Shown here: positions 1 through 64,000 of the stretch, piece by piece
Position numbering within the stretch: position 1 is the first letter of the stretch
Layout: each line of letters starts with the position of its first letter
Assembly (NCBI GenBank): GCA_011390885.1
Contig: JAABRO010000011.1
Location: 1-64,000 of the forward strand
Source of the DNA: Gemmatimonas sp.
GTDB taxonomy: Bacteria; Gemmatimonadota; Gemmatimonadetes; Gemmatimonadales; Gemmatimonadaceae
DNA length: 64,000 nucleotides
Direction: 5' to 3'
Position numbers and translations under genes: made by a program
The notes under the pieces: generated by a model
Told to the model about the DNA's origin: nothing
The model's input: the letters and a program-made list of their open reading frames with translations, nothing else
Databases searched by the model: none

Positions 1-357
1 GGTGGGCGCCACGCCGAGCGCGTTGATCCCGATCACCTTCTTGAGCCCGGGGTGGTAGATCAGCGCCTGCGTCTCGCCGCCACATCCGAGCGTGTCCCAC
101 ATGGTGCACACCGCCGCGAGCATCGCCACCGAGGCGTCCACCGCGTTGCCCCCCTGCTGGAAGATCATCGCGCCGGCGGTCGCCCCGAGCGGCTTGCCAG
201 TGACGGCCACCCAGTGCTTGCCGTGCAGCGGCGGACGTTCGGTCTTCGGCGCCTGCGCCACAGCCGGCGCGGCGAACAGCGTGCACAGGAGCGTGGACGC
301 GACGGTGACGCAGACGAGCGCAGGCAGCGTGCGCGGTCGGACGGAGCGAGGGCGCAT
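1..357 (-). CDS. ggt: Gamma-glutamyltransferase family protein, N-terminal part
   Basis: The first 119 residues are present and the rest runs off the left edge. A signal peptide ends near residue 37 (hydrophobic run, then APAVAQA). It is followed by the start of the GGT fold: GKPLGATAGAMIFQQGGNAV, then DASVAML and a glycine pair in GCGGE, as in the family pattern of a conserved GGNAxDAA helix before a GGGGF loop. GGT enzymes are Ntn-hydrolases that self-cleave and transfer or hydrolyse gamma-glutamyl groups of glutathione, usually in the periplasm. The catalytic threonine lies outside the window. The loop here reads GCGGE rather than the usual GGGGF, so a divergent subfamily is possible. ATG at 357 is the only sensible start before the signal peptide. 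A TACTTC element (399-404, minus strand) lies 42 nt upstream. Confidence 0.82.
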   Translation of the reverse strand, partial: MRPRSVRPRTLPALVCVTVASTLLCTLFAAPAVAQAPKTERPPLHGKHWVAVTGKPLGATAGAMIFQQGGNAVDASVAMLAAVCTMWDTLGCGGETQALIYHPGLKKVIGINALGVAPT

Positions 358-453
358 GAACCGATCCCGGTCGAGGAGGTGACGCAGTCGAACCCGACGA
401 AGTATGCGAGCGCCGCGCTTGCGAGGCCACGGCCGGTGAGGCGAGAGTTCACC

Positions 454-804
454 ATGCCTGCCCCTCACTTCCGCCAGGTCACGGAGTTTCACGGCGCCGC
501 GCCGCGCGCCCGGGCGCTGATCACGCGCGCGCTCGAGGAGCGCCTCGGCCCCGTCGAGCTCGTGTTCGACTTTCATCGCGAATGGAACGGTGGCTGGCGC
601 TGCCAGGTGGACGTCGCGGGCCGCGGCAGTCTGGTCTTCGTGCTGCTCGAGTCGCCGGAGGGCGCGATGTTCGCGCTGCCGCACCCGCTGCCGGCGCGAT
701 GGCGAGACGCCCGCGGCTTCGCGGCCGAGGACGAGTCGCGCTGGAGCTTCGACGACGAGGGTCAGGTCGTGCGCCTCTCCGCCGCCCCGCCCGCCCAGGA
801 CTGA
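454..804 (+). CDS. Hypothetical protein, 116 aa
   Basis: I do not recognise this protein. It is a small soluble protein with no signal peptide, membrane segment or cysteine motif beyond a single Cys. The N-terminal third looks helical (ARALITRALEERLG) and the centre looks beta-rich (VELVFDFHREWNGGWRCQV, then SLVFVLLESPEG). The open frame continues upstream, but ATG at 454 is preferred: residues upstream are Arg-rich like an antisense shadow, and the protein-like composition starts here. The upstream sequence GGTGAGGCGAG could act as a weak ribosome site. The last 43 nt overlap the 3' end of the convergent VanZ-like gene. No function is assigned. Confidence 0.6.
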   Translation: MPAPHFRQVTEFHGAAPRARALITRALEERLGPVELVFDFHREWNGGWRCQVDVAGRGSLVFVLLESPEGAMFALPHPLPARWRDARGFAAEDESRWSFDDEGQVVRLSAAPPAQD

Positions 805-2135
805 TCGCGCGCCACCACGCGTCGCACTGAACGCGGCAGCAGTCGGGGCAGCACACGCGGCAGCAGTCGCGGCACGGCACTCGGCGGCCCGGGCGATGGC
901 CGTTCCCGCAGCGTGCGCACGTGATCGCGCTGGAGATGGTAGAGCCAGCCGCCGAACAGCCCCGCCCCGATCGCGAGCAGCGACAGCACACCGCTCGCGC
1001 CGATCGCCGCGTGCCAGCCGCGCGCGAACTCGAGCAGGAGCACCAATGCCGCGGTGGGACGCAGCACACGCGGCCACACCGCGCGATAGCGCGCGTTGTC
1101 GCGCCCGTGCAGTTCGGCGGTGATGTAGCCCACGATCGTGAAGGCCGCGAGATACTCGAGCGACTGCATGAGCAGGCGCCGAGACAGCTCGTCGGTGGCC
1201 GGCGCCAACGCCCAGCCGCCAACCCATGCGCCGTTCACGGCGGTAAGGGGCCAGAGCGCGGAGAGCGTGAGGTACACGGCCAGGAACGGCAGCACGAGGC
1301 GCAGGGTGGGCAACTCCACGCGCTGTGCGCCATCCCGCGCGCGGGCCCGCGCGGCCGCGTGACTGCGCAGCAGCGCCATGCCCACCGCCAGCGTCGCCCC
1401 TGCCGCCAGCACATCCCAGCGTGCGGCCCCACCGGGCAGCGCCGCCGTCACGTACCAGCCGGCGACCACGAGCGCGAGTCCGGTGCGCCCGCGCGGCTGC
1501 GCGGCGTGCAGATACGCCCCGTGCACGGCGCCCATGATCGCACCGCCGAACAGCGCCACCGGCAGCGTGAGCCAGAGCCGATCCGAAGCACCGCTCCCGA
1601 ATCCGGCCACCCAGAGCAGTGGCACGAGCAGCATCACGAGCCCGGTGAGCGGCAGGTCGAGGGCGAGCGCGGAAACGGCACCCGCCCCGACGCGCAGTCG
1701 GGGCCGCACGAGGTCGTAAACGCGTGCGCCGATCGCCGCCCCGAGGCCATTCGTGGCCACGTCGAACAGCGACGTGTAGCGCGAGGCGAGGAACAGCTGT
1801 CCACCTTCGATCACGGCGCTGAGCGTCGCACCGAGCAGGCCGACCGCCCACCAGGAGCTGGGGACCGCACGCGACGCTCGCGCCGCGATCGACTGCCAGA
1901 AGAAGCCGAGCGGCGCGAACATCACCACGTTCAGCACGAGGTCCGACCATTTCCACAGCGCAGTGAGCCCGTGCTGCGGACGCATCGCGAAGTCGAAAGG
2001 CGCCCAGGTGATGAGCAGCGTGACCATGACGAGGTAGGCGAGCACGGCCGCACCAAGACGCCGACCGGATGCGGAGCCGGCCGGCGTGGTGTGCAGCCTC
2101 GAGGGCGTCTGAGGCATGGGACGGAGTGTCGGCAC
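762..2135 (-). CDS. VanZ-like multipass membrane protein
   Basis: A 457-residue integral membrane protein whose first third carries the VanZ signature: WSDLVLNVVMFAPLGFF in one membrane segment, then IEGGQLFL and SLFDVATNGLGAAIGA. VanZ-family proteins are named for the teicoplanin-resistance accessory factor, but most members have unknown roles in the envelope. It is longer than a lone VanZ domain (about 150 aa). The rest adds roughly eight more hydrophobic segments, including a second block around SLEYLAAFTIVGYITAEL. The C-terminus is low complexity, with repeated LLPR/VLPR units before a basic tail. ATG at 2135 is given; ATG at 2117 is an equally good start. It is divergent from the lipoprotein gene at 2207 and convergent with the small gene at 454. 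Confidence 0.8.
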   Translation of the reverse strand: MPTLRPMPQTPSRLHTTPAGSASGRRLGAAVLAYLVMVTLLITWAPFDFAMRPQHGLTALWKWSDLVLNVVMFAPLGFFWQSIAARASRAVPSSWWAVGLLGATLSAVIEGGQLFLASRYTSLFDVATNGLGAAIGARVYDLVRPRLRVGAGAVSALALDLPLTGLVMLLVPLLWVAGFGSGASDRLWLTLPVALFGGAIMGAVHGAYLHAAQPRGRTGLALVVAGWYVTAALPGGAARWDVLAAGATLAVGMALLRSHAAARARARDGAQRVELPTLRLVLPFLAVYLTLSALWPLTAVNGAWVGGWALAPATDELSRRLLMQSLEYLAAFTIVGYITAELHGRDNARYRAVWPRVLRPTAALVLLLEFARGWHAAIGASGVLSLLAIGAGLFGGWLYHLQRDHVRTLRERPSPGPPSAVPRLLPRVLPRLLPRSVRRVVARDQSWAGGAAERRTT

Positions 2136-2206
2136 CCCCCCGCCGGATCCTGACCGCCCACGCGTTCATTTACCTTCCCGAATCTTCCCCCCGCCCGGAG
2201 GCTGTC

Positions 2207-3298
2207 ATGCGCGCGCCCCTCGCCCTGTCGTCGTTCGTCGTCGCCGCCCTCTCGGCGTGCGCCAGTCCCGCCCCCGACGCCGCCGAATCACCGGCCGAGC
2301 CGCAGGTCCCGGCGCGCGCCCTCGGTGCGCTGAGCGGCCCTGCCAGCTGGCGAGGCGAGCTCCCCTGCGCCGACTGCGCCGGCGTCGCCACCACGATCAC
2401 GCTCGCGCCCGACGGCACGTTTCGCCGGCAGGCGGCGTACCTCGGCACCAACGGGGGCGGCGACACGATCCTCACGGACATCGGCCGCTGGACGCACGCC
2501 GCCGCGGGCACGCGCGTGGACCTGCGCGGCAGCGCCGAGGCGCCGTCGCACTACGCCGTGGACGCCGACGGGGCCCTGCGCCAGCTCGACCTCGAGGGCA
2601 ACGACATCGTCTCCGACCTCGATTATCGGCTGGCCGCCGTGCCGGAGCCGTTCGTCGTGTCCCATCCGTCGCGCCTGGTGGCCGCCTTCAGCTACATGGC
2701 CGACGCCGCAAGCGCCGTGGAGTGCCGCAGCGGGCTCGTGTTTCCGGTGGACATGAGCGGCGAGTACCGCACGGTGGAGCGCGGCTACGGGGCGTCGGGC
2801 ACGAAGCCGGGCGCCCCGTGGGTGGTGCGCCTCAAGGCCCACCTCGACGACCGGCCGGCCATGGAGGGCGACGGCACCGTGCTGTCACTCGTCGTGGACT
2901 CCCTGCTCGGCGGCAACCCCGACGACGCCTGCGAGGCGCTGCGTACACAGGACGCCGTGGCCGCGCACCCGTGGCGCCTCGTCGCGCTCGACGGGGCCGA
3001 GGGGCCGCTCCCGCTTCCCGCCGACAACCGCGCCACGTTCCAGTGGGATCGCACCGAGGGACGGTTCGCGGGGAACAGCGGGTGCAACCGGTACAGCGCG
3101 AGTGGCCTGCTGCGCGGCACCGCACTCGCCGCCGGCCCCGCGATCGGCACGAAGATGGCCTGCCTGAGTCCCGAGGCGAACGCCGTGGAGACCCGCCTGC
3201 TCGCGCTGCTGGCCGCCCAGCCGTCGCTGCGCCTGCAGGCGGACACGCTCGTGTTCAGCGACGGGCCGGCCGACGTGGCGCGCTGGGTGCGCCAGTAG
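2207..3298 (+). CDS. Lipoprotein with NlpE-like N-terminal and META (HslJ-like) C-terminal domains
   Basis: A 363-residue lipoprotein. The signal peptide ends in lipobox LSAC with the acylated Cys near residue 19. The first domain has the NlpE pattern PCADCAGVATTITLAPDGT, including the CxxC pair; in E. coli NlpE senses surface adhesion and lipoprotein trafficking stress through Cpx. The C-terminal domain has META/HslJ signatures: FAGNSGCNRYSASG and TKMACLSPEANAVET. The NlpE-META combination is known in other bacteria and suggests an outer-membrane copper or envelope-stress lipoprotein, but the role here is inferred. ATG at 2207 is chosen because it opens the signal peptide and follows CGGAG by 5 nt. 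A promoter-like TACCTTC lies at 2171. Confidence 0.83.
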   Translation: MRAPLALSSFVVAALSACASPAPDAAESPAEPQVPARALGALSGPASWRGELPCADCAGVATTITLAPDGTFRRQAAYLGTNGGGDTILTDIGRWTHAAAGTRVDLRGSAEAPSHYAVDADGALRQLDLEGNDIVSDLDYRLAAVPEPFVVSHPSRLVAAFSYMADAASAVECRSGLVFPVDMSGEYRTVERGYGASGTKPGAPWVVRLKAHLDDRPAMEGDGTVLSLVVDSLLGGNPDDACEALRTQDAVAAHPWRLVALDGAEGPLPLPADNRATFQWDRTEGRFAGNSGCNRYSASGLLRGTALAAGPAIGTKMACLSPEANAVETRLLALLAAQPSLRLQADTLVFSDGPADVARWVRQ

Positions 3299-3379
3299 CC
3301 GGCCGCCGGCGCGTGCTTCAACAGGGCTCGGTCCGCCGCGTAGTTTGCACGGTTGCCCTTCCCATCCACCCGGTCCGAC

Positions 3380-6300
3380 ATGTCCGTGTCCCTTCGTCCG
3401 ATCGGCGCCGCCCTGCTCGCGGCGCTCCTCTCCGTTCCGGCTGACGCCCAGCCTCGCCGCGGAGGTGCCGCCCCGGCGTCCCGCGATTCCGCCGCCGACT
3501 CCGCCGGCGTTCGCCTGCCCCTCGACGGCCTGCGCTTCCGCAGCATCGGCCCCGGCAGCACCTCGGGGCGCATCAGCGATCTGGCCATCCACCCGCGCGT
3601 CGAGGGCACGTGGTACGTGGCCACCGCCTCGGGCGGGCTCTGGAAGACCGAGAACGCCGGCGTCACCTTCGCGCCCATCTTCGACACGCAGGGCTCCTTC
3701 TCCATCGGCGCACTTGCGATCGACGAGAAGAACCCGAGCACGCTCTGGGTGGGCACGGGCGAGAACAACTCGCTGCGGTCGGTGGCCTACGGCGACGGCG
3801 TGTACAAGACGATCGATGGCGGGCGCACCTTCACGAACGTCGGCCTGCCGAACAGCGAGCACATCGGCCGCATCGTGATCGACCCGCGCGACAGCGACGT
3901 GGTGTACGTGGCCGCGATCGGGCCGCTCTGGTCGGGCGGCGGCGACCGCGGGCTCTACAAGACCACCGACGGCGGCAAGACGTGGGCGCGCATTCTCGGC
4001 GGCGGGGAGTGGGCGGGCGTGAACGACGTGCAGCTCGACCCGCGCAACCCCGACATGCTCATCGCGGCCACGTTCCAGCGGCAGCGCCGCGTGTGGGGCC
4101 AGATCCACGGCGGCCCCGAGTCGGGCGTACATCGCTCCACCGACGGCGGCAAGACGTGGACGCGCGTGCGGACCGGCCTGCCTGGCGGGGACCTTGGACG
4201 CATCGGTCTCGCCGTTTCGCCCGCCGACCCGGACTACATGTTCGCCGTGATCGAAGCCCCCGGCTCCGGCGGCGGCTTCTACCGCTCCACAGATGCCGGC
4301 GCCAGCTGGAACCGCATGAGCAGCCAGTCGGGGCTCGGCCTCTTCTACAACGAGCTCTTCCCCGACCCGGTCGATCGTGATCGCGTGTACATGGTGGAAG
4401 TGAACACGCTCGTCACCGAGGATGGCGGTCGCACGTGGAACCGCATGCCCGGTCGCGGCATGCACGTCGATCACCATGCCGTGTGGATCGACCCGAAGAA
4501 CACCGACCGGCTGCTCATGGGCACCGACGGCGGCCTGTACGAGTCGTACGACCGCGGCGGCAACTGGCGCTGGTTCGGCAACCTGCCGCTCACGCAGTTC
4601 TACACGGTGGCGCTCGACAACGCGTCGCCGTTCTACAACGTGTGCGGCGGCACGCAGGACAACAACACGGTGTGCGGTCCGTCCCGCACGGCGCGCGCCA
4701 CCGGCATCGAGAACAGCGACTGGCGCACGATCGTGGGCGGCGACGGCTTCCGCGCGCAGGTCGACCCGACCGACGAGAACATCGTCTACGCCGAATCGCA
4801 GAACGGTGGCATGGTGCGTCACGACCGGCGCACCGGCGAGAACATCCCGATCCGACCGCAGCCCGAGCCGGGCGAGGACGCCTCGCGCTGGTACTGGGAC
4901 ACCCCCATCCTCATCTCGCCGCACGCGCCGCAGCGCCTCTACGTGGGTTCGCAGCGCCTGTGGCGCAGCGATGACCGCGGCGATTCGTGGCGCGCCGTCA
5001 GCGGCGACCTCACCCAGGCCATCGACCGCAACCAGCTCAAGATGATGGGTCGCGTGTGGGGCTCCGAGGCCATCGGCAAGTGGGCGTCCACGTCGTTCTA
5101 CGGCACCATCATCGCCATCAGCGAGTCGCCGGAGCAGGAAGGGCTCATCTACGTGGGCACCGATGACGGCCTCGTGCAGGTCACCGAGGACGGCGGCGCG
5201 AACTGGCGCAAGGTGTCGCGTTTTCCCGGCGTGCCCGACACCACGTACGTGCAGCGCGTGTTCGCATCGCAGCACGACGCGAATGTCGCGTACGTGGTGT
5301 TCAACAACCATCGCTCGGGCGACTTCACGCCGTACATCGTGAAGACCACCGACCGCGGGCGCACCTGGACGAACATCAGCAGCAACCTGCCGAAGCGCGG
5401 CTCCGTGTACGGCTTCGTCGAAGACCCGAAGGAACCGAAGCTGCTCTTCGCCGGCACCGAGTTCGCGCTGTTCGTGAGCACCGACGGCGGCGCGCAGTGG
5501 ACGCGCCTGCGCGGCGGGCTGCCCACGATCCAGATGCGTGACCTCGCCATCCACGCCCGCGACGACGATCTCGTCGTCGCCACCTTCGGTCGCGGCTTCT
5601 ACGTGCTCGACGATCTCGCGCCGCTGCGCACGCTCGTGCAGCAGCCCGCGCTGCTGCGCGCCGAGGCTGCGCTGCTCCCGGTCACGCGCACCGCCATGTA
5701 CCAGCCGGAGCGCACCAGCAACGCCGGCTCGTGGGGCGCGTCGTACTTCACCACGAACAATCCGCCCACCGGCACCACCATCTCGTACCTCGTGCGCACC
5801 GCACCGCGTTCGCAGCGTGCCGCGCGGCTCGCGCGTGAGCAGGCCGCCACGCGGCGTGGCGAGGATGTGCCGCAGCCGACGATCGAACAGCTGCAGGCCG
5901 AGACCCTCGAGGTGGCCGCCACGGCCATCCTCACCATCACCGACGCCGACCAGCGCGTGGTGCGCCGCCTCACCGGACCGGCCGGCGCCGGCATGCACCG
6001 CGTGCAGTGGGACCTGCGCTACTCAGGTCTCTCGCCCGTCTCGGGCGCTGCGCCCGCGGGCGGTGGCGATGACGACGAGCCCGGCGGTGGCGGCGGTGGA
6101 CGCGGCGGTTCGCGCGGTCCGCTCGTCACGCCGGGCACCTACACCGTCTCGCTCGCCATCCGGCGCCCCGATGGCTCGGTGCGCGAGTACGGCGCGCAGA
6201 CGTTCACCGCCGAGCCGCCCGCGGCGCGCGCGTCCACGGTGGCCATGAGCGCGGAGGTCCGCGACTTCCGCCTCGCCACGGCGCGCCTCCAGCGCGTGGT

Positions 6301-6715
6301 GCTCGGCACCACGTCCCTGCTCGGCGAAACCACCGCGCGCGTTCGCGCCCTCGAAGCCGCCCTGCAGCAGGCGCTCGTGAACACCGACACGCTGCAGCGC
6401 GAGGCGCGCACGCTCGCCCTGCGGCTCGATACGCTGCGCGTGGCGATGACGGGCGACAACACGGCCTCGCGACTGCAGCAGCCCACGGCGCAGGGACTCG
6501 TCGCGCGGCTCAATGACGTGGTCGGCGGCCACTGGGGCACCCAGCAGGCGCCCACCGGCACGCAGCGCCGTCAATACGAGATCGTCGCGCGCGACTTCCC
6601 GCCGCTGCTGGAGCGGCTGCGCGCCCTCATCACCGGCGAGCTCGCCGCGCTCGAGGCGCGCGCAGAGGCCGTCGGTGCGCCGTGGACCCCCGGCCGCATT
6701 CCGACGTGGCCATGA
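3380..6715 (+). CDS. Secreted VPS10/sortilin-type BNR-repeat protein (paralogue 1)
   Basis: About 1,111 residues with a signal peptide (hydrophobic LRPIGAALLAALLSVPADAQ). The body is a long beta-propeller with many Asp-box (BNR) repeats such as YKTTDGGKTW, STDGGKTW and TEDGGRTW. It covers roughly residues 40-770, in the pattern usually annotated as glycosyl hydrolase or VPS10 domain-containing. A low-complexity Gly/Asp insert (about residues 890-915) precedes a C-terminal Ig-like strand region and a helical, coiled-coil-prone tail. These proteins are abundant in Gemmatimonadota and Bacteroidota; an enzymatic activity is not established, and sialidase-like or ligand-binding roles are guesses. 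ATG at 3380 opens the signal peptide; an earlier ATG at 3353 adds nine residues. TAGTTTG at 3341 is a promoter-like element. A clear paralogue lies at 43148. Confidence 0.85.
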   Translation: MSVSLRPIGAALLAALLSVPADAQPRRGGAAPASRDSAADSAGVRLPLDGLRFRSIGPGSTSGRISDLAIHPRVEGTWYVATASGGLWKTENAGVTFAPIFDTQGSFSIGALAIDEKNPSTLWVGTGENNSLRSVAYGDGVYKTIDGGRTFTNVGLPNSEHIGRIVIDPRDSDVVYVAAIGPLWSGGGDRGLYKTTDGGKTWARILGGGEWAGVNDVQLDPRNPDMLIAATFQRQRRVWGQIHGGPESGVHRSTDGGKTWTRVRTGLPGGDLGRIGLAVSPADPDYMFAVIEAPGSGGGFYRSTDAGASWNRMSSQSGLGLFYNELFPDPVDRDRVYMVEVNTLVTEDGGRTWNRMPGRGMHVDHHAVWIDPKNTDRLLMGTDGGLYESYDRGGNWRWFGNLPLTQFYTVALDNASPFYNVCGGTQDNNTVCGPSRTARATGIENSDWRTIVGGDGFRAQVDPTDENIVYAESQNGGMVRHDRRTGENIPIRPQPEPGEDASRWYWDTPILISPHAPQRLYVGSQRLWRSDDRGDSWRAVSGDLTQAIDRNQLKMMGRVWGSEAIGKWASTSFYGTIIAISESPEQEGLIYVGTDDGLVQVTEDGGANWRKVSRFPGVPDTTYVQRVFASQHDANVAYVVFNNHRSGDFTPYIVKTTDRGRTWTNISSNLPKRGSVYGFVEDPKEPKLLFAGTEFALFVSTDGGAQWTRLRGGLPTIQMRDLAIHARDDDLVVATFGRGFYVLDDLAPLRTLVQQPALLRAEAALLPVTRTAMYQPERTSNAGSWGASYFTTNNPPTGTTISYLVRTAPRSQRAARLAREQAATRRGEDVPQPTIEQLQAETLEVAATAILTITDADQRVVRRLTGPAGAGMHRVQWDLRYSGLSPVSGAAPAGGGDDDEPGGGGGGRGGSRGPLVTPGTYTVSLAIRRPDGSVREYGAQTFTAEPPAARASTVAMSAEVRDFRLATARLQRVVLGTTSLLGETTARVRALEAALQQALVNTDTLQREARTLALRLDTLRVAMTGDNTASRLQQPTAQGLVARLNDVVGGHWGTQQAPTGTQRRQYEIVARDFPPLLERLRALITGELAALEARAEAVGAPWTPGRIPTWP

Positions 6716-6754
6716 TCCGGAGCGCGACCGCCGTGCCCGACGGAGAACCGACCC

Positions 6755-7372
6755 ATGCGTGAGTACCGCTTCCAGGCTGGCGACGAGAACATCGAGGTGT
6801 TCCGCCGCCTTCGCGGTGCGTGGCGCGATGTGCAGGCTACCGAGCACGCCGTGCTGGTCCGCCTCGCCGACGGCTCCGCCGTGCGGCTCGAGGTCGACCG
6901 CCACGACATCGAGCCGGGCTTCGCCGCCGTCTGTCTGGTGGGCGAAGCGCTCACCGGCGACGACGCCCACGATGAAGTGCCGCACGCCGAGCGGTCGGAC
7001 ACCAGCGACCTCGGCCTCGGCGGCAATGATGTCGTGCTCTTCACCGGCGCGACGTGGCTCGCCACCACGTCGGTCGAGAGCGCCGACGAGCGCGTGGACA
7101 CGTCGGGCATGGAGGCCGTGCTGCAGCAGGCCGGCACACCCGTCGACGTGCCGGAGGATGCCGAGGCCGTCTGCCTCACGCACGACGCGCTCGTGATCGC
7201 GTCACCCATCGGCACCGGGTGCCTCATTCGCATCGCGTCCATCGCGGGTCGGCTCGAAGTCATCACGGATCGCGCGGTCATCGCCGCGTTCCTCACGATG
7301 CGATCGTACGCGAGCAACGACGACGATTCCGCCGCCGAGCACGACGCGGCCCCCGACGCCCCTTCTGCCTGA
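6755..7372 (+). CDS. Hypothetical acidic protein, 205 aa
   Basis: No family recognised. The protein is acidic, without signal peptide or membrane segments, and ends in an Asp/Glu/Ala-rich tail (SNDDDSAAEHDAAPDAPSA). Predicted strands alternate with short turns (VLVRLADGSAVRLEV, ALVIASPIGTGCLIRIAS), suggesting a small beta fold. It sits 39 nt after the VPS10-like gene and 6 nt before the serine hydrolase gene on the same strand, so it may be part of that transcript. ATG at 6755 follows a GAGAA stretch and is the only good start. The coding call rests on protein-like composition and close packing with its neighbours. Confidence 0.65.
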   Translation: MREYRFQAGDENIEVFRRLRGAWRDVQATEHAVLVRLADGSAVRLEVDRHDIEPGFAAVCLVGEALTGDDAHDEVPHAERSDTSDLGLGGNDVVLFTGATWLATTSVESADERVDTSGMEAVLQQAGTPVDVPEDAEAVCLTHDALVIASPIGTGCLIRIASIAGRLEVITDRAVIAAFLTMRSYASNDDDSAAEHDAAPDAPSA

Positions 7373-7378
7373 CTGTCC

Positions 7379-8662
7379 ATGACTCGCCTTGCCAACGTTT
7401 CCTGGCGCCGCCGCGCGGCGCTCCTCGCCGCCGTTGTCGCGGCGGCACCGGCCTCCATCGCCGCGCAGGCGCCGGCGACACGCGCACCCGCGTCGTGGAC
7501 CGTGCCCGCGAACGCATACTATCCCGACGCCGGTCCGGCCTGGCAGCGTCGCGCGCCAGGCGCCGCCGGCTTCGACTCCACGCGGCTGGCTGCGGCCATC
7601 GCCTTCGCGATCGAGAACGAGAGCCGTACGCCACGCGACCTCGAACTCGCACACTATCAGAGCTTCGGGCGCGAGCCCTTCGGTGATGCCATCGGCGTCT
7701 TCGCGCCGCGTGGCGACGCGACGGGCATGATCGTGCGCGGCGGGTACATCGTGGCCGAGTGGGGCGACCCCGAGCGCGTGGACATGACGTTCAGCGTCAC
7801 GAAGAGCTTCCTTTCCACCACGGTGGGCGTCGCCTTCGACCGCGGCCTCATTCGCGACGTGAACGACCGGGTGGCCTCGTACGTGGGCCCGATCCTCTCG
7901 CGGCACCCGGCGCGCACCGGACTCGGCGCCGATCGGCCGGCACGCGGCGCCTTCCTCGAGCCGTTCACGGGCGAACACAACGCCACCATCACGTGGGACA
8001 ACCTGCTGCGGCAGGTCAGTGATTGGGACGGCGTGCTGTGGGGCAAGCCGGAGTGGGCCGACCGCCCCGACCGGGACGCCGCCACGTGGCTCGGCCGTCC
8101 GCGCAAGACGCCCGGCTCCGTGTACGAGTACAACGACACGCGCGTGAACGTGCTCGCGCTGGCCGCGACCAACGTGTGGCGCCGGCCCCTCCCTGAAGTG
8201 CTGCGCGATCACATCATGGACCCGATCGGCGCGTCGAGCACGTGGCGGTGGATGGGTTATGAAACCTCGCGCATCCTGCTCGACGGGCGCGTGGTGGACG
8301 TCGTGAGCGGCGGTGGCCACTGGGGCGGCGGCATGTTCATCAGCGCGCGCGACCAGGCGCGCTACGGCCTGCTCACGCTGCGCCGCGGCAAGTGGAAGGA
8401 CCGCCAGCTCCTCAGCGAGGCCTGGGTGCAGAAGGCGCTCACCCCCACGCCCGCGCAGCCCACGTACGGCTACATGAACTGGTTCCTCAACACCGACGGG
8501 AAGTACCTCGCGAGCGCCACGCCCAAGACGTTCGCGCACGTCGGCAACGGCACCAACATCATCATCGTGATTCCCGAGCACGACCTCGTGGTCGTCGCGC
8601 GCTGGATCACCAACGGCGCGATCGACGGCTTCGTGCAGCGCGTGCTGGCCTCGCTGCAGTAA
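7379..8662 (+). CDS. Exported serine hydrolase, class C beta-lactamase fold
   Basis: A 427-residue protein with a signal peptide (RRRAALLAAVVAAAPASIAAQ). The catalytic SxxK motif is SVTK with Ser139 and Lys142. The second motif, usually YxN, reads YEYND around Tyr251. The third, KTG-like box is HVGNG near residue 387. The family (beta-lactamase-related, PF00144) includes esterases, DD-peptidases and lactamases acting in the periplasm, and substrate cannot be read from sequence. It starts 6 nt after the gene at 6755 and ends 2 nt before the patatin gene at 8665, so co-transcription is likely. Confidence 0.87.
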   Translation: MTRLANVSWRRRAALLAAVVAAAPASIAAQAPATRAPASWTVPANAYYPDAGPAWQRRAPGAAGFDSTRLAAAIAFAIENESRTPRDLELAHYQSFGREPFGDAIGVFAPRGDATGMIVRGGYIVAEWGDPERVDMTFSVTKSFLSTTVGVAFDRGLIRDVNDRVASYVGPILSRHPARTGLGADRPARGAFLEPFTGEHNATITWDNLLRQVSDWDGVLWGKPEWADRPDRDAATWLGRPRKTPGSVYEYNDTRVNVLALAATNVWRRPLPEVLRDHIMDPIGASSTWRWMGYETSRILLDGRVVDVVSGGGHWGGGMFISARDQARYGLLTLRRGKWKDRQLLSEAWVQKALTPTPAQPTYGYMNWFLNTDGKYLASATPKTFAHVGNGTNIIIVIPEHDLVVVARWITNGAIDGFVQRVLASLQ

Positions 8663-8664
8663 CG

Positions 8665-9846
8665 ATGCGCACCGCCGTCGCCGTCGCCATCGCGGCGGCG
8701 TTCGCCCTCACCGGATGCGCCGCGATCGCGCGCTCCACGCCCATGTCGGTGCCGCAGCTGCAGGCCGACGGCGCGGTCGCCACGAGCGCGCACGCCACGG
8801 TGCGCGACTCCGTGCTCACCCGGCTCGTGCGGCGCGCCGTCACGCGCGGCGACCGCACGCTCGACCTGCTGCTGCTCTCGGGCGGCGGACAGCATGGCGC
8901 CTACGGCGTAGGCTACCTGCGCGGCTGGGCATCGCGCGCCGACGCGCCCATGCCGCGCTTCGACCTCGTGAGCGGGATCAGCACGGGGGCGCTGCAGGCG
9001 CCCTTCGCATTGCTCGGCACGCCGGCCGCGCTCGACACCATCGCCGCGCTCTACCGCGCGGCGGCCGATCGCATCGCCCCAACCTTCGATTGGTGGTTCT
9101 GGATCCGCCGCACCGGCGGCGTGGTCAACACCAGCCGTTACGAGCGCTCGCTGCGCTCCACGGTGTCGCCGGCCCTGCGCGCGCAGCTGCAGTCGGAGTT
9201 TGCACAGGGGCGGCAGTTGCTCACGGCCACCACTGACATGGACCTCGGCATCGGCCGCGTCTGGGACCTCGGCACGGAGCTGGGCGACGACGACGCGGCG
9301 CTGGCGCGCACGCACGCCCTGCTCTACACGGCCACGGCGATCCCCGGCATCTTCCCGCCGCGCCTCATCGACGGCCACGTGCACAGTGATGGCGGCATCA
9401 TCGCGAACGTGCTCCCGATCCTGGAGCTCGATGACTATCGCGACCTCGCGGTGCGGCTGCGTGCCGCCGGCGTGGACGGCACGGTGCGCGTGCGCCTCTT
9501 CGTGATCATGAACGTGTGGACGCACGTCGCGCCCCGTGTGGTGAAGCCGGCGAGCCGCGGAGCGATCAGCGCGCGCAGCACCGAGATCCTCTTCTGGGCC
9601 GCACAGCCGCACGCGCTGCGCCGGCTGCAGGAACTCGCGCGCGCCGTGAGTGCCGATGTGCCGGGCCTCGACCTCGAGGTGCGCATCGCACAGCCGGCGG
9701 GCGCACTCGCCACGGAGCCAGGCGCGGACAAGCTCTTCGACAAGGCCTGGATGCAACGCCTCGAGCAGATCGGCTACGAACAGGCGCGCGGCCCCGCGCC
9801 ATGGGACTCGACGCTTTCGTCGTACGTCAGGCCACCAGCGCGATGA
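8665..9846 (+). CDS. Patatin-like phospholipase lipoprotein
   Basis: A 393-residue predicted lipoprotein: the signal peptide ends in LTGC with Cys near residue 18. The patatin core is complete. The oxyanion loop is GGGQHGAYG from Gly73, the nucleophile elbow is SGISTG with Ser106, and the second member of the Ser-Asp dyad is Asp242 in SDGG. Patatin-like proteins are acyl hydrolases acting on phospholipids. A lipobox places this one at a membrane facing the periplasm, so it may turn over envelope lipids. The start ATG is 2 nt after the stop of the serine hydrolase gene, which implies translational coupling. An upstream in-frame extension is ignored because it would overlap that gene. Confidence 0.88.
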   Translation: MRTAVAVAIAAAFALTGCAAIARSTPMSVPQLQADGAVATSAHATVRDSVLTRLVRRAVTRGDRTLDLLLLSGGGQHGAYGVGYLRGWASRADAPMPRFDLVSGISTGALQAPFALLGTPAALDTIAALYRAAADRIAPTFDWWFWIRRTGGVVNTSRYERSLRSTVSPALRAQLQSEFAQGRQLLTATTDMDLGIGRVWDLGTELGDDDAALARTHALLYTATAIPGIFPPRLIDGHVHSDGGIIANVLPILELDDYRDLAVRLRAAGVDGTVRVRLFVIMNVWTHVAPRVVKPASRGAISARSTEILFWAAQPHALRRLQELARAVSADVPGLDLEVRIAQPAGALATEPGADKLFDKAWMQRLEQIGYEQARGPAPWDSTLSSYVRPPAR

Positions 9847-9890
9847 TGTCACGCGCATGAACCCTCGCGCGTTTCGCGTGTAGGGAAATC

Positions 9891-10940
9891 ATGCTCTTCG
9901 AAACCGTGATTGCCGGCAACACGCTGGCCACGTGGGGTGTGGCGCTCGCCACCGCCTGCGTGGCCAGCCTCGTTTTCCTCCTGGTCCGCCGCGTCGCCGT
10001 GGGCCGCCTGCGCGCACTTGCCGCGCGCACCAGCACGAACGCCGACGATGTGGCCGCCGAGGTGATCGAGCGAACCCGTACGTGGTTCCTGCTGGTGGCG
10101 GCCGCGTACCTCGGCGCGGCCACCCTCGCGCTGCCCGCCGAGTGGAGCGGCCGCCTGCGCGCCGTACTCGTGATCGCGGGCTTCACGCAGCTCGGCCTGT
10201 GGGCCAGCGCCGCGGCGCGCATTCTCCTCGACAACTACCGGCGGGACAAGCTCGAGAGCGATCGCGGCGCCGCCTCCATGGTGGGCGCGCTGCAGTTCGT
10301 GGTCATGGTGGCGCTCTGGTCGCTGGTCTCGCTGCTCGCCTTGAGCAACCTGGGGGTCGACATCACCGCGCTGGTCGCCGGTCTTGGCGTGGGCGGCATC
10401 GCCGTTGCGCTCGCCGTGCAGAACGTGCTCGGTGACCTCTTCGCGTCGCTCGCCATCGTGCTCGACAAGCCCTTCGTCGTGGGCGATTTCATCGCCGTGG
10501 ATGACAAGGTGGGCTCCGTGGAGCATGTGGGACTCAAGACCACGCGCGTCCGCTCCATCTCGGGCGAGCAGCTCGTCTTCTCCAACACCGACCTGCTCTC
10601 CGCCCGCATCCAGAACTTCGGGCGCATGCTCGAGCGCCGCATCGTGTTCTCGCTGGGCGTCACGTACGCGACGCCGCGTGGCGACCTGGCGCGCATCCCC
10701 GAGCTCATCGAGGACGCCGTGCACGCCGAGGACTCGGTGCGCTTCGACCGAAGCCACCTGAGCGGCTACGGCGCCTTCTCGATCGACTTCGAGACGGTCT
10801 ACTTCGTGACGTCGTCCGACTACCGCACCTACATGGACGCCCAGCAGCGCATCCTGCTGCGCATTCACGAGGCCTTCGAACGGCACGGCATCGAGTTCGC
10901 CTTCCCCACGCAGACCCTGTTCCTCGCCAGGGCCGAGTAA
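9891..10940 (+). CDS. MscS-family mechanosensitive channel (first copy)
   Basis: A 349-residue membrane protein with about four N-terminal hydrophobic segments and a pore-lining helix of the MscS type, GLGVGGIAVALAVQNVLGD. The beta domain follows (FVVGDFIAVDDKVGSVEHVG, ISGEQLVFSNTDLLSA), then a C-terminal alpha/beta domain. MscS channels open on membrane tension and release solutes on hypo-osmotic shock. ATG at 9891 begins a hydrophobic N-terminus. The gene is 44 nt after the patatin gene and convergent with the symporter gene, with only 16 nt between stops. Its closeness to a symporter and an osmolyte synthase suggests an osmotic role, and a second MscS gene lies at 20799. Confidence 0.9.
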   Translation: MLFETVIAGNTLATWGVALATACVASLVFLLVRRVAVGRLRALAARTSTNADDVAAEVIERTRTWFLLVAAAYLGAATLALPAEWSGRLRAVLVIAGFTQLGLWASAAARILLDNYRRDKLESDRGAASMVGALQFVVMVALWSLVSLLALSNLGVDITALVAGLGVGGIAVALAVQNVLGDLFASLAIVLDKPFVVGDFIAVDDKVGSVEHVGLKTTRVRSISGEQLVFSNTDLLSARIQNFGRMLERRIVFSLGVTYATPRGDLARIPELIEDAVHAEDSVRFDRSHLSGYGAFSIDFETVYFVTSSDYRTYMDAQQRILLRIHEAFERHGIEFAFPTQTLFLARAE

Positions 10941-10956
10941 CCGCCGGTGATCGCAC

Positions 10957-12693
10957 TCAGGCGAGCAGCCACCAGCTGCCCACGCGCAGCACCAGCACCA
11001 TCACCCCGATGAGCAGCACGGTGCGCGCGATCGCGCCCGGCAGTCCGGTTCGCGCCGCATCAGCCGGCTCACGTGGCCACCAGCCGAGTGGCTGCACGCG
11101 CTGCATGAATGCCCGCACCGACGACGGGTCGGGTGGAGACGCCACCGCGATCGTGCCCAGCGTCGCGATGCCACTCGCCGCGGAGATCGCGATGAGCCGC
11201 CCTTCGTAGGAACCTGCATCGACGAGGAGCAGGACGCCTGCGGTCACCAGCCCCGTCGTCGCGCCGACCAGCTCGGCCACGGCGGTCATGCGCCACCAGA
11301 ACCAGCGCAGCATCGTGGGCACGCCAAGCGCGGCGCCGAGCGCGGCGACCCACTGCCACGCCTGTTCGATGCGCTCGATGTGGAAGGCCACGAACACCGC
11401 CGCGACGCTGAAGGCCAGCACCGCCACACGCGCCACGCGCACCTGCGCGCGCGGTGTCAGCGACGGCCGCAGACGGAGCGCGACATCGCTCACGGCGTAC
11501 GACGCACCCCAGTTGAAATGGGTGTCCACCGTGCTCATGAACGCGGCGAGCAGGCTCACGATCAGGAGCCCGAGCACGCCGGCGGGCAGCAGCGAGAGCA
11601 TGAGTGCGGGATAGGCCATCTCGCGATCGGTCGCCACGAGCCCGCCGAGTTCCTGGCCGAGCGCTGCCGACTCGCCTCCCACCGGCACCAGCACGAGCGC
11701 CGCGAAGGCCACCATCAGCCATGGCCAGATGCGCACGCCGTACTGCAGCACCACGAAGAGCAGCGCGGCCTTCTGCGCGTCGTCCTCGCTGCGGGCCGCG
11801 CTGAGTCGCTGCTGCAGGTAGCCACCGCCGTCCGCAGGCACATTGGCGTACGATTGCACGAGCAGGTAGGCGCCCAACCCGAAGGCGCCGAGGCCGATCA
11901 CGCTTCCCCATCCATCGGTTGTGCTCGGCAGGAACTGCAGCAACTCGGGCGCGCGCGCCGCGTACGTCTCCACGAGTCCGTCGCGTACGCCCTGTCGCCC
12001 GCCCGCGCGCGACCACGCCACGACCGCGAGCCACGTGCTGCCGATCAGGCCGAGGGCGAACTGCACGAGGTCGGTGCGCACCACCCCGCGCAGGCCACCC
12101 ACGGTGGAATAGACCGCCACGAGCGCCACGAGCAGGATCACGGTCACCGCCTCTTCCGGCCCGCCCAGCGCTGATTGCGCCGGCAGCACGCGGGCGGCGG
12201 CCCCCACCAGCCAGGGCGCCCACGCCGACCATTCCACCAGCGGCTGCACGATCTTTCCCATGGCGCGCAGCACCCAGCCCAGGATGATCACGTTGTAGAC
12301 GAGTCCGTACAGCAGCGCGCGGAAGGTGCGCAGCCACTCGGCGCTGCGCCCGGCGTAGCGCAGCGAGAGGAACTCGGCGTCGGTGACCACGCCCGTGCGC
12401 CACCATCGCCGCGCGAACAGCACCACGACGGCGGCGTGCACGCCAAGCCAGGAGAGCCACACCCAGTTGCCGGAGAGGCCACGGCTGGCCACGATGCCGG
12501 TGATCGCGAGCGGCGTGTCCGCGGCGAAGGTCGTGGCCGCGATCGAGGTGCCTGCCCACCACCACGGCAGCGCGCGATCCGCGAGGAAGAAGCTCTCGCG
12601 CCCTTCGTCACCGCGCACGCGCGATGCGATACCGACACCGAGCGCCAGCAGCAGGTACGCGGCGATGACGGCGCCATCGAGTGCGCCGAGCAC
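10957..12693 (-). CDS. Sodium:solute symporter (SSS) family transporter
   Basis: A 578-residue protein with about 13 predicted membrane helices and the SSS-family core. Recognisable parts are the early FFLADRALPWWWAG segment with the following SIAATTFAADTP, the YSTVGGLRGVVRTDLVQF helix, and a later FMSTVDTHFNWG segment. SSS proteins couple Na+ entry to uptake of sugars, amino acids, compatible solutes or vitamins; the substrate is not readable. The start is GTG at 12693, 3 nt after the stop of the glucosylglycerol-phosphate synthase gene, so the two are almost certainly one operon. By context, uptake of a compatible solute or its precursor is the most economical idea, but it is unproven. Confidence 0.88.
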   Translation of the reverse strand: MLGALDGAVIAAYLLLALGVGIASRVRGDEGRESFFLADRALPWWWAGTSIAATTFAADTPLAITGIVASRGLSGNWVWLSWLGVHAAVVVLFARRWWRTGVVTDAEFLSLRYAGRSAEWLRTFRALLYGLVYNVIILGWVLRAMGKIVQPLVEWSAWAPWLVGAAARVLPAQSALGGPEEAVTVILLVALVAVYSTVGGLRGVVRTDLVQFALGLIGSTWLAVVAWSRAGGRQGVRDGLVETYAARAPELLQFLPSTTDGWGSVIGLGAFGLGAYLLVQSYANVPADGGGYLQQRLSAARSEDDAQKAALLFVVLQYGVRIWPWLMVAFAALVLVPVGGESAALGQELGGLVATDREMAYPALMLSLLPAGVLGLLIVSLLAAFMSTVDTHFNWGASYAVSDVALRLRPSLTPRAQVRVARVAVLAFSVAAVFVAFHIERIEQAWQWVAALGAALGVPTMLRWFWWRMTAVAELVGATTGLVTAGVLLLVDAGSYEGRLIAISAASGIATLGTIAVASPPDPSSVRAFMQRVQPLGWWPREPADAARTGLPGAIARTVLLIGVMVLVLRVGSWWLLA

Positions 12694-12696
12694 CCG

Positions 12697-14916
12697 TCAG
12701 CGACCGCCGGGTGTCCCGGCCATTGCCTCGAGGAACTCTCGGCTCCAGGCATCCACGTCGTTCCCCTCCACGATCGCGGCGAGCCGACGGATGTGCAGGC
12801 GACGCGCCTCGGCCGGCATCACGAGTGCGTCGTGCAGGTGACGTGTCATGCCTTCCACATCGTACGGGTTGGTGAGCACGGCGCCGTGCATCTCCACCGC
12901 CGCGCCCGCGAACTCGGAGAGCACGAGCACACCGTCGCCCTCGACACACTGCTTGGCCATCACGAACTCCTTGGCCACCAGGTTGAGGCCGTCGCGCAAC
13001 GGGGTGATCCATGCCACGTCGGCGGCGGCGCCGTAGGTGACGACCTCCTCGAACGGCAGCGAGCGGAACAGGTAGTGCACCGGCGTCCACGAGAGTGAGC
13101 CGAAACGGCCGTTGATGCGCCCCACCACCTGGTCCACCGCTTCTCGCACTTCCTCGTACACTTCCATGCCGGGCGCCGGTGGCGTGGTCACCATGAGCAG
13201 CGTGACGGCCCCGTGCAGTTCCGGATGCGCCTCGAGCAACCCCTCGAACGCCTCCAGCTTCTGCAGCGGCCCCTTCACGTAGTCGAGGCGCTCCACGGAC
13301 AGCACGAGCTGCGTGCCGCGGAAGCGATCGCGGATCGCGCGCACCTGCGCCTGTCGCTCCGGCGCGTCGAGGATCGTGCGGATCGCGCGCGTGTTCACCC
13401 CCACGGGATGCGCGCCCAGGTGCACGACGCGATCTCCCGTGCGCACCGTCGACGGCATGCGCGGAATCGCCAGCGCGCCACCGTGCACGCGGAAGCGCGG
13501 CGCGCACTCCACCGTCTCCAGCACCTCCGTGGGCGTGTGCGAGCGCAGCACGTCGAGGAAGTTGGCCGCGTAGCGCGGCACGTGGAATCCCACGTAGTCG
13601 CACTGCGCGAGCGAGCCCGCGATCTGTCCCGCCCACGGAATCACGTTGAACACGTCCGCCGGCGGAAACGACGTGTGGTGGAAGAACCCGATGCGCAGGT
13701 CCGGACGCAGGCGACGCAGCGCCCCCGGCACCATCCACAGGTTGTAGTCGTGGATCCACACCAGCGCGCCGTGGTCCGCTTCAGCCGCCGCCGCCTCGGC
13801 GAAGCGGCGGTTGATCTCGAGGAAATGCTGCCAATCCTCCTCCACGAAGCGCGCACGCTCCACGAAGGAGAAGATCACCGGCCAGAACGCTTCCTTCGAG
13901 AACTTCTTGTAGAACCGCTCCACGTCGGACTCGGCGAGCGGCACCTTCGCGGCGACGAGGTTGGGGAAGCGCGCCTCGTCCACGAGGTCGTGTGTGGTGC
14001 CGCCACTGCCGTCGTGATGCGTGGTCCACGCCACCCACGAGCCCTGCCGGCCGCGATCGAAGCAGCCGAGCAGCGTGGGGATGATGCCGTTCGGGCTCGT
14101 GTGCCGCTGGCGGATCACCTGCCCCTGCACGCGCTTCTCCTCGTAGGGCAGCCGATGGTACACCACCACGAGCTGCGCGTCGCCGGAGGGCGACTCGGGC
14201 GCCGGCACGTCGAAGTGCGCGCGTTCGCGCAGCACCTCGAGGATGCCGCCGGCGCCGGGCGCGGTGGCATGGTGGATGTGCGGCCGTCCCACCGTGGCCT
14301 CGAGCAGCGCCGGCTCGGCCTGGCCCACGACCACGCCGCGATAGCCTGTCTCGAAGAGCGAGAGGTCGTTGAGCGTGTCGCCCGCCACCACGATCTCGTG
14401 GTCGGGCACGTCAAGCTGCGCCGCGAGCCGGCGCAGCGTGTCCCCCTTGGACACGCCGCGTGGCAGCACGTCGAGATAGCGATCGGCGCTGTACAGCACG
14501 TCCACGTCGAGGTGCGCGAGGCGCTCACGGATCTCGTCGAGCCGCGTTGCGTCCTCGAGCAGGAACGAGCAGCGCCGCTCCTGTGGCACGCGCTGGCGCA
14601 CCAGCGCCGGCAGCCCCTCGAGCGCGCGCAGGATCGGATCGTTCCCCACCCAGTGCGCGCTCAGCTCCCATTGGAGCGGAGTCACGGGGCGGCGTCCGTC
14701 ACCGTGCAGCACGGTGGCACCGACATCGGCGATGATGTAGTCGGGGTCCGGGACCAGGGGGTCGGACAGCAGGGGCAGCACACTCTCGGTGCCACGGCCG
14801 GTCACGAAGACCAGGCGGATGTCCTGCGAAGCGCGCACGGCGCGGTACAGCGAAAGTCGATCGGCCTGTCGGCCGCCGAGAAATGTTCCGTCGAGATCGG
14901 TCGCGAGCAGCAGAAT
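12697..14916 (-). CDS. ggpPS: Fused glucosylglycerol-phosphate phosphatase/synthase, probable ATT start
   Basis: About 739 residues in two domains. The N-terminal HAD phosphatase (about 1-230) has motif I DLDGT at residues 7-11 and the late HAD motif [10 protein letters not shown]. The C-terminal GT20 synthase starts [14 protein letters not shown] and has SPNGIIPTL, which is typical of GgpS rather than OtsA. Other GT20 marks are [18 protein letters not shown] and [14 protein letters not shown]. The synthase would join NDP-glucose and glycerol-3-phosphate and the phosphatase would release glucosylglycerol, a compatible solute. Between an upstream in-frame TAG and motif I there is no ATG, GTG or TTG. 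ATT at 14916 lies 9 nt after GGAGG, and CTG at 14913 is the alternative. GTG at 14838 would remove motif I. A trehalose-phosphate synthase/phosphatase is the alternative function. Confidence 0.85.
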
Positions 14917-15149
14917 GGGAACGGCCCTCCGTTGATGGTCCGAGGGCGCGCACGCCCCAACCTTTGCAACCTAGCCCCGAATCACGCCCCGACAACCGAT
15001 CAGAGACCGAGGCACGGATCGCCCCCGAACCATCGCGTTGCTTGCGTGCAGCGGTCCGGAGCGCGAGAATCGAGGCATGGCGATGTGATGCGCGCGCCGA
15101 AGCGTTCGTGCGCGCGCCGGATTGCCGCGATTCCCCCACTGGAGATGTC

Positions 15150-15596
15150 ATGAAGCTCGACCGCATCCTGCTCACCACCGACCTGTCCGACGAATCGCTG
15201 CGCGCCTTCGCCCCGCTCGCCTCGCTCGCCAAGGCACAGGGGTCCACCGTGACGCTGCTGCACGTGGTCGAGGACACCACATTCACGCCACGCGGCGCGG
15301 CGTTCGCCCCGCCGATCTCGTTGCCCGGCGCCGAGGAGGACGTGCAGCGCGCCGAGACGTGGCTGGCCGAACGGGCCGGGAATGCGCTGGCCGGCCTGCC
15401 GGTGGAGGTGCATGTCATTCGCGCGCCCAACGTCGCCACCGCGGTGGCGCACTACGCGCACGAGCACGGCTACGACCTGATCGCCATGGCCACCCACGGT
15501 CGCACCGGCTTCCGCGCGCTCATGATGGGGAGCGTCGCGTCGGCGGTGCTGCGTCATGCCGATCGTCCCGTGCTCGTCTTCCCTCGGCAGGGCTGA
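15150..15596 (+). CDS. Universal stress protein (UspA family)
   Basis: A 148-residue single Usp domain. The first strand is KLDRILLTTDLSDES. The C-terminal ATP-binding signature G-x2-G-x9-G-S/T appears as HGRTGFRALMMGSVASAV, and the protein ends with the usual PVLVFPRQ strand. ATP-binding Usp proteins respond to starvation, oxidative and other stresses, with effects that vary between members. ATG at 15150 follows GGAG by 5 nt; a longer open frame upstream is Arg/Ser-rich and not protein-like. The gene is divergent from ggpPS with 233 nt between them and is followed 20 nt later by a lipoprotein gene. Confidence 0.92.
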   Translation: MKLDRILLTTDLSDESLRAFAPLASLAKAQGSTVTLLHVVEDTTFTPRGAAFAPPISLPGAEEDVQRAETWLAERAGNALAGLPVEVHVIRAPNVATAVAHYAHEHGYDLIAMATHGRTGFRALMMGSVASAVLRHADRPVLVFPRQG

Positions 15597-15616
15597 GCGC
15601 GTCTCGCTCCACCCCG

Positions 15617-16225
15617 ATGCGCCCCCTGCCGCTCGTCTTCACCCTGCTCGCCGTGACCATCGCGGCGGCCTGCGCCGGCAGCGACACGGCCGACTCGCCG
15701 CCGCCCGAGACGACGCTCGCCACCGCACAGGACAGCTTCTTCACGGCGCTGGCGTCGCTGTGCGGTCAAGCGTTCGAGGGGCGCGTCGTCGAAGATTCGC
15801 AGGCCGACAGCGCCTACGCCGCATCGGTGCTGGTCATGCACGTGCGGGAGTGCAGCGACTCGGTGCTCAAGGTGCCCTTCCACGTGGGCGAGAACCGCTC
15901 CCGCACCTGGGTGGTGTCGCGCACCGGCACGGGGCTGCGCCTCAAGCACGATCACCGGCACGAGGACGGCACGGAGGACAGCATCACGCAGTACGGCGGC
16001 GACACGCCGACGGCGGGCACGGGCACGACGCAGGAGTTCGCGGCCGACGCGCACACGGCCTCGCTCATCCCGGCGGCGGCCACGAACGTGTGGACGATGG
16101 CGCTGGTCCCCGGCAGCACGTTCACCTACGCGCTGCGCCGTGAAGGCACCGACCGCCGGTTCCGGGTGGAGTTCGACCTCACCCGCCCGGTGAGCGCGCC
16201 TCCGGCCCCTTGGGGCTTCCAGTAG
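15617..16225 (+). CDS. Hypothetical lipoprotein, 202 aa
   Basis: No known domain recognised. A signal peptide (PLVFTLLAVTIAAACAGS) ends with a lipobox-like AAAC, giving a Cys near residue 19 and then an acidic linker rich in Ser, Asp and Pro. The mature part holds two more Cys (LCGQAF, RECSDS), which could form a disulfide, and a HDHRHEDGTED stretch that could bind metal. It lies 20 nt after the UspA gene and may share its transcript. ATG at 15617 is the start that opens the signal peptide. Function is unknown; an outer-membrane or periplasmic location is inferred from the lipobox. Confidence 0.7.
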   Translation: MRPLPLVFTLLAVTIAAACAGSDTADSPPPETTLATAQDSFFTALASLCGQAFEGRVVEDSQADSAYAASVLVMHVRECSDSVLKVPFHVGENRSRTWVVSRTGTGLRLKHDHRHEDGTEDSITQYGGDTPTAGTGTTQEFAADAHTASLIPAAATNVWTMALVPGSTFTYALRREGTDRRFRVEFDLTRPVSAPPAPWGFQ

Positions 16226-16270
16226 GTCGGCGGCGACAGCGCATCCGCGGCGTGCCGGGCGCGCCGCGGA

Positions 16271-16705
16271 TCACTCCACGACGTCGGTGTCGACCTGACC
16301 GCTGATGCGGCGCGAAATGAAGGACCACGACAGGCCGACACCGAGGCAGAGCCCCAGGCTGATCAGGACCACGTTCGCCATGCCTCGGCTGCTGCTGGCG
16401 CTGACGAGCTTGTAGGAGATGAGCAGCCAGATCACGCCGGCGGTGAGGGCGAGGGCGAGCAGCGCCCCCCAGAGTCCGAGCGAACGGCGCGTGGCGGTGA
16501 GGAACACCGCCCATCCGGCGAGCAGCACCACCCCGACCAGAAACTTGGCGGCCGCCGGCCCCTCGGTCGGCGTCCCGCCGAGCAGCGGCTCGAGCGCCCA
16601 GTCGTAGAACGAGACGCCGAACGGGTTCCAGGTTCCGTACACGAGCAGGAGCGCGGCCAGGATGCGGACGGCAACGCCAGCGAAGGAGATGGATTCGCGC
16701 TGCAT
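16271..16705 (-). CDS. Small four-helix membrane protein, 144 aa
   Basis: A 144-residue protein with four hydrophobic segments: AVRILAALLLVYGTW, KFLVGVVLLAGWAVFLTA, LWGALLALALTAGVIWLLI and NVVLISLGLCLGVGLSW. The pattern of a first helix followed by TWNPFGVSFYDW and LEPLLGG resembles small uncharacterised membrane proteins annotated DUF6524; this is from memory and not checked. ATG at 16705 starts just before the first helix. The frame stays open upstream into the cold-shock terminator, but that part is Pro/Arg-rich and unlikely to be translated. No purine-rich ribosome site is visible before the ATG. Function unknown. Confidence 0.68.
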   Translation of the reverse strand: MQRESISFAGVAVRILAALLLVYGTWNPFGVSFYDWALEPLLGGTPTEGPAAAKFLVGVVLLAGWAVFLTATRRSLGLWGALLALALTAGVIWLLISYKLVSASSSRGMANVVLISLGLCLGVGLSWSFISRRISGQVDTDVVE

Positions 16706-16732
16706 GGAGGGAGAGCGGAGAGTGGTGAGACA

Positions 16733-16769
16733 CGAACGGCCGCCCGGAACAAGTCCGGGCGGCCGTTCG
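16733..16769 (-). terminator. Strong hairpin after the cold-shock gene
   Basis: Perfect 16-bp inverted repeat (arms 16733-16748 and 16754-16769) with a 5-nt loop, 38 nt beyond the csp stop codon. It is not followed by a clear U-run on the minus strand, so it may stop transcription imperfectly or stabilise the csp mRNA 3' end. Confidence 0.7.
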
Positions 16770-16807
16770 AGATGTCGCACCGAAGTGCGACAGGGTCAGC
16801 CAAGGGT

Positions 16808-17017
16808 TCAGCCGATCTTGACGACGTTCTCAGCGGCGGGGCCCTTCTGGCCCTGCACGATGTCGAACTCCACGCGCTCACCTTCGGCCAGCGAGCGGAA
16901 GCCGCTCGTCTGGATGGCCGAGTGATGCACGAAGCAATCCTTGCCGCCGTTCTCGGGCGTGATGAAGCCGAAACCCTTCGTGTCGTTGAACCACTTGACT
17001 GTGCCGGTCGTACGCAT
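16808..17017 (-). CDS. csp: Cold-shock domain protein (CspA family)
   Basis: A 69-residue single cold-shock domain with both RNA-binding motifs: [15 protein letters not shown] (RNP1) and DCFVHHSAI (RNP2). It is the usual length and has the usual C-terminal [16 protein letters not shown]. Csp proteins bind single-stranded RNA and melt secondary structure, aiding translation and antitermination during cold or growth transitions. ATG at 17017 is preceded by AGGAG with 5-nt spacing. A near-consensus sigma-70-type promoter lies at 17181-17209, which predicts a leader of about 155 nt holding a hairpin, like the long leader of E. coli cspA. This suggests post-transcriptional control by temperature. 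Confidence 0.96.
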
Positions 17018-17129
17018 ACCTACTCCTGAAATTGTACTGACTGCCGAGGTATCGGTATTTCCGTACGCACCGACCGTCCGTATCTGGCGGGCAATCGCGC
17101 CCCGCTACACGCATGTGGCCATTGAAAAT

Positions 17130-17155
17130 GGGACTCCAGCCAGAGCCGGAGTCCC
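17130..17155 (-). promoter_or_regulatory. Hairpin in the cold-shock mRNA leader
   Basis: Perfect 8-bp inverted repeat (GGGACTCC at 17130-17137, GGAGTCCC at 17148-17155) with a 10-nt loop, inside the predicted csp leader. On the minus strand it is followed by ATTTTC. It may be a leader structure of csp, an attenuator, or a terminator for the upstream lipoprotein gene; the promoter position favours the first. Confidence 0.55.
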
Positions 17156-17180
17156 AAGACCGAACAGCCCACATGGGAAG

Positions 17181-17209
17181 AGTATAGGGCGTCTGGAAGC
17201 ATCTGTCAA
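17181..17209 (-). promoter_or_regulatory. Near-consensus housekeeping promoter of the cold-shock gene
   Basis: On the minus strand, TTGACA (17209-17204) and TATACT (17186-17181) are separated by exactly 17 nt. Transcription would begin near 17174, about 157 nt before the csp ATG. This is the best sigma-70-type promoter match in the window. A run of six T precedes the -35 box. Confidence 0.8.
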
Positions 17210-17256
17210 GAAAAAAGTTCCCGCGAGTTTTCCCGGCCCGCCATGCCCGCCGCCGA

Positions 17257-18537
17257 TCACCGCGCCAGCGGGATCGACACGGTCAGCGGATACCCCCGCA
17301 CCGTCCCCGTCAGCGTTGCCTGCGTCCAGTGCGGCGACAGCCGGAACGCCTGCCCCTGCGTGAACGACGATCGCAGGTACGGATCACCGCTCAGCCAGTC
17401 GTACCCCGAGACGGTTCCGGCGTCACGCAGCTCGCGCACCTCACGCACCTGCATGATCACGTTCCCCAGCACCTCGGAGTATTCGACGATCCGCACCTGA
17501 CCCTCCAGGCTCCAGGTGCCGGCGTGCGTGTTCCATGAGAAGCTCGCCGAGACCAGTTGCGCCTCCCGCGTCACGCGAATCGCCGCCTCGGCATCCTCGC
17601 GCACCGTCACCGTGTCCAGCGTGATGAACGGCGTCCCAAGGTTCGCCCCGAAGCGCCACTCGCTGTGCACTACCGTCACCGCCACCGACCCGGACACCCC
17701 CGCCACCGTGGCCGTGATCGTCGTGTAGCCGCGGCCGATGGCCAGCACCTGACCCGAGGCACTCACCTGGGCGATGGCCGGGTTGCCGGTGGTCCAGGTG
17801 ACCGACGCCGCGGGCATCGGGCGCCCGCGGTCGTCCAGGACGCGCACCTCGTACTGCCGGCTCGTGCCCTCGCTCAACACCGCCGCCCCCGGCGTGACCG
17901 CCACCGACGCCACCGTGGCCGGCACGGTCACCACGGCACTCGCCGACCGGCCGCCGGCGCTCGCCGTGATGCGCGTCGTGCCCGAGCCGACCGCGAGCAC
18001 ACGCCCGCTCCCCGTCACGATGGCCACGCTCTCGTCCTCGCTGCTCCAGGCCACGACCACGCCCGGCATCGGTCGATCGGCGGCGTCGCGCGCCGTCGCC
18101 GCCAGCTGCCGCGCCGACTGGCGCGTGAGCACGAACGCCGTCTCCGAGAGCGTCAGCTGCGCGAGCGGCATCGGCTGCACCACCAGCGCCATCGTGCCGT
18201 CACGACCGCCGACGGTGGCCGTCACCACCGTGGCGCCCGGCGACAGCGCCACGACGCGTCCCGTGACCGACACGGACGCCACCGAGGGATTGCTCGACGA
18301 CCAGGTCACGGCACGACCAGTCAGCGCCGCCCCGGAGGCGTCGCGCGGGATCGCATGCAGCTGACGCTCGACTCCCGTCGTGAGCGGCGTCGTCTCGCCC
18401 GAGACCTGTACGCTCGCCACCGGGACGGGCGCCGGTGCCGGTGCCGTGGAGGAGTCGCCGCACGCGGCCACCACGAGGGCGACGAGCGGCAGGAGGAAAG
18501 CCGACAGGCGGCGAGGGCGCAGAGGGAACGAAGACAT
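17257..18537 (-). CDS. Lipoprotein with three Ig-like (BIG2) domains
   Basis: A 426-residue protein. The signal peptide ends with lipobox VAAC (Cys about residue 26) and a Pro/Ala linker. Three tandem bacterial Ig-like group 2 repeats follow (about residues 38-295), each ending in the pattern WSSSNPSVASVSVTGRV, G-ATVVTATVGG or its variants (WSSEDESVAIV, WTTGNPAIAQV). The last 130 residues form a different beta-rich domain (SEWRFGANLGTPFITLDT to the end) that I do not recognise. BIG2 domains are common in surface adhesins and in many lipoproteins of this phylum. ATG at 18537 follows GGAG at a long spacing. The location is likely the outer-membrane surface or periplasm. Confidence 0.82.
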   Translation of the reverse strand: MSSFPLRPRRLSAFLLPLVALVVAACGDSSTAPAPAPVPVASVQVSGETTPLTTGVERQLHAIPRDASGAALTGRAVTWSSSNPSVASVSVTGRVVALSPGATVVTATVGGRDGTMALVVQPMPLAQLTLSETAFVLTRQSARQLAATARDAADRPMPGVVVAWSSEDESVAIVTGSGRVLAVGSGTTRITASAGGRSASAVVTVPATVASVAVTPGAAVLSEGTSRQYEVRVLDDRGRPMPAASVTWTTGNPAIAQVSASGQVLAIGRGYTTITATVAGVSGSVAVTVVHSEWRFGANLGTPFITLDTVTVREDAEAAIRVTREAQLVSASFSWNTHAGTWSLEGQVRIVEYSEVLGNVIMQVREVRELRDAGTVSGYDWLSGDPYLRSSFTQGQAFRLSPHWTQATLTGTVRGYPLTVSIPLAR

Positions 18538-18835
18538 GGGACAGGACTCCAGAAGGGTGCGTGATCAGGACAGGTGGAACCGCAGCGCGGCGAGGTCGCC
18601 GGTCTGCTCTCCCTGATGGCAAGGCCGGGACCAGCCGTGCCGCCCCCCCGGAGCAGGCGGCCAATCGATTGCGACACAACACCTTGCAACGAACTGGCCG
18701 CCGTCCACCGTGTCGTCGCTGTCCCCATGGGCGAACGCCGCCGCGTCCCTCCTCAACCGCAGGTCATTTGACCTGCGCGCGCACGCCGTGCATCATCGCG
18801 CCGCGCGCACGCCCGTTCCCCTCTTCACGCCACGC
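18538..18835 (+). other. Divergent intergenic region, nothing recognised
   Basis: These 298 nt separate the Ig-like lipoprotein gene (minus) from the FAD oxidoreductase gene (plus). Short open frames on both strands lack ribosome sites and protein-like composition. No convincing promoter, RNA fold or repeat was found, although both promoters must lie here. Confidence 0.5.
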
Positions 18836-20002
18836 ATGTCCGACACCACCGCAGACGTCGTCATCATTGGCGGCGGCATCATGGGAGCCGCCATCGCCTG
18901 GCACCTCGCCGAGCGCGGCGTCGGACGCATTCGCGTGCTCGAACGCGGCGCCCAGCCGGCGGCGGGGAGCACCGGGCGCGCCACCGGCGGATTCCGCGCG
19001 CAGTACGGCACCGCGATCAACGTGCACCTGTCGCTCCTCGCCCTCGCGCAGCTCGAGGCGTTCCATGACGTGCACGGCGTAGACCCGGAGTATCGCCCGG
19101 TGGGCTACCTCTTCACGGCGCGCACCCCCGAGTCCCTCGAGGTACTGCGAACCGCGCGGCAGGTGCAGCACGCGGCCGGCTACACGGACGGTATCGAGGT
19201 CGGCGCCGACGACATCCGGCGCCTCTCCCCGGCCGTGCGTGCGGAGGCGTTCGTGGGCGGCACGTACGCCGAGCGTGACGGCTACATCACACCGCGTGCG
19301 CTGCTCGATGGCCTGCTTGGCAGTGCCCGTCGCCGTGGCGTGCAGCTGTCATTCGAGGCCCCGGTGTCGGAACTCGAGTGTGCAGGGGATCGCATCGTCG
19401 CCGTGCGCACCGGGACGGATCGCATCGGCACGCCGCTCGTGATCAACGCCGCGGGGCCGTGGGCCGCGCAGGTCGCCGCGCTCGCCGGCGTGGCGCTGCC
19501 GGTCGCGCCCGTGAAGCGGCAGGTCGCCATCACGGTGCCCTCGGCGGTGCTGCCAGCCGACACGCCCATGACCATCGATGCCGACAGCGGCTTCCACCTC
19601 CGCGTGCGCGGCGACCGGGTGCTGCTGCTGCACCCGGACACGCCCCCCGCCGCCGATCCGTTCGACACCACCTTCGACAGCGCGTGGCTCGCCACCATTC
19701 GCGAGGGGGTCCGCGACGTCGTGCCCGCGCTCACCGGCGTGCCAATCGATGTGCCGTCGTGCTGGGCGGGGCTGTACGAGATGTCCCCCGATCGTCACCT
19801 GCTCTTCGGTGCCCTGCCCGAGCGCCCCAATCTCCTGCTGGCGAACGGCTCCTCCGGGCATGGCGTGATGCACGCGCTCGCCGTCGGACAGCTCATGGCC
19901 GAACTGGTCTGCGACGGGAGGGCCCACTCGCTCGACATGTCGTCGCTCGCGCCGGACCGCTTCGCGCGCGACGCCGCGATCGAGGGGCCCGACCTGTTGT
20001 GA
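18836..20002 (+). CDS. FAD-dependent oxidoreductase, DAO/sarcosine-oxidase-like
   Basis: A 388-residue soluble flavoprotein. The N-terminal dinucleotide-binding motif is DVVIIGGGIMGAAIAWHLAE, followed by the DAO-family helix start GSTGRATGGFRAQYG. The middle domain includes the second FAD-contact strand VINAAGPWA, and the C-terminal part has the FAD-binding loop GHGVMHALAVGQLMAEL. Members oxidise amino acids or N-methylated amines (glycine, sarcosine, D-amino acids); substrate is not readable. ATG at 18836 begins immediately before the FAD motif; the open frame upstream is not protein-like. The msrA gene starts 85 nt after the stop. Expression control is not evident. Confidence 0.86.
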   Translation: MSDTTADVVIIGGGIMGAAIAWHLAERGVGRIRVLERGAQPAAGSTGRATGGFRAQYGTAINVHLSLLALAQLEAFHDVHGVDPEYRPVGYLFTARTPESLEVLRTARQVQHAAGYTDGIEVGADDIRRLSPAVRAEAFVGGTYAERDGYITPRALLDGLLGSARRRGVQLSFEAPVSELECAGDRIVAVRTGTDRIGTPLVINAAGPWAAQVAALAGVALPVAPVKRQVAITVPSAVLPADTPMTIDADSGFHLRVRGDRVLLLHPDTPPAADPFDTTFDSAWLATIREGVRDVVPALTGVPIDVPSCWAGLYEMSPDRHLLFGALPERPNLLLANGSSGHGVMHALAVGQLMAELVCDGRAHSLDMSSLAPDRFARDAAIEGPDLL

Positions 20003-20087
20003 CCGGTGTGACCGGCAGCCCCTCGCGCGAGGGAACCACGCCTCCGCTCCCGGGATACGTCTGCATGTCCTTCACCCGAGAGGTCTG

Positions 20088-20789
20088 ATGTCCGGTCGGT
20101 CCCTGTTCACGATCGCGGTGGCGAGTGCCGTGGTCGTCACCCTCGCCCTGCTCCTGCGTCCACGCCCCACCATGGCGGCATCCGGCGAACCCGGCGTCGA
20201 CGACGCGCGCGCGGCGGGCAGCGATGCTGCCCAGGAACGCCGCACCGTGATCTTCGCGGGAGGCTGCTTCTGGTGCATGGAGCCTCCCTTCGAAAAGGTG
20301 CCGGGCGTGTACGCCGTGCGCTCGGGGTACACCTCGGGTCGCGTGACCAACCCCACCTACGAGCAGGTCTCCGCGGGCGGCACCGGCCACACCGAGGCCG
20401 TGGAAATCGAGTTCGACCCGCGCCGTGTCACGTACGAGCAGCTGCTCGACCTGTTCTGGCACAACATCGACCCGCTCACCGCGAACGCGCAGTTCTGCGA
20501 TCACGGCCCGCAGTACCGCTCCGGCATCTACCCGAAGAACGCCGAAGAGCGCGCGGCCGCCGAGGCGTCGAAGGCCGCGATCGAGCGCAAGCTCGGCAAG
20601 CCGGTCGTCACCGAGATCGTGGATGCGTCCGCGTTCTACGTGGCCGAGGGGTACCATCAGGACTACTACAAGAAGAATCCGGTCCGATACACGTTCTACC
20701 GCAACGCCTGCGGTCGCGACCGCCGTCTGCGCGAACTGTGGGGCGACGCGGCAGGCGTCGGCACGCTCGGGCTCGGCCAGTCCCGCTGA
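20088..20789 (+). CDS. msrA: Peptide-methionine (S)-S-oxide reductase, exported
   Basis: A 233-residue MsrA. The active-site motif is GGCFWC with catalytic Cys60 and second Cys63, followed by GYTSGRVTNPTYEQVSAGGT, HTEAVEIEFDP and the substrate-pocket EGYHQDYY. It reduces the S-epimer of methionine sulfoxide in oxidised proteins. Unlike cytosolic MsrA, it begins with a hydrophobic N-terminus (LFTIAVASAVVVTLALLL) and a linker of about 30 residues, so the enzyme is likely periplasmic, anchored or secreted. ATG at 20088 follows GAGAGG at 5-nt spacing. The MscS gene follows after 9 nt and is probably co-transcribed. Confidence 0.94.
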   Translation: MSGRSLFTIAVASAVVVTLALLLRPRPTMAASGEPGVDDARAAGSDAAQERRTVIFAGGCFWCMEPPFEKVPGVYAVRSGYTSGRVTNPTYEQVSAGGTGHTEAVEIEFDPRRVTYEQLLDLFWHNIDPLTANAQFCDHGPQYRSGIYPKNAEERAAAEASKAAIERKLGKPVVTEIVDASAFYVAEGYHQDYYKKNPVRYTFYRNACGRDRRLRELWGDAAGVGTLGLGQSR

Positions 20790-20798
20790 CGAAATCGC

Positions 20799-21698
20799 AT
20801 GCAGGACATGATCCCCGACATCGGCCCCGAGCTGCGCGAGCGCCTGCTGAGCACGCTCGTCATGCTCGCGGTGCTCATCGGGGCGCGGATCGTGGCCTTC
20901 CGCGTGCTGCGCGCCAAGCTGCCGGACATCACCGATCGATATCGGTGGCGCAAGAGCATCGACTACCTGCTCATCGCGCTGGGCGTGCTCACCGTCGGCC
21001 GCATCTGGTCGAGCGGGGTGGCGCAACTCGGCACCTTCCTCGGCCTCGTCACCGCGGGGCTGGCGATCGCCCTGCGCGAGCCGATCACGAACATGGCAGG
21101 ATGGATCTACCTGCTCTGGCGACGCCCCTTCCGCGTGGGCGATCGGATCCAGATCGGCGAGCATGTCGGCGACGTGGTGGACCTTCGGCTCTTCCAGTTC
21201 TCCCTGCTGGAGCTCCGCGGCCGTTTCGACGCCGACCAGCCGACGGGGCGCATCGTGCACATTCCCAATGCCACGGTGTTCGTCACGCCGCAGGTGAACG
21301 CCTCCGACGCGTTTCCGTACATCTTCGCCGAGTTTCCCGTCACGCTGACCTTCGAAAGCGACTGGGCGAAGGCCAAGGCCGAGTTCACGGAGATCGCACG
21401 GCGGCATGGGAAGTCGAACCAGGACCTGCAGGCGTCGCTGCGCGCGCGCTACGCCGTGGGGCCGATCAGTGCCGACCCGGTCGTCTACACATCGGTCCGC
21501 GACGACGGCGTGTGCCTCACGGTGCGGGTGCTGTGCCCCGTTCGGGGCGCACGGCAGGTCTCCGAGGCGATCTGGGAGGACATTTTGCGCGCCGTGGCGC
21601 AGTGGGACGACGTGGACTTCGCCTACCCCACCACACGGTTCTACGACAACCGCGCCGAGGGCAAGCCCGGCGCCCGGGCCCCGTCCCCGACCGAGTAG
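20799..21698 (+). CDS. MscS-family mechanosensitive channel (second copy)
   Basis: A 299-residue channel protein with three to four N-terminal hydrophobic segments. The pore helix reads LVTAGLAIALREPITNMAG, and the beta domain continues with FRVGDRIQIGEHVGDVVDL. HIPNATVFVTPQV is the end of the beta domain. The pore helix differs from the Gly/Ala-rich MscS consensus found in the copy at 9891, so conductance or gating may differ. It starts 9 nt after msrA. The C-terminus ends in a short Pro/Ala tail rather than the typical basic end. Role: tension-gated solute release during osmotic downshift, by family. Confidence 0.86.
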   Translation: MQDMIPDIGPELRERLLSTLVMLAVLIGARIVAFRVLRAKLPDITDRYRWRKSIDYLLIALGVLTVGRIWSSGVAQLGTFLGLVTAGLAIALREPITNMAGWIYLLWRRPFRVGDRIQIGEHVGDVVDLRLFQFSLLELRGRFDADQPTGRIVHIPNATVFVTPQVNASDAFPYIFAEFPVTLTFESDWAKAKAEFTEIARRHGKSNQDLQASLRARYAVGPISADPVVYTSVRDDGVCLTVRVLCPVRGARQVSEAIWEDILRAVAQWDDVDFAYPTTRFYDNRAEGKPGARAPSPTE

Positions 21699-21769
21699 TG
21701 TAGATTCACGGGGTGTGCCTCGGCCCGACGCGGCCGTCGAAGATCAGTTCCCACGTCCAGGACGTTTCC

Positions 21770-23284
21770 CTGTCGTTTTCCAGCTTGCAGTTGCATCCGA
21801 GCCTCCAGAAGGGGCTCAAGGAGCTCGGGTTTCCCCGCCCGACCCCGATTCAGGAAAAGGCCATCCCGGCCGCGCTCGAGGGGCGCGACGTCCTCGCCTG
21901 CGCGATGACGGGCAGCGGCAAGACCGCCGCCTTCCTCCTCCCCATCCTGCATCAACTGCTCGAGAAGCCGCGCGGCACCACGCGCGCGCTCGTGCTCGCC
22001 CCCACGCGTGAACTCGCCGCGCAGGTGCTCGAGAGCCTCGAGAGCTTTGCCATTCATACGCCAATCACCGGCGCCGCCATCTTCGGCGGCGTGGGCATGG
22101 GGCCGCAGGAGAAGGCCTTCCGGACCGGCGTCGATGTGCTCATCGCCACCCCCGGCCGCCTGCTCGATCATCTCAAGGCCCCGTACGCGTCGCTCGCGAA
22201 CGTCGAGTATCTCGTGTTCGACGAAGCCGATCGCATGCTCGACATGGGGTTCCTCCCCGACATCCGTCGCGTGCTCAAGCACGTGCCGGCCAAGCGGCAG
22301 ACGCTGTTCTTCAGTGCCACCATGCCCGGCCCCATCGGCCAGCTGGCCAAGGAACTGCTGCGCGATCCGGTCAACATCGACCTCGAGCGCCGCTCCGCAC
22401 CGGCCGTGGGGATCACGCAGGCCGTGTACCCGGTGGCACAGGAGCTCAAGACGCAGCTGTTCATGTCGCTGCTCGAGCGCGGGGACATGAAGGAGGCGCT
22501 CGTGTTCACGCGCACCAAGCACCGCGCGAACCGCCTCGCCGAGCAGCTCGTCAAGCGCGGCATCAGCGCCGAGCGCATTCACGGCAACCGCTCGCAGACG
22601 GCGCGCACCGCGGCGCTCGCGGGCTTCAAGAACGGCACCATTCGCGTGCTCGTGGCCACCGACATCGCCGCGCGCGGCATCGACATCGAAGCGCTGGGCC
22701 ATGTGGTGAACTTCGACGTGCCCACGGCGCCCGAGGACTACATCCATCGCGTGGGTCGCACGGCGCGCGCCGAACTCACGGGCGAGGCGTACACGCTCGT
22801 CGCGCCCGATGAAGAAGGCGAGCTGCGCGACATCGAGAAGGCCATCGGCAAGCGGCTGCCACGCGTGCTCCTCCCCGACTTCGACTACACGGCGAAGACC
22901 GGCGAGCAGCTCGAGGTCCCGCTCAAGGACCGCATCGCCGAGATCCGCAAGCGCAAGGCGGAGGAGCGCGCGCGCGCGGCCGAGAAGCTCGCGCGCAAGG
23001 CCGCGCGTGAGACGGAAGAAGCCTCGCGTGGTCCCGGCAGGTCGTCGCGTGGCGGCGGGCGTTCGGGTGGGTCCTCGCGGTCGGCGTCTGGCTCGGCGTC
23101 GTCGAGTGCCGCCCCGTCGCGACCGGCCGCACCGCGGCCACCGGCGCAGCGGAGCACAAGCAGCGCCGCACCCGCGCGTGAAGCCAGTCCGTATGCCGAC
23201 GGCGGCGAGTCGCGTGGCGGCAGTGAAACGCGCAGCGGCGAATCGCGCGGTGGCGGCAACGGCCGCCGGCGACGTCGGCGGTAG
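21770..23284 (+). CDS. DEAD-box RNA helicase with basic low-complexity tail, probable CTG start
   Basis: About 504 residues from CTG at 21770. The core has the Q motif (FPRPTPIQEKAIPAAL), Walker A AMTGSGKT, PTRELA, DEAD within VFDEADRM, SAT, and HRVGRTAR in the second RecA lobe, making it RhlE/DeaD-like. The C-terminal 110 residues are Ser/Gly/Arg/Pro-rich and end in six Arg, a likely RNA-binding tail. The family unwinds RNA duplexes in ribosome assembly and mRNA turnover. Related proteins start at M-S-F-x-S-L; here that position is CTG-TCG-TTT, preceded by AGGA at 7 nt. GTG at 21713 is in frame but has no good ribosome site. TAGATTC at 21701 is promoter-like. Confidence 0.9.
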   Translation: MSFSSLQLHPSLQKGLKELGFPRPTPIQEKAIPAALEGRDVLACAMTGSGKTAAFLLPILHQLLEKPRGTTRALVLAPTRELAAQVLESLESFAIHTPITGAAIFGGVGMGPQEKAFRTGVDVLIATPGRLLDHLKAPYASLANVEYLVFDEADRMLDMGFLPDIRRVLKHVPAKRQTLFFSATMPGPIGQLAKELLRDPVNIDLERRSAPAVGITQAVYPVAQELKTQLFMSLLERGDMKEALVFTRTKHRANRLAEQLVKRGISAERIHGNRSQTARTAALAGFKNGTIRVLVATDIAARGIDIEALGHVVNFDVPTAPEDYIHRVGRTARAELTGEAYTLVAPDEEGELRDIEKAIGKRLPRVLLPDFDYTAKTGEQLEVPLKDRIAEIRKRKAEERARAAEKLARKAARETEEASRGPGRSSRGGGRSGGSSRSASGSASSSAAPSRPAAPRPPAQRSTSSAAPAREASPYADGGESRGGSETRSGESRGGGNGRRRRRR

Positions 23285-23292
23285 GCGCGACG

Positions 23293-25221
<1,929 letters not shown>

Positions 25222-25263
25222 CCGGCACGGGGTGCATGCGTCGCCGCGCCTGGCGTCGGCGCG

Positions 25264-25270
25264 TACTTTC
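25264..25270 (+). promoter_or_regulatory. Promoter-like TACTTTC element before the S9 peptidase gene
   Basis: TACTTTC ends 5 nt before ATG at 25276. If it acts as a -10 element, transcription would start on or beside the ATG, giving a leaderless mRNA. It is one of a recurrent TAnnTT set in this window. No -35 box is evident. Confidence 0.35.
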
Positions 25271-25275
25271 CTCGC

Positions 25276-27519
25276 ATGCATCGCTTCCCTGCTTCGACGG
25301 TCCGCACGCGCGCCCTGCTCGCGCTGTGCCTCGCGCTCTCTGTCGCGCCGCCCGCGCTGGTCACCGCCCAGCCCGCTCGCGTCCCGCTCACCATCGAGCG
25401 CCTCACCACCGGTCCGTCGCTGACCGGTACCGCGCCCGCGTCGCCGCAGTGGTCGCCCGATTCGCGCACCCTGGCCTTCAGCTGGAATCCGCCCGGCGAA
25501 GCCGGCCGCACCCTGTGGCTCGTGGACCGCGACGGCACCACGCCGCGACGGCTGCTCCCCGCGGGCAACACGGCGTCGATCGGTGCGTTCCTCTGGACGC
25601 CTCGAGGCGACGCGATCGTGTTCGCGCAGCGCGGCGACCTGTGGCGCGTGACCGTGCCCGAGGGCGTAGTGACACGCCTCACGTCCGATGGTGCCGAACG
25701 CTCGGACGTGCGCCTCTCGCCCACCGGCGAATGGCTCTCCTTCCTGCGCGCGGGCGACCTGTGGGTGCAGTCGCTCGGCGGCGGCGAAGCGCGGCGCCTC
25801 ACGCGCATTGCGCAGCCGCCCATCGGCGCGATTCCGCTGGGCACCTACTACGGCAACGACATGGAGATCGGCCGCGGCACCTGGGGCGGCGCGGCGCCGT
25901 CGCACGCGTGGTCGCCCGACGGCCGCACCATCGCGGTGCACTACGTGGACCGCCGCGGCGTGCCCACCTTCAGCATGCCGTACTACCTGGGCGACACCGC
26001 GCAGATGAACGTGCTGCGCCGCGGGGCACCGGGGCAGGCCAACGAAGTGCGCATGATCGGCCTCGTGAACGTGGCCAGCGGCGCGCTGTCGTTCGTGCCG
26101 CTCCCCGACTCGAGCAGCACGCGCGTGGTGAACTTCGAATGGTCGCGGAGCGGTACGCTCATGATCGACCGCGAGACCGATGACGCGATCGACCGCACCA
26201 TTCATCTCGTGTCGCCCGGCGCTGCCCCGCGACTCGTGTGGCGCGATCGCGGCGAGAACCGCATCTACAACGACATCCACTCCACGTGGAGCGCCGACGG
26301 TCGCACGCTGCTCATCACCGGCGACCTCGACGATCGCTATCGCCTGTACCGCATCACGCCGGGCGACAGCGTGCCGCGCCTGCTCACGCCGGGTCCGCAG
26401 GATGTGGCGGGCGCTGGCGTGCCGCGCGCGGCATCGCGCAGTGTCGACTATGTGAGCACCGCGCCGCGCCCGTCCGAGCGTCACGTGTTCCGCCTCGACG
26501 AACGCACCGGGCGCACGCGCCAGCTCACCACGCGTGCGGGCATGCACGCGCCCACCGTGTCACCCGACGGCCGCACGATCGCGCTCATCTCGTCGAGCGA
26601 CACGGTGCCGCCGGAGCTCTACCTGCTCGACACGCGCGATGGCGCCACGCGCGATGGCGCCAGGCGCGATGGCGTCAGGCTCGCGGGCGCGACGGAGCGT
26701 CGCATCACCGTGTCGCAGCCGGCCGAGTTCGCGAGCGTGCCGTGGGTGGCCGGCACGTACATCACGTTTCCCGGCACGCCCGGCAATCCGCCGCTGCACG
26801 CGCGCCTGCTGCTGCCGCCCAATCTCGACTCCACGAAGCAGTACCCGGTGCTGATCGGCCCCGCCTACTCCAACACCGTGCGCAACCGGTGGGCCGGTCT
26901 CTACGGCATGGTGCAGCAGTATCTCGCCATCGAGAAGGGCTACATCGTGGTGCAGGTGGACGTGCGCGGCAGCACGGGGTACGGGCGCGCGTTCCGCGAA
27001 GCCTTCCTCATGGACTGGGGCGGCGGCGATCTCGACGACCTCGAGCGCACCGTGCAGCACCTCAAGACGCTCCCCTTCGTGGCCCCCGATCGTTTCGGCA
27101 TCTGGGGGAGCAGCTATGGCGGCACGCTCACCATCTACTCGCTGCTCAAGAAGCCGGGACTTTTCCAGGCCGGCGTGGCGGGCGCCGCGGCGGTGGATCC
27201 GTTCCTCTTCGGCAGCGACGACGTGGCAATCGCGCGGCGTCCGCAGTCGCACCCCGCCACCTTCGAGCGCGGCGCGCTGCAGTACGCCGGCAACCTGCGC
27301 GACCACCTGCTGCTCATTCACGGCCTGCAGGACGACGTGGTGCCGGCGAGCACCGTGATCAAGCTGGCCGAGGAGTTCATGCGGCTGGGCAAGGACTTCG
27401 ACATGGCCGTCGCACCGGCGGCGACGCATGGCTGGACGCAGCGGCCGTACTACGCGCGGTACCTGCTCACCAAGCTGGTGCAGCACTTCGACCGGCACCT
27501 GGGGGCGGGGGCGCGGTAG
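25276..27519 (+). CDS. Secreted S9-family peptidase (dipeptidyl-peptidase IV-like)
   Basis: A 747-residue protein with a signal peptide (LLALCLALSVAPPALVTAQ). The N-terminal beta-propeller (about 30-480) has PD40/WD40-like repeats such as SPQWSPDSRTLAFSW and HAWSPDGRTIAV. The C-terminal alpha/beta-hydrolase domain has nucleophile GSSYGG with Ser613, acid Asp686/Asp687 in GLQDDVVP, and His718 in THGW. Such enzymes cut dipeptides or short peptides, often after proline, outside the cytoplasm. A 15-nt tandem repeat encodes an Arg/Asp/Gly-rich insert at about residues 454-468. No good ribosome site precedes the ATG, which fits leaderless expression. Confidence 0.9.
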   Translation: MHRFPASTVRTRALLALCLALSVAPPALVTAQPARVPLTIERLTTGPSLTGTAPASPQWSPDSRTLAFSWNPPGEAGRTLWLVDRDGTTPRRLLPAGNTASIGAFLWTPRGDAIVFAQRGDLWRVTVPEGVVTRLTSDGAERSDVRLSPTGEWLSFLRAGDLWVQSLGGGEARRLTRIAQPPIGAIPLGTYYGNDMEIGRGTWGGAAPSHAWSPDGRTIAVHYVDRRGVPTFSMPYYLGDTAQMNVLRRGAPGQANEVRMIGLVNVASGALSFVPLPDSSSTRVVNFEWSRSGTLMIDRETDDAIDRTIHLVSPGAAPRLVWRDRGENRIYNDIHSTWSADGRTLLITGDLDDRYRLYRITPGDSVPRLLTPGPQDVAGAGVPRAASRSVDYVSTAPRPSERHVFRLDERTGRTRQLTTRAGMHAPTVSPDGRTIALISSSDTVPPELYLLDTRDGATRDGARRDGVRLAGATERRITVSQPAEFASVPWVAGTYITFPGTPGNPPLHARLLLPPNLDSTKQYPVLIGPAYSNTVRNRWAGLYGMVQQYLAIEKGYIVVQVDVRGSTGYGRAFREAFLMDWGGGDLDDLERTVQHLKTLPFVAPDRFGIWGSSYGGTLTIYSLLKKPGLFQAGVAGAAAVDPFLFGSDDVAIARRPQSHPATFERGALQYAGNLRDHLLLIHGLQDDVVPASTVIKLAEEFMRLGKDFDMAVAPAATHGWTQRPYYARYLLTKLVQHFDRHLGAGAR
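26635..26679 (+). repeat. Three tandem copies of a 15-nt unit inside the peptidase gene
   Basis: Units begin CGCGATGGCG at 26635, 26650 and 26665, differing at one to three positions. In frame they encode RDGAT/RDGAR/RDGVR, a surface-type insert between propeller and hydrolase domains. In-frame slippage could vary its length. Confidence 0.8.
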
Positions 27520-27575
27520 GTCCCACACGACCGCGACCGCAACGGCTTGCGATCGCAGACGACAGGGAGGTGGTG

Positions 27576-28718
27576 ATGATGGTGGGTTTGCACAAGGGAA
27601 TGTCCGTTCGCCGCGCGGTACACGTCTTCGTGGCATTGTGCGTGAGCTCGATCGCACTCACGAGCGCGGGCGATGCGCAGAGCCGCTTCACGCTCTCGAG
27701 CGCTCCCATCGCCCGCTTCGGCGAGTCGAGCAGTGCCGCGGTGCAACTGAGCCGCGTTCCCGCGGCCACCCGGCTGGCGGACGGCAGCGTGATCGTGGCC
27801 GATGCGCGCAGCAGTGAGCTGCACCACTTTTCCGCCACCGGCACGCACCTGGGTCGAGTCGCACGGGAAGGAGCGGGCCCCAACGAACTCGACGGCATCG
27901 AGTCCGTGTGGCGAACCGCTGACGGTTTCGCTGTGTGCGGTGGATCACGCCTGACCACCTTCTCCCAATCGCCGGTCCGCGAGATCGCCCGCCGGACACT
28001 GCCGTTCGCTCGGGCGCCGGCCCGCGTGACCGGCCTGCTTGGCAACGGCGCGCTGTTCGGAACGCGCGGTGGCGCCTTCCGGGTGCTCGAGGCGCCACCC
28101 AGCGGAGTGATCCGGGACACGGTACGACTGGTCCTGCTGCGCGGCGCTTCGCTCAGCGATGTGACCCCGCTCGTCGAACGCCTGGGCAAGCCCTCGCTGG
28201 CCGTGCTCGATGCGGCGCGGCCCGGCGGCTTTCGTGCGCGGGCGTATCGGCAGGGCCATGCGCTGCACTGGGCCGCCGGGCAGGACGCCCTTTGGGTGGG
28301 CGAGTCGGGCACCGGTGAACTGCTCCGATTTGGCGACACCGGCACGCGGCTCGATTCCCTCACGGCGCCCTTTCCACCGCGCCCGTGGAACGCGGATGTT
28401 GTTCGCCGACTCGCACGCGCCGCCACTGACCCACTCGACGCCGCCGAGTGGGATCGCCGATGGCTTCCTCCGGCGCCGCCGCGCTTCGCCGGCCTGCACG
28501 CCGACGCGGGCGGAGGTGTGTGGGTGGAGGAGTTCCGGGAAGACCCGTCCGAACCGCGCGAACTTCGTCTCGTGGAGCCACGCGGCGCGTTCAGTGCCCG
28601 GATGATGGTGCCTGCTGGCGTTCGCGTGCTCGAAATCGGTCTCAACTACCTGCTGGGCGTGCAGGAGGATGCCGACGGCGTGCCCGAGGTGCTGCTGTAC
28701 CGCCTGAACCGGCGCTGA
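27576..28718 (+). CDS. Exported six-bladed-propeller-like protein
   Basis: About 380 residues with a signal peptide (VHVFVALCVSSIALTSAGDAQ). The mature part has propeller-like repeats, for example RLADGSVIVADARSSELHHF. It includes the motif REGAGPNELDGI, shared with the lipoprotein at 51648 and typical of the 6-bladed beta-propeller (NHL-like) proteins abundant in this phylum and in Bacteroidota. Function is unknown; binding rather than catalysis is likely. ATG at 27576 follows GGGAGG by 5 nt; ATG at 27579 and 27600 are alternatives. It is 56 nt after the S9 peptidase gene on the same strand. An upstream open continuation overlaps that gene and is a shadow. Confidence 0.75.
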   Translation: MMVGLHKGMSVRRAVHVFVALCVSSIALTSAGDAQSRFTLSSAPIARFGESSSAAVQLSRVPAATRLADGSVIVADARSSELHHFSATGTHLGRVAREGAGPNELDGIESVWRTADGFAVCGGSRLTTFSQSPVREIARRTLPFARAPARVTGLLGNGALFGTRGGAFRVLEAPPSGVIRDTVRLVLLRGASLSDVTPLVERLGKPSLAVLDAARPGGFRARAYRQGHALHWAAGQDALWVGESGTGELLRFGDTGTRLDSLTAPFPPRPWNADVVRRLARAATDPLDAAEWDRRWLPPAPPRFAGLHADAGGGVWVEEFREDPSEPRELRLVEPRGAFSARMMVPAGVRVLEIGLNYLLGVQEDADGVPEVLLYRLNRR

Positions 28719-28748
28719 GCGGAGGGCGTGGCCGGCCGATCCGCACGA

Positions 28749-28985
28749 TCACGGCTTGCCAGCGCCCGCCTGCTCGAGACGTTCGGCCAGCCACACCTTG
28801 ATGATCGACTGCCGCGTAACGCCGAGCCGGCCGGCTTCCCGATCCAGCGAGTCGATCATCCACACCGGGAAGTCCACGTTCACGCGCCGCTGGGCCTGCT
28901 GAGGCCGGCGCGCGCGCGTCATGTCGAGCGCCGCCGTGACGTCTTCACCTCGGTCGAAGGCACTGTCAAACTCCCTACTCTTCAT
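28749..28985 (-). CDS. brnA: Antitoxin of the BrnT/BrnA pair
   Basis: A 78-residue antitoxin. The C-terminal half, RRVNVDFPVWMIDSLDREAG followed by RLGVTRQSIIKVWLAERLE, is a ribbon-helix-helix DNA-binding domain of the BrnA/CopG kind. The N-terminal half, with an Asp-rich FDRGEDVTAALD stretch, should wrap the toxin. The gene follows brnT and overlaps it by 11 nt, the usual toxin-first order of this system. ATG at 28985 is inside the end of brnT; the longer frame upstream is only the brnT shadow. The antitoxin, alone or with toxin, would bind the palindrome before brnT and repress both genes. Confidence 0.88.
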   Translation of the reverse strand: MKSREFDSAFDRGEDVTAALDMTRARRPQQAQRRVNVDFPVWMIDSLDREAGRLGVTRQSIIKVWLAERLEQAGAGKP

Positions 28986-29235
28986 ACAAACCGACCTCCT
29001 CTGGTCGCGCACGCCGCACCGAGATGATGCGAATGCGATGCGCCCGATGTGTGACCACGGCGGACCAATGCTTGCCGTCGATGCGTCCGATGACCAGCAA
29101 CCGTGGCTCGTCCGTCGTTCGTGCTGGAATCTCGAGCAGGCGACCGTCATGCCAGAGCCGCTGGGCATGCACGAAGTCGATGCCGTGCTTGACCAGATTG
29201 GCGGCGCTCTTCGCCTCGTCGAACTCGAACTCCAT
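28975..29235 (-). CDS. brnT: Toxin of the BrnT/BrnA pair
   Basis: An 86-residue BrnT-type toxin. Family features are FEFDEAKSAANLVKHGIDF at the N-terminus, LLVIGRIDGKHWSAVVTH in the middle and the terminal HRIRIISVRRARPEE. BrnT has a RelE-like fold and blocks growth by inhibiting translation, probably by RNA cleavage; the conserved HRIRIIS-R-A region carries the likely active-site residues. ATG at 29235 lies 1 nt from a perfect palindrome, so the transcript would have only a few leader bases. The local sequence is visibly richer in A and T than its neighbours, which fits horizontal acquisition. No other mobile-element gene is adjacent. Confidence 0.92.
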   Translation of the reverse strand: MEFEFDEAKSAANLVKHGIDFVHAQRLWHDGRLLEIPARTTDEPRLLVIGRIDGKHWSAVVTHRAHRIRIISVRRARPEEVGLYEE

Positions 29236-29236
29236 A

Positions 29237-29257
29237 ATGGTATACTAAATATACCAT
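29237..29257 (-). promoter_or_regulatory. Palindromic operator of brnTA
   Basis: Perfect 8-bp arms ATGGTATA (29237-29244) and TATACCAT (29250-29257) around CTAAA. The minus strand also reads TATATT at 29253-29248, a good -10 box about 13 nt from the brnT ATG, so repressor binding would cover the promoter and the mRNA would be nearly leaderless. Confidence 0.75.
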
Positions 29258-29406
29258 ATCATTCTCTGCAAGGGCACCCACGGGTAAAGAGGCCCTGGCA
29301 CAGATGGGGTCAGGCACACTCCGCCGCCCCCCGCCTTGTAACAAGCGCCCCACCACGCCAGCATCAGGGGATGCTGCTGCCTTTCTCCCCCTCGGCCCCC
29401 CGGCCC

Positions 29407-32400
29407 ATGCCACGCCTTGCCATGCGGCTCGTCGCCGCCAGCCTCTTCCTGAGCGCGGCCTCGACCACGCTCCTCCCCGCCCAGACCCGCCTCCTGCGCC
29501 AGCCCACCATCAGCGCGCAGCACATCGCCTTCTCGTACGCCAACAACCTCTGGGTGGTGGGCCGCGACGGCGGCGAGGCGCGTCGCCTCACGTCGTTCCA
29601 GGGCGTGACCTCGCACCCCCAGCTGTCGCCGGACGGCCGCCTCGTGGCCTTCAGCGGCCAGTACGGCGGCAACACCGACGTGTACGTGGTGCCCGTGGAG
29701 GGCGGCGAACCGCGCCGGCTCACCTGGCACCCCGGTGCCGACCTGGTGCAGGGGTGGAGCCCCGACGGCCAGCGCGTGGTGTTCTCGACCAGTCGCGACG
29801 CCGGCGTGGGCAACCCGCCGCGCTTCTGGAGTGTGGCCAGCACGGGTGACGTGGCCACGCCGCTCCCCATGCCGCGCGCGTGGCAGGGCAAGTACTCCCC
29901 CGACGGCAAGCGTTTCGCCTACCGCATGGCCAACTCGTGGGACGACGAATGGCGCAACTACCGCGGCGGACAGAACCGACCCGTCTGGATCCTCGACCTC
30001 GCCACGTACGACCTCGAGACGCCCCCCTGGACCGACTCCAAGGACATCGATCCGGTGTGGGTGGGCGACGTGGTGTTCTTCATCTCCGACCGCGACTGGG
30101 CCGCCAACGTGTGGGCGTACGACACGCGCACGAAGGCGCTCACGCAGGTCACGCGCTTCACCGACCTCGACGTGAAGTCGCTCGACGCGGGCGGCGGCAT
30201 GCTCGTGTTCGAGCAGGCGGGCTACCTGCACCTGCTCGACCCGACCACGCGTCAGCACAAGCGGCTCGACATCACCGTGCGCGGCGACTTCCCGTGGCTC
30301 GTGCCGCAGTGGAAGGATGTCACCAACCGCATGACCAACCTCGCGCTCTCCCCCACCGGCAAGCGCGTGGCCGCGGAGGCACGCGGCGACGTCTTCACGA
30401 TCCCCGCCGAGAAGGGCGATGTGCGCAACCACACGCGCACCTCGAGTGCGGCCGAGCGCACGCCGTCGTGGTCACCCGACGGCAAGACGGTGGCGTACTT
30501 CAGCGACGCGAGCGGCGAGTACCAGCTCGTGCTCGCGCCGGCCGACGGCATCGGCGAGGCGCGCACCATCGCGCTCCCCGATCCGAGCTTCTACTACACG
30601 CCCGCATGGTCGCCCGACGGCAGCAAGCTCACCTACACCGACACGCACCTCAACCTGTGGGTGCTCGACGTGGCCAGCGGTCGCACCACGAAGGTGGACA
30701 CCGACGGCTGGATGGTGCCGGAGCGCTCGGTGAATCCGGTGTGGAGCCCCGACTCGCGCTGGATCGCCTACGTGAAGCGCCTGCCCACGCAGCTGCGCGC
30801 GATCTGGGTGTACGACGTGACCACGCAGCGCACGCGCCAGCTCACCGACGGCATGAGCGATGCCATGTCACCCGCGTGGGACGCGAACGGGAAGTACCTG
30901 TACTTCCTCGCCTCCACCAACTTCGCGCTGCGCACCGGCTGGCTCGACATGACGTCGTACGACCGGCCCGTCACGCGCGCGCTGTACCTCGCCGTGCTCG
31001 GCAAGGATGAGCCGTCGCCGCTGCCGCCGGAGAGCGACGAGGACCCCGGGCTCGCGCGCCCCGCGACCTCGACCGGCGTGACGTCCGGCGCCGCCAACCC
31101 GTTCGCGCCGTCCACGTCGCGCACGCCCACCGTCACGATCGACTTCGACGGCCTGCCCAACCGCATCATCTCGCTCGACGTCACACCGCGTGACTATGCC
31201 GACCTCAAGGCCGGCCCGAGCGGCACCGTGTTCTTCACGGAAGCCGTGCCCGCCACCGGTCCGGCCGGCGGCGGCAACGGCGGCGCCACGCTGCACCGCT
31301 ACGTGCTCAAGGACCGCAAGGCCACGCCCTACACGCAGGGCGTGCAGCAGTACGTGATCTCCATGGACGGCAAGAAGGTGCTCTGGCGGAGCGGCAGCAC
31401 GCTCACGATGGGCGATACCGACAAGCCCGCCCCCACCGGCGCCACGGGGCGCGTGGCCGCCACGCTGCGCATGATGGTGGACCCGCGCGCCGAGTTCCGG
31501 CAGATGTTCACCGAAGGGTGGCGCAACCAGCGCGAGTACCTGTACGTGCCCAACCTGCACGGCGCCGACTACGTGAAGACCAAGGCGATGTACGAGCCCA
31601 TGCTCGAGCACGTGGCGCACCGCAACGACTTCACGTACCTGCTCGACATGCTCGGCGGCGAGATCGCCGTTGGACACTCGTACGTCTCCGGCGGTGACTA
31701 CCCGGAGGTGCCGCAGTCGAACGTCGGCCTGCTCGGCGCCGACTACACCGTGGAGAACGGCCGCTACCGCATTGCGCGCATCTTCACGGGCGAGTCGTGG
31801 AATCCCGAGCTGCGCGCGCCACTCGCCGGCCCCGGCATCGACGCGCGCGAGGGCGACTACCTGCTCGCGGTGGACGGCGTGGAGATCACGAGTGCCGACA
31901 ACCTGTACCGCGCCTTCGAGGGCACGGCCAACCGGCAGGTGGTGCTCACGCTGAACACCACGCCGTCGCTGGCCGGTGCGCGCCGCGTGACCGTCGTGCC
32001 GCTCGCCAACGAGAGCGGCCTGCGCGGCCGCGCGTGGATCGAGAACAACCGCCGGCTCGTGGACTCGCTCTCGGGCGGCAAGCTCGCGTACGTGTACGTG
32101 CCCAACACCGGTCAGCCGGGCTACACGAGCTTCAACCGGTACTTCTTCGCGCAGCAGGACCGGCAGGGCGTGATCATCGACGAGCGCTTCAACGGCGGCG
32201 GCTCGGCGGCCGATTACATCATCGAGGTGCTGCAGCGCGACTTCGACGGCTACTTCAACAACCCGGTGGGCGAGCGCACGCCGTTCACGAGCCCCACGGC
32301 CGGCATCTGGGGCCCGAAGGTCATGATCATCAACGAAATGGCCGGCTCGGGCGGCGACCTCATGCCGTACATGTTCAAGCGCCGCCAGATCGGGCCGCTC

Positions 32401-32700
32401 GTGGGCAAGCGCACGTGGGGCGGCCTGGTGGGCACGTGGGACACGCCGCAGCTCATCGACGGTGGCACCATGATCGCGCCGCGCGGCGGCTTCTTCGATC
32501 GCGACGGCAAGTGGGCCGTGGAGAACGAGGGCGTCGCGCCCGACATCGACGTCGAGTACACGCCCAGGGAGGTCATCGCCGGCCGCGATCCGCAGCTGCT
32601 GAAGGCGGTGGAGGAGGCCATGCGCCTGCTGCGTGAGAAGCCGGTGGAGCTCAAGCCGGAACCCGCGTTCCCGATTCGCTCGCGTCGGCCGGCCCCCTGA
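29407..32700 (+). CDS. Secreted tricorn-like S41 protease
   Basis: About 1,097 residues with a signal peptide (LAMRLVAASLFLSAASTTLL). Two beta-propellers follow (HPQLSPDGRLVAFSG, TPSWSPDGKTVAYFSD and similar repeats, about residues 30-680), then the tricorn C-terminal region with a PDZ-like segment (EGDYLLAVDGVEITSADNLY) and an S41 catalytic domain. The nucleophile is Ser981 in MAGSGGDLMPY, followed by GKRTWGGLVG as in Thermoplasma tricorn. Tricorn degrades oligopeptides; a secreted version would process extracellular or periplasmic peptides together with the S9 peptidase upstream. A Gly/Pro-rich insert lies between the domains. Start choice: ATG at 29407 opens the signal peptide; 29371 and 29422 are alternatives. 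Confidence 0.88.
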   Translation: MPRLAMRLVAASLFLSAASTTLLPAQTRLLRQPTISAQHIAFSYANNLWVVGRDGGEARRLTSFQGVTSHPQLSPDGRLVAFSGQYGGNTDVYVVPVEGGEPRRLTWHPGADLVQGWSPDGQRVVFSTSRDAGVGNPPRFWSVASTGDVATPLPMPRAWQGKYSPDGKRFAYRMANSWDDEWRNYRGGQNRPVWILDLATYDLETPPWTDSKDIDPVWVGDVVFFISDRDWAANVWAYDTRTKALTQVTRFTDLDVKSLDAGGGMLVFEQAGYLHLLDPTTRQHKRLDITVRGDFPWLVPQWKDVTNRMTNLALSPTGKRVAAEARGDVFTIPAEKGDVRNHTRTSSAAERTPSWSPDGKTVAYFSDASGEYQLVLAPADGIGEARTIALPDPSFYYTPAWSPDGSKLTYTDTHLNLWVLDVASGRTTKVDTDGWMVPERSVNPVWSPDSRWIAYVKRLPTQLRAIWVYDVTTQRTRQLTDGMSDAMSPAWDANGKYLYFLASTNFALRTGWLDMTSYDRPVTRALYLAVLGKDEPSPLPPESDEDPGLARPATSTGVTSGAANPFAPSTSRTPTVTIDFDGLPNRIISLDVTPRDYADLKAGPSGTVFFTEAVPATGPAGGGNGGATLHRYVLKDRKATPYTQGVQQYVISMDGKKVLWRSGSTLTMGDTDKPAPTGATGRVAATLRMMVDPRAEFRQMFTEGWRNQREYLYVPNLHGADYVKTKAMYEPMLEHVAHRNDFTYLLDMLGGEIAVGHSYVSGGDYPEVPQSNVGLLGADYTVENGRYRIARIFTGESWNPELRAPLAGPGIDAREGDYLLAVDGVEITSADNLYRAFEGTANRQVVLTLNTTPSLAGARRVTVVPLANESGLRGRAWIENNRRLVDSLSGGKLAYVYVPNTGQPGYTSFNRYFFAQQDRQGVIIDERFNGGGSAADYIIEVLQRDFDGYFNNPVGERTPFTSPTAGIWGPKVMIINEMAGSGGDLMPYMFKRRQIGPLVGKRTWGGLVGTWDTPQLIDGGTMIAPRGGFFDRDGKWAVENEGVAPDIDVEYTPREVIAGRDPQLLKAVEEAMRLLREKPVELKPEPAFPIRSRRPAP

Positions 32701-32711
32701 GCCGGTCACGC

Positions 32712-34772
32712 GTGGAGCAGCTGAAGGCAGCACTCGAGTGGATCGCGCCCACCGGCGGCTCGCCGCTCGAGGCGTGGCGCCGCCGCATTCTCGCGGCGGC
32801 GCTGCTCGGCCTCGTCGCCTTCGGCCTGCTCGCGTACATCCCGACGATCTACTTCGCGATCGTCGCCCGCGAGACGCCGGTCATCATCATGGACACGCTG
32901 TTCATGGTGCTCATGATCGGCGTGCTGCTGGCGCGACGGGCCCCCTTCCGCGCCCGCGCGTGGACGCTCGTGCTCGTGGTCGGCGTGCTCGGGACCTTCT
33001 TCCTGTACGGGTACGGGTTCAGTGCGGCGGGCTTCCCGTGGCTGCTGGCCTTTCCCATCGTCGGGGCGGTGCTGCTCGGGCTGCGTGTCGCGGTGGCCCT
33101 CCTTGGCGTGACGGCGCTGGTGCTGGTCACCATCGGCCTCCTGATTCCCACCGGGCGCTTCAACTGGTCAGGCTCCATGCCGCCCGGCATGCCGTCGACC
33201 GAAGTGATGTTCTCGATCGACAGCCTGAGCGTGATGATGCTGGCGGGACTCATCGCGCTGGCCATCGGCGTGCTGCTCGAAGGGCTGGGCAGCGAGGCGA
33301 CCGGCCGCGCGCAGGCGGAAGCCGAGACCGCGCGACTCGCCGCCGCGATCGAGCAGAGCGATGGCTTCGTCGTGCTGCTCGATGGCGAGGGGCGCGTGCA
33401 GTACCTCAACGAACGCGCGCGCGCGCGCCTCGGTGATCGGCTCGATGCGCTCCTGCGGCCTCACCTGGCGTCCGTCCTGGCCGGCGCATCGTGGGCCGGC
33501 ACGATGGAGACGCCCACGAACCACGGTGAGGCGCTCGCCCTCTCGGGCACCATCTCCCCGGTGCGCGACGAGTCGGGCGAGGTGCGGCACGTGCTCGCCA
33601 CCCTGCGTGACGTGGGGCGCGAACAGGCACTCGAGCGACGACTCGCCGAAGCGCGCAAGCTGGAGGCGGTCGGCACGCTCGCCGGTGGCATCGCCCACGA
33701 CTTCAACAACCTGCTGCAGCCGATGGTGCTGAACGCGGAAGCGGTGCAGGCCCAGCTCCCGCCTGCACACGCAGCGCAGCCGCTGCTGGCCGATGTGCGG
33801 CAGGCCGCGGAACACGCGCGTGTGCTCGTGCGACGGATTCTCACCTTCGCTCGTGGCACCACGCACGAGCGGCGCGCGCTCGATCTCGGAGCGCTCGTGC
33901 GCGAGACGGAGCGCCTGCTGCGCACCACGATGCCCGCCTCGGTGCGCCTCGAGTCGGAGCTCGCGCCGGACGTGCTCGTGTTCGCGGAATCGGGCGAGCT
34001 GCAGCAGGTGCTGCTCAACCTCGCCACCAACGCCGTGCACGCGATGCCGGCCGGCGGCGCGCTCACATTGCGTGTGGAACGCGCACCGGTCGCCGGTGAC
34101 GAGGCGCTGGCGAGTGCGTTCGCCGACACGTCCGAGGTGGCGCTGCTCACGGTGCGCGATACCGGCGTGGGGATGGACGAGGCGACGCTCGCGCGCGCCT
34201 TCGAGCCCTTCTTCTCGACCAAGGGACCGCAGCGCGGCACGGGGCTGGGACTCGCCATGGTACACGGCACCATCACCGCGTTGGGCGGCATCGTGCTCCC
34301 CGCCAGCACCCCGGGTGGCGGCACGACGATGCGCGTTGCCCTGCCGCTCACGACCCGAGCTGCCGAGCCGCTGCCGGCACCCGACGCGACGCACCCGCCG
34401 GCACGGCGCCGCCGTGTGCTGCTCGTGGACGACGACCCCGCCGTGCTCGCGGCCACGGCGCGACTGCTCGAGCGACTCGGCTGGGACGTCGAGCGCCACG
34501 AACAGCCGGCCACTGCGGTCGCGCGCGCAGGCACCGGCGAACCCCTCTGGGACTGCGTCGTGACCGACCTGTCCATGCCCGGCATCACCGGGGTGGAGCT
34601 GGCCGACGCCATGCACGCGCGTCATCCTGACCTCCCGATCGTACTCACCACTGGCTATCTCGAAGGGGCGACGATGACGCGCGTGGAGCATCCCGCGATC
34701 CGTCACGTGCTCACCAAACCCTTCTTTTCCGCCGAACTGCAGCGCACGCTCGACGCCCTCGTGCCGGCGTAG
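32712..34772 (+). CDS. Membrane hybrid histidine kinase with PAS and receiver domains
   Basis: A 686-residue sensor. Five or six membrane helices lie in residues 25-195 (for example LAAALLGLVAFGLLAYIPTI). A PAS-like domain follows (about 205-315, SDGFVVLLDGEGRVQYLN), then a dimerisation helix with the phosphorylated His329 in GGIAHDFNN. The ATPase domain has N box LLNLATNAVHAMP, DTGVGMDE and GTGLGLAM. The C-terminal receiver has VDDDP, phospho-acceptor Asp619 in TDLSMPG and Lys669 in LTKPF. GTG at 32712 is 11 nt after the tricorn stop. Output is unclear because no DNA-binding partner gene is adjacent. Signal unknown; membrane state is possible. Confidence 0.9.
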   Translation: MEQLKAALEWIAPTGGSPLEAWRRRILAAALLGLVAFGLLAYIPTIYFAIVARETPVIIMDTLFMVLMIGVLLARRAPFRARAWTLVLVVGVLGTFFLYGYGFSAAGFPWLLAFPIVGAVLLGLRVAVALLGVTALVLVTIGLLIPTGRFNWSGSMPPGMPSTEVMFSIDSLSVMMLAGLIALAIGVLLEGLGSEATGRAQAEAETARLAAAIEQSDGFVVLLDGEGRVQYLNERARARLGDRLDALLRPHLASVLAGASWAGTMETPTNHGEALALSGTISPVRDESGEVRHVLATLRDVGREQALERRLAEARKLEAVGTLAGGIAHDFNNLLQPMVLNAEAVQAQLPPAHAAQPLLADVRQAAEHARVLVRRILTFARGTTHERRALDLGALVRETERLLRTTMPASVRLESELAPDVLVFAESGELQQVLLNLATNAVHAMPAGGALTLRVERAPVAGDEALASAFADTSEVALLTVRDTGVGMDEATLARAFEPFFSTKGPQRGTGLGLAMVHGTITALGGIVLPASTPGGGTTMRVALPLTTRAAEPLPAPDATHPPARRRRVLLVDDDPAVLAATARLLERLGWDVERHEQPATAVARAGTGEPLWDCVVTDLSMPGITGVELADAMHARHPDLPIVLTTGYLEGATMTRVEHPAIRHVLTKPFFSAELQRTLDALVPA

Positions 34773-34808
34773 GCGCCACCTCCGGGTCTGGTCGTGCAGC
34801 ACTGCGCA

Positions 34809-34841
34809 CACTCGGCGAGCCGATCGAGGCTGCGCCGAGTG
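34809..34841. terminator. Bidirectional hairpin between convergent genes
   Basis: Stem CACTCGGCG/CGCCGAGTG continues into AGCC/GGCT with one bulged base, giving 13 bp around a 6-nt loop. It lies between the histidine kinase gene (plus) and the gene ending at 34856 (minus) and could serve both. No long T-run follows on either side. Confidence 0.65.
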
Positions 34842-34855
34842 CAGGCGGTGTCCGC

Positions 34856-35431
34856 TCAGCGCGAGTCGCGCCGCGCCTGACGTCGACGGCCGCGCGCGCC
34901 CACGTGCCCCTGATGCTTCGTGCTTCCAGTGCGCGTGAGCGCGGCGGCCTTTCGCGCGCCGCGGGACGCCTTGCTCACGGCCTTGCGAGCCGAAGCCGTC
35001 GCCGATGAGGCTGCGCGCTTGGTGCCCTTGCCCGATTTGCGCGGCGTCTTGACCGCGGCCTTCTCCTTCTTCGCAGCAGCCTGCTCGGCCGCCTTCTCCT
35101 TGCGCGCCACATCCTTCGCGGCCTTGGCTTCGAGCTTCTGCAACTGCGCTTCGAAGCGCGCGAGCGCATCGGTAAAGATCTCCTGCTTGAGGAGCGTGTT
35201 CGTGTTGCCTGCAGCGGCGCGCGTGCTCCGGGCCTGACGCTTGCCGCGCGCCTCCCCCTTCTGCTGCCGCGCGAGGTCGCGGTACTTGTCCTGCAGCTTG
35301 CGCGCGCGCGTCACCTTCTGCTTGAGGCGACCGGGGGTGATGTCCTTGAGGAGCGGCGGGTAGCTCACCTCGAGCAAGGTCCACTCGGCCTTGGTGGCGA
35401 GCTTGCGGGCAACGGACTTGGACTGGGCCAT
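34856..35431 (-). CDS. Basic protein with histone-H1-like Lys/Ala tail, 191 aa
   Basis: The first 90 residues (AKKAEWTLLEVSYPPLL-like region, actual start MAQSKSVARKLATKAEWTLL) form a small helical domain I cannot name, with a conserved-looking PPLLKDITPGRLKQKVTRAR segment. The remaining 100 residues are Lys/Ala/Arg-rich with PRKSGKGTKRAAS-type repeats, strongly resembling H1-like tails of bacterial HU or Hc1-type nucleoid proteins, and an Arg-rich end. Nucleic-acid binding, in chromatin compaction or ribosome association, is inferred from charge alone. ATG at 35431 is chosen because the upstream continuation is not protein-like. It is convergent with the histidine kinase and shares its terminator hairpin. 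Confidence 0.68.
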   Translation of the reverse strand: MAQSKSVARKLATKAEWTLLEVSYPPLLKDITPGRLKQKVTRARKLQDKYRDLARQQKGEARGKRQARSTRAAAGNTNTLLKQEIFTDALARFEAQLQKLEAKAAKDVARKEKAAEQAAAKKEKAAVKTPRKSGKGTKRAASSATASARKAVSKASRGARKAAALTRTGSTKHQGHVGARGRRRQARRDSR

Positions 35432-35578
35432 GAGCACTCGACTCGTTTGCGGGAAGGGAAGCACGCGTGGTCGTACGCGGGCGCACGGGGTGGCCGTGGT
35501 GCCCTCTGTACCCGCTGAGGCGGCCCGTGTTGCGCGCGCCAATGGCACACGGCGCACGCGCATCGCCACATTTCCGGC

Positions 35579-36277
35579 ATGGCTCCTTCTTCGACTCCGC
35601 CCGCATGGCGGCGCGTGCTGCTGGCCGCCGTCGCGATCGGTGCAACGGTCACGATCGGTGCCTTGACCCTCGCGCCGGGCAGTCCGGCAGTGGTGTGGGT
35701 CGCGAAGCCGGTCACGACGGCGCTGCTCGCGCTGCTGGCGGCGACCACGCGTGCACCGCTGTCCGCCACGTTCCGGCTGCTGATCACGCTCGGCCTGGTG
35801 GCGTCGCTCGCCGGTGACGTGCTGCTCATGCTGCCCGACGACCGGTTCACGGCGGGGCTCGCCGCGTTCCTCGTGGCGCATGTCGCGTACCTCGCGGCCT
35901 TCGCGTCACGCGCGCCACTGCTTCGGCACCGGTCCGGTGTGGTGGGCTACGCAGCCGTGGCCACCGTGGTGCTGGCGCTCGTGCTGCCGGCCGTGGGTGG
36001 CGTGCTGCGAACGGCCATCATCGCCTACGTGATCGTGATCGCGCTCATGGCGGCGCAGGCCACGAGCTGGTTGCTCGACGAACCCGCCTCACGCGCCGCG
36101 CGGCTCGCCGCCATCGGCGCGTCCTGCTTCGTGGCGTCGGACGCCCTGCTCGCACTCGATCGCTTCGTGTTCATCGTGCCGGCACGCGACCTGCTCGTGC
36201 TCGCGCCCTACTGGATCGCGCAGGCATGCATCGCGCTGTCCGTGGAACGACCACCGCCACCATCGCTCCGACTGTGA
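35579..36277 (+). CDS. YhhN/TMEM86 family membrane protein, possible lysoplasmalogenase
   Basis: A 232-residue protein with about eight hydrophobic helices. Family marks are WVAKPVTTALLALL, LVASLAGDVLLMLPDD, FLVAHVAYLAAF and ASCFVASDALLALDRF, with the conserved Asp residues in the second and fourth of these. Characterised members (TMEM86B; bacterial YhhN from Legionella) hydrolyse lysoplasmalogen vinyl ethers, but many bacterial YhhN proteins are untested. ATG at 35579 follows a short gap from the divergent basic-protein gene (start 35431). CACATTTCC at 35567-35575 lies just upstream. Its stop overlaps the start of the next gene (GTGA), so the two are translationally coupled. Confidence 0.84.
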   Translation: MAPSSTPPAWRRVLLAAVAIGATVTIGALTLAPGSPAVVWVAKPVTTALLALLAATTRAPLSATFRLLITLGLVASLAGDVLLMLPDDRFTAGLAAFLVAHVAYLAAFASRAPLLRHRSGVVGYAAVATVVLALVLPAVGGVLRTAIIAYVIVIALMAAQATSWLLDEPASRAARLAAIGASCFVASDALLALDRFVFIVPARDLLVLAPYWIAQACIALSVERPPPPSLRL

Positions 36278-37245
36278 CGCCCACCGCCCTGCGTGCCAAC
36301 ACTTTGCGCGCCACCGCCTTCCTGTGTGCCCTGCTCGCGGGTCCCATGCTCGACGCAGGCGCGCAGCAGGCACCCGCCACCGGCGCGCGGCCGCGCCTGC
36401 TCCGCCCCGCCGACATCGACACGCTGCCGCTGCGTTCGGCCGGCACGCGCATCGCCTACGGCCGCGATTCGCTGCAGTTCGGGGAGCTGCGTGTGCCCGA
36501 AGGCGCGGGCCCCTTTCCCGTGGCCGTCGTGATCCACGGCGGCTGCTGGTACGGCCCCTACGCGGCCGTCCGCAATGGGGCGCCGCTCGCCGACGCGCTC
36601 ACCACGGCGGGCATCGCGACGTGGAACATCGAGTACCGACGCTACGACCACCCCGGCGGTGGCTGGCCCGGCACCTTCCGGGATGTCGGTGACGCGATCG
36701 ACCACCTCCGCACGCTCGCGCGCACGCACCCGATCGACACGACCCGCCTCGTCGCGATCGGACATTCGGCGGGTGCGCAGCTCGCGGCGTGGGCCGCGAC
36801 GCGAGGGCGTCACACCACCGCGAGCGCGCTCCACGTGCCGCACCCGCTCGCACTCACCGGTGTGGTGTCGCTCGGCGGCGTGATGGACCTGCGCGAGTTC
36901 CAGACGCGGCAGCGGCAGACGTGCGGCAACCCCGCGATCGAGTCGGTCATGGGCGGCCTGCCTGATGCGGTGCCGGAACGCTATCGCGAGGTCTCGCCCA
37001 TCGAGCGCCTGCCGCTGGGCGTGCCGCAGGCGCACATCGCGGGCGAGCTGGACCGCATCGCGCCGCGCACCGAGCTCGAGCGCTTCGCCGCGTTGGCGCG
37101 CGCCGCCGGCGACACCGTCACCATCGAGACCGTCCCGCAGCTCGGGCATCATGACGTGATGTCACCACGCACGGCTGGAGGCCAGGCGGCCGTCGACGCC
37201 GTGCGCCGGCTGCTGCGTCGTCCGGAGCGACCTGCCCATCCGTGA
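36274..37245 (+). CDS. Exported alpha/beta hydrolase (esterase/peptidase-like)
   Basis: A 323-residue hydrolase with a signal peptide (LRATAFLCALLAGPMLDAGAQ). The oxyanion motif is HGGCWYG, the nucleophile elbow GHSAGAQ with Ser165, and a late His is in LGHHDVM; the acid is probably the Asp in GELDRIAP. The BD-FAE/carboxylesterase-like arrangement suggests an esterase or arylformamidase-type enzyme in the periplasm. GTG at 36274 overlaps the previous stop in GTGA, which fixes the start; an earlier in-frame ATG at 36226 would run inside the YhhN gene. Co-transcription with YhhN suggests a shared lipid or ester-cleavage theme, which is inference. Confidence 0.85.
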   Translation: MTPTALRANTLRATAFLCALLAGPMLDAGAQQAPATGARPRLLRPADIDTLPLRSAGTRIAYGRDSLQFGELRVPEGAGPFPVAVVIHGGCWYGPYAAVRNGAPLADALTTAGIATWNIEYRRYDHPGGGWPGTFRDVGDAIDHLRTLARTHPIDTTRLVAIGHSAGAQLAAWAATRGRHTTASALHVPHPLALTGVVSLGGVMDLREFQTRQRQTCGNPAIESVMGGLPDAVPERYREVSPIERLPLGVPQAHIAGELDRIAPRTELERFAALARAAGDTVTIETVPQLGHHDVMSPRTAGGQAAVDAVRRLLRRPERPAHP

Positions 37246-37342
37246 CGCGCACCATCTGGACATCCGAGGCGCTTCCGGCCATGCTCAAGAAGGGGCCGGT
37301 GCCCGCCGGTCCCACTCGCCCGCTCTCGCCCCGAGGTGCGCC

Positions 37343-37516
37343 GTGAAGGACGCGCAGTTGAAGGCCCTGATTCGCAAGACCACCGGCAAGGCCGAGCAGA
37401 AGAAGCCGCAGCAGCGGCCGTCGTTCGATGCCACCATCGAAGCCACGCGATCCGACGACGAACGCACGCACGACGCGAAGGAACTCTTCAAGGAAATGAA
37501 GCGTCGGGAATTCTGA
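37343..37516 (+). CDS. Small basic protein, 57 aa
   Basis: Starts with GTG at 37343, 6 nt after GAGG, and ends at 37516. The product is rich in Lys, Arg, Glu and Gln (KALIRKTTGKAEQKKPQQRP, then DAKELFKEMKRREF) with no hydrophobic segment; a C-terminal amphipathic helix is likely. It lies between the hydrolase gene and the coiled-coil gene on the same strand. I do not recognise it. Support comes from the ribosome site, charged protein-like composition and conserved-looking operon position. A 21-codon frame from ATG 37280 ending in the same GTGA could be a leader peptide. Confidence 0.5.
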   Translation: MKDAQLKALIRKTTGKAEQKKPQQRPSFDATIEATRSDDERTHDAKELFKEMKRREF

Positions 37517-37542
37517 GATCGTCCCTCACCACCGGAGTCGCC

Positions 37543-37821
37543 ATGTCGTGGAACGAGAAGCTGCAGGAACTGGTCGCCAATCTCGAGCAGGAACGCGATG
37601 AGCTGCGCCTGAAGGTGCATCTCGCCTCACGTGACGCGCGCGACGAGTTCGAGGCGCTCGAGGCCCGCCTCGATGCGCTGCGAGCCCGCCTCGCGGAGAA
37701 GGGCACCGAAGCGCAGGGCACCGCGGCCGAGGTGGGCGACGTCGTGGGAGAAACCGCGCGCAAGCTCGCCGACGACATGCGCGAGGGGTATCGCAAGATC
37801 CGCGAGCAGCTGGCGGGCTGA
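37543..37821 (+). CDS. Small coiled-coil protein, 92 aa
   Basis: A 92-residue, highly charged helical protein with heptad-like spacing through most of its length (LQELVANLEQERDELRLKV, FEALEARLDALRARLAEKG). ATG at 37543 follows GGAG at 6 nt. The stop TGA at 37819 directly abuts the GTG start of the hybrid histidine kinase, so the two should be translated together. It has no signal peptide or membrane segment. A scaffold, partner or regulator of the kinase is possible, but there is no direct evidence. No family recognised. Confidence 0.72.
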   Translation: MSWNEKLQELVANLEQERDELRLKVHLASRDARDEFEALEARLDALRARLAEKGTEAQGTAAEVGDVVGETARKLADDMREGYRKIREQLAG

Positions 37822-39828
37822 GTGTCCGCCTCCGGGGCGGCGGCGACCGACGCGAACGGAGCGGACGCGAACGGCGCCGACGCTGTTCGCCGCAGCGAGG
37901 AGCGCCTGCGCCTCGTGCTCGAGGCCACCGGCGCCGGCATCTGGGACACGCACCTCGGCACCGGGGAGACCTACATCTCCGAGCGCCTCGAGGAGATTCT
38001 GGGCTATCCGCCCGGCGGCTGTCCCCGCACGCTCGCCACGTTCGTGCGCCACGTCACGCCCGGGGATCGCCCGCGCGTGATCGGCATGCTGCGCGAGTCC
38101 ATCCGCACCGGCGAGCCGTTCATCATCGACTGTGCGATTCGTGATGTGCGCGGCGGCATCCGCGCGCTGCACGTGCGCGGCGATGTGCTCGCCGGCGCGC
38201 AAGGGCGGGCCATGCGCAGCTTCGGCACCGTCGTCGATGTCACCGCCGAGGTGGCCGCGCAGCAGCAGCGGCTGGCGCAGGAACGCGAACTCGCCCGGGC
38301 GCAGCGCATCGCGCGGCTGGGCTCGTGGACCTGGGACTTCCACGGGCAGCGCCTGTCGTGGTCGACGGAGCTGTACCACCTGCTCGGCCTCGATCCCGAG
38401 CGGGTGCAACCATCGGAAGCGGCCATTCACGAGCTCATCCCGGCGGAGGATCAGCGCCGGCTGCGCGAGGCGCACGCGCGGTGTGTGGAGCACGACGTGC
38501 CGGTCGACCTGCGGTTCACGCTGCGCCGCCCCGACGGCACCACCTGCATCATGCATGCGCTCGCGGAAGTGCTGCGCGCTGCCGATGGCGCGCCGGTTGC
38601 GCTCGTGGGCACGATGCAGGACATCACCGACGACGTGCGCGAGGCGGAGGAGCGCGCACGCCTCGAGGCGCAGGTGCACCAGGCGCAGAAGTTGGAGTCG
38701 CTGGGCCTGCTCGCCGGCGGCATCGCGCACGACTTCAACAACCTGCTGGTCGGCGTGCTCTCGAACGCGTCCCTCGCGTTGCTCGACATCGCGGAAGGCT
38801 CGCTGGCGCGACCGGTGGTGCTCGAGATCGAGCGCACGGCGCAGCGCGCCGCCGACCTCACGCGCCAGCTGCTGGCGTATTCCGGCAAGGGACGCTTCGT
38901 GGTCGAGCCCCTCGACCTGAGCGCGCTCGCGCTCGAGATGTCGCAGCTGCTGCGCACCGTGGTGAGCAAGAGCGCCACACTGCAACTCGAGCTCGACGAA
39001 TCGCTGCCCATGATGCAGGGGGACGCCACGCAGCTGCGCCAGGTGATCATGAACCTGATCACCAACGCGAGCGACGCGCTGCAGGGACGCAGCGGCGTGA
39101 TCCGCGTGCGCACCATGCGGGCGCCCGAGCCGCCGCTCGCGGCCACTGCGCTGCGCTTCGGGGAGCCGGCGGAGATCCGCGATCATGTCTGCCTCGAAGT
39201 GAACGACACCGGCGAAGGCATGACCCGCGAGACGGCCGAGCGCATCTTCGACCCGTTCTTCAGCACCAAGTTCACCGGTCGTGGGCTGGGGCTCGCGGCC
39301 ACGCTCGGCATCGTGCGGGGACATCACGGCGCGATCATGGTGGACAGTGCGCCGCAACGTGGCTCACGATTCGTGCTCTGCTTCCCGGCCACCAACGCCA
39401 GGGCGACCACCCCCGACGCCCCCATGCCGCGCGAAGCGCCACCGCAGCGCGGACTCGCGCTCGTGGTGGACGATGATGGCGTCGTGCGCAGCGTCACCGC
39501 GGCGCTGCTTGCCCGCCAGGGATTCGAGGTCGAGTCGGTGTCGTGCGGTCAGGCCGCGCTCGATCGACTGGCCCGGCCTGAGCCGCCGGTGCGTTTCGTG
39601 CTGCTCGACCTCACCATGCCGGGGCTCACGGGGATCGAGGTGCTCGAACAGCTGCGCGCGCGCGAGCGGGCCGCGGGACAGGAGCCGATCACCGTGTTCC
39701 TCATGAGCGGCTACAGCGAGCTCGACGTCACCGGCGGCCTCGGCCAGCTGCCGATCAGCGGCTTCCTGCAGAAGCCGTTCACGATCGCCGACCTCGTCGC
39801 CCTGCTCGCCGACCTCCCGGAATCCTGA
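37822..39828 (+). CDS. Soluble hybrid histidine kinase with two PAS domains and receiver
   Basis: A 668-residue cytoplasmic sensor. PAS 1 (about 28-145, RLRLVLEATGAGIWDTHLGT) and PAS 2 (about 160-275, RLGSWTWDFHGQRLSW) each end in an ITD/VTA-type linker. The kinase core has His303 in GGIAHDFNN, N box MNLITNASDAL, NDTGEGMT and GLGLAATLG. The C-terminal receiver has DDDG, phospho-acceptor Asp596 in LLDLTMPG and Lys651 in LQKPF. PAS domains often bind haem, flavin or small ligands; the cofactor is unreadable. An ANGAD repeat occurs near the N-terminus. GTG start abuts the preceding stop, and the DUF2071 gene abuts its own stop, so it sits inside one operon. Confidence 0.92.
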   Translation: MSASGAAATDANGADANGADAVRRSEERLRLVLEATGAGIWDTHLGTGETYISERLEEILGYPPGGCPRTLATFVRHVTPGDRPRVIGMLRESIRTGEPFIIDCAIRDVRGGIRALHVRGDVLAGAQGRAMRSFGTVVDVTAEVAAQQQRLAQERELARAQRIARLGSWTWDFHGQRLSWSTELYHLLGLDPERVQPSEAAIHELIPAEDQRRLREAHARCVEHDVPVDLRFTLRRPDGTTCIMHALAEVLRAADGAPVALVGTMQDITDDVREAEERARLEAQVHQAQKLESLGLLAGGIAHDFNNLLVGVLSNASLALLDIAEGSLARPVVLEIERTAQRAADLTRQLLAYSGKGRFVVEPLDLSALALEMSQLLRTVVSKSATLQLELDESLPMMQGDATQLRQVIMNLITNASDALQGRSGVIRVRTMRAPEPPLAATALRFGEPAEIRDHVCLEVNDTGEGMTRETAERIFDPFFSTKFTGRGLGLAATLGIVRGHHGAIMVDSAPQRGSRFVLCFPATNARATTPDAPMPREAPPQRGLALVVDDDGVVRSVTAALLARQGFEVESVSCGQAALDRLARPEPPVRFVLLDLTMPGLTGIEVLEQLRARERAAGQEPITVFLMSGYSELDVTGGLGQLPISGFLQKPFTIADLVALLADLPES

Positions 39829-40593
39829 ATGGCGGAACGGCCCTTTCTCACGGCAGCGTGGCGCGACCTCGTCATGCTGACGTGGGCGGTGGACCAGCGA
39901 CTGCTGCGCTCGCTGCTGCCCCGCGGCGTGGAGCTCGACCTGTGGAAGGGCGACGCGCTGGCCAGCGTGGTGGCGTTCCGCTTCGAGCAGGTCCGGGTGC
40001 GCGGCATTGCGTTTCCGTTCCACACGGCCTTCCCCGAGGTGAACCTGCGTTTCTACGTGCGCCGTCGCGATGCCGATGGCGCGTGGCGACGGGGCGTGGT
40101 GTTCGTGCAGGAGATGGTCCCGCGCGCGGCCATCGCCATCGCGGCGCAGCGCCTCTACGGCGAGCCGTACGTGGCGCGCCCCATGCGCGAGGCCCACGTG
40201 GCCGGCGCCCCCGACGAGCACGGCCGTCCGCGGCGCACGCTGCTGTACGAGTGGAAGCGCGACGGCCAGTGGGAGCGTGTCGTGGCGCTGGCCGCCGATG
40301 CGCCACACCCCATGCGTGCCGGCTCCACCGAGGAGTTCATCGCCGAGCACTACTACGGGTACACCGGCCGCGGTCCGCGCCCCACGCGCGAGTACCACGT
40401 CGCACACCCACGCTGGAATGTGGTGCCGCTCGCCGAGTGCTTTCTCGAGGCCGACATCGCCTCGCTCTACGGCCAGCCGTGGGTGGAACCGCTCACCCAG
40501 CCCCCGGTGTCCACCTTCCTGGCCGACGGCTCCGCGGTGGCGGTGTATCCCGGTCACGATGTGCCCGACACAGGACGCGTGCCCGCGCGGTAA
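39829..40593 (+). CDS. DUF2071 (YqjF-like) protein
   Basis: A 254-residue soluble protein of the DUF2071/COG3361 type, recognised from FLTAAWRDLVMLTWAVDQRL, LLPRGVELDLW, AFPEVNLRFYVRRRD and a C-terminal HYYGYTGRGPRPTREYHV. The family has an acetoacetate-decarboxylase-like beta-barrel in structures and no established activity. ATG immediately follows the kinase stop (TGA-ATG) and the next gene begins 9 nt after its stop, so it is co-transcribed with both. Function unknown. Confidence 0.86.
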   Translation: MAERPFLTAAWRDLVMLTWAVDQRLLRSLLPRGVELDLWKGDALASVVAFRFEQVRVRGIAFPFHTAFPEVNLRFYVRRRDADGAWRRGVVFVQEMVPRAAIAIAAQRLYGEPYVARPMREAHVAGAPDEHGRPRRTLLYEWKRDGQWERVVALAADAPHPMRAGSTEEFIAEHYYGYTGRGPRPTREYHVAHPRWNVVPLAECFLEADIASLYGQPWVEPLTQPPVSTFLADGSAVAVYPGHDVPDTGRVPAR

Positions 40594-40602
40594 CTTCTCG
40601 CC

Positions 40603-43068
40603 ATGAGCCACGAATACGAAAAACTGGGCGCCTTCTTCCTCGGGAAGGAGTACGATCTCGACACGCGCACGCGACACGACGACCTCGTGCTCGTGGACGC
40701 CAAGGACTTCACCACGCACGCTGTCATCATCGGCATGACGGGCAGTGGCAAGACCGGCCTGGGCATCGGCCTGCTCGAGGAAGCGGCGATCGACCACATC
40801 CCGGTCATCGCGATCGATCCCAAGGGTGACCTCGGCAACATCGCGCTCACCTTTCCGGCACTCGCCGCGAGCGACTTCCAGCCGTGGATCGATCCGCAGC
40901 AGGCCACCACGGCCGGCCAGACGCCGGACGCGTTCGCCGCATCGCAGGCCGAGCTCTGGAAGAAGGGACTCGCCGGGTGGGGACAGGACGGCGACCGCAT
41001 CCAGCGACTGCGCGATGCGGCCGAGGTGTCGATCTACACGCCCGGCTCCAGCGCCGGCCGGCCCATCTCGCTGCTGCGCGGCTTCACGGCACCGCCACCG
41101 ATCGTGCGGGACGATTTCGAGGCCTTCGCCGAGCGCGTGAATGCCACGGCAACGGGATTGCTCGCCCTGCTTGGCATCGACGCCGATCCGATCACGAGCC
41201 GCGAGCACATCCTGCTCTCGAACATTCTGTCGCACGCGTGGCAGCAGGGCACCGACCTCGACCTCGCCCTGCTCATCGGTGCCATCCAGTCGCCGCCGTT
41301 CGCGCAGATCGGCGTGATGCCGGTGGACAGCGTGTTTCCGGCCAAGGATCGCAGCGCCTTCGCGATGCGGCTCAACAACCTGCTGGCCGCGCCCGGCTTT
41401 CAGGCGTGGATGCAGGGCGAACCACTCGACGCCGCGTCGCTCTTCTACACGCCCGCGGGCAAGCCGCGCGTCTCCGTGGTGTCGATCGCGCACCTCGGCG
41501 ATGCCGAGCGCATGTTCTTCGTGACGATGCTGCTGGCCGACATCATCGCGTGGATGCGCCAGCAGCCGGGCACCGGGTCGCTGCGCGCCATCCTGTACAT
41601 CGACGAACTGTTCGGCTACATGCCGCCGGTGGCCAATCCGCCGTCCAAGCAGCTGCTGCTCACGCTGCTCAAGCAGGCGCGCGCATTCGGACTGGGCGTG
41701 GTGGTGGCCACGCAGAATCCCGTGGACCTCGACTACAAGGGACTGTCGAACACGGGGCTCTGGTTCATTGGCCGCCTGCAGACGGAGCGCGACAAGGCGC
41801 GTGTCATGGACGGCCTCGAGGGCGCGTCGGGGAACACCCCCTTCGACCGTGCGGCCATGGAGCGCACCATCTCGGGGCTCGGCAAGCGCGTGTTCCTCAT
41901 GCACAGCGTGCACGAGAACGAGCCCACCACCTTCGAGACGCGCTGGGCGATGTCGTACCTCGCCGGACCCATGACACGCGAACAGATCCGGCGGCTGCGT
42001 GATGCCGGCGCCGGCGCGCCGCCGGTGACGCCCGCCCCGACGGCCGCCTCGCTGCAGGCCGCGGTCTGGGCGCCTGCGGCAGCGGCAGCGCCCCCGTCGG
42101 CACCGCCGGCGTCTCTGGCACAGGCCCCGTCGGCAGACACGCCGGCCCGTCCCCCCATCCTGCCCCCGGACATCACGCAGGTGTGGCTCCCGTCGCGCGG
42201 TGCCGGCGCCGCCTGGCACCCGGCCGTGCTCGGCGTGGCCGACGTGACCTACACCCAGGCGCGCCTCGGCGTGGCCGAGCAGCGCCGCGCGGCGTGGCTC
42301 GCGCCGCTCGACGAGGGGATGCTGGCGCTCGACTGGGGCGCTGCCACCGAGATCGACGTGGACGTGAATGCGCTGGAGCGCGACGCACAGCCTGGCGCGG
42401 CGTTCGATCCGGTGCCCTCGCTCGCCGCCAACCCGAAGAGCTACGCGGCCTGGTCGCGTGCGCTGCAGAAGTACGTGAGCACGAACGACGGCGTCACGCT
42501 CTACCAGAGCAAGGCGCTCAAGCTGGTCTCGCACGTGGGCGAGAGCGAGGGCGCCTTCCGCGCGCGGCTGCAGCTGGCGGCGCGCGAGGCGGGGGACGCG
42601 CGCGTCGAGGCCATGCGAAAGAAGTACGCCACCCGGTTGCAGGCCGCGCAGGAGAAGGTGCGCCGCACGCAGGCCGCCATCGAGACGCACGAGGCGCGCG
42701 CCACCCAGGCCAAGGTCGACTCGGCCATCTCCATCGGCAGCGCGGTGCTGGGCGCGCTCTTCGGCCGCAAGAAGGTGAGCGCCAGCACGCTGGGGAAGGC
42801 CGGCACGGCGGCCCGCAGCATGGGGCGCGCGCAGTCGCAGAGTGGCAACGTGGCGCGCGCGACGGAAACGTTCGAGGCCGCGCAGCAGGAGCTGGCCGAC
42901 CTCGAGGCACGCGTGGCCGAGGAGTTGCAGCTCGAGGCGGCCGCATACGATGCGCTCGCCGAGCAGCTCGAGGAGGTGACGGTGCGACCCAAGAGTGCCG
43001 ACGTGCATGTCCAGTTCGTGGCGCTGGCGTGGGTGCCGTCCGACAACGCTCCCCGGGCCGGCGCGTAA
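40603..43068 (+). CDS. HerA/DUF87-like ATPase with coiled-coil tail, 821 aa
   Basis: The N-terminal half is a P-loop ATPase of the HerA/FtsK group: Walker A MTGSGKTG with Lys50, an AIDPKGDLGNI motif, Walker B LYIDELFGYMP with Asp334-Glu335, and VATQNPVDLDYKGL, which looks like sensor 1 and arginine-finger regions. After a Pro/Ala linker (about 480-520) comes an unidentified domain, then a long charged coiled coil (ARLQAAQEKVRRTQAAIETH and on) with a short Ala/Gly hydrophobic stretch (ISIGSAVLGALFG). HerA proteins pump DNA in repair, defence or conjugation, but no NurA nuclease lies next to this one. Its substrate is unknown. It lies 9 nt after the DUF2071 gene. Confidence 0.82.
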   Translation: MSHEYEKLGAFFLGKEYDLDTRTRHDDLVLVDAKDFTTHAVIIGMTGSGKTGLGIGLLEEAAIDHIPVIAIDPKGDLGNIALTFPALAASDFQPWIDPQQATTAGQTPDAFAASQAELWKKGLAGWGQDGDRIQRLRDAAEVSIYTPGSSAGRPISLLRGFTAPPPIVRDDFEAFAERVNATATGLLALLGIDADPITSREHILLSNILSHAWQQGTDLDLALLIGAIQSPPFAQIGVMPVDSVFPAKDRSAFAMRLNNLLAAPGFQAWMQGEPLDAASLFYTPAGKPRVSVVSIAHLGDAERMFFVTMLLADIIAWMRQQPGTGSLRAILYIDELFGYMPPVANPPSKQLLLTLLKQARAFGLGVVVATQNPVDLDYKGLSNTGLWFIGRLQTERDKARVMDGLEGASGNTPFDRAAMERTISGLGKRVFLMHSVHENEPTTFETRWAMSYLAGPMTREQIRRLRDAGAGAPPVTPAPTAASLQAAVWAPAAAAAPPSAPPASLAQAPSADTPARPPILPPDITQVWLPSRGAGAAWHPAVLGVADVTYTQARLGVAEQRRAAWLAPLDEGMLALDWGAATEIDVDVNALERDAQPGAAFDPVPSLAANPKSYAAWSRALQKYVSTNDGVTLYQSKALKLVSHVGESEGAFRARLQLAAREAGDARVEAMRKKYATRLQAAQEKVRRTQAAIETHEARATQAKVDSAISIGSAVLGALFGRKKVSASTLGKAGTAARSMGRAQSQSGNVARATETFEAAQQELADLEARVAEELQLEAAAYDALAEQLEEVTVRPKSADVHVQFVALAWVPSDNAPRAGA

Positions 43069-43147
43069 ATTTTCGTATGGGCGCCGGGCGCCCGTTCCCA
43101 CCGGCGGTGCGGCCCTCCGTACCGCCTTCCCTCGATCCGACGAGACC

Positions 43148-46100
43148 ATGGTGATGATGGGCAGACCCCTCGCCACTTCCCTGACGATGGTGGCACTCGC
43201 CGCCGCGTCGCTGTCCGCACAGCCGGCACGCAATGCGGCGGCTGGCACTGCAGGTGTGAACCCGGCGGCCTTCGCCGGCATGCAGTTCCGCTACGCGGGC
43301 CACTCCGTAGGCGGACGCGTGACGGCCGTGACCGGTGTGCCGTCCCAGCCGCGCACGTTCTACATGGGTGTGGCCAGCGGCGGCCTCTTCCGCACCACTG
43401 ACGGCGGCGAAAGCTGGCAGCCGATCTCCGACGGCAAGATCCCGCTCGGCTCCATGGGCGCGATCACCGTGGCCGACAGCGATCCCAACGTGATCTGGGT
43501 GGGCACCGGCTCCGATGGCGCGCGCAGCAACGTGTCCACCGGGCGCGGTGTGTATCGCAGCACCGATGCCGGCGCGACGTGGAGTTTTGCCGGGCTGTAC
43601 AACGCCGGCCAGATCGGCGCGCTGCGCGTGCACCCGACAGACCCCAACACCGCGTGGGTGTCGGCCACGGGTGACGTGTTCAAGCGCAACACCGAGCGCG
43701 GCATCTTCAAGACCACCGACGCCGGCAAGACCTGGCGCAAGACGCTGTACCTGAACGACAGCACCGGCGCATCCGACGTGGAGCTCAAGCCGGGCGACCC
43801 GAACACCGTGTACGCGTGGATGGCGCGCCTCGAGCGCAAGCCGTGGACGATCATCTCCGGCTCGCGCGAGGGCGGCTTCTACAAGAGCACCGATGGCGGC
43901 GTCACGTTCCGGAAGACCGGCACCGGCCTGCCCAACAAGCTCATCGGCAAGGGCAACATCGCGGTCACGGCCGCGAACCCCGAGCGGCTGTACCTGCTCG
44001 TGGAGGCCGAGCCGGGCGGCGGGCTGTACCGCTCCGACGATGCGGGAGCGACGTGGCAGGTGGTGAACACCACGCCGGGGCTCATCACGCGTCCGTTCTA
44101 CTACACGACGCTCGGCGCCGACCCGACCAACGCCGATGTGGTCTACGCCGGCGCGGAGGGCTTCTACAAGTCCACCGACGGCGGCAAGACGATGACCTCG
44201 TTCCCGACGCCGCACGGCGACAACCACGACATCTGGATCAACCCGACCAACGGGCAGACCATGGTGCAGGCCAACGACGGCGGCGCCAACGTGTCGTACG
44301 ACGGCGGGCGCACGTGGAGCACGCAGCGCAACCAGCCCACGGCCGAGTTCTACGGCGTGTGGCCCGACAATCGCTTCCCGTACAACCTCTACTCGGCGCA
44401 GCAGGACAACAGCACGTGGTTCTGGTCGAGCGTGGGCAATCCGTTCGATGCGTCGGCGCTGCAGACGGGACCCGGCTGCGAAACCGGCCCGATCATTCCG
44501 CACCCAACCGAGCCGAACATCATCTACGGGTCGTGCAAGGGGCAGTTCGCGGTGATGAACACCGAGACCCGCCAGACGCGCAACTACTGGATCGGCGGCC
44601 AGTCGCTGTACGGCAACGCCGGGCAGGATCTCATCTTCCGCATTCAGCGCACCGCGCCGATGGCGCTGTCGCCGCATGACCCGTCGGTGCTGTACTACGG
44701 CACCCAGTACGTGCACCGCACGCGCGACAAGGGCGTGACGTGGGAGAAGATCTCCCCCGACCTCACCTGGTATCCACAGGACCATCGGCAGGGCGCCAGC
44801 GGCGAACCCATCACGCGCGACGTGACGGGTGAAGAGTTCTACAGCACGCTGTACGCGATCACCGAATCGCCGCACGAAGCGGGCGTGATCTGGACGGGCG
44901 CCAACGACGGACCGTTCCACATCACGCGCGACGGTGGCAAGACGTGGACGGACATCACGCCGAAGGATCTGGAGAAGGGCGGCCGCGTGGCGTGGGTCGA
45001 AGCCTCGCCGCACCGCCCAGGCTCGGCGTACTTCGCCACGTATCGCTATCTCCTGGGCGACTACGCGCCGTACATCTATCGCACCGATGATTACGGCCAG
45101 ACGTGGACGAAGCTCACCACCGGAAAGAACGGCATTCCCGGGGACACGCCCACGCGCGTGGTGCGTGAGGATCCCGATCGCGAGGGGCTGCTCTATGCCG
45201 GCACCGAGTTCGGCCTGTACATCTCGTTCGACAATGGCGCGAACTGGCAGCCGTTCAACCTGAACATGCCGCAGATCCCGATCAACCAGATCCTGGTCCA
45301 CAAGAAGGACCTGATCGTGGCCACGCAGGGACGCGGCAACTGGATCCTGCACAACGTGACCGCGCTGCACGGACTGGGCGCGACCACGCACACGGAAGCG
45401 CTGCATGTGTACACCCCGCGTCCGGGCGTGCGCACCACCGGCGCGGCGGCGCAGTACTTCGGCCCGCAGGTCGACTATCACCTCTCGAGTGCGCCGGTGG
45501 ACACGGTGCGCATCGAGATCCGCGACGCGCAGGGACAGGTGGTGAACAGCTACAAGAGCGGCGTCATGCCGCCGCCGCCGCCACGCGGTCGTCGTTCGGC
45601 CGATCCTGAGGAAGAGGCGGAGCAGGCCATGATGGTGGGACGTGGCGGCCCTGCCGCGCCCGCCGCGCCGGTGCTCAACGTCGTCTCGGCCAGCGCGGGC
45701 TTCAATCGCTTCACGTGGGGCGTGCAGCACCAGAACGGCTTCGGCGCGCCGCCGGGCAACTACACGGTCACGGTGTCGGTGGGCGGCCTCAGCAAGACCG
45801 TCCCGCTCACCGTCGAGATCGATCCGCGCCTGGCGGCCGAGGGGTACACGGCCGCCGACCTGCAGGAGCAGTTCACGCACAACGTGCGCATGCGGGCCAT
45901 GGTCGGCGAGGTGAACGCGCTCATCGCGCGCGCCCGGCAGGCGGAGACGCGCCTCACGGCGGCTGGCGCGCCCGCCGCCGACTCGCTCGCCAAGGTGAAG
46001 AAGGTGCTGCACGGCCAGCTGCTCACCCAGCCGGTGCGCTACGGCAAGCCGGGGCTGCAGGCGCACATCCAGTACCTCTCGGGCATGACCACCCGCGTGG

Positions 46101-46213
46101 ACCAGAAGGTGGGCCGCGACGCGCTCGAGCGCGCCGACGTCCTGCGCAAGGAACTCGACGCGGCCAAGGCCGAGCTCGATCGCGCGATCGGGCCGGCGAC
46201 CCGCATGGACTGA
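43148..46213 (+). CDS. Secreted VPS10/sortilin-type BNR-repeat protein (paralogue 2)
   Basis: About 1,021 residues with a signal peptide (LATSLTMVALAAASLSAQ). Asp-box repeats include RTTDGGESW, RSTDAGATW, KTTDAGKTW and RSDDAGATW across about residues 60-750, the same architecture as the protein at 3380. A Pro/Arg and acidic linker (PPPPPRGRRSADPEEEAE, about 815-835) sits where paralogue 1 has a Gly/Asp insert, and an Ig-like strand region and helical tail follow. No catalytic residues can be assigned. ATG at 43148 is used; ATG at 43154 or 43157 are alternatives, with a GAGA sequence upstream. TAAATTTTC at 43066 overlaps the previous stop and could be promoter-like. A terminator hairpin follows at 46240. 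Confidence 0.85.
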   Translation: MVMMGRPLATSLTMVALAAASLSAQPARNAAAGTAGVNPAAFAGMQFRYAGHSVGGRVTAVTGVPSQPRTFYMGVASGGLFRTTDGGESWQPISDGKIPLGSMGAITVADSDPNVIWVGTGSDGARSNVSTGRGVYRSTDAGATWSFAGLYNAGQIGALRVHPTDPNTAWVSATGDVFKRNTERGIFKTTDAGKTWRKTLYLNDSTGASDVELKPGDPNTVYAWMARLERKPWTIISGSREGGFYKSTDGGVTFRKTGTGLPNKLIGKGNIAVTAANPERLYLLVEAEPGGGLYRSDDAGATWQVVNTTPGLITRPFYYTTLGADPTNADVVYAGAEGFYKSTDGGKTMTSFPTPHGDNHDIWINPTNGQTMVQANDGGANVSYDGGRTWSTQRNQPTAEFYGVWPDNRFPYNLYSAQQDNSTWFWSSVGNPFDASALQTGPGCETGPIIPHPTEPNIIYGSCKGQFAVMNTETRQTRNYWIGGQSLYGNAGQDLIFRIQRTAPMALSPHDPSVLYYGTQYVHRTRDKGVTWEKISPDLTWYPQDHRQGASGEPITRDVTGEEFYSTLYAITESPHEAGVIWTGANDGPFHITRDGGKTWTDITPKDLEKGGRVAWVEASPHRPGSAYFATYRYLLGDYAPYIYRTDDYGQTWTKLTTGKNGIPGDTPTRVVREDPDREGLLYAGTEFGLYISFDNGANWQPFNLNMPQIPINQILVHKKDLIVATQGRGNWILHNVTALHGLGATTHTEALHVYTPRPGVRTTGAAAQYFGPQVDYHLSSAPVDTVRIEIRDAQGQVVNSYKSGVMPPPPPRGRRSADPEEEAEQAMMVGRGGPAAPAAPVLNVVSASAGFNRFTWGVQHQNGFGAPPGNYTVTVSVGGLSKTVPLTVEIDPRLAAEGYTAADLQEQFTHNVRMRAMVGEVNALIARARQAETRLTAAGAPAADSLAKVKKVLHGQLLTQPVRYGKPGLQAHIQYLSGMTTRVDQKVGRDALERADVLRKELDAAKAELDRAIGPATRMD

Positions 46214-46239
46214 TTGTCGCTCCCTGTTCCACGTGGCCG

Positions 46240-46273
46240 AACCGCCGGTGCTCCCTCGGGGGCGCCGGCGGTT
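46240..46273 (+). terminator. Terminator after the second VPS10-like gene
   Basis: Twelve-pair stem (46240-46251 with 46262-46273, one G-U pair) and 10-nt loop, beginning 27 nt after the stop and followed by TCGTTTG. A good candidate for intrinsic termination. Confidence 0.72.
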
Positions 46274-46380
46274 TCGTTTGATGCCGACTCCATCGCCCCT
46301 CCGCTAGCTTTCCCGTCAGTGGGGCGCCGCGGGCCTGCGACGCCACCAGCGATTCGTCACGATCATGCTCTGGAGTGCCG

Positions 46381-47886
46381 GTGTCGGTGCAGCGCGCAGT
46401 GTTGAAGAGGGAAGGTGAGGTGGCCCATGCGCCCCTCACGCAGGAGTGGCGTCTCGCCTCGCGGGCACGCCGCGGTGTGACTGGCGCGCTGCTGCTGGGC
46501 GCGGCGTTGCTGGGCGCCTGCGGACGCGATCAGGCGAGTGCGCAGGACGGTGTGGGCGGCACGGGGGACAGCACGGTCACACGCGCCGATTCGGGGAGCG
46601 TCTCGCCCGCGGACACTGCGGCCGTCGCCAGCGACACTTCGACCGCCGTGCCCGACACCTCGCGCGCCGGCCGCCTCGCGCGACGCGTCCCCCGCCCCGA
46701 CTCGGTGCGTGCGCTCTATGTGAACGCCTGGGCGGCCGGCTCGCGCTCGCGCATGGAGAACCTCATCCGCATCGCGGATGAGACCGAGATCAACGCGTTC
46801 ATCATCGACATCAAGGAATCGGACACGTACCTCGCGTACTCCGACACGAAGATCCCGCTCGCCCTCGAGATCGGTGCGCACACGCGGCCGGCCACGAAGT
46901 GGCTGCCGGCGCTCATCGACACGCTCAACGCGCACGGCATCTTCTCCATCGCGCGCATCGTGGTGTTCAAGGACCGCATGCTCGCCGAGAAGAAGCCGGA
47001 GCTTGCCATCCGCCACGCGAACGGCAGCGTGTGGAAGGACAACAAGGGTGGCCCGTGGGTGAACCCGTACGACAAGCGCGTGTGGGACTACAACATCGCC
47101 ATCGCCAGGGAAGCGCTCGACATGGGCTTCGGCGAGCTGCAGTGGGACTACGTGCGCTTCCCCGACGTGACCAACTCCGCGCGTGCGGTGATGCGCTACC
47201 CGGGCAGCGACAGCGTCTCTCGCGCCGACAACATCCGCAACTTCATCGCCTACTCCAAGCAGGCGTTGGCGGAGTACAAGGTCCCGGTCACCGCCGACAT
47301 CTTCGGCCTCGTGACGCACCTCGAAGGTGACGTGGAGATCGGGCAGAACATGGAGCGCGTCGTGTCGGTGGCCGACGCGGTGCTGCCCATGGTGTACCCG
47401 TCGCACTACGCGTCGGGGCTCTACGGCTTCGCGAAGCCGATCGCCAATCCGTACCAGATCGTGCGCCTCGCGGTCACCGACGCGGTCGAGCGTGCGCGCT
47501 TCGTGCGGGACTCCACGGGCAAGCCCGTGGCAGAGGTCATGCCGTGGCTCGAAGCCATGAGCATTCGCGGCGCCGCGTACGGCGCCGCCGAGATCCGCGC
47601 GCAGATCCAGGCCACCTATGACGCCGGCGCGAAGAGCTGGGCGCTCTGGAACCCAGGCTCCAAGTTCGCCGAGTTCGAGGGCGCGTTGCGCCCGGCGAGC
47701 GGCGGACCGTCGGCGATCGAGCGCAGCGGCTGGACACCGCCGGCGTGGGAGCTGCCACGCAATCGCCTGAGCAAGGTGATCCTCAAGCGCGAGCAGGCGG
47801 CGCGCGTGGCCGACTCACTCAGCCGCGCGGGCGCCTCGGCACCCGCGCCGGCCGCGCCGAGCGCTACGACGACACCGCGCCCCTGA
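46381..47886 (+). CDS. Lipoprotein with putative glycosyl hydrolase (DUF4015) domain
   Basis: About 501 residues. After an N-terminal stretch, the hydrophobic ALLLGAALLGAC ends in a lipobox Cys, then a Ser/Thr/Asp-rich linker. The catalytic domain (about 115-450) matches DUF4015/GHL-type TIM-barrel proteins: VRALYVNAWAAGS, EINAFIIDIKESD, NAHGIFSIARIVVFKD, LQWDYVRFPD and VLPMVYPSHY. Acidic residues at strand ends (Asp in IIDIKESD, Asp in WDYVRFPD) are typical of GH13/GH66-like folds. Substrate unknown, perhaps cell-envelope polysaccharide. GTG at 46381 follows GGAG by 5 nt; GTG at 46420 would give a more ordinary signal peptide. TAGCTTTC lies at 46305. The gene end overlaps the convergent hydrolase by 23 nt. 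Confidence 0.78.
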   Translation: MSVQRAVLKREGEVAHAPLTQEWRLASRARRGVTGALLLGAALLGACGRDQASAQDGVGGTGDSTVTRADSGSVSPADTAAVASDTSTAVPDTSRAGRLARRVPRPDSVRALYVNAWAAGSRSRMENLIRIADETEINAFIIDIKESDTYLAYSDTKIPLALEIGAHTRPATKWLPALIDTLNAHGIFSIARIVVFKDRMLAEKKPELAIRHANGSVWKDNKGGPWVNPYDKRVWDYNIAIAREALDMGFGELQWDYVRFPDVTNSARAVMRYPGSDSVSRADNIRNFIAYSKQALAEYKVPVTADIFGLVTHLEGDVEIGQNMERVVSVADAVLPMVYPSHYASGLYGFAKPIANPYQIVRLAVTDAVERARFVRDSTGKPVAEVMPWLEAMSIRGAAYGAAEIRAQIQATYDAGAKSWALWNPGSKFAEFEGALRPASGGPSAIERSGWTPPAWELPRNRLSKVILKREQAARVADSLSRAGASAPAPAAPSATTTPRP

Positions 47887-48562
47887 ACTCGGCGATCGAG
47901 CGCGCCAGCCGGTCCATCGGCGCGCGCTCGAGCGGGTGCGGCGTGTCGGGAAACACTTCGGCGCTGCCGCGCGCCAGCTGACCGATCGCGTCGCGAAGTT
48001 CGCCCAGCGCCACGGTGGTGTCGCGATCGCCGAGGGCGAGCCGCACCGGGCAGGCGATGCGCGCCATGACCTCCGGCGTGAGCAGCGGTGCCGCGCCAAG
48101 CGCGACGAGCGCGTCGGCGGTGCCGCGCATGACCTGCTCCCAGCCCGTCGCCGTGTGCCGGGCCGCGAGCGTGGCCGCGAACGCCGGCACCTTCTCGGAA
48201 ACGCGCACCGGGTCCAGCTGCCGGATCGCGTCGGCGGCCACCGCGGGCGACCAGACGAGCTTGGTGCCAAGCGTGAACACACTGCGAATGCGCCCAGGCT
48301 GGTGCGCGGCGAGCAGCAGCCCCACGTACCCGCCCATGCTGTAACCGAACACGTCCACCGGCTCGCTTCCGTGCGCCTCGAGCCAGTCGGCCGCGTTCTC
48401 GGCGAAGTGCTCCAGCCGGAACGGGCGATCGGCCTCGGCGCACGCACCGTGTCCCTCGAAGTCGAGCGCGTGCACGTCGGTGAGGCCGTGCGCCGCGAGC
48501 GCGGGCTGGAGCGGGGCGAAGGTCGTGCGGTCGCCAAGGGCGCCGTGCAGGAGGAGCAGCAT
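47864..48562 (-). CDS. Alpha/beta hydrolase, 232 aa
   Basis: A compact cytosolic alpha/beta hydrolase. The oxyanion motif HGALG is at the very N-terminus (MLLLLHGALGDRTTF), the nucleophile is in FGYSMGGYVG, Asp in LALGDRDTTV and His in DTPHPLE. The VGLLLAAHQPGR helix after the nucleophile is typical of the MenH/BioH/proline iminopeptidase-like branch. No reaction can be assigned. ATG at 48562 leaves almost no residues before the first strand, so the real start could lie a little upstream, although no ribosome site is seen there. The gene is convergent with and overlaps the preceding glycosidase gene by 23 nt. Confidence 0.82.
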   Translation of the reverse strand: MLLLLHGALGDRTTFAPLQPALAAHGLTDVHALDFEGHGACAEADRPFRLEHFAENAADWLEAHGSEPVDVFGYSMGGYVGLLLAAHQPGRIRSVFTLGTKLVWSPAVAADAIRQLDPVRVSEKVPAFAATLAARHTATGWEQVMRGTADALVALGAAPLLTPEVMARIACPVRLALGDRDTTVALGELRDAIGQLARGSAEVFPDTPHPLERAPMDRLARSIAEFRGAVSS

Positions 48563-48648
48563 GGGACGTTTGGTGGTGGGCGTGCAGCCCCGGGGGTACG
48601 TTCTCGGGGATCGGTCGACCCCTCCAGTCTCTCCCACCGCTCCGAACG

Positions 48649-49839
48649 ATGTCCAGCACCCGCCGCGATTTCCTCAAGGTCACCGCCGCCGGCCTCGCGC
48701 TCGGTGCGCCCGCGTTGGTCGCTCCCCTCGACACCCTCGCCGCCTCCGTGCCACGTCGCGCGCCCGAGGTGCTCGTGCGCCGCGCCGTGAAGCCCGTCGT
48801 GATCGCCGACTACTCCGGCTACGAGTTTCGCAACGGCGGACCGGAGAACGCGGTGGAGCACGCGTATCGCCGCATCGTGGCCGGCGATGACGTGCTCGAC
48901 GCGCTCATGGGCGGCGTGAACATTCCCGAGCTCGATCCCACCGAGAATGGCATCGGCTATGGCGCGCTCCCCAACGCCGATGGCGTGGTGCAGCTCGACG
49001 CCTGCTGCATGCACGGTCCCACGCGGCGCGCCGGCGGCGTGGCGTGTCTCGAAGGCGTGCGCACGCCGTCGCTCGTGGCCAAGGCCGTGATGGAGTACAC
49101 CGACCACCACCTGCTCGTGGGCGAGGGAGCGCGCGAGTTCGCGCGCGCGATGGGCTTCACCATCGAGGCCGACCTCAACACCGACGACAGCCGCCGTCTC
49201 TGGCGCGAGTGGAAGCGACGTGTGGACCCCGAGCACTGGCTCGACCCGAAGGGTGGTGAGCGGCGCCTGCAGGACGTGCGCAATCGCCCGCGCCACGAGG
49301 TGGACCCGCTGCTCGAGGCCGGCCTGAGCATGGTGGACGACGGCCTCATTCGCGAAGGCTCCTTCTGGGGCACCATCAACTGCAACGGCATCGACGCCAA
49401 CGGCGACATCTGCGGCGTGACGACCACCAGCGGCCTCGCCTGGAAGATTCCGGGGCGCGCCGGCGATTCGCCCATCCTCGGCGCCGGCCTCTACGTGGAC
49501 AACGACGTGGGGGCCGCCGGCAGCACGGGGCGCGGCGAGGCCAACCTCTACAACCTGTCCAGCTACCTGATCGTGGAGGAGTTGCGGCGCGGCGCGCACC
49601 CCAAGGACGCAGGGCTGGCCGCGCTGCGCCGCATTCGCGCCAACACGCGTGAGGCGCGCCTGCTCAACGAGAAGGGAGAACCCAACTTCAACGTGCGCTT
49701 CTTCGTGATCGACAAGCAGGGCCGGCACGCCGGCGTGGCCATGTACCACAGCGGCGAAACCAAGTACGCGCTGTGCACCGAGAACGGCTCGAGCGCGCCC
49801 GACCTCGAGCCGCTGCTCCCCGGAGGGCCGCGCGGATGA
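48649..49839 (+). CDS. Tat-exported glycosylasparaginase-like Ntn hydrolase
   Basis: A 396-residue T2-family Ntn hydrolase. The Tat signal is STRRDFLKVTAAGLALGAPA. The mature N-terminus has VIADYSGYEFRNGGPENAVE and DALMGGVNIPELDPTENGIG; the family's catalytic Thr is Thr242 in FWGTINCNGID, where autocleavage would free the nucleophile. GDICGVTTTSGLAWKIPGR is the substrate-binding strand. N4-(beta-N-acetylglucosaminyl)-L-asparaginase removes Asn-linked sugars from glycopeptides; isoaspartyl peptidase or plain asparaginase are alternatives. A Tat signal means folded export. ATGA overlap with the amidohydrolase gene indicates coupling. TACGTTC at 48597 is promoter-like. Confidence 0.86.
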   Translation: MSSTRRDFLKVTAAGLALGAPALVAPLDTLAASVPRRAPEVLVRRAVKPVVIADYSGYEFRNGGPENAVEHAYRRIVAGDDVLDALMGGVNIPELDPTENGIGYGALPNADGVVQLDACCMHGPTRRAGGVACLEGVRTPSLVAKAVMEYTDHHLLVGEGAREFARAMGFTIEADLNTDDSRRLWREWKRRVDPEHWLDPKGGERRLQDVRNRPRHEVDPLLEAGLSMVDDGLIREGSFWGTINCNGIDANGDICGVTTTSGLAWKIPGRAGDSPILGAGLYVDNDVGAAGSTGRGEANLYNLSSYLIVEELRRGAHPKDAGLAALRRIRANTREARLLNEKGEPNFNVRFFVIDKQGRHAGVAMYHSGETKYALCTENGSSAPDLEPLLPGGPRG

Positions 49840-51587
49840 GGCGCCGTGCCCTGCTCGCGGCCGCCATGCTCTGTGCGTCCGCCTCGCTCGGCGCGCAGGA
49901 CGCCGATCTCATCCTCGAGAACGGTCGCTTCTGGACCGGCGACAGCACGCGCACGAACGTGAGCGCCGTGGCCATTCGCGGCGGGCGCTTCCTCGCCGTG
50001 GGCAGCGCGGCCGACGTGGCGCCGCACCGGGCCGCGCATACGCGCGTGGTGGACCTGGGCGGCCGTTTCGCCACGCCCGGCTTCATCGACAACCACACGC
50101 ACTTCAACCAGGCCGGTGGCCTGCTGCTCGGCGTAAACCTGCTCGACGTGGCCGAGCCGCGCGCGTTTGCGGCGCGCGTGAAGGACGCGCGCGACCGCCT
50201 GCCGGCGGGGGCGTGGATCACCGGCGGCGAATGGGGCGCGTACGAGGATTGGGCGGCCAACAGCACGGGCACGCGGCCGTCGCGCGGCAGCGGCGAGCGG
50301 TTCTTCCCCGATCGTGCGGTGATCGACTCCGTCACGCCGAACACTCCCGCCCTGCTCAACCGCTGGGACCGCAGCGCGTGGCTGGCCAATGGCGCGGCGC
50401 TGACGGCGGCCGGCCTCTCGTGCGATGCGCCGGTGGAGGGGCTCGAGTGCGCGAGCGGCCGCGCCACGGGCCACGTGATCGGCGAGGCTCTGCGTCGCGT
50501 GCGCGTGGTGATCCCCGAGAAGTCGTTCGAGCAGCGGTTGCGCGAGGCGCGCGTGGCCATCGCGCACCTCAACGAGATGGGCGTCACCAGCATCCACGAC
50601 ATCACGCCGCGTGAACAGCTGCCGGTGTACCACGAGCTCAAGCGCCGCGGCGAGCTCACGGTGCGCGTGTACGCGCGCCCGACGCTCGACAAGTGGGACG
50701 CACTCAGCTTCGTGGGCATTCCACACGGCTTCGGCGACGAGTACCTGCGCATTGGCGGGCTCAAGGGGTTCGTGGATGGCATCCAGGGCAACAGCACGGC
50801 CCGCTTCTACGAGCCGCAGCTGCACAGCGGCGAGCGCGGCACGTGGCGCGACTCCACCAACACGGCCGCCACGCGCGGCCCGGGCTCCGGCATGCAGCCC
50901 GAGGGGAACATGCTGCGCAACCTGCGCGGCGCCGACCTCGCCGGGCTCTGGCCGCAGGTGCACGCCATCGGTGACGAAGCCATCGACACGCTGCTCACGC
51001 TGTACGAAACCGTGATGACCGAGAACCCGACACGCGAGCGGCGCTATCGCATCATCCACTCGCAGGTGCTGCGTGGCCCCGAGGTGGCGCAGCGCTACGC
51101 GAAGCTGGGCGTGATCGCGGAAGTGCAGCCATATCACGCCATCGACGACATGCGATGGATGGAGGAGCGCATCGGCGTGCGCTCGCGCTGGGCCTACGCC
51201 TTCCGCACGTTGCACGACGCGGGGGTGCGCCTCACCTTCGGCAGCGACTGGCCCGGCACGAACGCCAGCTGGTACACGGCCAACCCCATGCAGATTCTCT
51301 ACGCGGCCGTCACGCGTCGTACGCTCGATGGCGATCCGCCGGGAGGCTGGTTCCCCGAAGAGCGGCTGGATCTCGCGACGTCGCTGCGCGCGTACACCGT
51401 GCAGAACGCGTGGGCGGCCGGCGAGGAGGACGAGAAAGGGCGCATCGCGCCAGGGTTCCTCGCCGACGTGGTGGTGCTGGAGCGCGACCTGTTCGCGATT
51501 CCGCCGGAACAGCTCAAGGACGTGAAAGCCCTGTTGACGGTGGTGGGTGGTCGCGTGGTGCATGCGGCCGCGCCGTTCGCCCGATAG
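49836..51587 (+). CDS. Exported amidohydrolase (YtcJ-like)
   Basis: A 583-residue amidohydrolase-3 protein with a signal peptide (RALLAAAMLCASASLGAQ). Metal-binding HTHF in GFIDNHTHFNQ, a later His in VHAIGDEAID, another His in RIIHSQVL and terminal catalytic Asp in TFGSDWPGTN are all present. These enzymes hydrolyse C-N bonds of formamides, imides or N-substituted compounds outside the cytoplasm; substrates of YtcJ-like proteins are mostly unknown. ATG at 49836 overlaps the previous stop (ATGA) and follows GGAGG by 10 nt, which settles the start. Pairing with a glycosylasparaginase suggests scavenging of nitrogen from extracellular peptides or glycans. Confidence 0.88.
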   Translation: MRRRALLAAAMLCASASLGAQDADLILENGRFWTGDSTRTNVSAVAIRGGRFLAVGSAADVAPHRAAHTRVVDLGGRFATPGFIDNHTHFNQAGGLLLGVNLLDVAEPRAFAARVKDARDRLPAGAWITGGEWGAYEDWAANSTGTRPSRGSGERFFPDRAVIDSVTPNTPALLNRWDRSAWLANGAALTAAGLSCDAPVEGLECASGRATGHVIGEALRRVRVVIPEKSFEQRLREARVAIAHLNEMGVTSIHDITPREQLPVYHELKRRGELTVRVYARPTLDKWDALSFVGIPHGFGDEYLRIGGLKGFVDGIQGNSTARFYEPQLHSGERGTWRDSTNTAATRGPGSGMQPEGNMLRNLRGADLAGLWPQVHAIGDEAIDTLLTLYETVMTENPTRERRYRIIHSQVLRGPEVAQRYAKLGVIAEVQPYHAIDDMRWMEERIGVRSRWAYAFRTLHDAGVRLTFGSDWPGTNASWYTANPMQILYAAVTRRTLDGDPPGGWFPEERLDLATSLRAYTVQNAWAAGEEDEKGRIAPGFLADVVVLERDLFAIPPEQLKDVKALLTVVGGRVVHAAAPFAR

Positions 51588-51647
51588 CCGCCGCCAGTAC
51601 TCCGCGACCGCGTCACCGCGCGCTTGGATCACTCGACGATCTCACCC

Positions 51648-52787
51648 ATGCTGCACACTCGTCTCATCGTACTCGTCGCACTCACTGCCGCCGCCACCGC
51701 GGCATGCGCCGATCGCACCACGTCGTCCGACGGGCTCATCGAGTGGACAGTCGACGTCACCCCGATCCTCGCCATCACTGGCGACGACGCGCAGGGCGAA
51801 CCGCAGATCGGCGCCGCTGAGGGGGTGACGCGCCTCCCCGATGGCGGCGTGCTGGTGGCCGATCGCGGCCTCTTCGCCCTGCGCTGGTTCGACAGCACCG
51901 GCACGCTCGTGCGATCACTCGGCCGCGAGGGCAAGGGACCGAACGAGTTCGAGTACATCGCGCAGTTGCACCGCTGCGGCGATTCCGTGTACATCAACGA
52001 GATCACGAAAGCCAAGCCGTGGCTCGTGTACGGTCTCGACGGCACGATGGCGCGGGACTTTGCCTTCGACTCACCACAAGGCATTCCGACGTACCGCACC
52101 GCGTGCGGACCTGCTGGTCGCTTTCTCCACATGGGATGGGAGCGCCGCGAAGGACCGCCAGGTGAACCCGGTCGTGCCCGCGGCCTCGTGCCGTTCTGGC
52201 TGAGCGACGCCACGGGGCGCGCCACCGCGCCGCTCGGCGACCTGCCGGGCTCCGAGCGACTCGTCACGCCGAACGGCTCGGGACCGCATCCACTCGGTCG
52301 CGAACCCGTGCTCTCCATCGGGCGCACGCGTGCCTACGTGGGCACGGCCGACAGCTTCACCGTGCGCACCTTCAGCCTCGACGGCGAGCCCCTCGAGTCG
52401 CTGCGTTTCGCGGACACCGACCTGCGCACCACCCCCGACGACATCGAACGCTACAAGTACCTCGACACCGTGGGCCGCACGGACGCGCGCAAGGCGAGCG
52501 CCGAGCGACAGTGGGCAACCGTGGAGTTTCCACCCACCGTGCCGGCGTACGACGCCATGCTCGTGGACGCGCGCGATCACCTCTGGGTGCGCCGCCTGCC
52601 ACGGCGCATCGGTGCCGAGGCGGAGTGGATCGTCTTCGCGCCCGACGGCGCCCCGGCGGCGCGCGTGACGCTCCCCGGTGACCTGACCGTCCACGAGATT
52701 GGCGATGGGTATATTGCAGGGATTCGAACGGACGCGGCCGACGGTGGCCAGGTCATCGAGATGTACACGCTTCGCCGGACTCCCTGA
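51648..52787 (+). CDS. Six-bladed-propeller-like lipoprotein
   Basis: A 379-residue lipoprotein: signal peptide LIVLVALTAAATAAC with Cys about residue 19. Propeller-like repeats include VTRLPDGGVLVADRGLFALR, with REGKGPNEFEYI, the same motif as the exported protein at 27576, so the two are distant paralogues. The mid and C-terminal parts add blades (SDATGRATAPLGDLPGSE, MLVDARDHLWVRRLP). Function unknown; a ligand-binding or protein-interaction role is likely. ATG at 51648 gives the standard lipoprotein signal. The stop overlaps the multicopper oxidase start in TGATG, so the two proteins are translationally coupled and perhaps work together. Confidence 0.8.
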   Translation: MLHTRLIVLVALTAAATAACADRTTSSDGLIEWTVDVTPILAITGDDAQGEPQIGAAEGVTRLPDGGVLVADRGLFALRWFDSTGTLVRSLGREGKGPNEFEYIAQLHRCGDSVYINEITKAKPWLVYGLDGTMARDFAFDSPQGIPTYRTACGPAGRFLHMGWERREGPPGEPGRARGLVPFWLSDATGRATAPLGDLPGSERLVTPNGSGPHPLGREPVLSIGRTRAYVGTADSFTVRTFSLDGEPLESLRFADTDLRTTPDDIERYKYLDTVGRTDARKASAERQWATVEFPPTVPAYDAMLVDARDHLWVRRLPRRIGAEAEWIVFAPDGAPAARVTLPGDLTVHEIGDGYIAGIRTDAADGGQVIEMYTLRRTP

Positions 52788-54343
52788 TGGATCGTCGTGA
52801 CTTCCTGCGCGCGGCCGCGGTGGCCGGTGGCGGCCTGCTGACCGCGCGCTCGGCGCCGCTCGCGGCCTTCGCCGAGCGCTTTCGCGGTGAGCGGGCGCTC
52901 GCGTCCACTGGCATCCGCGCCGCCGCGCACACGCCAGGCCCGCTGTACATCCCGCCCACCGTGTCGGCCAACGGCCTCACGCTCACGGCGCGCGCGATCA
53001 CCGCCGAGATCGCGCCGGGTGTGCGCTCGCCGGTGTTCACGCTGGGCGACGGTCCTGTGGCCCCAACCATTCGCGCCCGTGCGGGTGAGCGGGCACGCAT
53101 CACGCTCAAGAACGCGCTCTCCGAACCCACGATCCTGCACTGGCACGGGCTGCGTCCGCCCGAGAAGGACGACGGACACCCTCGGCTCGCGATCGATCCG
53201 GGCGCGGAGTATCGCTACGACTTCGCGCTGAACGAGCGCGCCGGCACGTACTGGTATCACCCGCATCCGCACATGCGTACCGCGGCGCAGGTGCACCTGG
53301 GCATGGCCGGCCTGTTCATCATCACCGACGAGGCCGAAGAGCGGCTCGGACTCCCGAGCGGCGACCGCGAGCTTGGCCTCGTGCTGCAGGACAAGCGCCC
53401 GGACGGCGAAGGACGCATTGCGTACAACGTCACCATGGGGCACGACATGATGGAGGGGCTGCTCGGGAGCGCAGCCTACACCAATGGCGTCCGCCTGCCG
53501 AGCGTGAACGTGGACTCGGCGCTCTATCGCGTGCGCGTGCTCGGCGCGGGCAGCGCGCGCATCTTCCGCCTCGCGCTGTCGAACGGGAAGCCGCTCACGC
53601 TCATCGGCACCGACGGCGGCCTGCTCGAGCGCCCCGTGTCGCTGCCGCACATGGACCTCAGCACCGGCGAGCGCGCCGACCTGCTGCTCGACTTCTCGGG
53701 GCTCCCCGTCGGCACGCGCGTGATGCTGCAGTCCGCGGCGTTCGACCCGCCGTACCGCGGCATGGGTGGCGGCATGGGCATGGGCGGCGGCGGGATGGGC
53801 GGCGGCGGGATGGGCGGTGGCATGGGGATGGGCGGCATGGGCGGCGGCGCGGTGATCCGGCAGGGCGCCGCGTTCGACCTGCTCGAGTTCGTGGTGGCCC
53901 GCGAGGTGCGTGAGAGCGCGCGCATTCCGGAGCGGCTCTCCACGATCGCGCCCGTGAACACGGCGGCGATCAGCACCACGCGCGAGTTCCGCTTCCGCAG
54001 CGCCATGATGCAGCACACGATCAACGGCGACATGTTCGACATGGAGCGCATCGACGTGACGGTGCCGTTCGGCGCCACCGAGAAGTGGACGTTCATCAAC
54101 GACGGCCCCTTCCCGCACCCGGTACACATGCACGCCGTGCAGTTCCGCGTGGTGGAGCGCGTGGGCGTGCGCAACCAGCTGTTCCCGTGGGAGCAGGGGT
54201 GGAAGGACACCGTGCTCGTGTATCCGGGCGAGCGGGTGTCGGTGGTGGCCACCTTCGATGCCCAGCGCGGCCGCTTCCTCATGCACTGCCACAACCTGGA
54301 GCATGAGGACCACGGCATGATGATGAACTTCGCGGTGGTCTAG
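52787..54343 (+). CDS. Tat-exported multicopper oxidase with Met/Gly-rich loop
   Basis: A 518-residue three-cupredoxin multicopper oxidase. The Tat signal is MDRRDFLRAAAVAGGGLL. Copper ligands are complete: HWHG (His118, His120), HPHPH (158-162), HPVHMH (444-449) and HCHNLEHEDHGMM (His500, Cys501, His502, His506, Met511 area) for the type 1 and trinuclear sites. A repeated Gly/Met-rich loop at residues 325-354 resembles the Met-rich segment of CueO, which binds Cu(I). Role: periplasmic Cu(I) or phenol oxidation, likely copper tolerance. The start overlaps the preceding lipoprotein stop by 1 nt. A weak terminator follows the gene. Confidence 0.92.
   Translation: MDRRDFLRAAAVAGGGLLTARSAPLAAFAERFRGERALASTGIRAAAHTPGPLYIPPTVSANGLTLTARAITAEIAPGVRSPVFTLGDGPVAPTIRARAGERARITLKNALSEPTILHWHGLRPPEKDDGHPRLAIDPGAEYRYDFALNERAGTYWYHPHPHMRTAAQVHLGMAGLFIITDEAEERLGLPSGDRELGLVLQDKRPDGEGRIAYNVTMGHDMMEGLLGSAAYTNGVRLPSVNVDSALYRVRVLGAGSARIFRLALSNGKPLTLIGTDGGLLERPVSLPHMDLSTGERADLLLDFSGLPVGTRVMLQSAAFDPPYRGMGGGMGMGGGGMGGGGMGGGMGMGGMGGGAVIRQGAAFDLLEFVVAREVRESARIPERLSTIAPVNTAAISTTREFRFRSAMMQHTINGDMFDMERIDVTVPFGATEKWTFINDGPFPHPVHMHAVQFRVVERVGVRNQLFPWEQGWKDTVLVYPGERVSVVATFDAQRGRFLMHCHNLEHEDHGMMMNFAVV
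53759..53848 (+). repeat. Gly/Met-rich repeat in the multicopper oxidase gene
   Basis: Thirty codons made almost only of GGC/GGG/GGT and ATG, encoding 21 Gly and 8 Met with an Ala-free GMGGG pattern. It lies between the second and third cupredoxin domains, where CueO has its Met-rich helix. Confidence 0.85.
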
Positions 54344-54352
54344 CCGGCGAGC

Positions 54353-54373
54353 CCCGAGGGGAGACCCTCCGGG
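54353..54373 (+). terminator. Weak terminator after the multicopper oxidase
   Basis: An imperfect hairpin (CCCGAGGG paired with CCCTCCGGG, one bulge) 9 nt after the stop, with a run of five T starting 8 nt beyond the stem. The stem is short and the T-run late, so confidence is low. Confidence 0.35.
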
Positions 54374-54409
54374 CCGAGACTTTTTCTGCCGCACCGGGTA
54401 CAAGTTGGA

Positions 54410-55642
54410 ATGCACCGGTCCGCGTTTGCCCTGGCCATCGTGGCCGCGCTCGTCCTCCCAGCCCTCGCCGAGTCCGCGGGCCCGGCGAGCGCCCTGCGCG
54501 ACGGTGGGACGGACGGCTGGCGTGAGACCGCGGCGCCCCCTGTCGCCATCGACGGGCCGGCGCCCACCGACTCCGTCTGGGTGTTCACCAATCGGGCGGA
54601 GGACGACGGCGAGTGGCAGGAGCGGCGTGGCCCGCTCGCGCACCTGATGCGCGCCTACCGCGTCACCCCGGTGCGCACCGATCCGGTCTCGTTCGAGGTG
54701 CGCCTCGACGTGCGCCCCACCGGCGAGCAGCGACTCGGCGGCGACGCGCTGCTCACGGCGCTCCGGCAGGAACTCGACGCCGCCCCGGCGCGCGGCGCGG
54801 CCGTCGTGCTGCACGTGCACGGCTACGCCACCTCGCTCGACGAGGCCACGGAGGAGGCCGCCGAGATGCGACGGCGCGGCGGCTTTGCCGGCCCCATGGC
54901 CGTGTTCGCATGGCCGGCCCGCGGCGTGGGCATGACGTGGCCGTCTCCCGGCCGCCTGCTCACCAGCGCCTACTGGCAGGACTCCGCCGCTGCTGCCGAG
55001 AGCGCCGGCGACCTCGCCCGCGTGCTGCGCGACCTCGTGGGTACCGTGGGTGCGGACCGCGTGGTGATCTCGGCGCACAGCATGGGCAACCAGCTGCTGG
55101 CCGCGACGCTCGCCCGCGACGACGTGCAGGCGCTGCTGCGCGACGCGCCGCTCCGGGCGATCGCGTTCGTGTCCCCCGATGTGGACCGCGCGTACTTCCA
55201 TCGGAACGTCGTGCCGTCCGCCCGGCCGCTCGCCGGCCGGCTCGTGCTCTATGGCGCGCGGGACGACCACATGCTGCGCCTGTCCACGCATCTCGTGCAC
55301 GACGGGCAGCCGCGCGCCGGCCTGTTTGGCGATGATGTCGCCTGGCCGGACGGCCTCGAAGTAGTGGACATCACCGAGGGACGCGTGGCCGCGCCGTGGC
55401 TCGGCAGCTGGTTCGACACGAACCACGCCCTGCGCCGCCACGCCACGGCGCTCATCGACCTGTTCGGGGTCGTTGCCGACAACGCGCCCGCCACCGTGCG
55501 CCACGCGCTTGGCTTCATGACGCGCGACGAGCGGGGCGCGTGGCAGGCGCTCGATGCGCCACTCCCCGATCGGCCGTGGATGGCGGCGCGTGGTGGTGTC
55601 GCCGCCGGCGTCAGTGCCGTGAGCGTCGAGACCACGCCATAG
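54410..55642 (+). CDS. Exported alpha/beta hydrolase of the DUF900 type
   Basis: A 410-residue protein with a signal peptide (FALAIVAALVLPALAESA). The pattern VWVFTNR near the start of the mature protein, VVLHVHGYATSLDEA (oxyanion HGY), AVFAWPARG, and the nucleophile elbow ISAHSMGNQLLA are the marks of DUF900 hydrolases; the acid lies in FVSPDVDR. The family is related to esterase/lipase-type proteins of unknown substrate. ATG at 54410 follows the GC-poor stretch GTACAAGTTGGA, which includes a plausible ribosome site. It is convergent with the next gene, with 3 nt between the stops. Confidence 0.85.
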   Translation: MHRSAFALAIVAALVLPALAESAGPASALRDGGTDGWRETAAPPVAIDGPAPTDSVWVFTNRAEDDGEWQERRGPLAHLMRAYRVTPVRTDPVSFEVRLDVRPTGEQRLGGDALLTALRQELDAAPARGAAVVLHVHGYATSLDEATEEAAEMRRRGGFAGPMAVFAWPARGVGMTWPSPGRLLTSAYWQDSAAAAESAGDLARVLRDLVGTVGADRVVISAHSMGNQLLAATLARDDVQALLRDAPLRAIAFVSPDVDRAYFHRNVVPSARPLAGRLVLYGARDDHMLRLSTHLVHDGQPRAGLFGDDVAWPDGLEVVDITEGRVAAPWLGSWFDTNHALRRHATALIDLFGVVADNAPATVRHALGFMTRDERGAWQALDAPLPDRPWMAARGGVAAGVSAVSVETTP

Positions 55643-55645
55643 GGC

Positions 55646-56371
55646 TCACCGCTGGCGCGCTCCCGCCGCGACACGGCCGTGCTGCGCCAGCCAGTCCATC
55701 GTGGCCGTCATCGCGCGGTCCCACTCCGCCCGGGACGTGAGATGACCAGCGCCGACCAGCACGTCGTGTCGGCGTGTCGGCGTCCTGCCGAAACGCGCGT
55801 CCAGCGTCGAGTGCAGGCTCGCCACGGCCGCCGGCGGCACACTGACGTCGTGCTCGGCCGTGATGCTCAGCAGCGCCGCGTCGCGAAGTCGCTCCGGCAC
55901 GAGGTGCGCACTGGTGTCGGTCGGCCACTCGGGGCTGCCGAGCAGCGCCACCACCGCCCGCAGCGGCAGCCCCGCGCCCAAGGCGCGATAGGCGAGAAAC
56001 GCCCCCATGGAAATCCCCACGAGTGACAGCCGGTGGCGATCCGTGCCCTGCTCCGTCACGAGGGCCTCGATGAGGGCCGGCAGTTCGCGCACCGTCTGCT
56101 CGACCTGCGCCAGCATCACCGGCAGCGCCCCCCCCGCCTTGGCGACACGCTCCGCGATGGCGTGATCGCGGCGCGCACCATGCCCAGCCGCATCGACGCC
56201 GACGGCGAGGAACCCTCGCCTGGCGCACTCTTCCAACTCCGCAGCATGGCCCAGTGCGTCGGCGCGAAAGCCGTGGCACCAGAGCACGGTGGGGAATGGC
56301 GGGGTTGCCGGCGCAGTCGGCCGCGCGAGCAGCACCGGGACGCCGGCGAGCGTCAGCCCCTGGGCACGCAT
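55646..56371 (-). CDS. Prolyl-oligopeptidase-like alpha/beta hydrolase, 241 aa
   Basis: A cytosolic hydrolase. WCHGFRADALGH holds the oxyanion HGF, GISMGAFLAY holds the nucleophile, AEHDVSVPP the acid, and a late His in GAGHLTS completes the triad. The order matches dienelactone hydrolase/YitV-like esterases. ATG at 56371 is chosen because the residues upstream are Arg/Cys-rich and unlike protein; a GTG nine codons or fewer upstream is possible. It overlaps nothing and its stop lies 3 nt from that of the preceding convergent gene. The desaturase gene lies 34 nt upstream on the same strand, so it may be the second gene of that transcript. Confidence 0.83.
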   Translation of the reverse strand: MRAQGLTLAGVPVLLARPTAPATPPFPTVLWCHGFRADALGHAAELEECARRGFLAVGVDAAGHGARRDHAIAERVAKAGGALPVMLAQVEQTVRELPALIEALVTEQGTDRHRLSLVGISMGAFLAYRALGAGLPLRAVVALLGSPEWPTDTSAHLVPERLRDAALLSITAEHDVSVPPAAVASLHSTLDARFGRTPTRRHDVLVGAGHLTSRAEWDRAMTATMDWLAQHGRVAAGARQR

Positions 56372-56405
56372 GGCGGAATGCACGAGTGACGACGATCGGT
56401 GCGCA

Positions 56406-57407
56406 TCATGGCGTTGAGAGCACGGGCCACCCCACCAACCGTCGCGCGTCCTCGTCCCACAGCGCGAGCCGCGCGCAGGAAAACCCGTCGCGCAGCGAGA
56501 TGTGGCGCACACCGTCGAAGAGCGTGGTCTCCCGGTGGCAGGCGACGAGCCGATACGACGGCACGCGCGGACTCAGGTGGTGAATGTGGTGGTAGCCGAT
56601 GTAGCCCGTGAACCACGCGAGCACCGCCGGCAGCGCGTAGTACGACGATCCCTCGAGCGCCGCGCGCGCGAAGTCCCACTCGCCGTCGGGGGCCCAGTAG
56701 GTGTCCTCGAACTGGTGCTGCACGTAGAACATCCACATGCCCACGGTGGACGCGATCACGGTGATGGGGCCCTGCACGAGCAGAAACGCCCGCCACCCCG
56801 CGAGCGAGACCACCAGCCACACGAGCAGCGCGATCGAGAGGTTCGTGAGCCACATGCTGCGGCGCTCTCGCGTCCATTCGGCCCGCGCGACGATGGGAAG
56901 GCGCATGAGCACCACGAAGTAGACGAGCGGCCCGAGGCCGAACAGCACGAGCGGGTGCCGGAGCAGCCGATAGCGGCGCTGCGCGGCCGGCGAGAGCGCG
57001 CGATACTCGCGTACCGTGATGGTCTCGATGTCCACGTGCCGCTTGTCGAGGTTGCCCGACGTGGCGTGATGCGTGCCGTGAAAATGCCGAAAGTAGCCGT
57101 AGGGCAGCAGCGTGAACGGCGCGCAGATGCGCCCGATGATGGTGCGCCAGCGGCGTGACGCGAGGAAGCTGCCGTGGCCGCAGTCGTGCTGCACGATGAA
57201 GGTGCGCACCACGAACCCGGCCGCCGGAAACGCCAGCGCGAGCGTGAGCAGGTACGACACCGAGAGCGACCGATACATGAGCCACCAGAGCAGCAGCAGC
57301 GGCGGCAGCGACGTGATGAAGACCCACGCGGCGCGGCGCGTGTCCGGGCGCTCGTAGCGGCTCACATGCGCGCGCAGCGCCTCGGTGGATGGCAACGGTG
57401 GGGACAT
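56406..57407 (-). CDS. Membrane fatty-acid desaturase
   Basis: A 333-residue membrane desaturase with the three histidine boxes: HDCGHGS, HFHGTHH and HIHHLSPRVP, coordinating a di-iron site. Four or more hydrophobic helices (LPPLLLLWWLMYRSL, LTLALAFPAAGFVVRTF, LSIALLVWLVVSLAG) anchor it. The spacing matches delta-12/omega-6-like acyl-lipid desaturases, which insert double bonds into membrane acyl chains. ATG at 57407 is used; the upstream frame is not protein-like. A tandem CGTCACAT repeat (57437-57453) lies 30 nt upstream and may bind a regulator. Low-temperature fluidity control is a possible role, parallel to the cold-shock gene, but unproven. Confidence 0.92.
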   Translation of the reverse strand: MSPPLPSTEALRAHVSRYERPDTRRAAWVFITSLPPLLLLWWLMYRSLSVSYLLTLALAFPAAGFVVRTFIVQHDCGHGSFLASRRWRTIIGRICAPFTLLPYGYFRHFHGTHHATSGNLDKRHVDIETITVREYRALSPAAQRRYRLLRHPLVLFGLGPLVYFVVLMRLPIVARAEWTRERRSMWLTNLSIALLVWLVVSLAGWRAFLLVQGPITVIASTVGMWMFYVQHQFEDTYWAPDGEWDFARAALEGSSYYALPAVLAWFTGYIGYHHIHHLSPRVPSYRLVACHRETTLFDGVRHISLRDGFSCARLALWDEDARRLVGWPVLSTP

Positions 57408-57436
57408 GCGCCGATAGTCTACACCGATCGCGCGCA

Positions 57437-57453
57437 CGTCACATCCGTCACAT
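57437..57453 (-). promoter_or_regulatory. Tandem CGTCACAT repeat upstream of the desaturase gene
   Basis: Two exact copies of CGTCACAT (57437-57444 and 57446-57453) spaced by 1 nt, 30 nt upstream of the desaturase ATG. The spacing of 9 nt is close to one helical turn, so this could be a regulator site. No promoter was confidently placed with it. Confidence 0.35.
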
Positions 57454-57611
57454 GACGTAGTCAATCGAAGGCATCGCGATCCCAACGGCGGAGCATCACG
57501 GGCGGACCGCCGAGCCGAAGGCGCGGTACGTTCTGCGATCTGGCGGCACGGCCCCCCTCGCAGCAGCTTGGAGTCGCATTCGACTCACCATCCGACCGTC
57601 TGGAGCGACCG

Positions 57612-59546
57612 ATGGGACGACTCCTCGCGATCCGGCCGAACGTGGCCCTCCTCGTCGCAAGCGTGGCGCTGCCAGCCATGGCGAGTGCACAGCGGGGCAC
57701 CGCTGGCGAGTGGCGCGTGTACGGCGGCGATCCGGGGCACACCCGCTACTCGTCCCTCGATCAGATCGACGCGTCGAATGCGGCCAACCTCGAGGTGGCG
57801 TGGCGCTGGAGCGCGCGCAATCAGGGGCCCAATCCGGTGGCGGCGAGCCAGGCCACGCCCATCTTCGTGAACGGCGTGCTGTACGCCACCGCCGGAACGC
57901 GGCGCAACGTCGTGGCCATCGATCCGGCCACGGGCGAGACGCTGTGGACGCATCGCTTCGACGAGAGCGATCGCCTGCGTGACGCGCCACGCGTGAACTC
58001 CGGACGCGGCGTGTCGTACTGGTCCGATGGCAACGGCGACGACCGCGTCTACGTGGTCACGCCCGGCTACCACCTGATCGCGCTCGACGCCGCCACCGGG
58101 CAACCGATCGCGGAGTTCGGGCGCAATGGCGTGCTCGACCTGCAGGAGAACCTGCGCACGCGCGAGGGCGTGCCGGTGGCGGGCTCGATCGGCGCGAGCT
58201 CGCCGGCCGCGGTCATCGGCGATGTGCTGGTGGTCGGTGCCGCACTGCATGTGGGAATGCGCCCGCCATCGAAGTCGAACACGCCCGGCGACGTGCGCGG
58301 GTTCGATGCGCGTACCGGGCGCCTGCTGTGGACCTTTCACACCATTCCCGAGCCCGGCGAGTTCGGCCATGATACGTGGCTGGAGAACTCGTGGACGTAC
58401 ACCGGCAACGCCGCGGTCTGGGCACAGATTTCGTGGGATGCCGAGCTCGGCTACGTGTACCTCCCCACCGAAGCCGCCACCGGCGACTACTACGGCGGGC
58501 ATCGTCCGGGCACCAATCTGTTCTCCACCAGCATCCTCACGCTCGATGCGCGCACCGGCAAGCGCGTGTGGCACTTCCAGACCATCCATCACGACATCTG
58601 GGATTGGGACAACACCACCGCCCCGATCCTCGCCGACGTGACGATCGACGGCCGGCCGCGCCGCATCGTCGCGCAGATCACGAAGCAGGGGTTCGTATTC
58701 GTGCTCGACCGTGTGACCGGCGAACCGATCTGGCCGATCGAGGAGCGCCCCGTGCCGAAGGGCGACGTGCCCGGCGAGTGGTACAGCCCCACCCAACCGT
58801 TCCCCACCAGGCCGGCCCCCTTCGAACGACAGGGCTTCAGCGAAGCCGACCTGCTCGATTTCACCCCCGAGATCCTGAAGCAGGCGAGGGAGATCGCGAG
58901 CCAGTTCCGCTGGGGACCGCTCTACTCGCCACCGTCACTGCAGAACGCAACCGACGGCACGCGCGGCACGATCACGCTGCCCTCGGCGACAGGCGGTGCG
59001 AACTGGGAAGGGGGCGCGCTCGATCCCGAGACGGGGTTCCTGTACATCCCGTCGGTGACGGCACCGTCGTTCCTGTCGCTGGTGGCCGGTGGCCGAGCGT
59101 CGGACATGCACTACATCGCCGGTGGTGGTCGCGGTCAGATCGCCCCGGGCGTGCCCATCGTGAAGCCGCCCTGGGGGCGCATCACCGCGATCGACCTCAG
59201 CACGGGTGATCACGCGTGGATGGTGCCCAATGGCGACACGCCCCCCACGGTCGCCGAACGGCTCAAGCTGCCGCCGGAGAGCATACCCAACACGGGCAAG
59301 GCGTCCCGCGCAGGGCTGCTGGTCACGCGCACGCTGCTCTTCGCCGGTGAAGGCGCCAACGGCGGCAGCAACCTCTGGGTGCTGAACAAGCGCACGGGCG
59401 AGCGCATCGCGCGGCTCGACATTCCGAGCGGCACGCAGTCCGGCGTGCCCATGACGTACCTGCACGACGGGCGACAGTACGTGGTGTTCGCGACGACGGG
59501 GGCGGGGGCGCCGTCGGAGATCGTGGCGTACGCGCTGCCGCAGTAG
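57612..59546 (+). CDS. PQQ-dependent dehydrogenase, glucose/alcohol type
   Basis: A 644-residue quinoprotein with a signal peptide (LLVASVALPAMASAQ). The eight-bladed propeller has PQQ motifs such as RYSSLDQIDASNAANLEVAW, FVLDRVTGEPIWPIEERPVP and SFLYIPSVTAPS-like strands, with AQISWDAELGYVYLPTEA and HHDIWDWDNTTAPILAD around the PQQ/Ca site. I find no cysteine in the protein, so the adjacent-Cys disulfide of alcohol dehydrogenases and a CxxCH haem domain are absent. It is closer to soluble or membrane glucose-type dehydrogenases, oxidising sugars or polyols in the periplasm with quinone or cytochrome acceptors elsewhere. TACGTTC at 57527 is promoter-like; a GAGTCG-CATT-CGACTC hairpin precedes the ATG. 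Confidence 0.9.
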   Translation: MGRLLAIRPNVALLVASVALPAMASAQRGTAGEWRVYGGDPGHTRYSSLDQIDASNAANLEVAWRWSARNQGPNPVAASQATPIFVNGVLYATAGTRRNVVAIDPATGETLWTHRFDESDRLRDAPRVNSGRGVSYWSDGNGDDRVYVVTPGYHLIALDAATGQPIAEFGRNGVLDLQENLRTREGVPVAGSIGASSPAAVIGDVLVVGAALHVGMRPPSKSNTPGDVRGFDARTGRLLWTFHTIPEPGEFGHDTWLENSWTYTGNAAVWAQISWDAELGYVYLPTEAATGDYYGGHRPGTNLFSTSILTLDARTGKRVWHFQTIHHDIWDWDNTTAPILADVTIDGRPRRIVAQITKQGFVFVLDRVTGEPIWPIEERPVPKGDVPGEWYSPTQPFPTRPAPFERQGFSEADLLDFTPEILKQAREIASQFRWGPLYSPPSLQNATDGTRGTITLPSATGGANWEGGALDPETGFLYIPSVTAPSFLSLVAGGRASDMHYIAGGGRGQIAPGVPIVKPPWGRITAIDLSTGDHAWMVPNGDTPPTVAERLKLPPESIPNTGKASRAGLLVTRTLLFAGEGANGGSNLWVLNKRTGERIARLDIPSGTQSGVPMTYLHDGRQYVVFATTGAGAPSEIVAYALPQ

Positions 59547-59647
59547 GATGCGGCTTCGGGGTTACGAGCGGCGGCGGCCCCGTGCCGTGGCGCAACGGTG
59601 CCATGCAGGCGAAACAGCCGCAGCCGGGAGTGGAGCATTATGGATCC

Positions 59648-59693
59648 GCTGCCGCCATAATTGATTGCATTATGGCGGCAGCAATGCTATTTT
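59648..59693 (+). promoter_or_regulatory. Long palindrome overlapping a promoter of the AAA/DUF4143 gene
   Basis: Perfect 14-bp arms GCTGCCGCCATAAT (59648-59661) and ATTATGGCGGCAGC (59669-59682) with a 7-nt spacer. TTGCAT (59665-59670) and TATTTT (59688-59693), 17 nt apart, make a plausible promoter whose -35 box lies in the right arm and whose start would fall on the ATG at 59699. A third half-site, GCATTATGG, lies at 59635-59643. Confidence 0.7.
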
Positions 59694-59698
59694 GACTT

Positions 59699-60856
59699 AT
59701 GGGACACGTTACGCGCTTCCTCAGCCCGCCGGATGGCAACTTCTTCCTGTTCGGCCCGCGCGGCACGGGCAAGACCACTTGGCTCCGACACCGGCTGCCC
59801 ACGGCACTGGTCGTCGACCTGCTGAACCCGCAGGTTGCGCGCGAACTCACCGCGCGACCGGAACGGCTCGGCGAACTCGTCCTTGGCAATCCCGATCGTG
59901 TCGACATCGTCGTGGACGAGGTGCAGCGCGTCCCGGAGCTGCTTCACGTTGTGCACCAGTTCATCGAATCGTCGCGTCCGATCCGGTTTGCGCTGACCGG
60001 GTCGAGCGCTCGCTCGCTTCGAAAGGCCGGCGTCAACCTGCTCGGCGGGCGCGCAGCCATTCGCGAACTGCATCCATTCATGGCCGCCGAGCTTCCCGAT
60101 TTCGATCTGGTCCGAAGCCTGAGTGTGGGCATGGTCCCCCTCATCGCCTCCTCGCAGAGTCCGCGTGACACGCTCGCCGCGTATGCCTCCCTGTACATCG
60201 AGCAGGAGGTGAAGTCGGAAGGACTGGTGCGTCAGCTGGGAAGCTTCGCGCGTTTTCTCGAGGCGATCAGCTTCTCGCATGCAAGCGTGCTGACGCTGTC
60301 CAATGTGGCGCGCGATGCGTCCGTGAACCGAAAGACGGTGGAAGGATTCGTCGAGGTGCTCGAAGACCTGCTCGTGTCATTCAAGGTGCCGGTCTTCACC
60401 AAACGTGCACGCCGCGCGACCACCATGCACCCCAAGTTCTACTTCTTCGATGCGGGAGTCTTCCGTTCACTGCGTCCGAGCGGCCCGCTCGATCAGCCCT
60501 CGGAGATTGACGGTGCCGCCCTCGAAGGTCTCGTCGCACAGCATCTGCGCGCCTGGATCGCCTACGGCAACGATGATCACCAGTTGTTCTACTGGCGAAC
60601 GCGATCCGGCGTGGAAGTCGATTTCGTGGTGTATGGTGCGACGCACTTCGCCGCGCTCGAGGTGAAGAACAGCGACACCGTGCGTCCCGCCGACCTGCGC
60701 GGATTGAAGGCCTTCGTCGCCGACTACCCCGAGTGCAGCCCATGGCTGCTGTATCGGGGGACGGACCGCCTCAAGATCGACGGCGTCACCTGTTGGCCGG
60801 TGGCGCAGTTCCTTGCTGAGCTCGCACCGACTGGCTGGCCGTCTACGCCAGCCTGA
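59699..60856 (+). CDS. AAA ATPase with DUF4143 domain
   Basis: A 385-residue protein of the AAA_14/DUF4143 type. Walker A is GPRGTGKTT with Lys25, Walker B is DIVVDEVQRVPEL, and sensor 1 is LTGSSARSLR. The central region (about 190-260) resembles a winged helix (LSNVARDASVNRKTVEGFVE), and the C-terminus has the DUF4143 nuclease-like strand pattern WRTRSGVEVDFVV and ALEVKNSD. Such proteins are widespread, mobile and poorly understood; a nuclease-like fold, self-regulation and defence or plasmid-related roles have been proposed. ATG at 59699 follows a promoter so closely that the mRNA would be leaderless. The gene overlaps the convergent FAH-family gene by 14 nt. Confidence 0.9.
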   Translation: MGHVTRFLSPPDGNFFLFGPRGTGKTTWLRHRLPTALVVDLLNPQVARELTARPERLGELVLGNPDRVDIVVDEVQRVPELLHVVHQFIESSRPIRFALTGSSARSLRKAGVNLLGGRAAIRELHPFMAAELPDFDLVRSLSVGMVPLIASSQSPRDTLAAYASLYIEQEVKSEGLVRQLGSFARFLEAISFSHASVLTLSNVARDASVNRKTVEGFVEVLEDLLVSFKVPVFTKRARRATTMHPKFYFFDAGVFRSLRPSGPLDQPSEIDGAALEGLVAQHLRAWIAYGNDDHQLFYWRTRSGVEVDFVVYGATHFAALEVKNSDTVRPADLRGLKAFVADYPECSPWLLYRGTDRLKIDGVTCWPVAQFLAELAPTGWPSTPA

Positions 60857-61853
60857 ACGCGAGCTCCCCGAGCCCCTGCACCGAGCACGCCAGCTCGTCT
60901 CCCGGCTTCAGCCACACCTGCCGGTCCTTGGGCTGGCCCTGAATCACGCCGGCGGGCGTGCCCGTGAAGATCAGGTCGCCCGGCTTCAGCGTGAAGTAGT
61001 CGGAGATGTAGCTCACCATCTGCCGCGTGGTGAAGATGAAGTCGGCGGTGGTGGACGACTGGCGCGTCTCGCCATTCACCCGACACTCGATCGTGAGGTT
61101 GTCGGGGTCCACCTGATCGGCCGTGACGAGATGCGGGCCGACGGGCGCGAATCCGTCGATCGCCTTCCCCACCATCCACTGGCCACCGCGCCCGTTCTGC
61201 AGGTCGCGCGCCGTGAAGTCGTTGCCGGTGGCGTAGCCCGCCACGTACGACAGCGCATCGGCTTCACTCACACGCCGCGCGGTGCGGCCGATCACGATGA
61301 CGAGTTCGACCTCGTAGTCGAACTGTGTGGCGAGATCGACGGGCAGCGTGACCGTGCCGCCATGGTTGTTGAGCGACGCGTTGAACTTGTTGAAGAGCAC
61401 CGGATGCGCCGGGATCTGCGCACCGACCTCCTCCGCGTGCTTGCGGTAGTTGAGGCCGACGCACACGATCTTGTCCGGGCGGCTCACCAGTGGCCCGTAC
61501 TCGAGACCAGCCTCGGGACGAAAGGCCGCTGCAGCCGCCGCGTTCGTTGCCGCGGCATCGACCACCGCCTGCACGCTTGGCCCGTCCTCCTGCTGCAGCA
61601 GGTCGTCCAGCGTTGCGGGTGCGTACATGTTCAGCAGACTCGCCGCGCGCGCGACATCGAGAATGCCCTGGTCGGTCTTCACGCCCAGGCGGTCTTCGCC
61701 GCCGTCGCGGAACGTGAGCAGGGTCAGCCCCTTCGCCATGCCGGTGCCCAGCGTGCGCGTCGGCGCGGCGGTGGTGGTCGGCGCGCAGCCGACGGCGGCC
61801 AGCGCGCTCATCGCGCCAGCGCTCTTCAGGAAGTCTCGGCGGTGAAGGCTCAT
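60843..61853 (-). CDS. Exported FAH-family (fumarylacetoacetate hydrolase-like) lipoprotein
   Basis: A 336-residue protein. The N-terminus carries a twin-Arg motif (HRRDFLKSAG) and then a lipobox-like AAVGC, so it is likely a Tat-exported lipoprotein, unusual for this normally cytosolic family. The FAH domain (about 110-335) has KIVCVGLNYRKHAEE, the metal ligands Glu and Glu in FDYEVELVIVIG, GYATGNDFTARDLQ and the terminal FTGTPAGV. Members cut C-C bonds in acylpyruvate-type or hydroxymuconate metabolites. ATG at 61853 opens the Tat signal. A TATATT element lies 9 nt upstream. The 3' end overlaps the convergent AAA gene by 14 nt. Confidence 0.88.
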   Translation of the reverse strand: MSLHRRDFLKSAGAMSALAAVGCAPTTTAAPTRTLGTGMAKGLTLLTFRDGGEDRLGVKTDQGILDVARAASLLNMYAPATLDDLLQQEDGPSVQAVVDAAATNAAAAAAFRPEAGLEYGPLVSRPDKIVCVGLNYRKHAEEVGAQIPAHPVLFNKFNASLNNHGGTVTLPVDLATQFDYEVELVIVIGRTARRVSEADALSYVAGYATGNDFTARDLQNGRGGQWMVGKAIDGFAPVGPHLVTADQVDPDNLTIECRVNGETRQSSTTADFIFTTRQMVSYISDYFTLKPGDLIFTGTPAGVIQGQPKDRQVWLKPGDELACSVQGLGELAFRLA

Positions 61854-61861
61854 GGCGGCAG

Positions 61862-61867
61862 AATATA
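61862..61867 (-). promoter_or_regulatory. TATATT promoter-like element before the FAH-family gene
   Basis: On the minus strand TATATTC ends 7-8 nt before the ATG at 61853, so transcription would start within a few bases of the start codon. Part of the recurrent TAnnTTC set. No clear -35 box. Confidence 0.35.
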
Positions 61868-61923
61868 CGGCGGGATGAGGAGGCTGGCCGCCAGCGTCCG
61901 GCACCGGGGCTGGTCGCCCGCCC

Positions 61924-62145
61924 CTACCGCTGCAGCTGGACCGGCGTGTTCTCGTCTTCGCGCATGATCCCGCGCGCCTGACAGGCGCGCTGGTCGAGCG
62001 GCACACCCGCCGCGTCGCAGGCGCAGTCGCCGCTCCCCACGCCGCCGCAGGAGCCGCGCAGGGTGCGCCCGGACATGATCACGCCCACCGCCATGATCCC
62101 CATGACGACGGCAACGACCACAAAGCTCAGGATGGCGACGATCAT
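61924..62145 (-). CDS. nqrM: NqrM, Na+-NQR maturation protein
   Basis: A 73-residue protein with one N-terminal membrane helix (ILSFVVVAVVMGIMAVGVIM) and four Cys (33, 41, 43 and 55) in GSCGGVGSGDCACD and RACQ. Cys33 right after the helix and the GSCGG context match NqrM (DUF539), which is needed to build the iron centre held by NqrD and NqrE of Na+-translocating NADH:quinone oxidoreductase. The gene is 12 nt after apbE and is the last of the nqr cluster in view. ATG at 62145 begins the helix. Confidence 0.9.
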   Translation of the reverse strand: MIVAILSFVVVAVVMGIMAVGVIMSGRTLRGSCGGVGSGDCACDAAGVPLDQRACQARGIMREDENTPVQLQR

Positions 62146-62157
62146 GGGTGGCGCGCC

Positions 62158-63237
62158 TCAGCGAGGAGATGGCAGCAGGCTCGCGCGGAAACCGGGCGTG
62201 AACCGTTCTTCAACCTGTCCCGACGCAGTCGCCACGAGCAAGCCCACCTCGAGGCCGTTCACCTGCGCCAGCGCCCAGGCGGAGTCGGGGCCGGCCACCA
62301 TGAGCGCGGTGGCCCACGCGTCGGCGTCGGCACAGCGCTCGTGCAGCACGCTCGCGGCCAGCAGCATGTGCTGCACCGGACGCCCCGTCACGGGATCAAG
62401 CGTGTGCGCATATCGTACCCCGTCGAGGTCCACGAAGTTACGATAGTTGCCGGACGAGGCGAGCGAGCGGTCGCTGAGCGCGATCGCGAAGCGCACGCGG
62501 CGCGAATTCGGATCGGGGTCCTCGATCCCCACGCGGAACGGCTCGCCGCTCGCGTTCAGCCCGCGCGCGCGCATCTCGCCTCCGATCTCCACGAGGTGCG
62601 ACGTCTCCCCCTGCGCCGAGAGCCAGTCGCTCACCACATCCACGGCGTACCCCTTGGCCACCGCCGACAGGTCCACGCGCACGCGCGCGTCGGCCTTGCG
62701 CAGCGCAGTGCCCGCGAGCTCCAGCTTGTCGCTCCCCACGAAGACGCGCAGCGAGTCCACGAGCGCCTCCGGCAGCGCCGCCGCGGGTTCCGCGGCCGGC
62801 CCGAAGCCCCACGCGTCCACGAGCGGGCCCACGGTCACGTCGAACCGCCCGCCAGACGCCGCGTGCACCTGCAGCGACAGGCGCACCACCTCGGCCAGCG
62901 GTGCCGACAGCGGCACCGGCTCGAGCGAGACGCTCGTGTTGAAGCGCGACAACTCCGACTGCGGGTCGTATGTGGACATGCTCGCATTCACCGCCGCGAG
63001 CAGCGAGTCCACGCCGCGCTGCAGGACGGCAATGCGCGCCGCCTCCGCCGGCCCGCCGAGCAGCACGCGATAGGTCGTGCCCATCGTGGCGCCATCGAAC
63101 GCGGCGGGCGCGCCACGGGCCGCAGACGGGCGCAGGTACAGCCACGCGCTCGCGGCGAGCAGGATCGCGATGGCGATCCATCGCTGCCGCGAGCGCAGGA
63201 CGGTGGCGGCATCGCGCGCGGGCCCGTTGCTCACCAC
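62158..63237 (-). CDS. apbE: FAD:protein FMN transferase ApbE
   Basis: A 359-residue protein with an N-terminal membrane anchor (WIAIAILLAASAWLYL). Family marks are ATMGTTYRVLL, SRFNTSVSLEPVPL, DVTVGPLVDAWGFG, VDLSAVAKGYAVDVV and the C-terminal HTLDPVTGRPV and ADAWATALMV. ApbE moves FMN from FAD onto Thr residues of NqrB and NqrC, essential for a working Na+-NQR. The start is GTG at 63237 with a second GTG at 63234; an overlapping frame upstream does not extend usefully. It begins 10 nt after the nqrF stop and precedes nqrM, a compact operon. The FMN transfer is inferred from its cluster position. Confidence 0.95.
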   Translation of the reverse strand: MVSNGPARDAATVLRSRQRWIAIAILLAASAWLYLRPSAARGAPAAFDGATMGTTYRVLLGGPAEAARIAVLQRGVDSLLAAVNASMSTYDPQSELSRFNTSVSLEPVPLSAPLAEVVRLSLQVHAASGGRFDVTVGPLVDAWGFGPAAEPAAALPEALVDSLRVFVGSDKLELAGTALRKADARVRVDLSAVAKGYAVDVVSDWLSAQGETSHLVEIGGEMRARGLNASGEPFRVGIEDPDPNSRRVRFAIALSDRSLASSGNYRNFVDLDGVRYAHTLDPVTGRPVQHMLLAASVLHERCADADAWATALMVAGPDSAWALAQVNGLEVGLLVATASGQVEERFTPGFRASLLPSPR

Positions 63238-63247
63238 GGCAGGGGCG

Positions 63248-64000
63248 TCAGCCGAAGTCGTCGAAGGCGATGTTCTCGCGCGGCACGCCGAGGCTGTCGA
63301 GCATCTGCATGCACGCCTTGAGCATCATCGGCGGGCCGCAGAGGTAGTACTCGATGTCCTCGGGTGCCGGATGCTTCGAGAGGTACTGCTCGTACAGCAC
63401 GTTGTGGATGAACCCCTTCGCCCCCGTCCAGTTGTCCTCGGGACGCGGCTCGGAGAGCGCGAGCGTCCAGGTGAAGTTGGGGTTCTCCTTCTGGATCGCG
63501 TCGAAGTCCTCCACGTAGAACGCCTCGCGCAGCGAGCGCGCGCCGTACCAGAAGGTGACCTTGCGATCCGTGTGCAGCCGACGGAACTGGTCGAAGATGT
63601 GCGAGCGCATGGGGGCCATGCCCGCGCCACCGCCAATGAAGCACATCTCGTTCTTCGTGGGCTTGGCGAAGAACTCGCCGTACGGCCCCGAGATCACGAC
63701 CTCGTCGCCCGGCTTGAGGTTGTAGATGTACGACGACATGAGGCCCGGCGGCAGCCCCTTCGTGCGCGGCGGCGGCGTCGCGATGCGCACGTTCAGCATG
63801 ATGATGTCCGACTCGTCCGGATAGTTCGCCATGCTGTACGCGCGCTGCACCGCCTCATCCGACCGCGAGACGAGCTCGAACAGGCCGAACGTCTCCCAGT
63901 CGTCGCGGTACTCGGCCGGCACGTCGAAGTCCGCGTAGCGCACCACGTGCGGCGGGCACTCGATCTGGATGTAGCCACCCGCGCGGAAGGGCACTTCCTC
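63248..64000 (-). CDS. nqrF: NqrF, NADH-binding subunit of Na+-NQR, C-terminal part
   Basis: The last 250 residues are present; the N-terminal 2Fe-2S domain lies beyond the right edge. FAD-binding [15 protein letters not shown]-binding [26 protein letters not shown], and [16 protein letters not shown] match NqrF, and the end [20 protein letters not shown] with a terminal FDDFG is the usual C-terminus. NqrF takes electrons from NADH and passes them to the other subunits, which pump Na+. With apbE and nqrM following, the whole nqr operon probably runs rightward from the window edge on the minus strand. Sequence beyond 64000 would show nqrABCDE. Confidence 0.95.

Follow-up and report, generated by a model that had tools for sequence, protein, structure and literature searches.

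Where does translation begin in a gene whose reading frame holds no canonical start codon ahead of its first catalytic motif? The question is posed by ggpPS, which occupies a minus-strand frame (14973-12697) of the 64,000-nucleotide stretch of Gemmatimonas sp. DNA analyzed here (hereafter, the window). From the in-frame TAG that closes this frame upstream (14973-14971) to the codons of HAD motif I (DLDGT; 14898-14884), ATG, GTG and TTG are all absent, as the first-pass annotation of this DNA had noted; that annotation had recognized the TAG itself but placed it at 14970-14972, a slip of one base. An ATT codon (14916-14914) lies 18 codons after the TAG, preceded at a distance of 9 nt by the Shine-Dalgarno (SD) sequence GGAGG (14930-14926), again as reported earlier, and directly followed by a CTG (14913-14911). 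The next in-frame canonical codon, the GTG at 14838-14836, is codon 27 and lies 3' of motif I, so that initiation there would, as had been claimed, delete the catalytic aspartates; an annotation limited to ATG, GTG and TTG would cut the protein past these residues.

The ggpPS gene and its product

Counted from the ATT, the gene has 739 codons (14916-12697, minus strand) and encodes a glucosylglycerol-phosphate phosphatase fused to a synthase of the GT20 type, an enzyme whose product, glucosylglycerol, protects cells against salt. PF05116 (S6PP) matches residues 2-230 with 172.8 bits, and this N-terminal HAD/S6PP-type phosphatase domain contains the DxD motif; the catalytic aspartates of motif I fall within codons 7-11, which are invariant in the alignment of all six orthologs described below. 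PF00982 covers residues 248-732. The C-terminal part of the protein scores 624.4 bits against TIGR02398 (glucosylglycerol-phosphate synthase), above the curated cut-off of 569, and the OtsA model TIGR02400 gives 408.5, under its cut-off of 564.85. The match to TIGR02398, combined with the N-terminal S6PP domain, identifies the protein as the GgpPS fusion, and the name that had been proposed from the letters of the sequence therefore stands.

Conservation of the start region among orthologs

Five further fused orthologs were found when 288 genomes of the order Gemmatimonadales were searched, so that the ggpPS set comprises six species in three genera and two families. Three of the orthologs come from the same genus (G004, G001 and G003, at 87%, 80% and 79%, respectively), and two from another family (G125 and G054, at 73% and 67%). 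The six GgpPS form one clade (SH-aLRT 100) in a tree built from 82 protein sequences. The codon in question is ATT in the window, G004, G125 and G054, and ATC in G001 and G003, and in all six species, this ATH codon aligns with the ATG of Flavihumibacter relatives. Each ATH is preceded, 7-9 nt upstream, by an SD (GGAGG or GAGG, or GGGAG), such that a putative AUH start with an SD at proper spacing is conserved in six of the six orthologs. In G125, where ggpPS follows another coding sequence whose TGA ends 27 nt upstream, the leader is unrelated to that of the genus, yet the SD is kept.

The frame has no usable ATG, GTG or TTG, strictly so in the window and in G125, both of which lack a canonical start anywhere from the upstream stop to motif I; elsewhere, there are only unshared codons. 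In G004, an in-frame TTG and ATG are codons 2 and 3, and G003, G001 and G054 have upstream in-frame TTG, GTG or ATG codons, none of which is common to the set. For these species, a canonical start is conceivable. Two other Gemmatimonadota GgpPS begin with ATG (L178) and GTG (L177), and in nearly all of the other ~75 GgpPS loci in a scan of the collection, a canonical codon either coincides with the conserved N-terminus or precedes it, as a rule by no more than 25 codons.

Of the 288 genomes searched, 6, belonging to two families, have the fused gene. Such a patchy distribution suggests that the gene was transferred horizontally or lost repeatedly, and that its ATT/ATC start went with it. A stand-alone GgpP-like phosphatase (L033) has ATC where its sister species (L006 and L032) have ATG; it lacks a clear SD, and distant GTG/TTG codons exist upstream.

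Where coding begins and what else could explain the locus

Comparison of species pairs locates the edge of the coding region. Over the first 24 codons from the ATH, there are 0-1 differences at codon position 2 and 7-16 at position 3, whereas over the 12 codons before it, the differences are about equal at the three positions; the last 15 bases of this upstream segment contain the SD. Judging from these alignments, codon-periodic constraint starts exactly at the ATT/ATC, and the third-position bias from the ATH on, with none upstream, implies that protein-coding constraint starts there as well. The long overlapping ORFs in other frames of this high-GC region could invite the idea of an upstream start in another frame, or of readthrough or frameshifting that enters the ggpPS frame late, but we hold this to be very improbable given that the substitutions before the ATT lack codon periodicity, the stops differ among species, and the SD-ATH unit is kept where the remaining leader is unrelated (G125 and G054). 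Suspicion of a sequencing or assembly error, with ATG as the true codon or an indel hiding an upstream start, is natural for a draft assembly of 62 contigs with a completeness of 95.1%; however, the six assemblies, each of a different species, all carry ATT or ATC at this position, and an upstream indel would not restore conserved coding because no species pair has a codon pattern in its upstream substitutions. Aligning the N-termini of relatives, the test that had been named at the outset, turned up ATT or ATC in every one of the six species and not a normal start in the relatives with an error here. An error, with five independent orthologs keeping ATT/ATC, is accordingly rejected, and we leave it hardly any probability.

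A start at the CTG at 14913, codon 2, or at another near-cognate codon is a somewhat more serious, if still improbable, contender: CTG directly follows the ATT in the window, G001 and G125, and infC of the sister family (f2) apparently starts with CTG. Codon 2, however, varies across the six species (CTG, TTG, CTG, TTA, CTG and CAA), which argues against initiation at this position, the SD spacing would become 10-12 nt, and it is the ATH that is kept throughout and matched to the ATG of relatives. The initial proposal of either ATT or CTG thus holds for ATT, which the alignment makes much better supported. The first-pass annotation had also raised the GTG at 14838 as the next canonical codon, from which a synthase-only protein could be made if the phosphatase domain were dispensable; this we consider extremely improbable, since the codon is not shared (four orthologs have no canonical codon at this position, and G054 has TTG) and codons 1-24, including motif I, are under strong purifying selection. 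Neither CTG nor GTG 14838 being conserved, both were rejected as starts. There is, finally, an inverted repeat, GGGCGTGCGCGCCC (14957-14944, minus strand), which precedes the SD and is nearly invariant in the four congeners; in the window, a pairing of GCCCTC with the GAGGGC of the SD region is possible and forms part of the predicted fold, so that the leader could be imagined as an RNA thermometer or switch hiding the SD, the ATT being incidental. We regard this as unlikely, although less so than the preceding readings: the folding energies are not below those of shuffled sequences (z from -0.8 to +0.6), the predicted folds vary between species, the element is confined to the genus and absent in G125 and G054, chance alone would give about one such match in a window of this composition if one mismatch is allowed, and the repeat could equally be a DNA operator. 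A riboswitch or hairpin switch in the leader is, then, not supported.

Taken together, the ATH in all six orthologs, the SD that accompanies it each time, the coding constraint that sets in at the ATH, and the precedent of infC make it well supported, at the level of sequence comparison, that the ggpPS start is a real, conserved AUU or AUC and not an error.

Genomic neighborhood

A sodium:solute symporter gene (12693-10957, minus strand; PF00474, with TIGR00813 below cut-off, and synteny) begins 3 nt downstream of ggpPS, adjoins it in five of the six orthologous loci, and is its probable operon partner. Beyond the symporter, in the genus, there is a gene for an MscS-type channel (9891-10940), and upstream of ggpPS, in divergent orientation, a gene for a universal stress protein (15156-15596); this neighborhood fits a role in osmotic stress. 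On the 12.7-kb contig of G001 (L148), the symporter gene is absent and the MscS gene is located downstream of ggpPS. No consensus sigma-70 promoter or terminator was found in 14880-15200. The inverted repeat GGGCGTGCGCGCCC occurs twice more, without mismatch, on a different contig of this genome (L180 and L181), a common context not being evident.

Rarity of AUU/AUC starts and the infC precedent

To our knowledge, besides infC, very few bacterial genes hold an AUU or AUC start over evolutionary time. Among 88 syntenic ORF pairs between the contig of the window and the congener G004, ggpPS alone was judged to be a real gene that lacks a canonical start and has a conserved N-terminus; the remaining flags came from antisense frames or from an overlap with the gene upstream, a normal start following. 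Widespread non-canonical starts were, then, not seen in these pairs, a base rate that comes from ~108 kb of synteny, that is, a sample of the genome, with the flagged ORFs judged by eye. Such starts are very rare in general: Belinky et al. found one AUG-to-AUU switch among 61,358 reconstructed ancestral AUG starts (PMC5622118). One paper that mentions both Gemmatimonas and glucosylglycerol is silent on ggpPS in this genus.

AUH initiation in the Gemmatimonadales lineage is, nevertheless, plausible because infC of the same genome (L149) starts with ATC, which has GGAG 8 nt before it, and lacks any canonical start in the 23-codon frame ahead of the conserved region; this fits the known autoregulation by IF3. 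The infC start is AUU in E. coli and AUC in Streptomyces (PMC5472188), and AUA in S. aureus (PMC13009471). In most of the examined members of the family of the window, the infC start position is ATC or ATT, mostly with an SD (Gemmatimonadaceae L149, L150-L153, L129, L131, L133, L138-L140, L143 and L154); L136 differs from its relatives in having ATG ACA ATA CAG. The start is apparently CTG in the sister family f2, to which G125 and G054 belong (L117, L120, L125, L126, L128, L141 and L142), and apparently ATT in family f3 (L122-L124, L127, L132, L134 and L135), implying that the infC codon changed within the order but stayed non-canonical.

A probably weak, possibly regulated start

That six species of three genera have kept ATT/ATC suggests that initiation here is weak by design and may be regulated. 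We are fairly confident that ggpPS is a functional gene started at the AUU at 14916, which would be positioned by the SD, and that this start would be weak, its output following start-codon stringency (IF3). Under this model, the normal initiator tRNA, guided by the GGAGG, would decode the AUU as formyl-Met; IF3 would reject AUU and AUC, leaving a weak start with roughly a tenth of the AUG yield at published sites, and because of this rejection, GgpPS would be made at a low level that moves with start-codon stringency (the level or state of IF3), as in infC, pcnB, sigR and ccpN. AUU use in the cell, the lowered yield and the governance by IF3 are inferred; by analogy with these four genes, weak, IF3-sensitive initiation appears to be the best mechanism. 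Points against this explanation are the canonical codons noted above in G004, G001, G003 and G054 and, within the genus, the spacing of 9 nt between SD and ATH, which is at the long end. On the simplest reading, the AUU/AUC start would have a single origin, in the common ancestor of the ggpPS clade of Gemmatimonadales, and would have been kept since.

Tight or self-limited control of an osmolyte enzyme, as had been suggested initially, is plausible, but self-limitation in the strict infC sense, whereby the product represses its own start, does not apply because GgpPS is not an initiation factor. We consider it a long shot that ggpPS and infC make up a small AUU/AUC regulon, with the amount of the glucosylglycerol enzyme set by the level of IF3 or by the ionic state of the salt-stressed ribosome, so that start-codon stringency would control osmolyte synthesis in these bacteria.

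The retention of AUU/AUC by a metabolic stress enzyme in three genera suggests that weak or regulated initiation has been selected for. As a new case of a conserved AUU/AUC start, well supported by the comparison of orthologs, ggpPS also lends itself to a simple test of whether IF3 controls starts other than that of infC.

Comparison with known systems

The GgpPS of Marinobacter, Stenotrophomonas, Pseudomonas and Azotobacter have the same architecture as the window protein, with GGPP N-terminal and GGPS C-terminal (PMC10873239). In Marinobacter, ggp lies downstream of the fusion gene (PMC10873239), whereas in the window, the sodium:solute symporter gene takes this place; and, unlike in the window, a canonical start is at hand in nearly all of the other GgpPS fusion loci examined. 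With infC, including that of the same genome, which is devoid of a canonical alternative, ggpPS shares the conserved AUH start with an SD; however, the infC product is IF3, which represses itself, whereas GgpPS is a metabolic enzyme that cannot close such a loop. E. coli pcnB, with its AUU start, is translationally limited (Binns and Masters 2002, as cited in PMC13009471), and so resembles ggpPS as a non-factor gene in which an AUU start would limit expression, but encodes another enzyme in another lineage, and the ggpPS set includes both AUU and AUC. In S. aureus, the yield from AUU/AUA starts that have a strong SD is ~10% of that from AUG, and two such starts are conserved from species to species (PMC13009471). 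Like ggpPS, cvfC1 (AUU) and ccpN (AUA) combine a non-canonical start with a strong SD across species (PMC13009471), although they were demonstrated by Ribo-Ret and reporters (PMC13009471), and ggpPS by comparative sequence alone. The sigR gene of Streptomyces starts with GTC, and the repression of this non-canonical start by IF3 has been shown (PMC5472188), whereas for ggpPS, the dependence on IF3 is drawn by analogy; sigR is, like ggpPS, a stress-response gene, and its IF3-sensitive start (PMC5472188) is the model that we propose for ggpPS.
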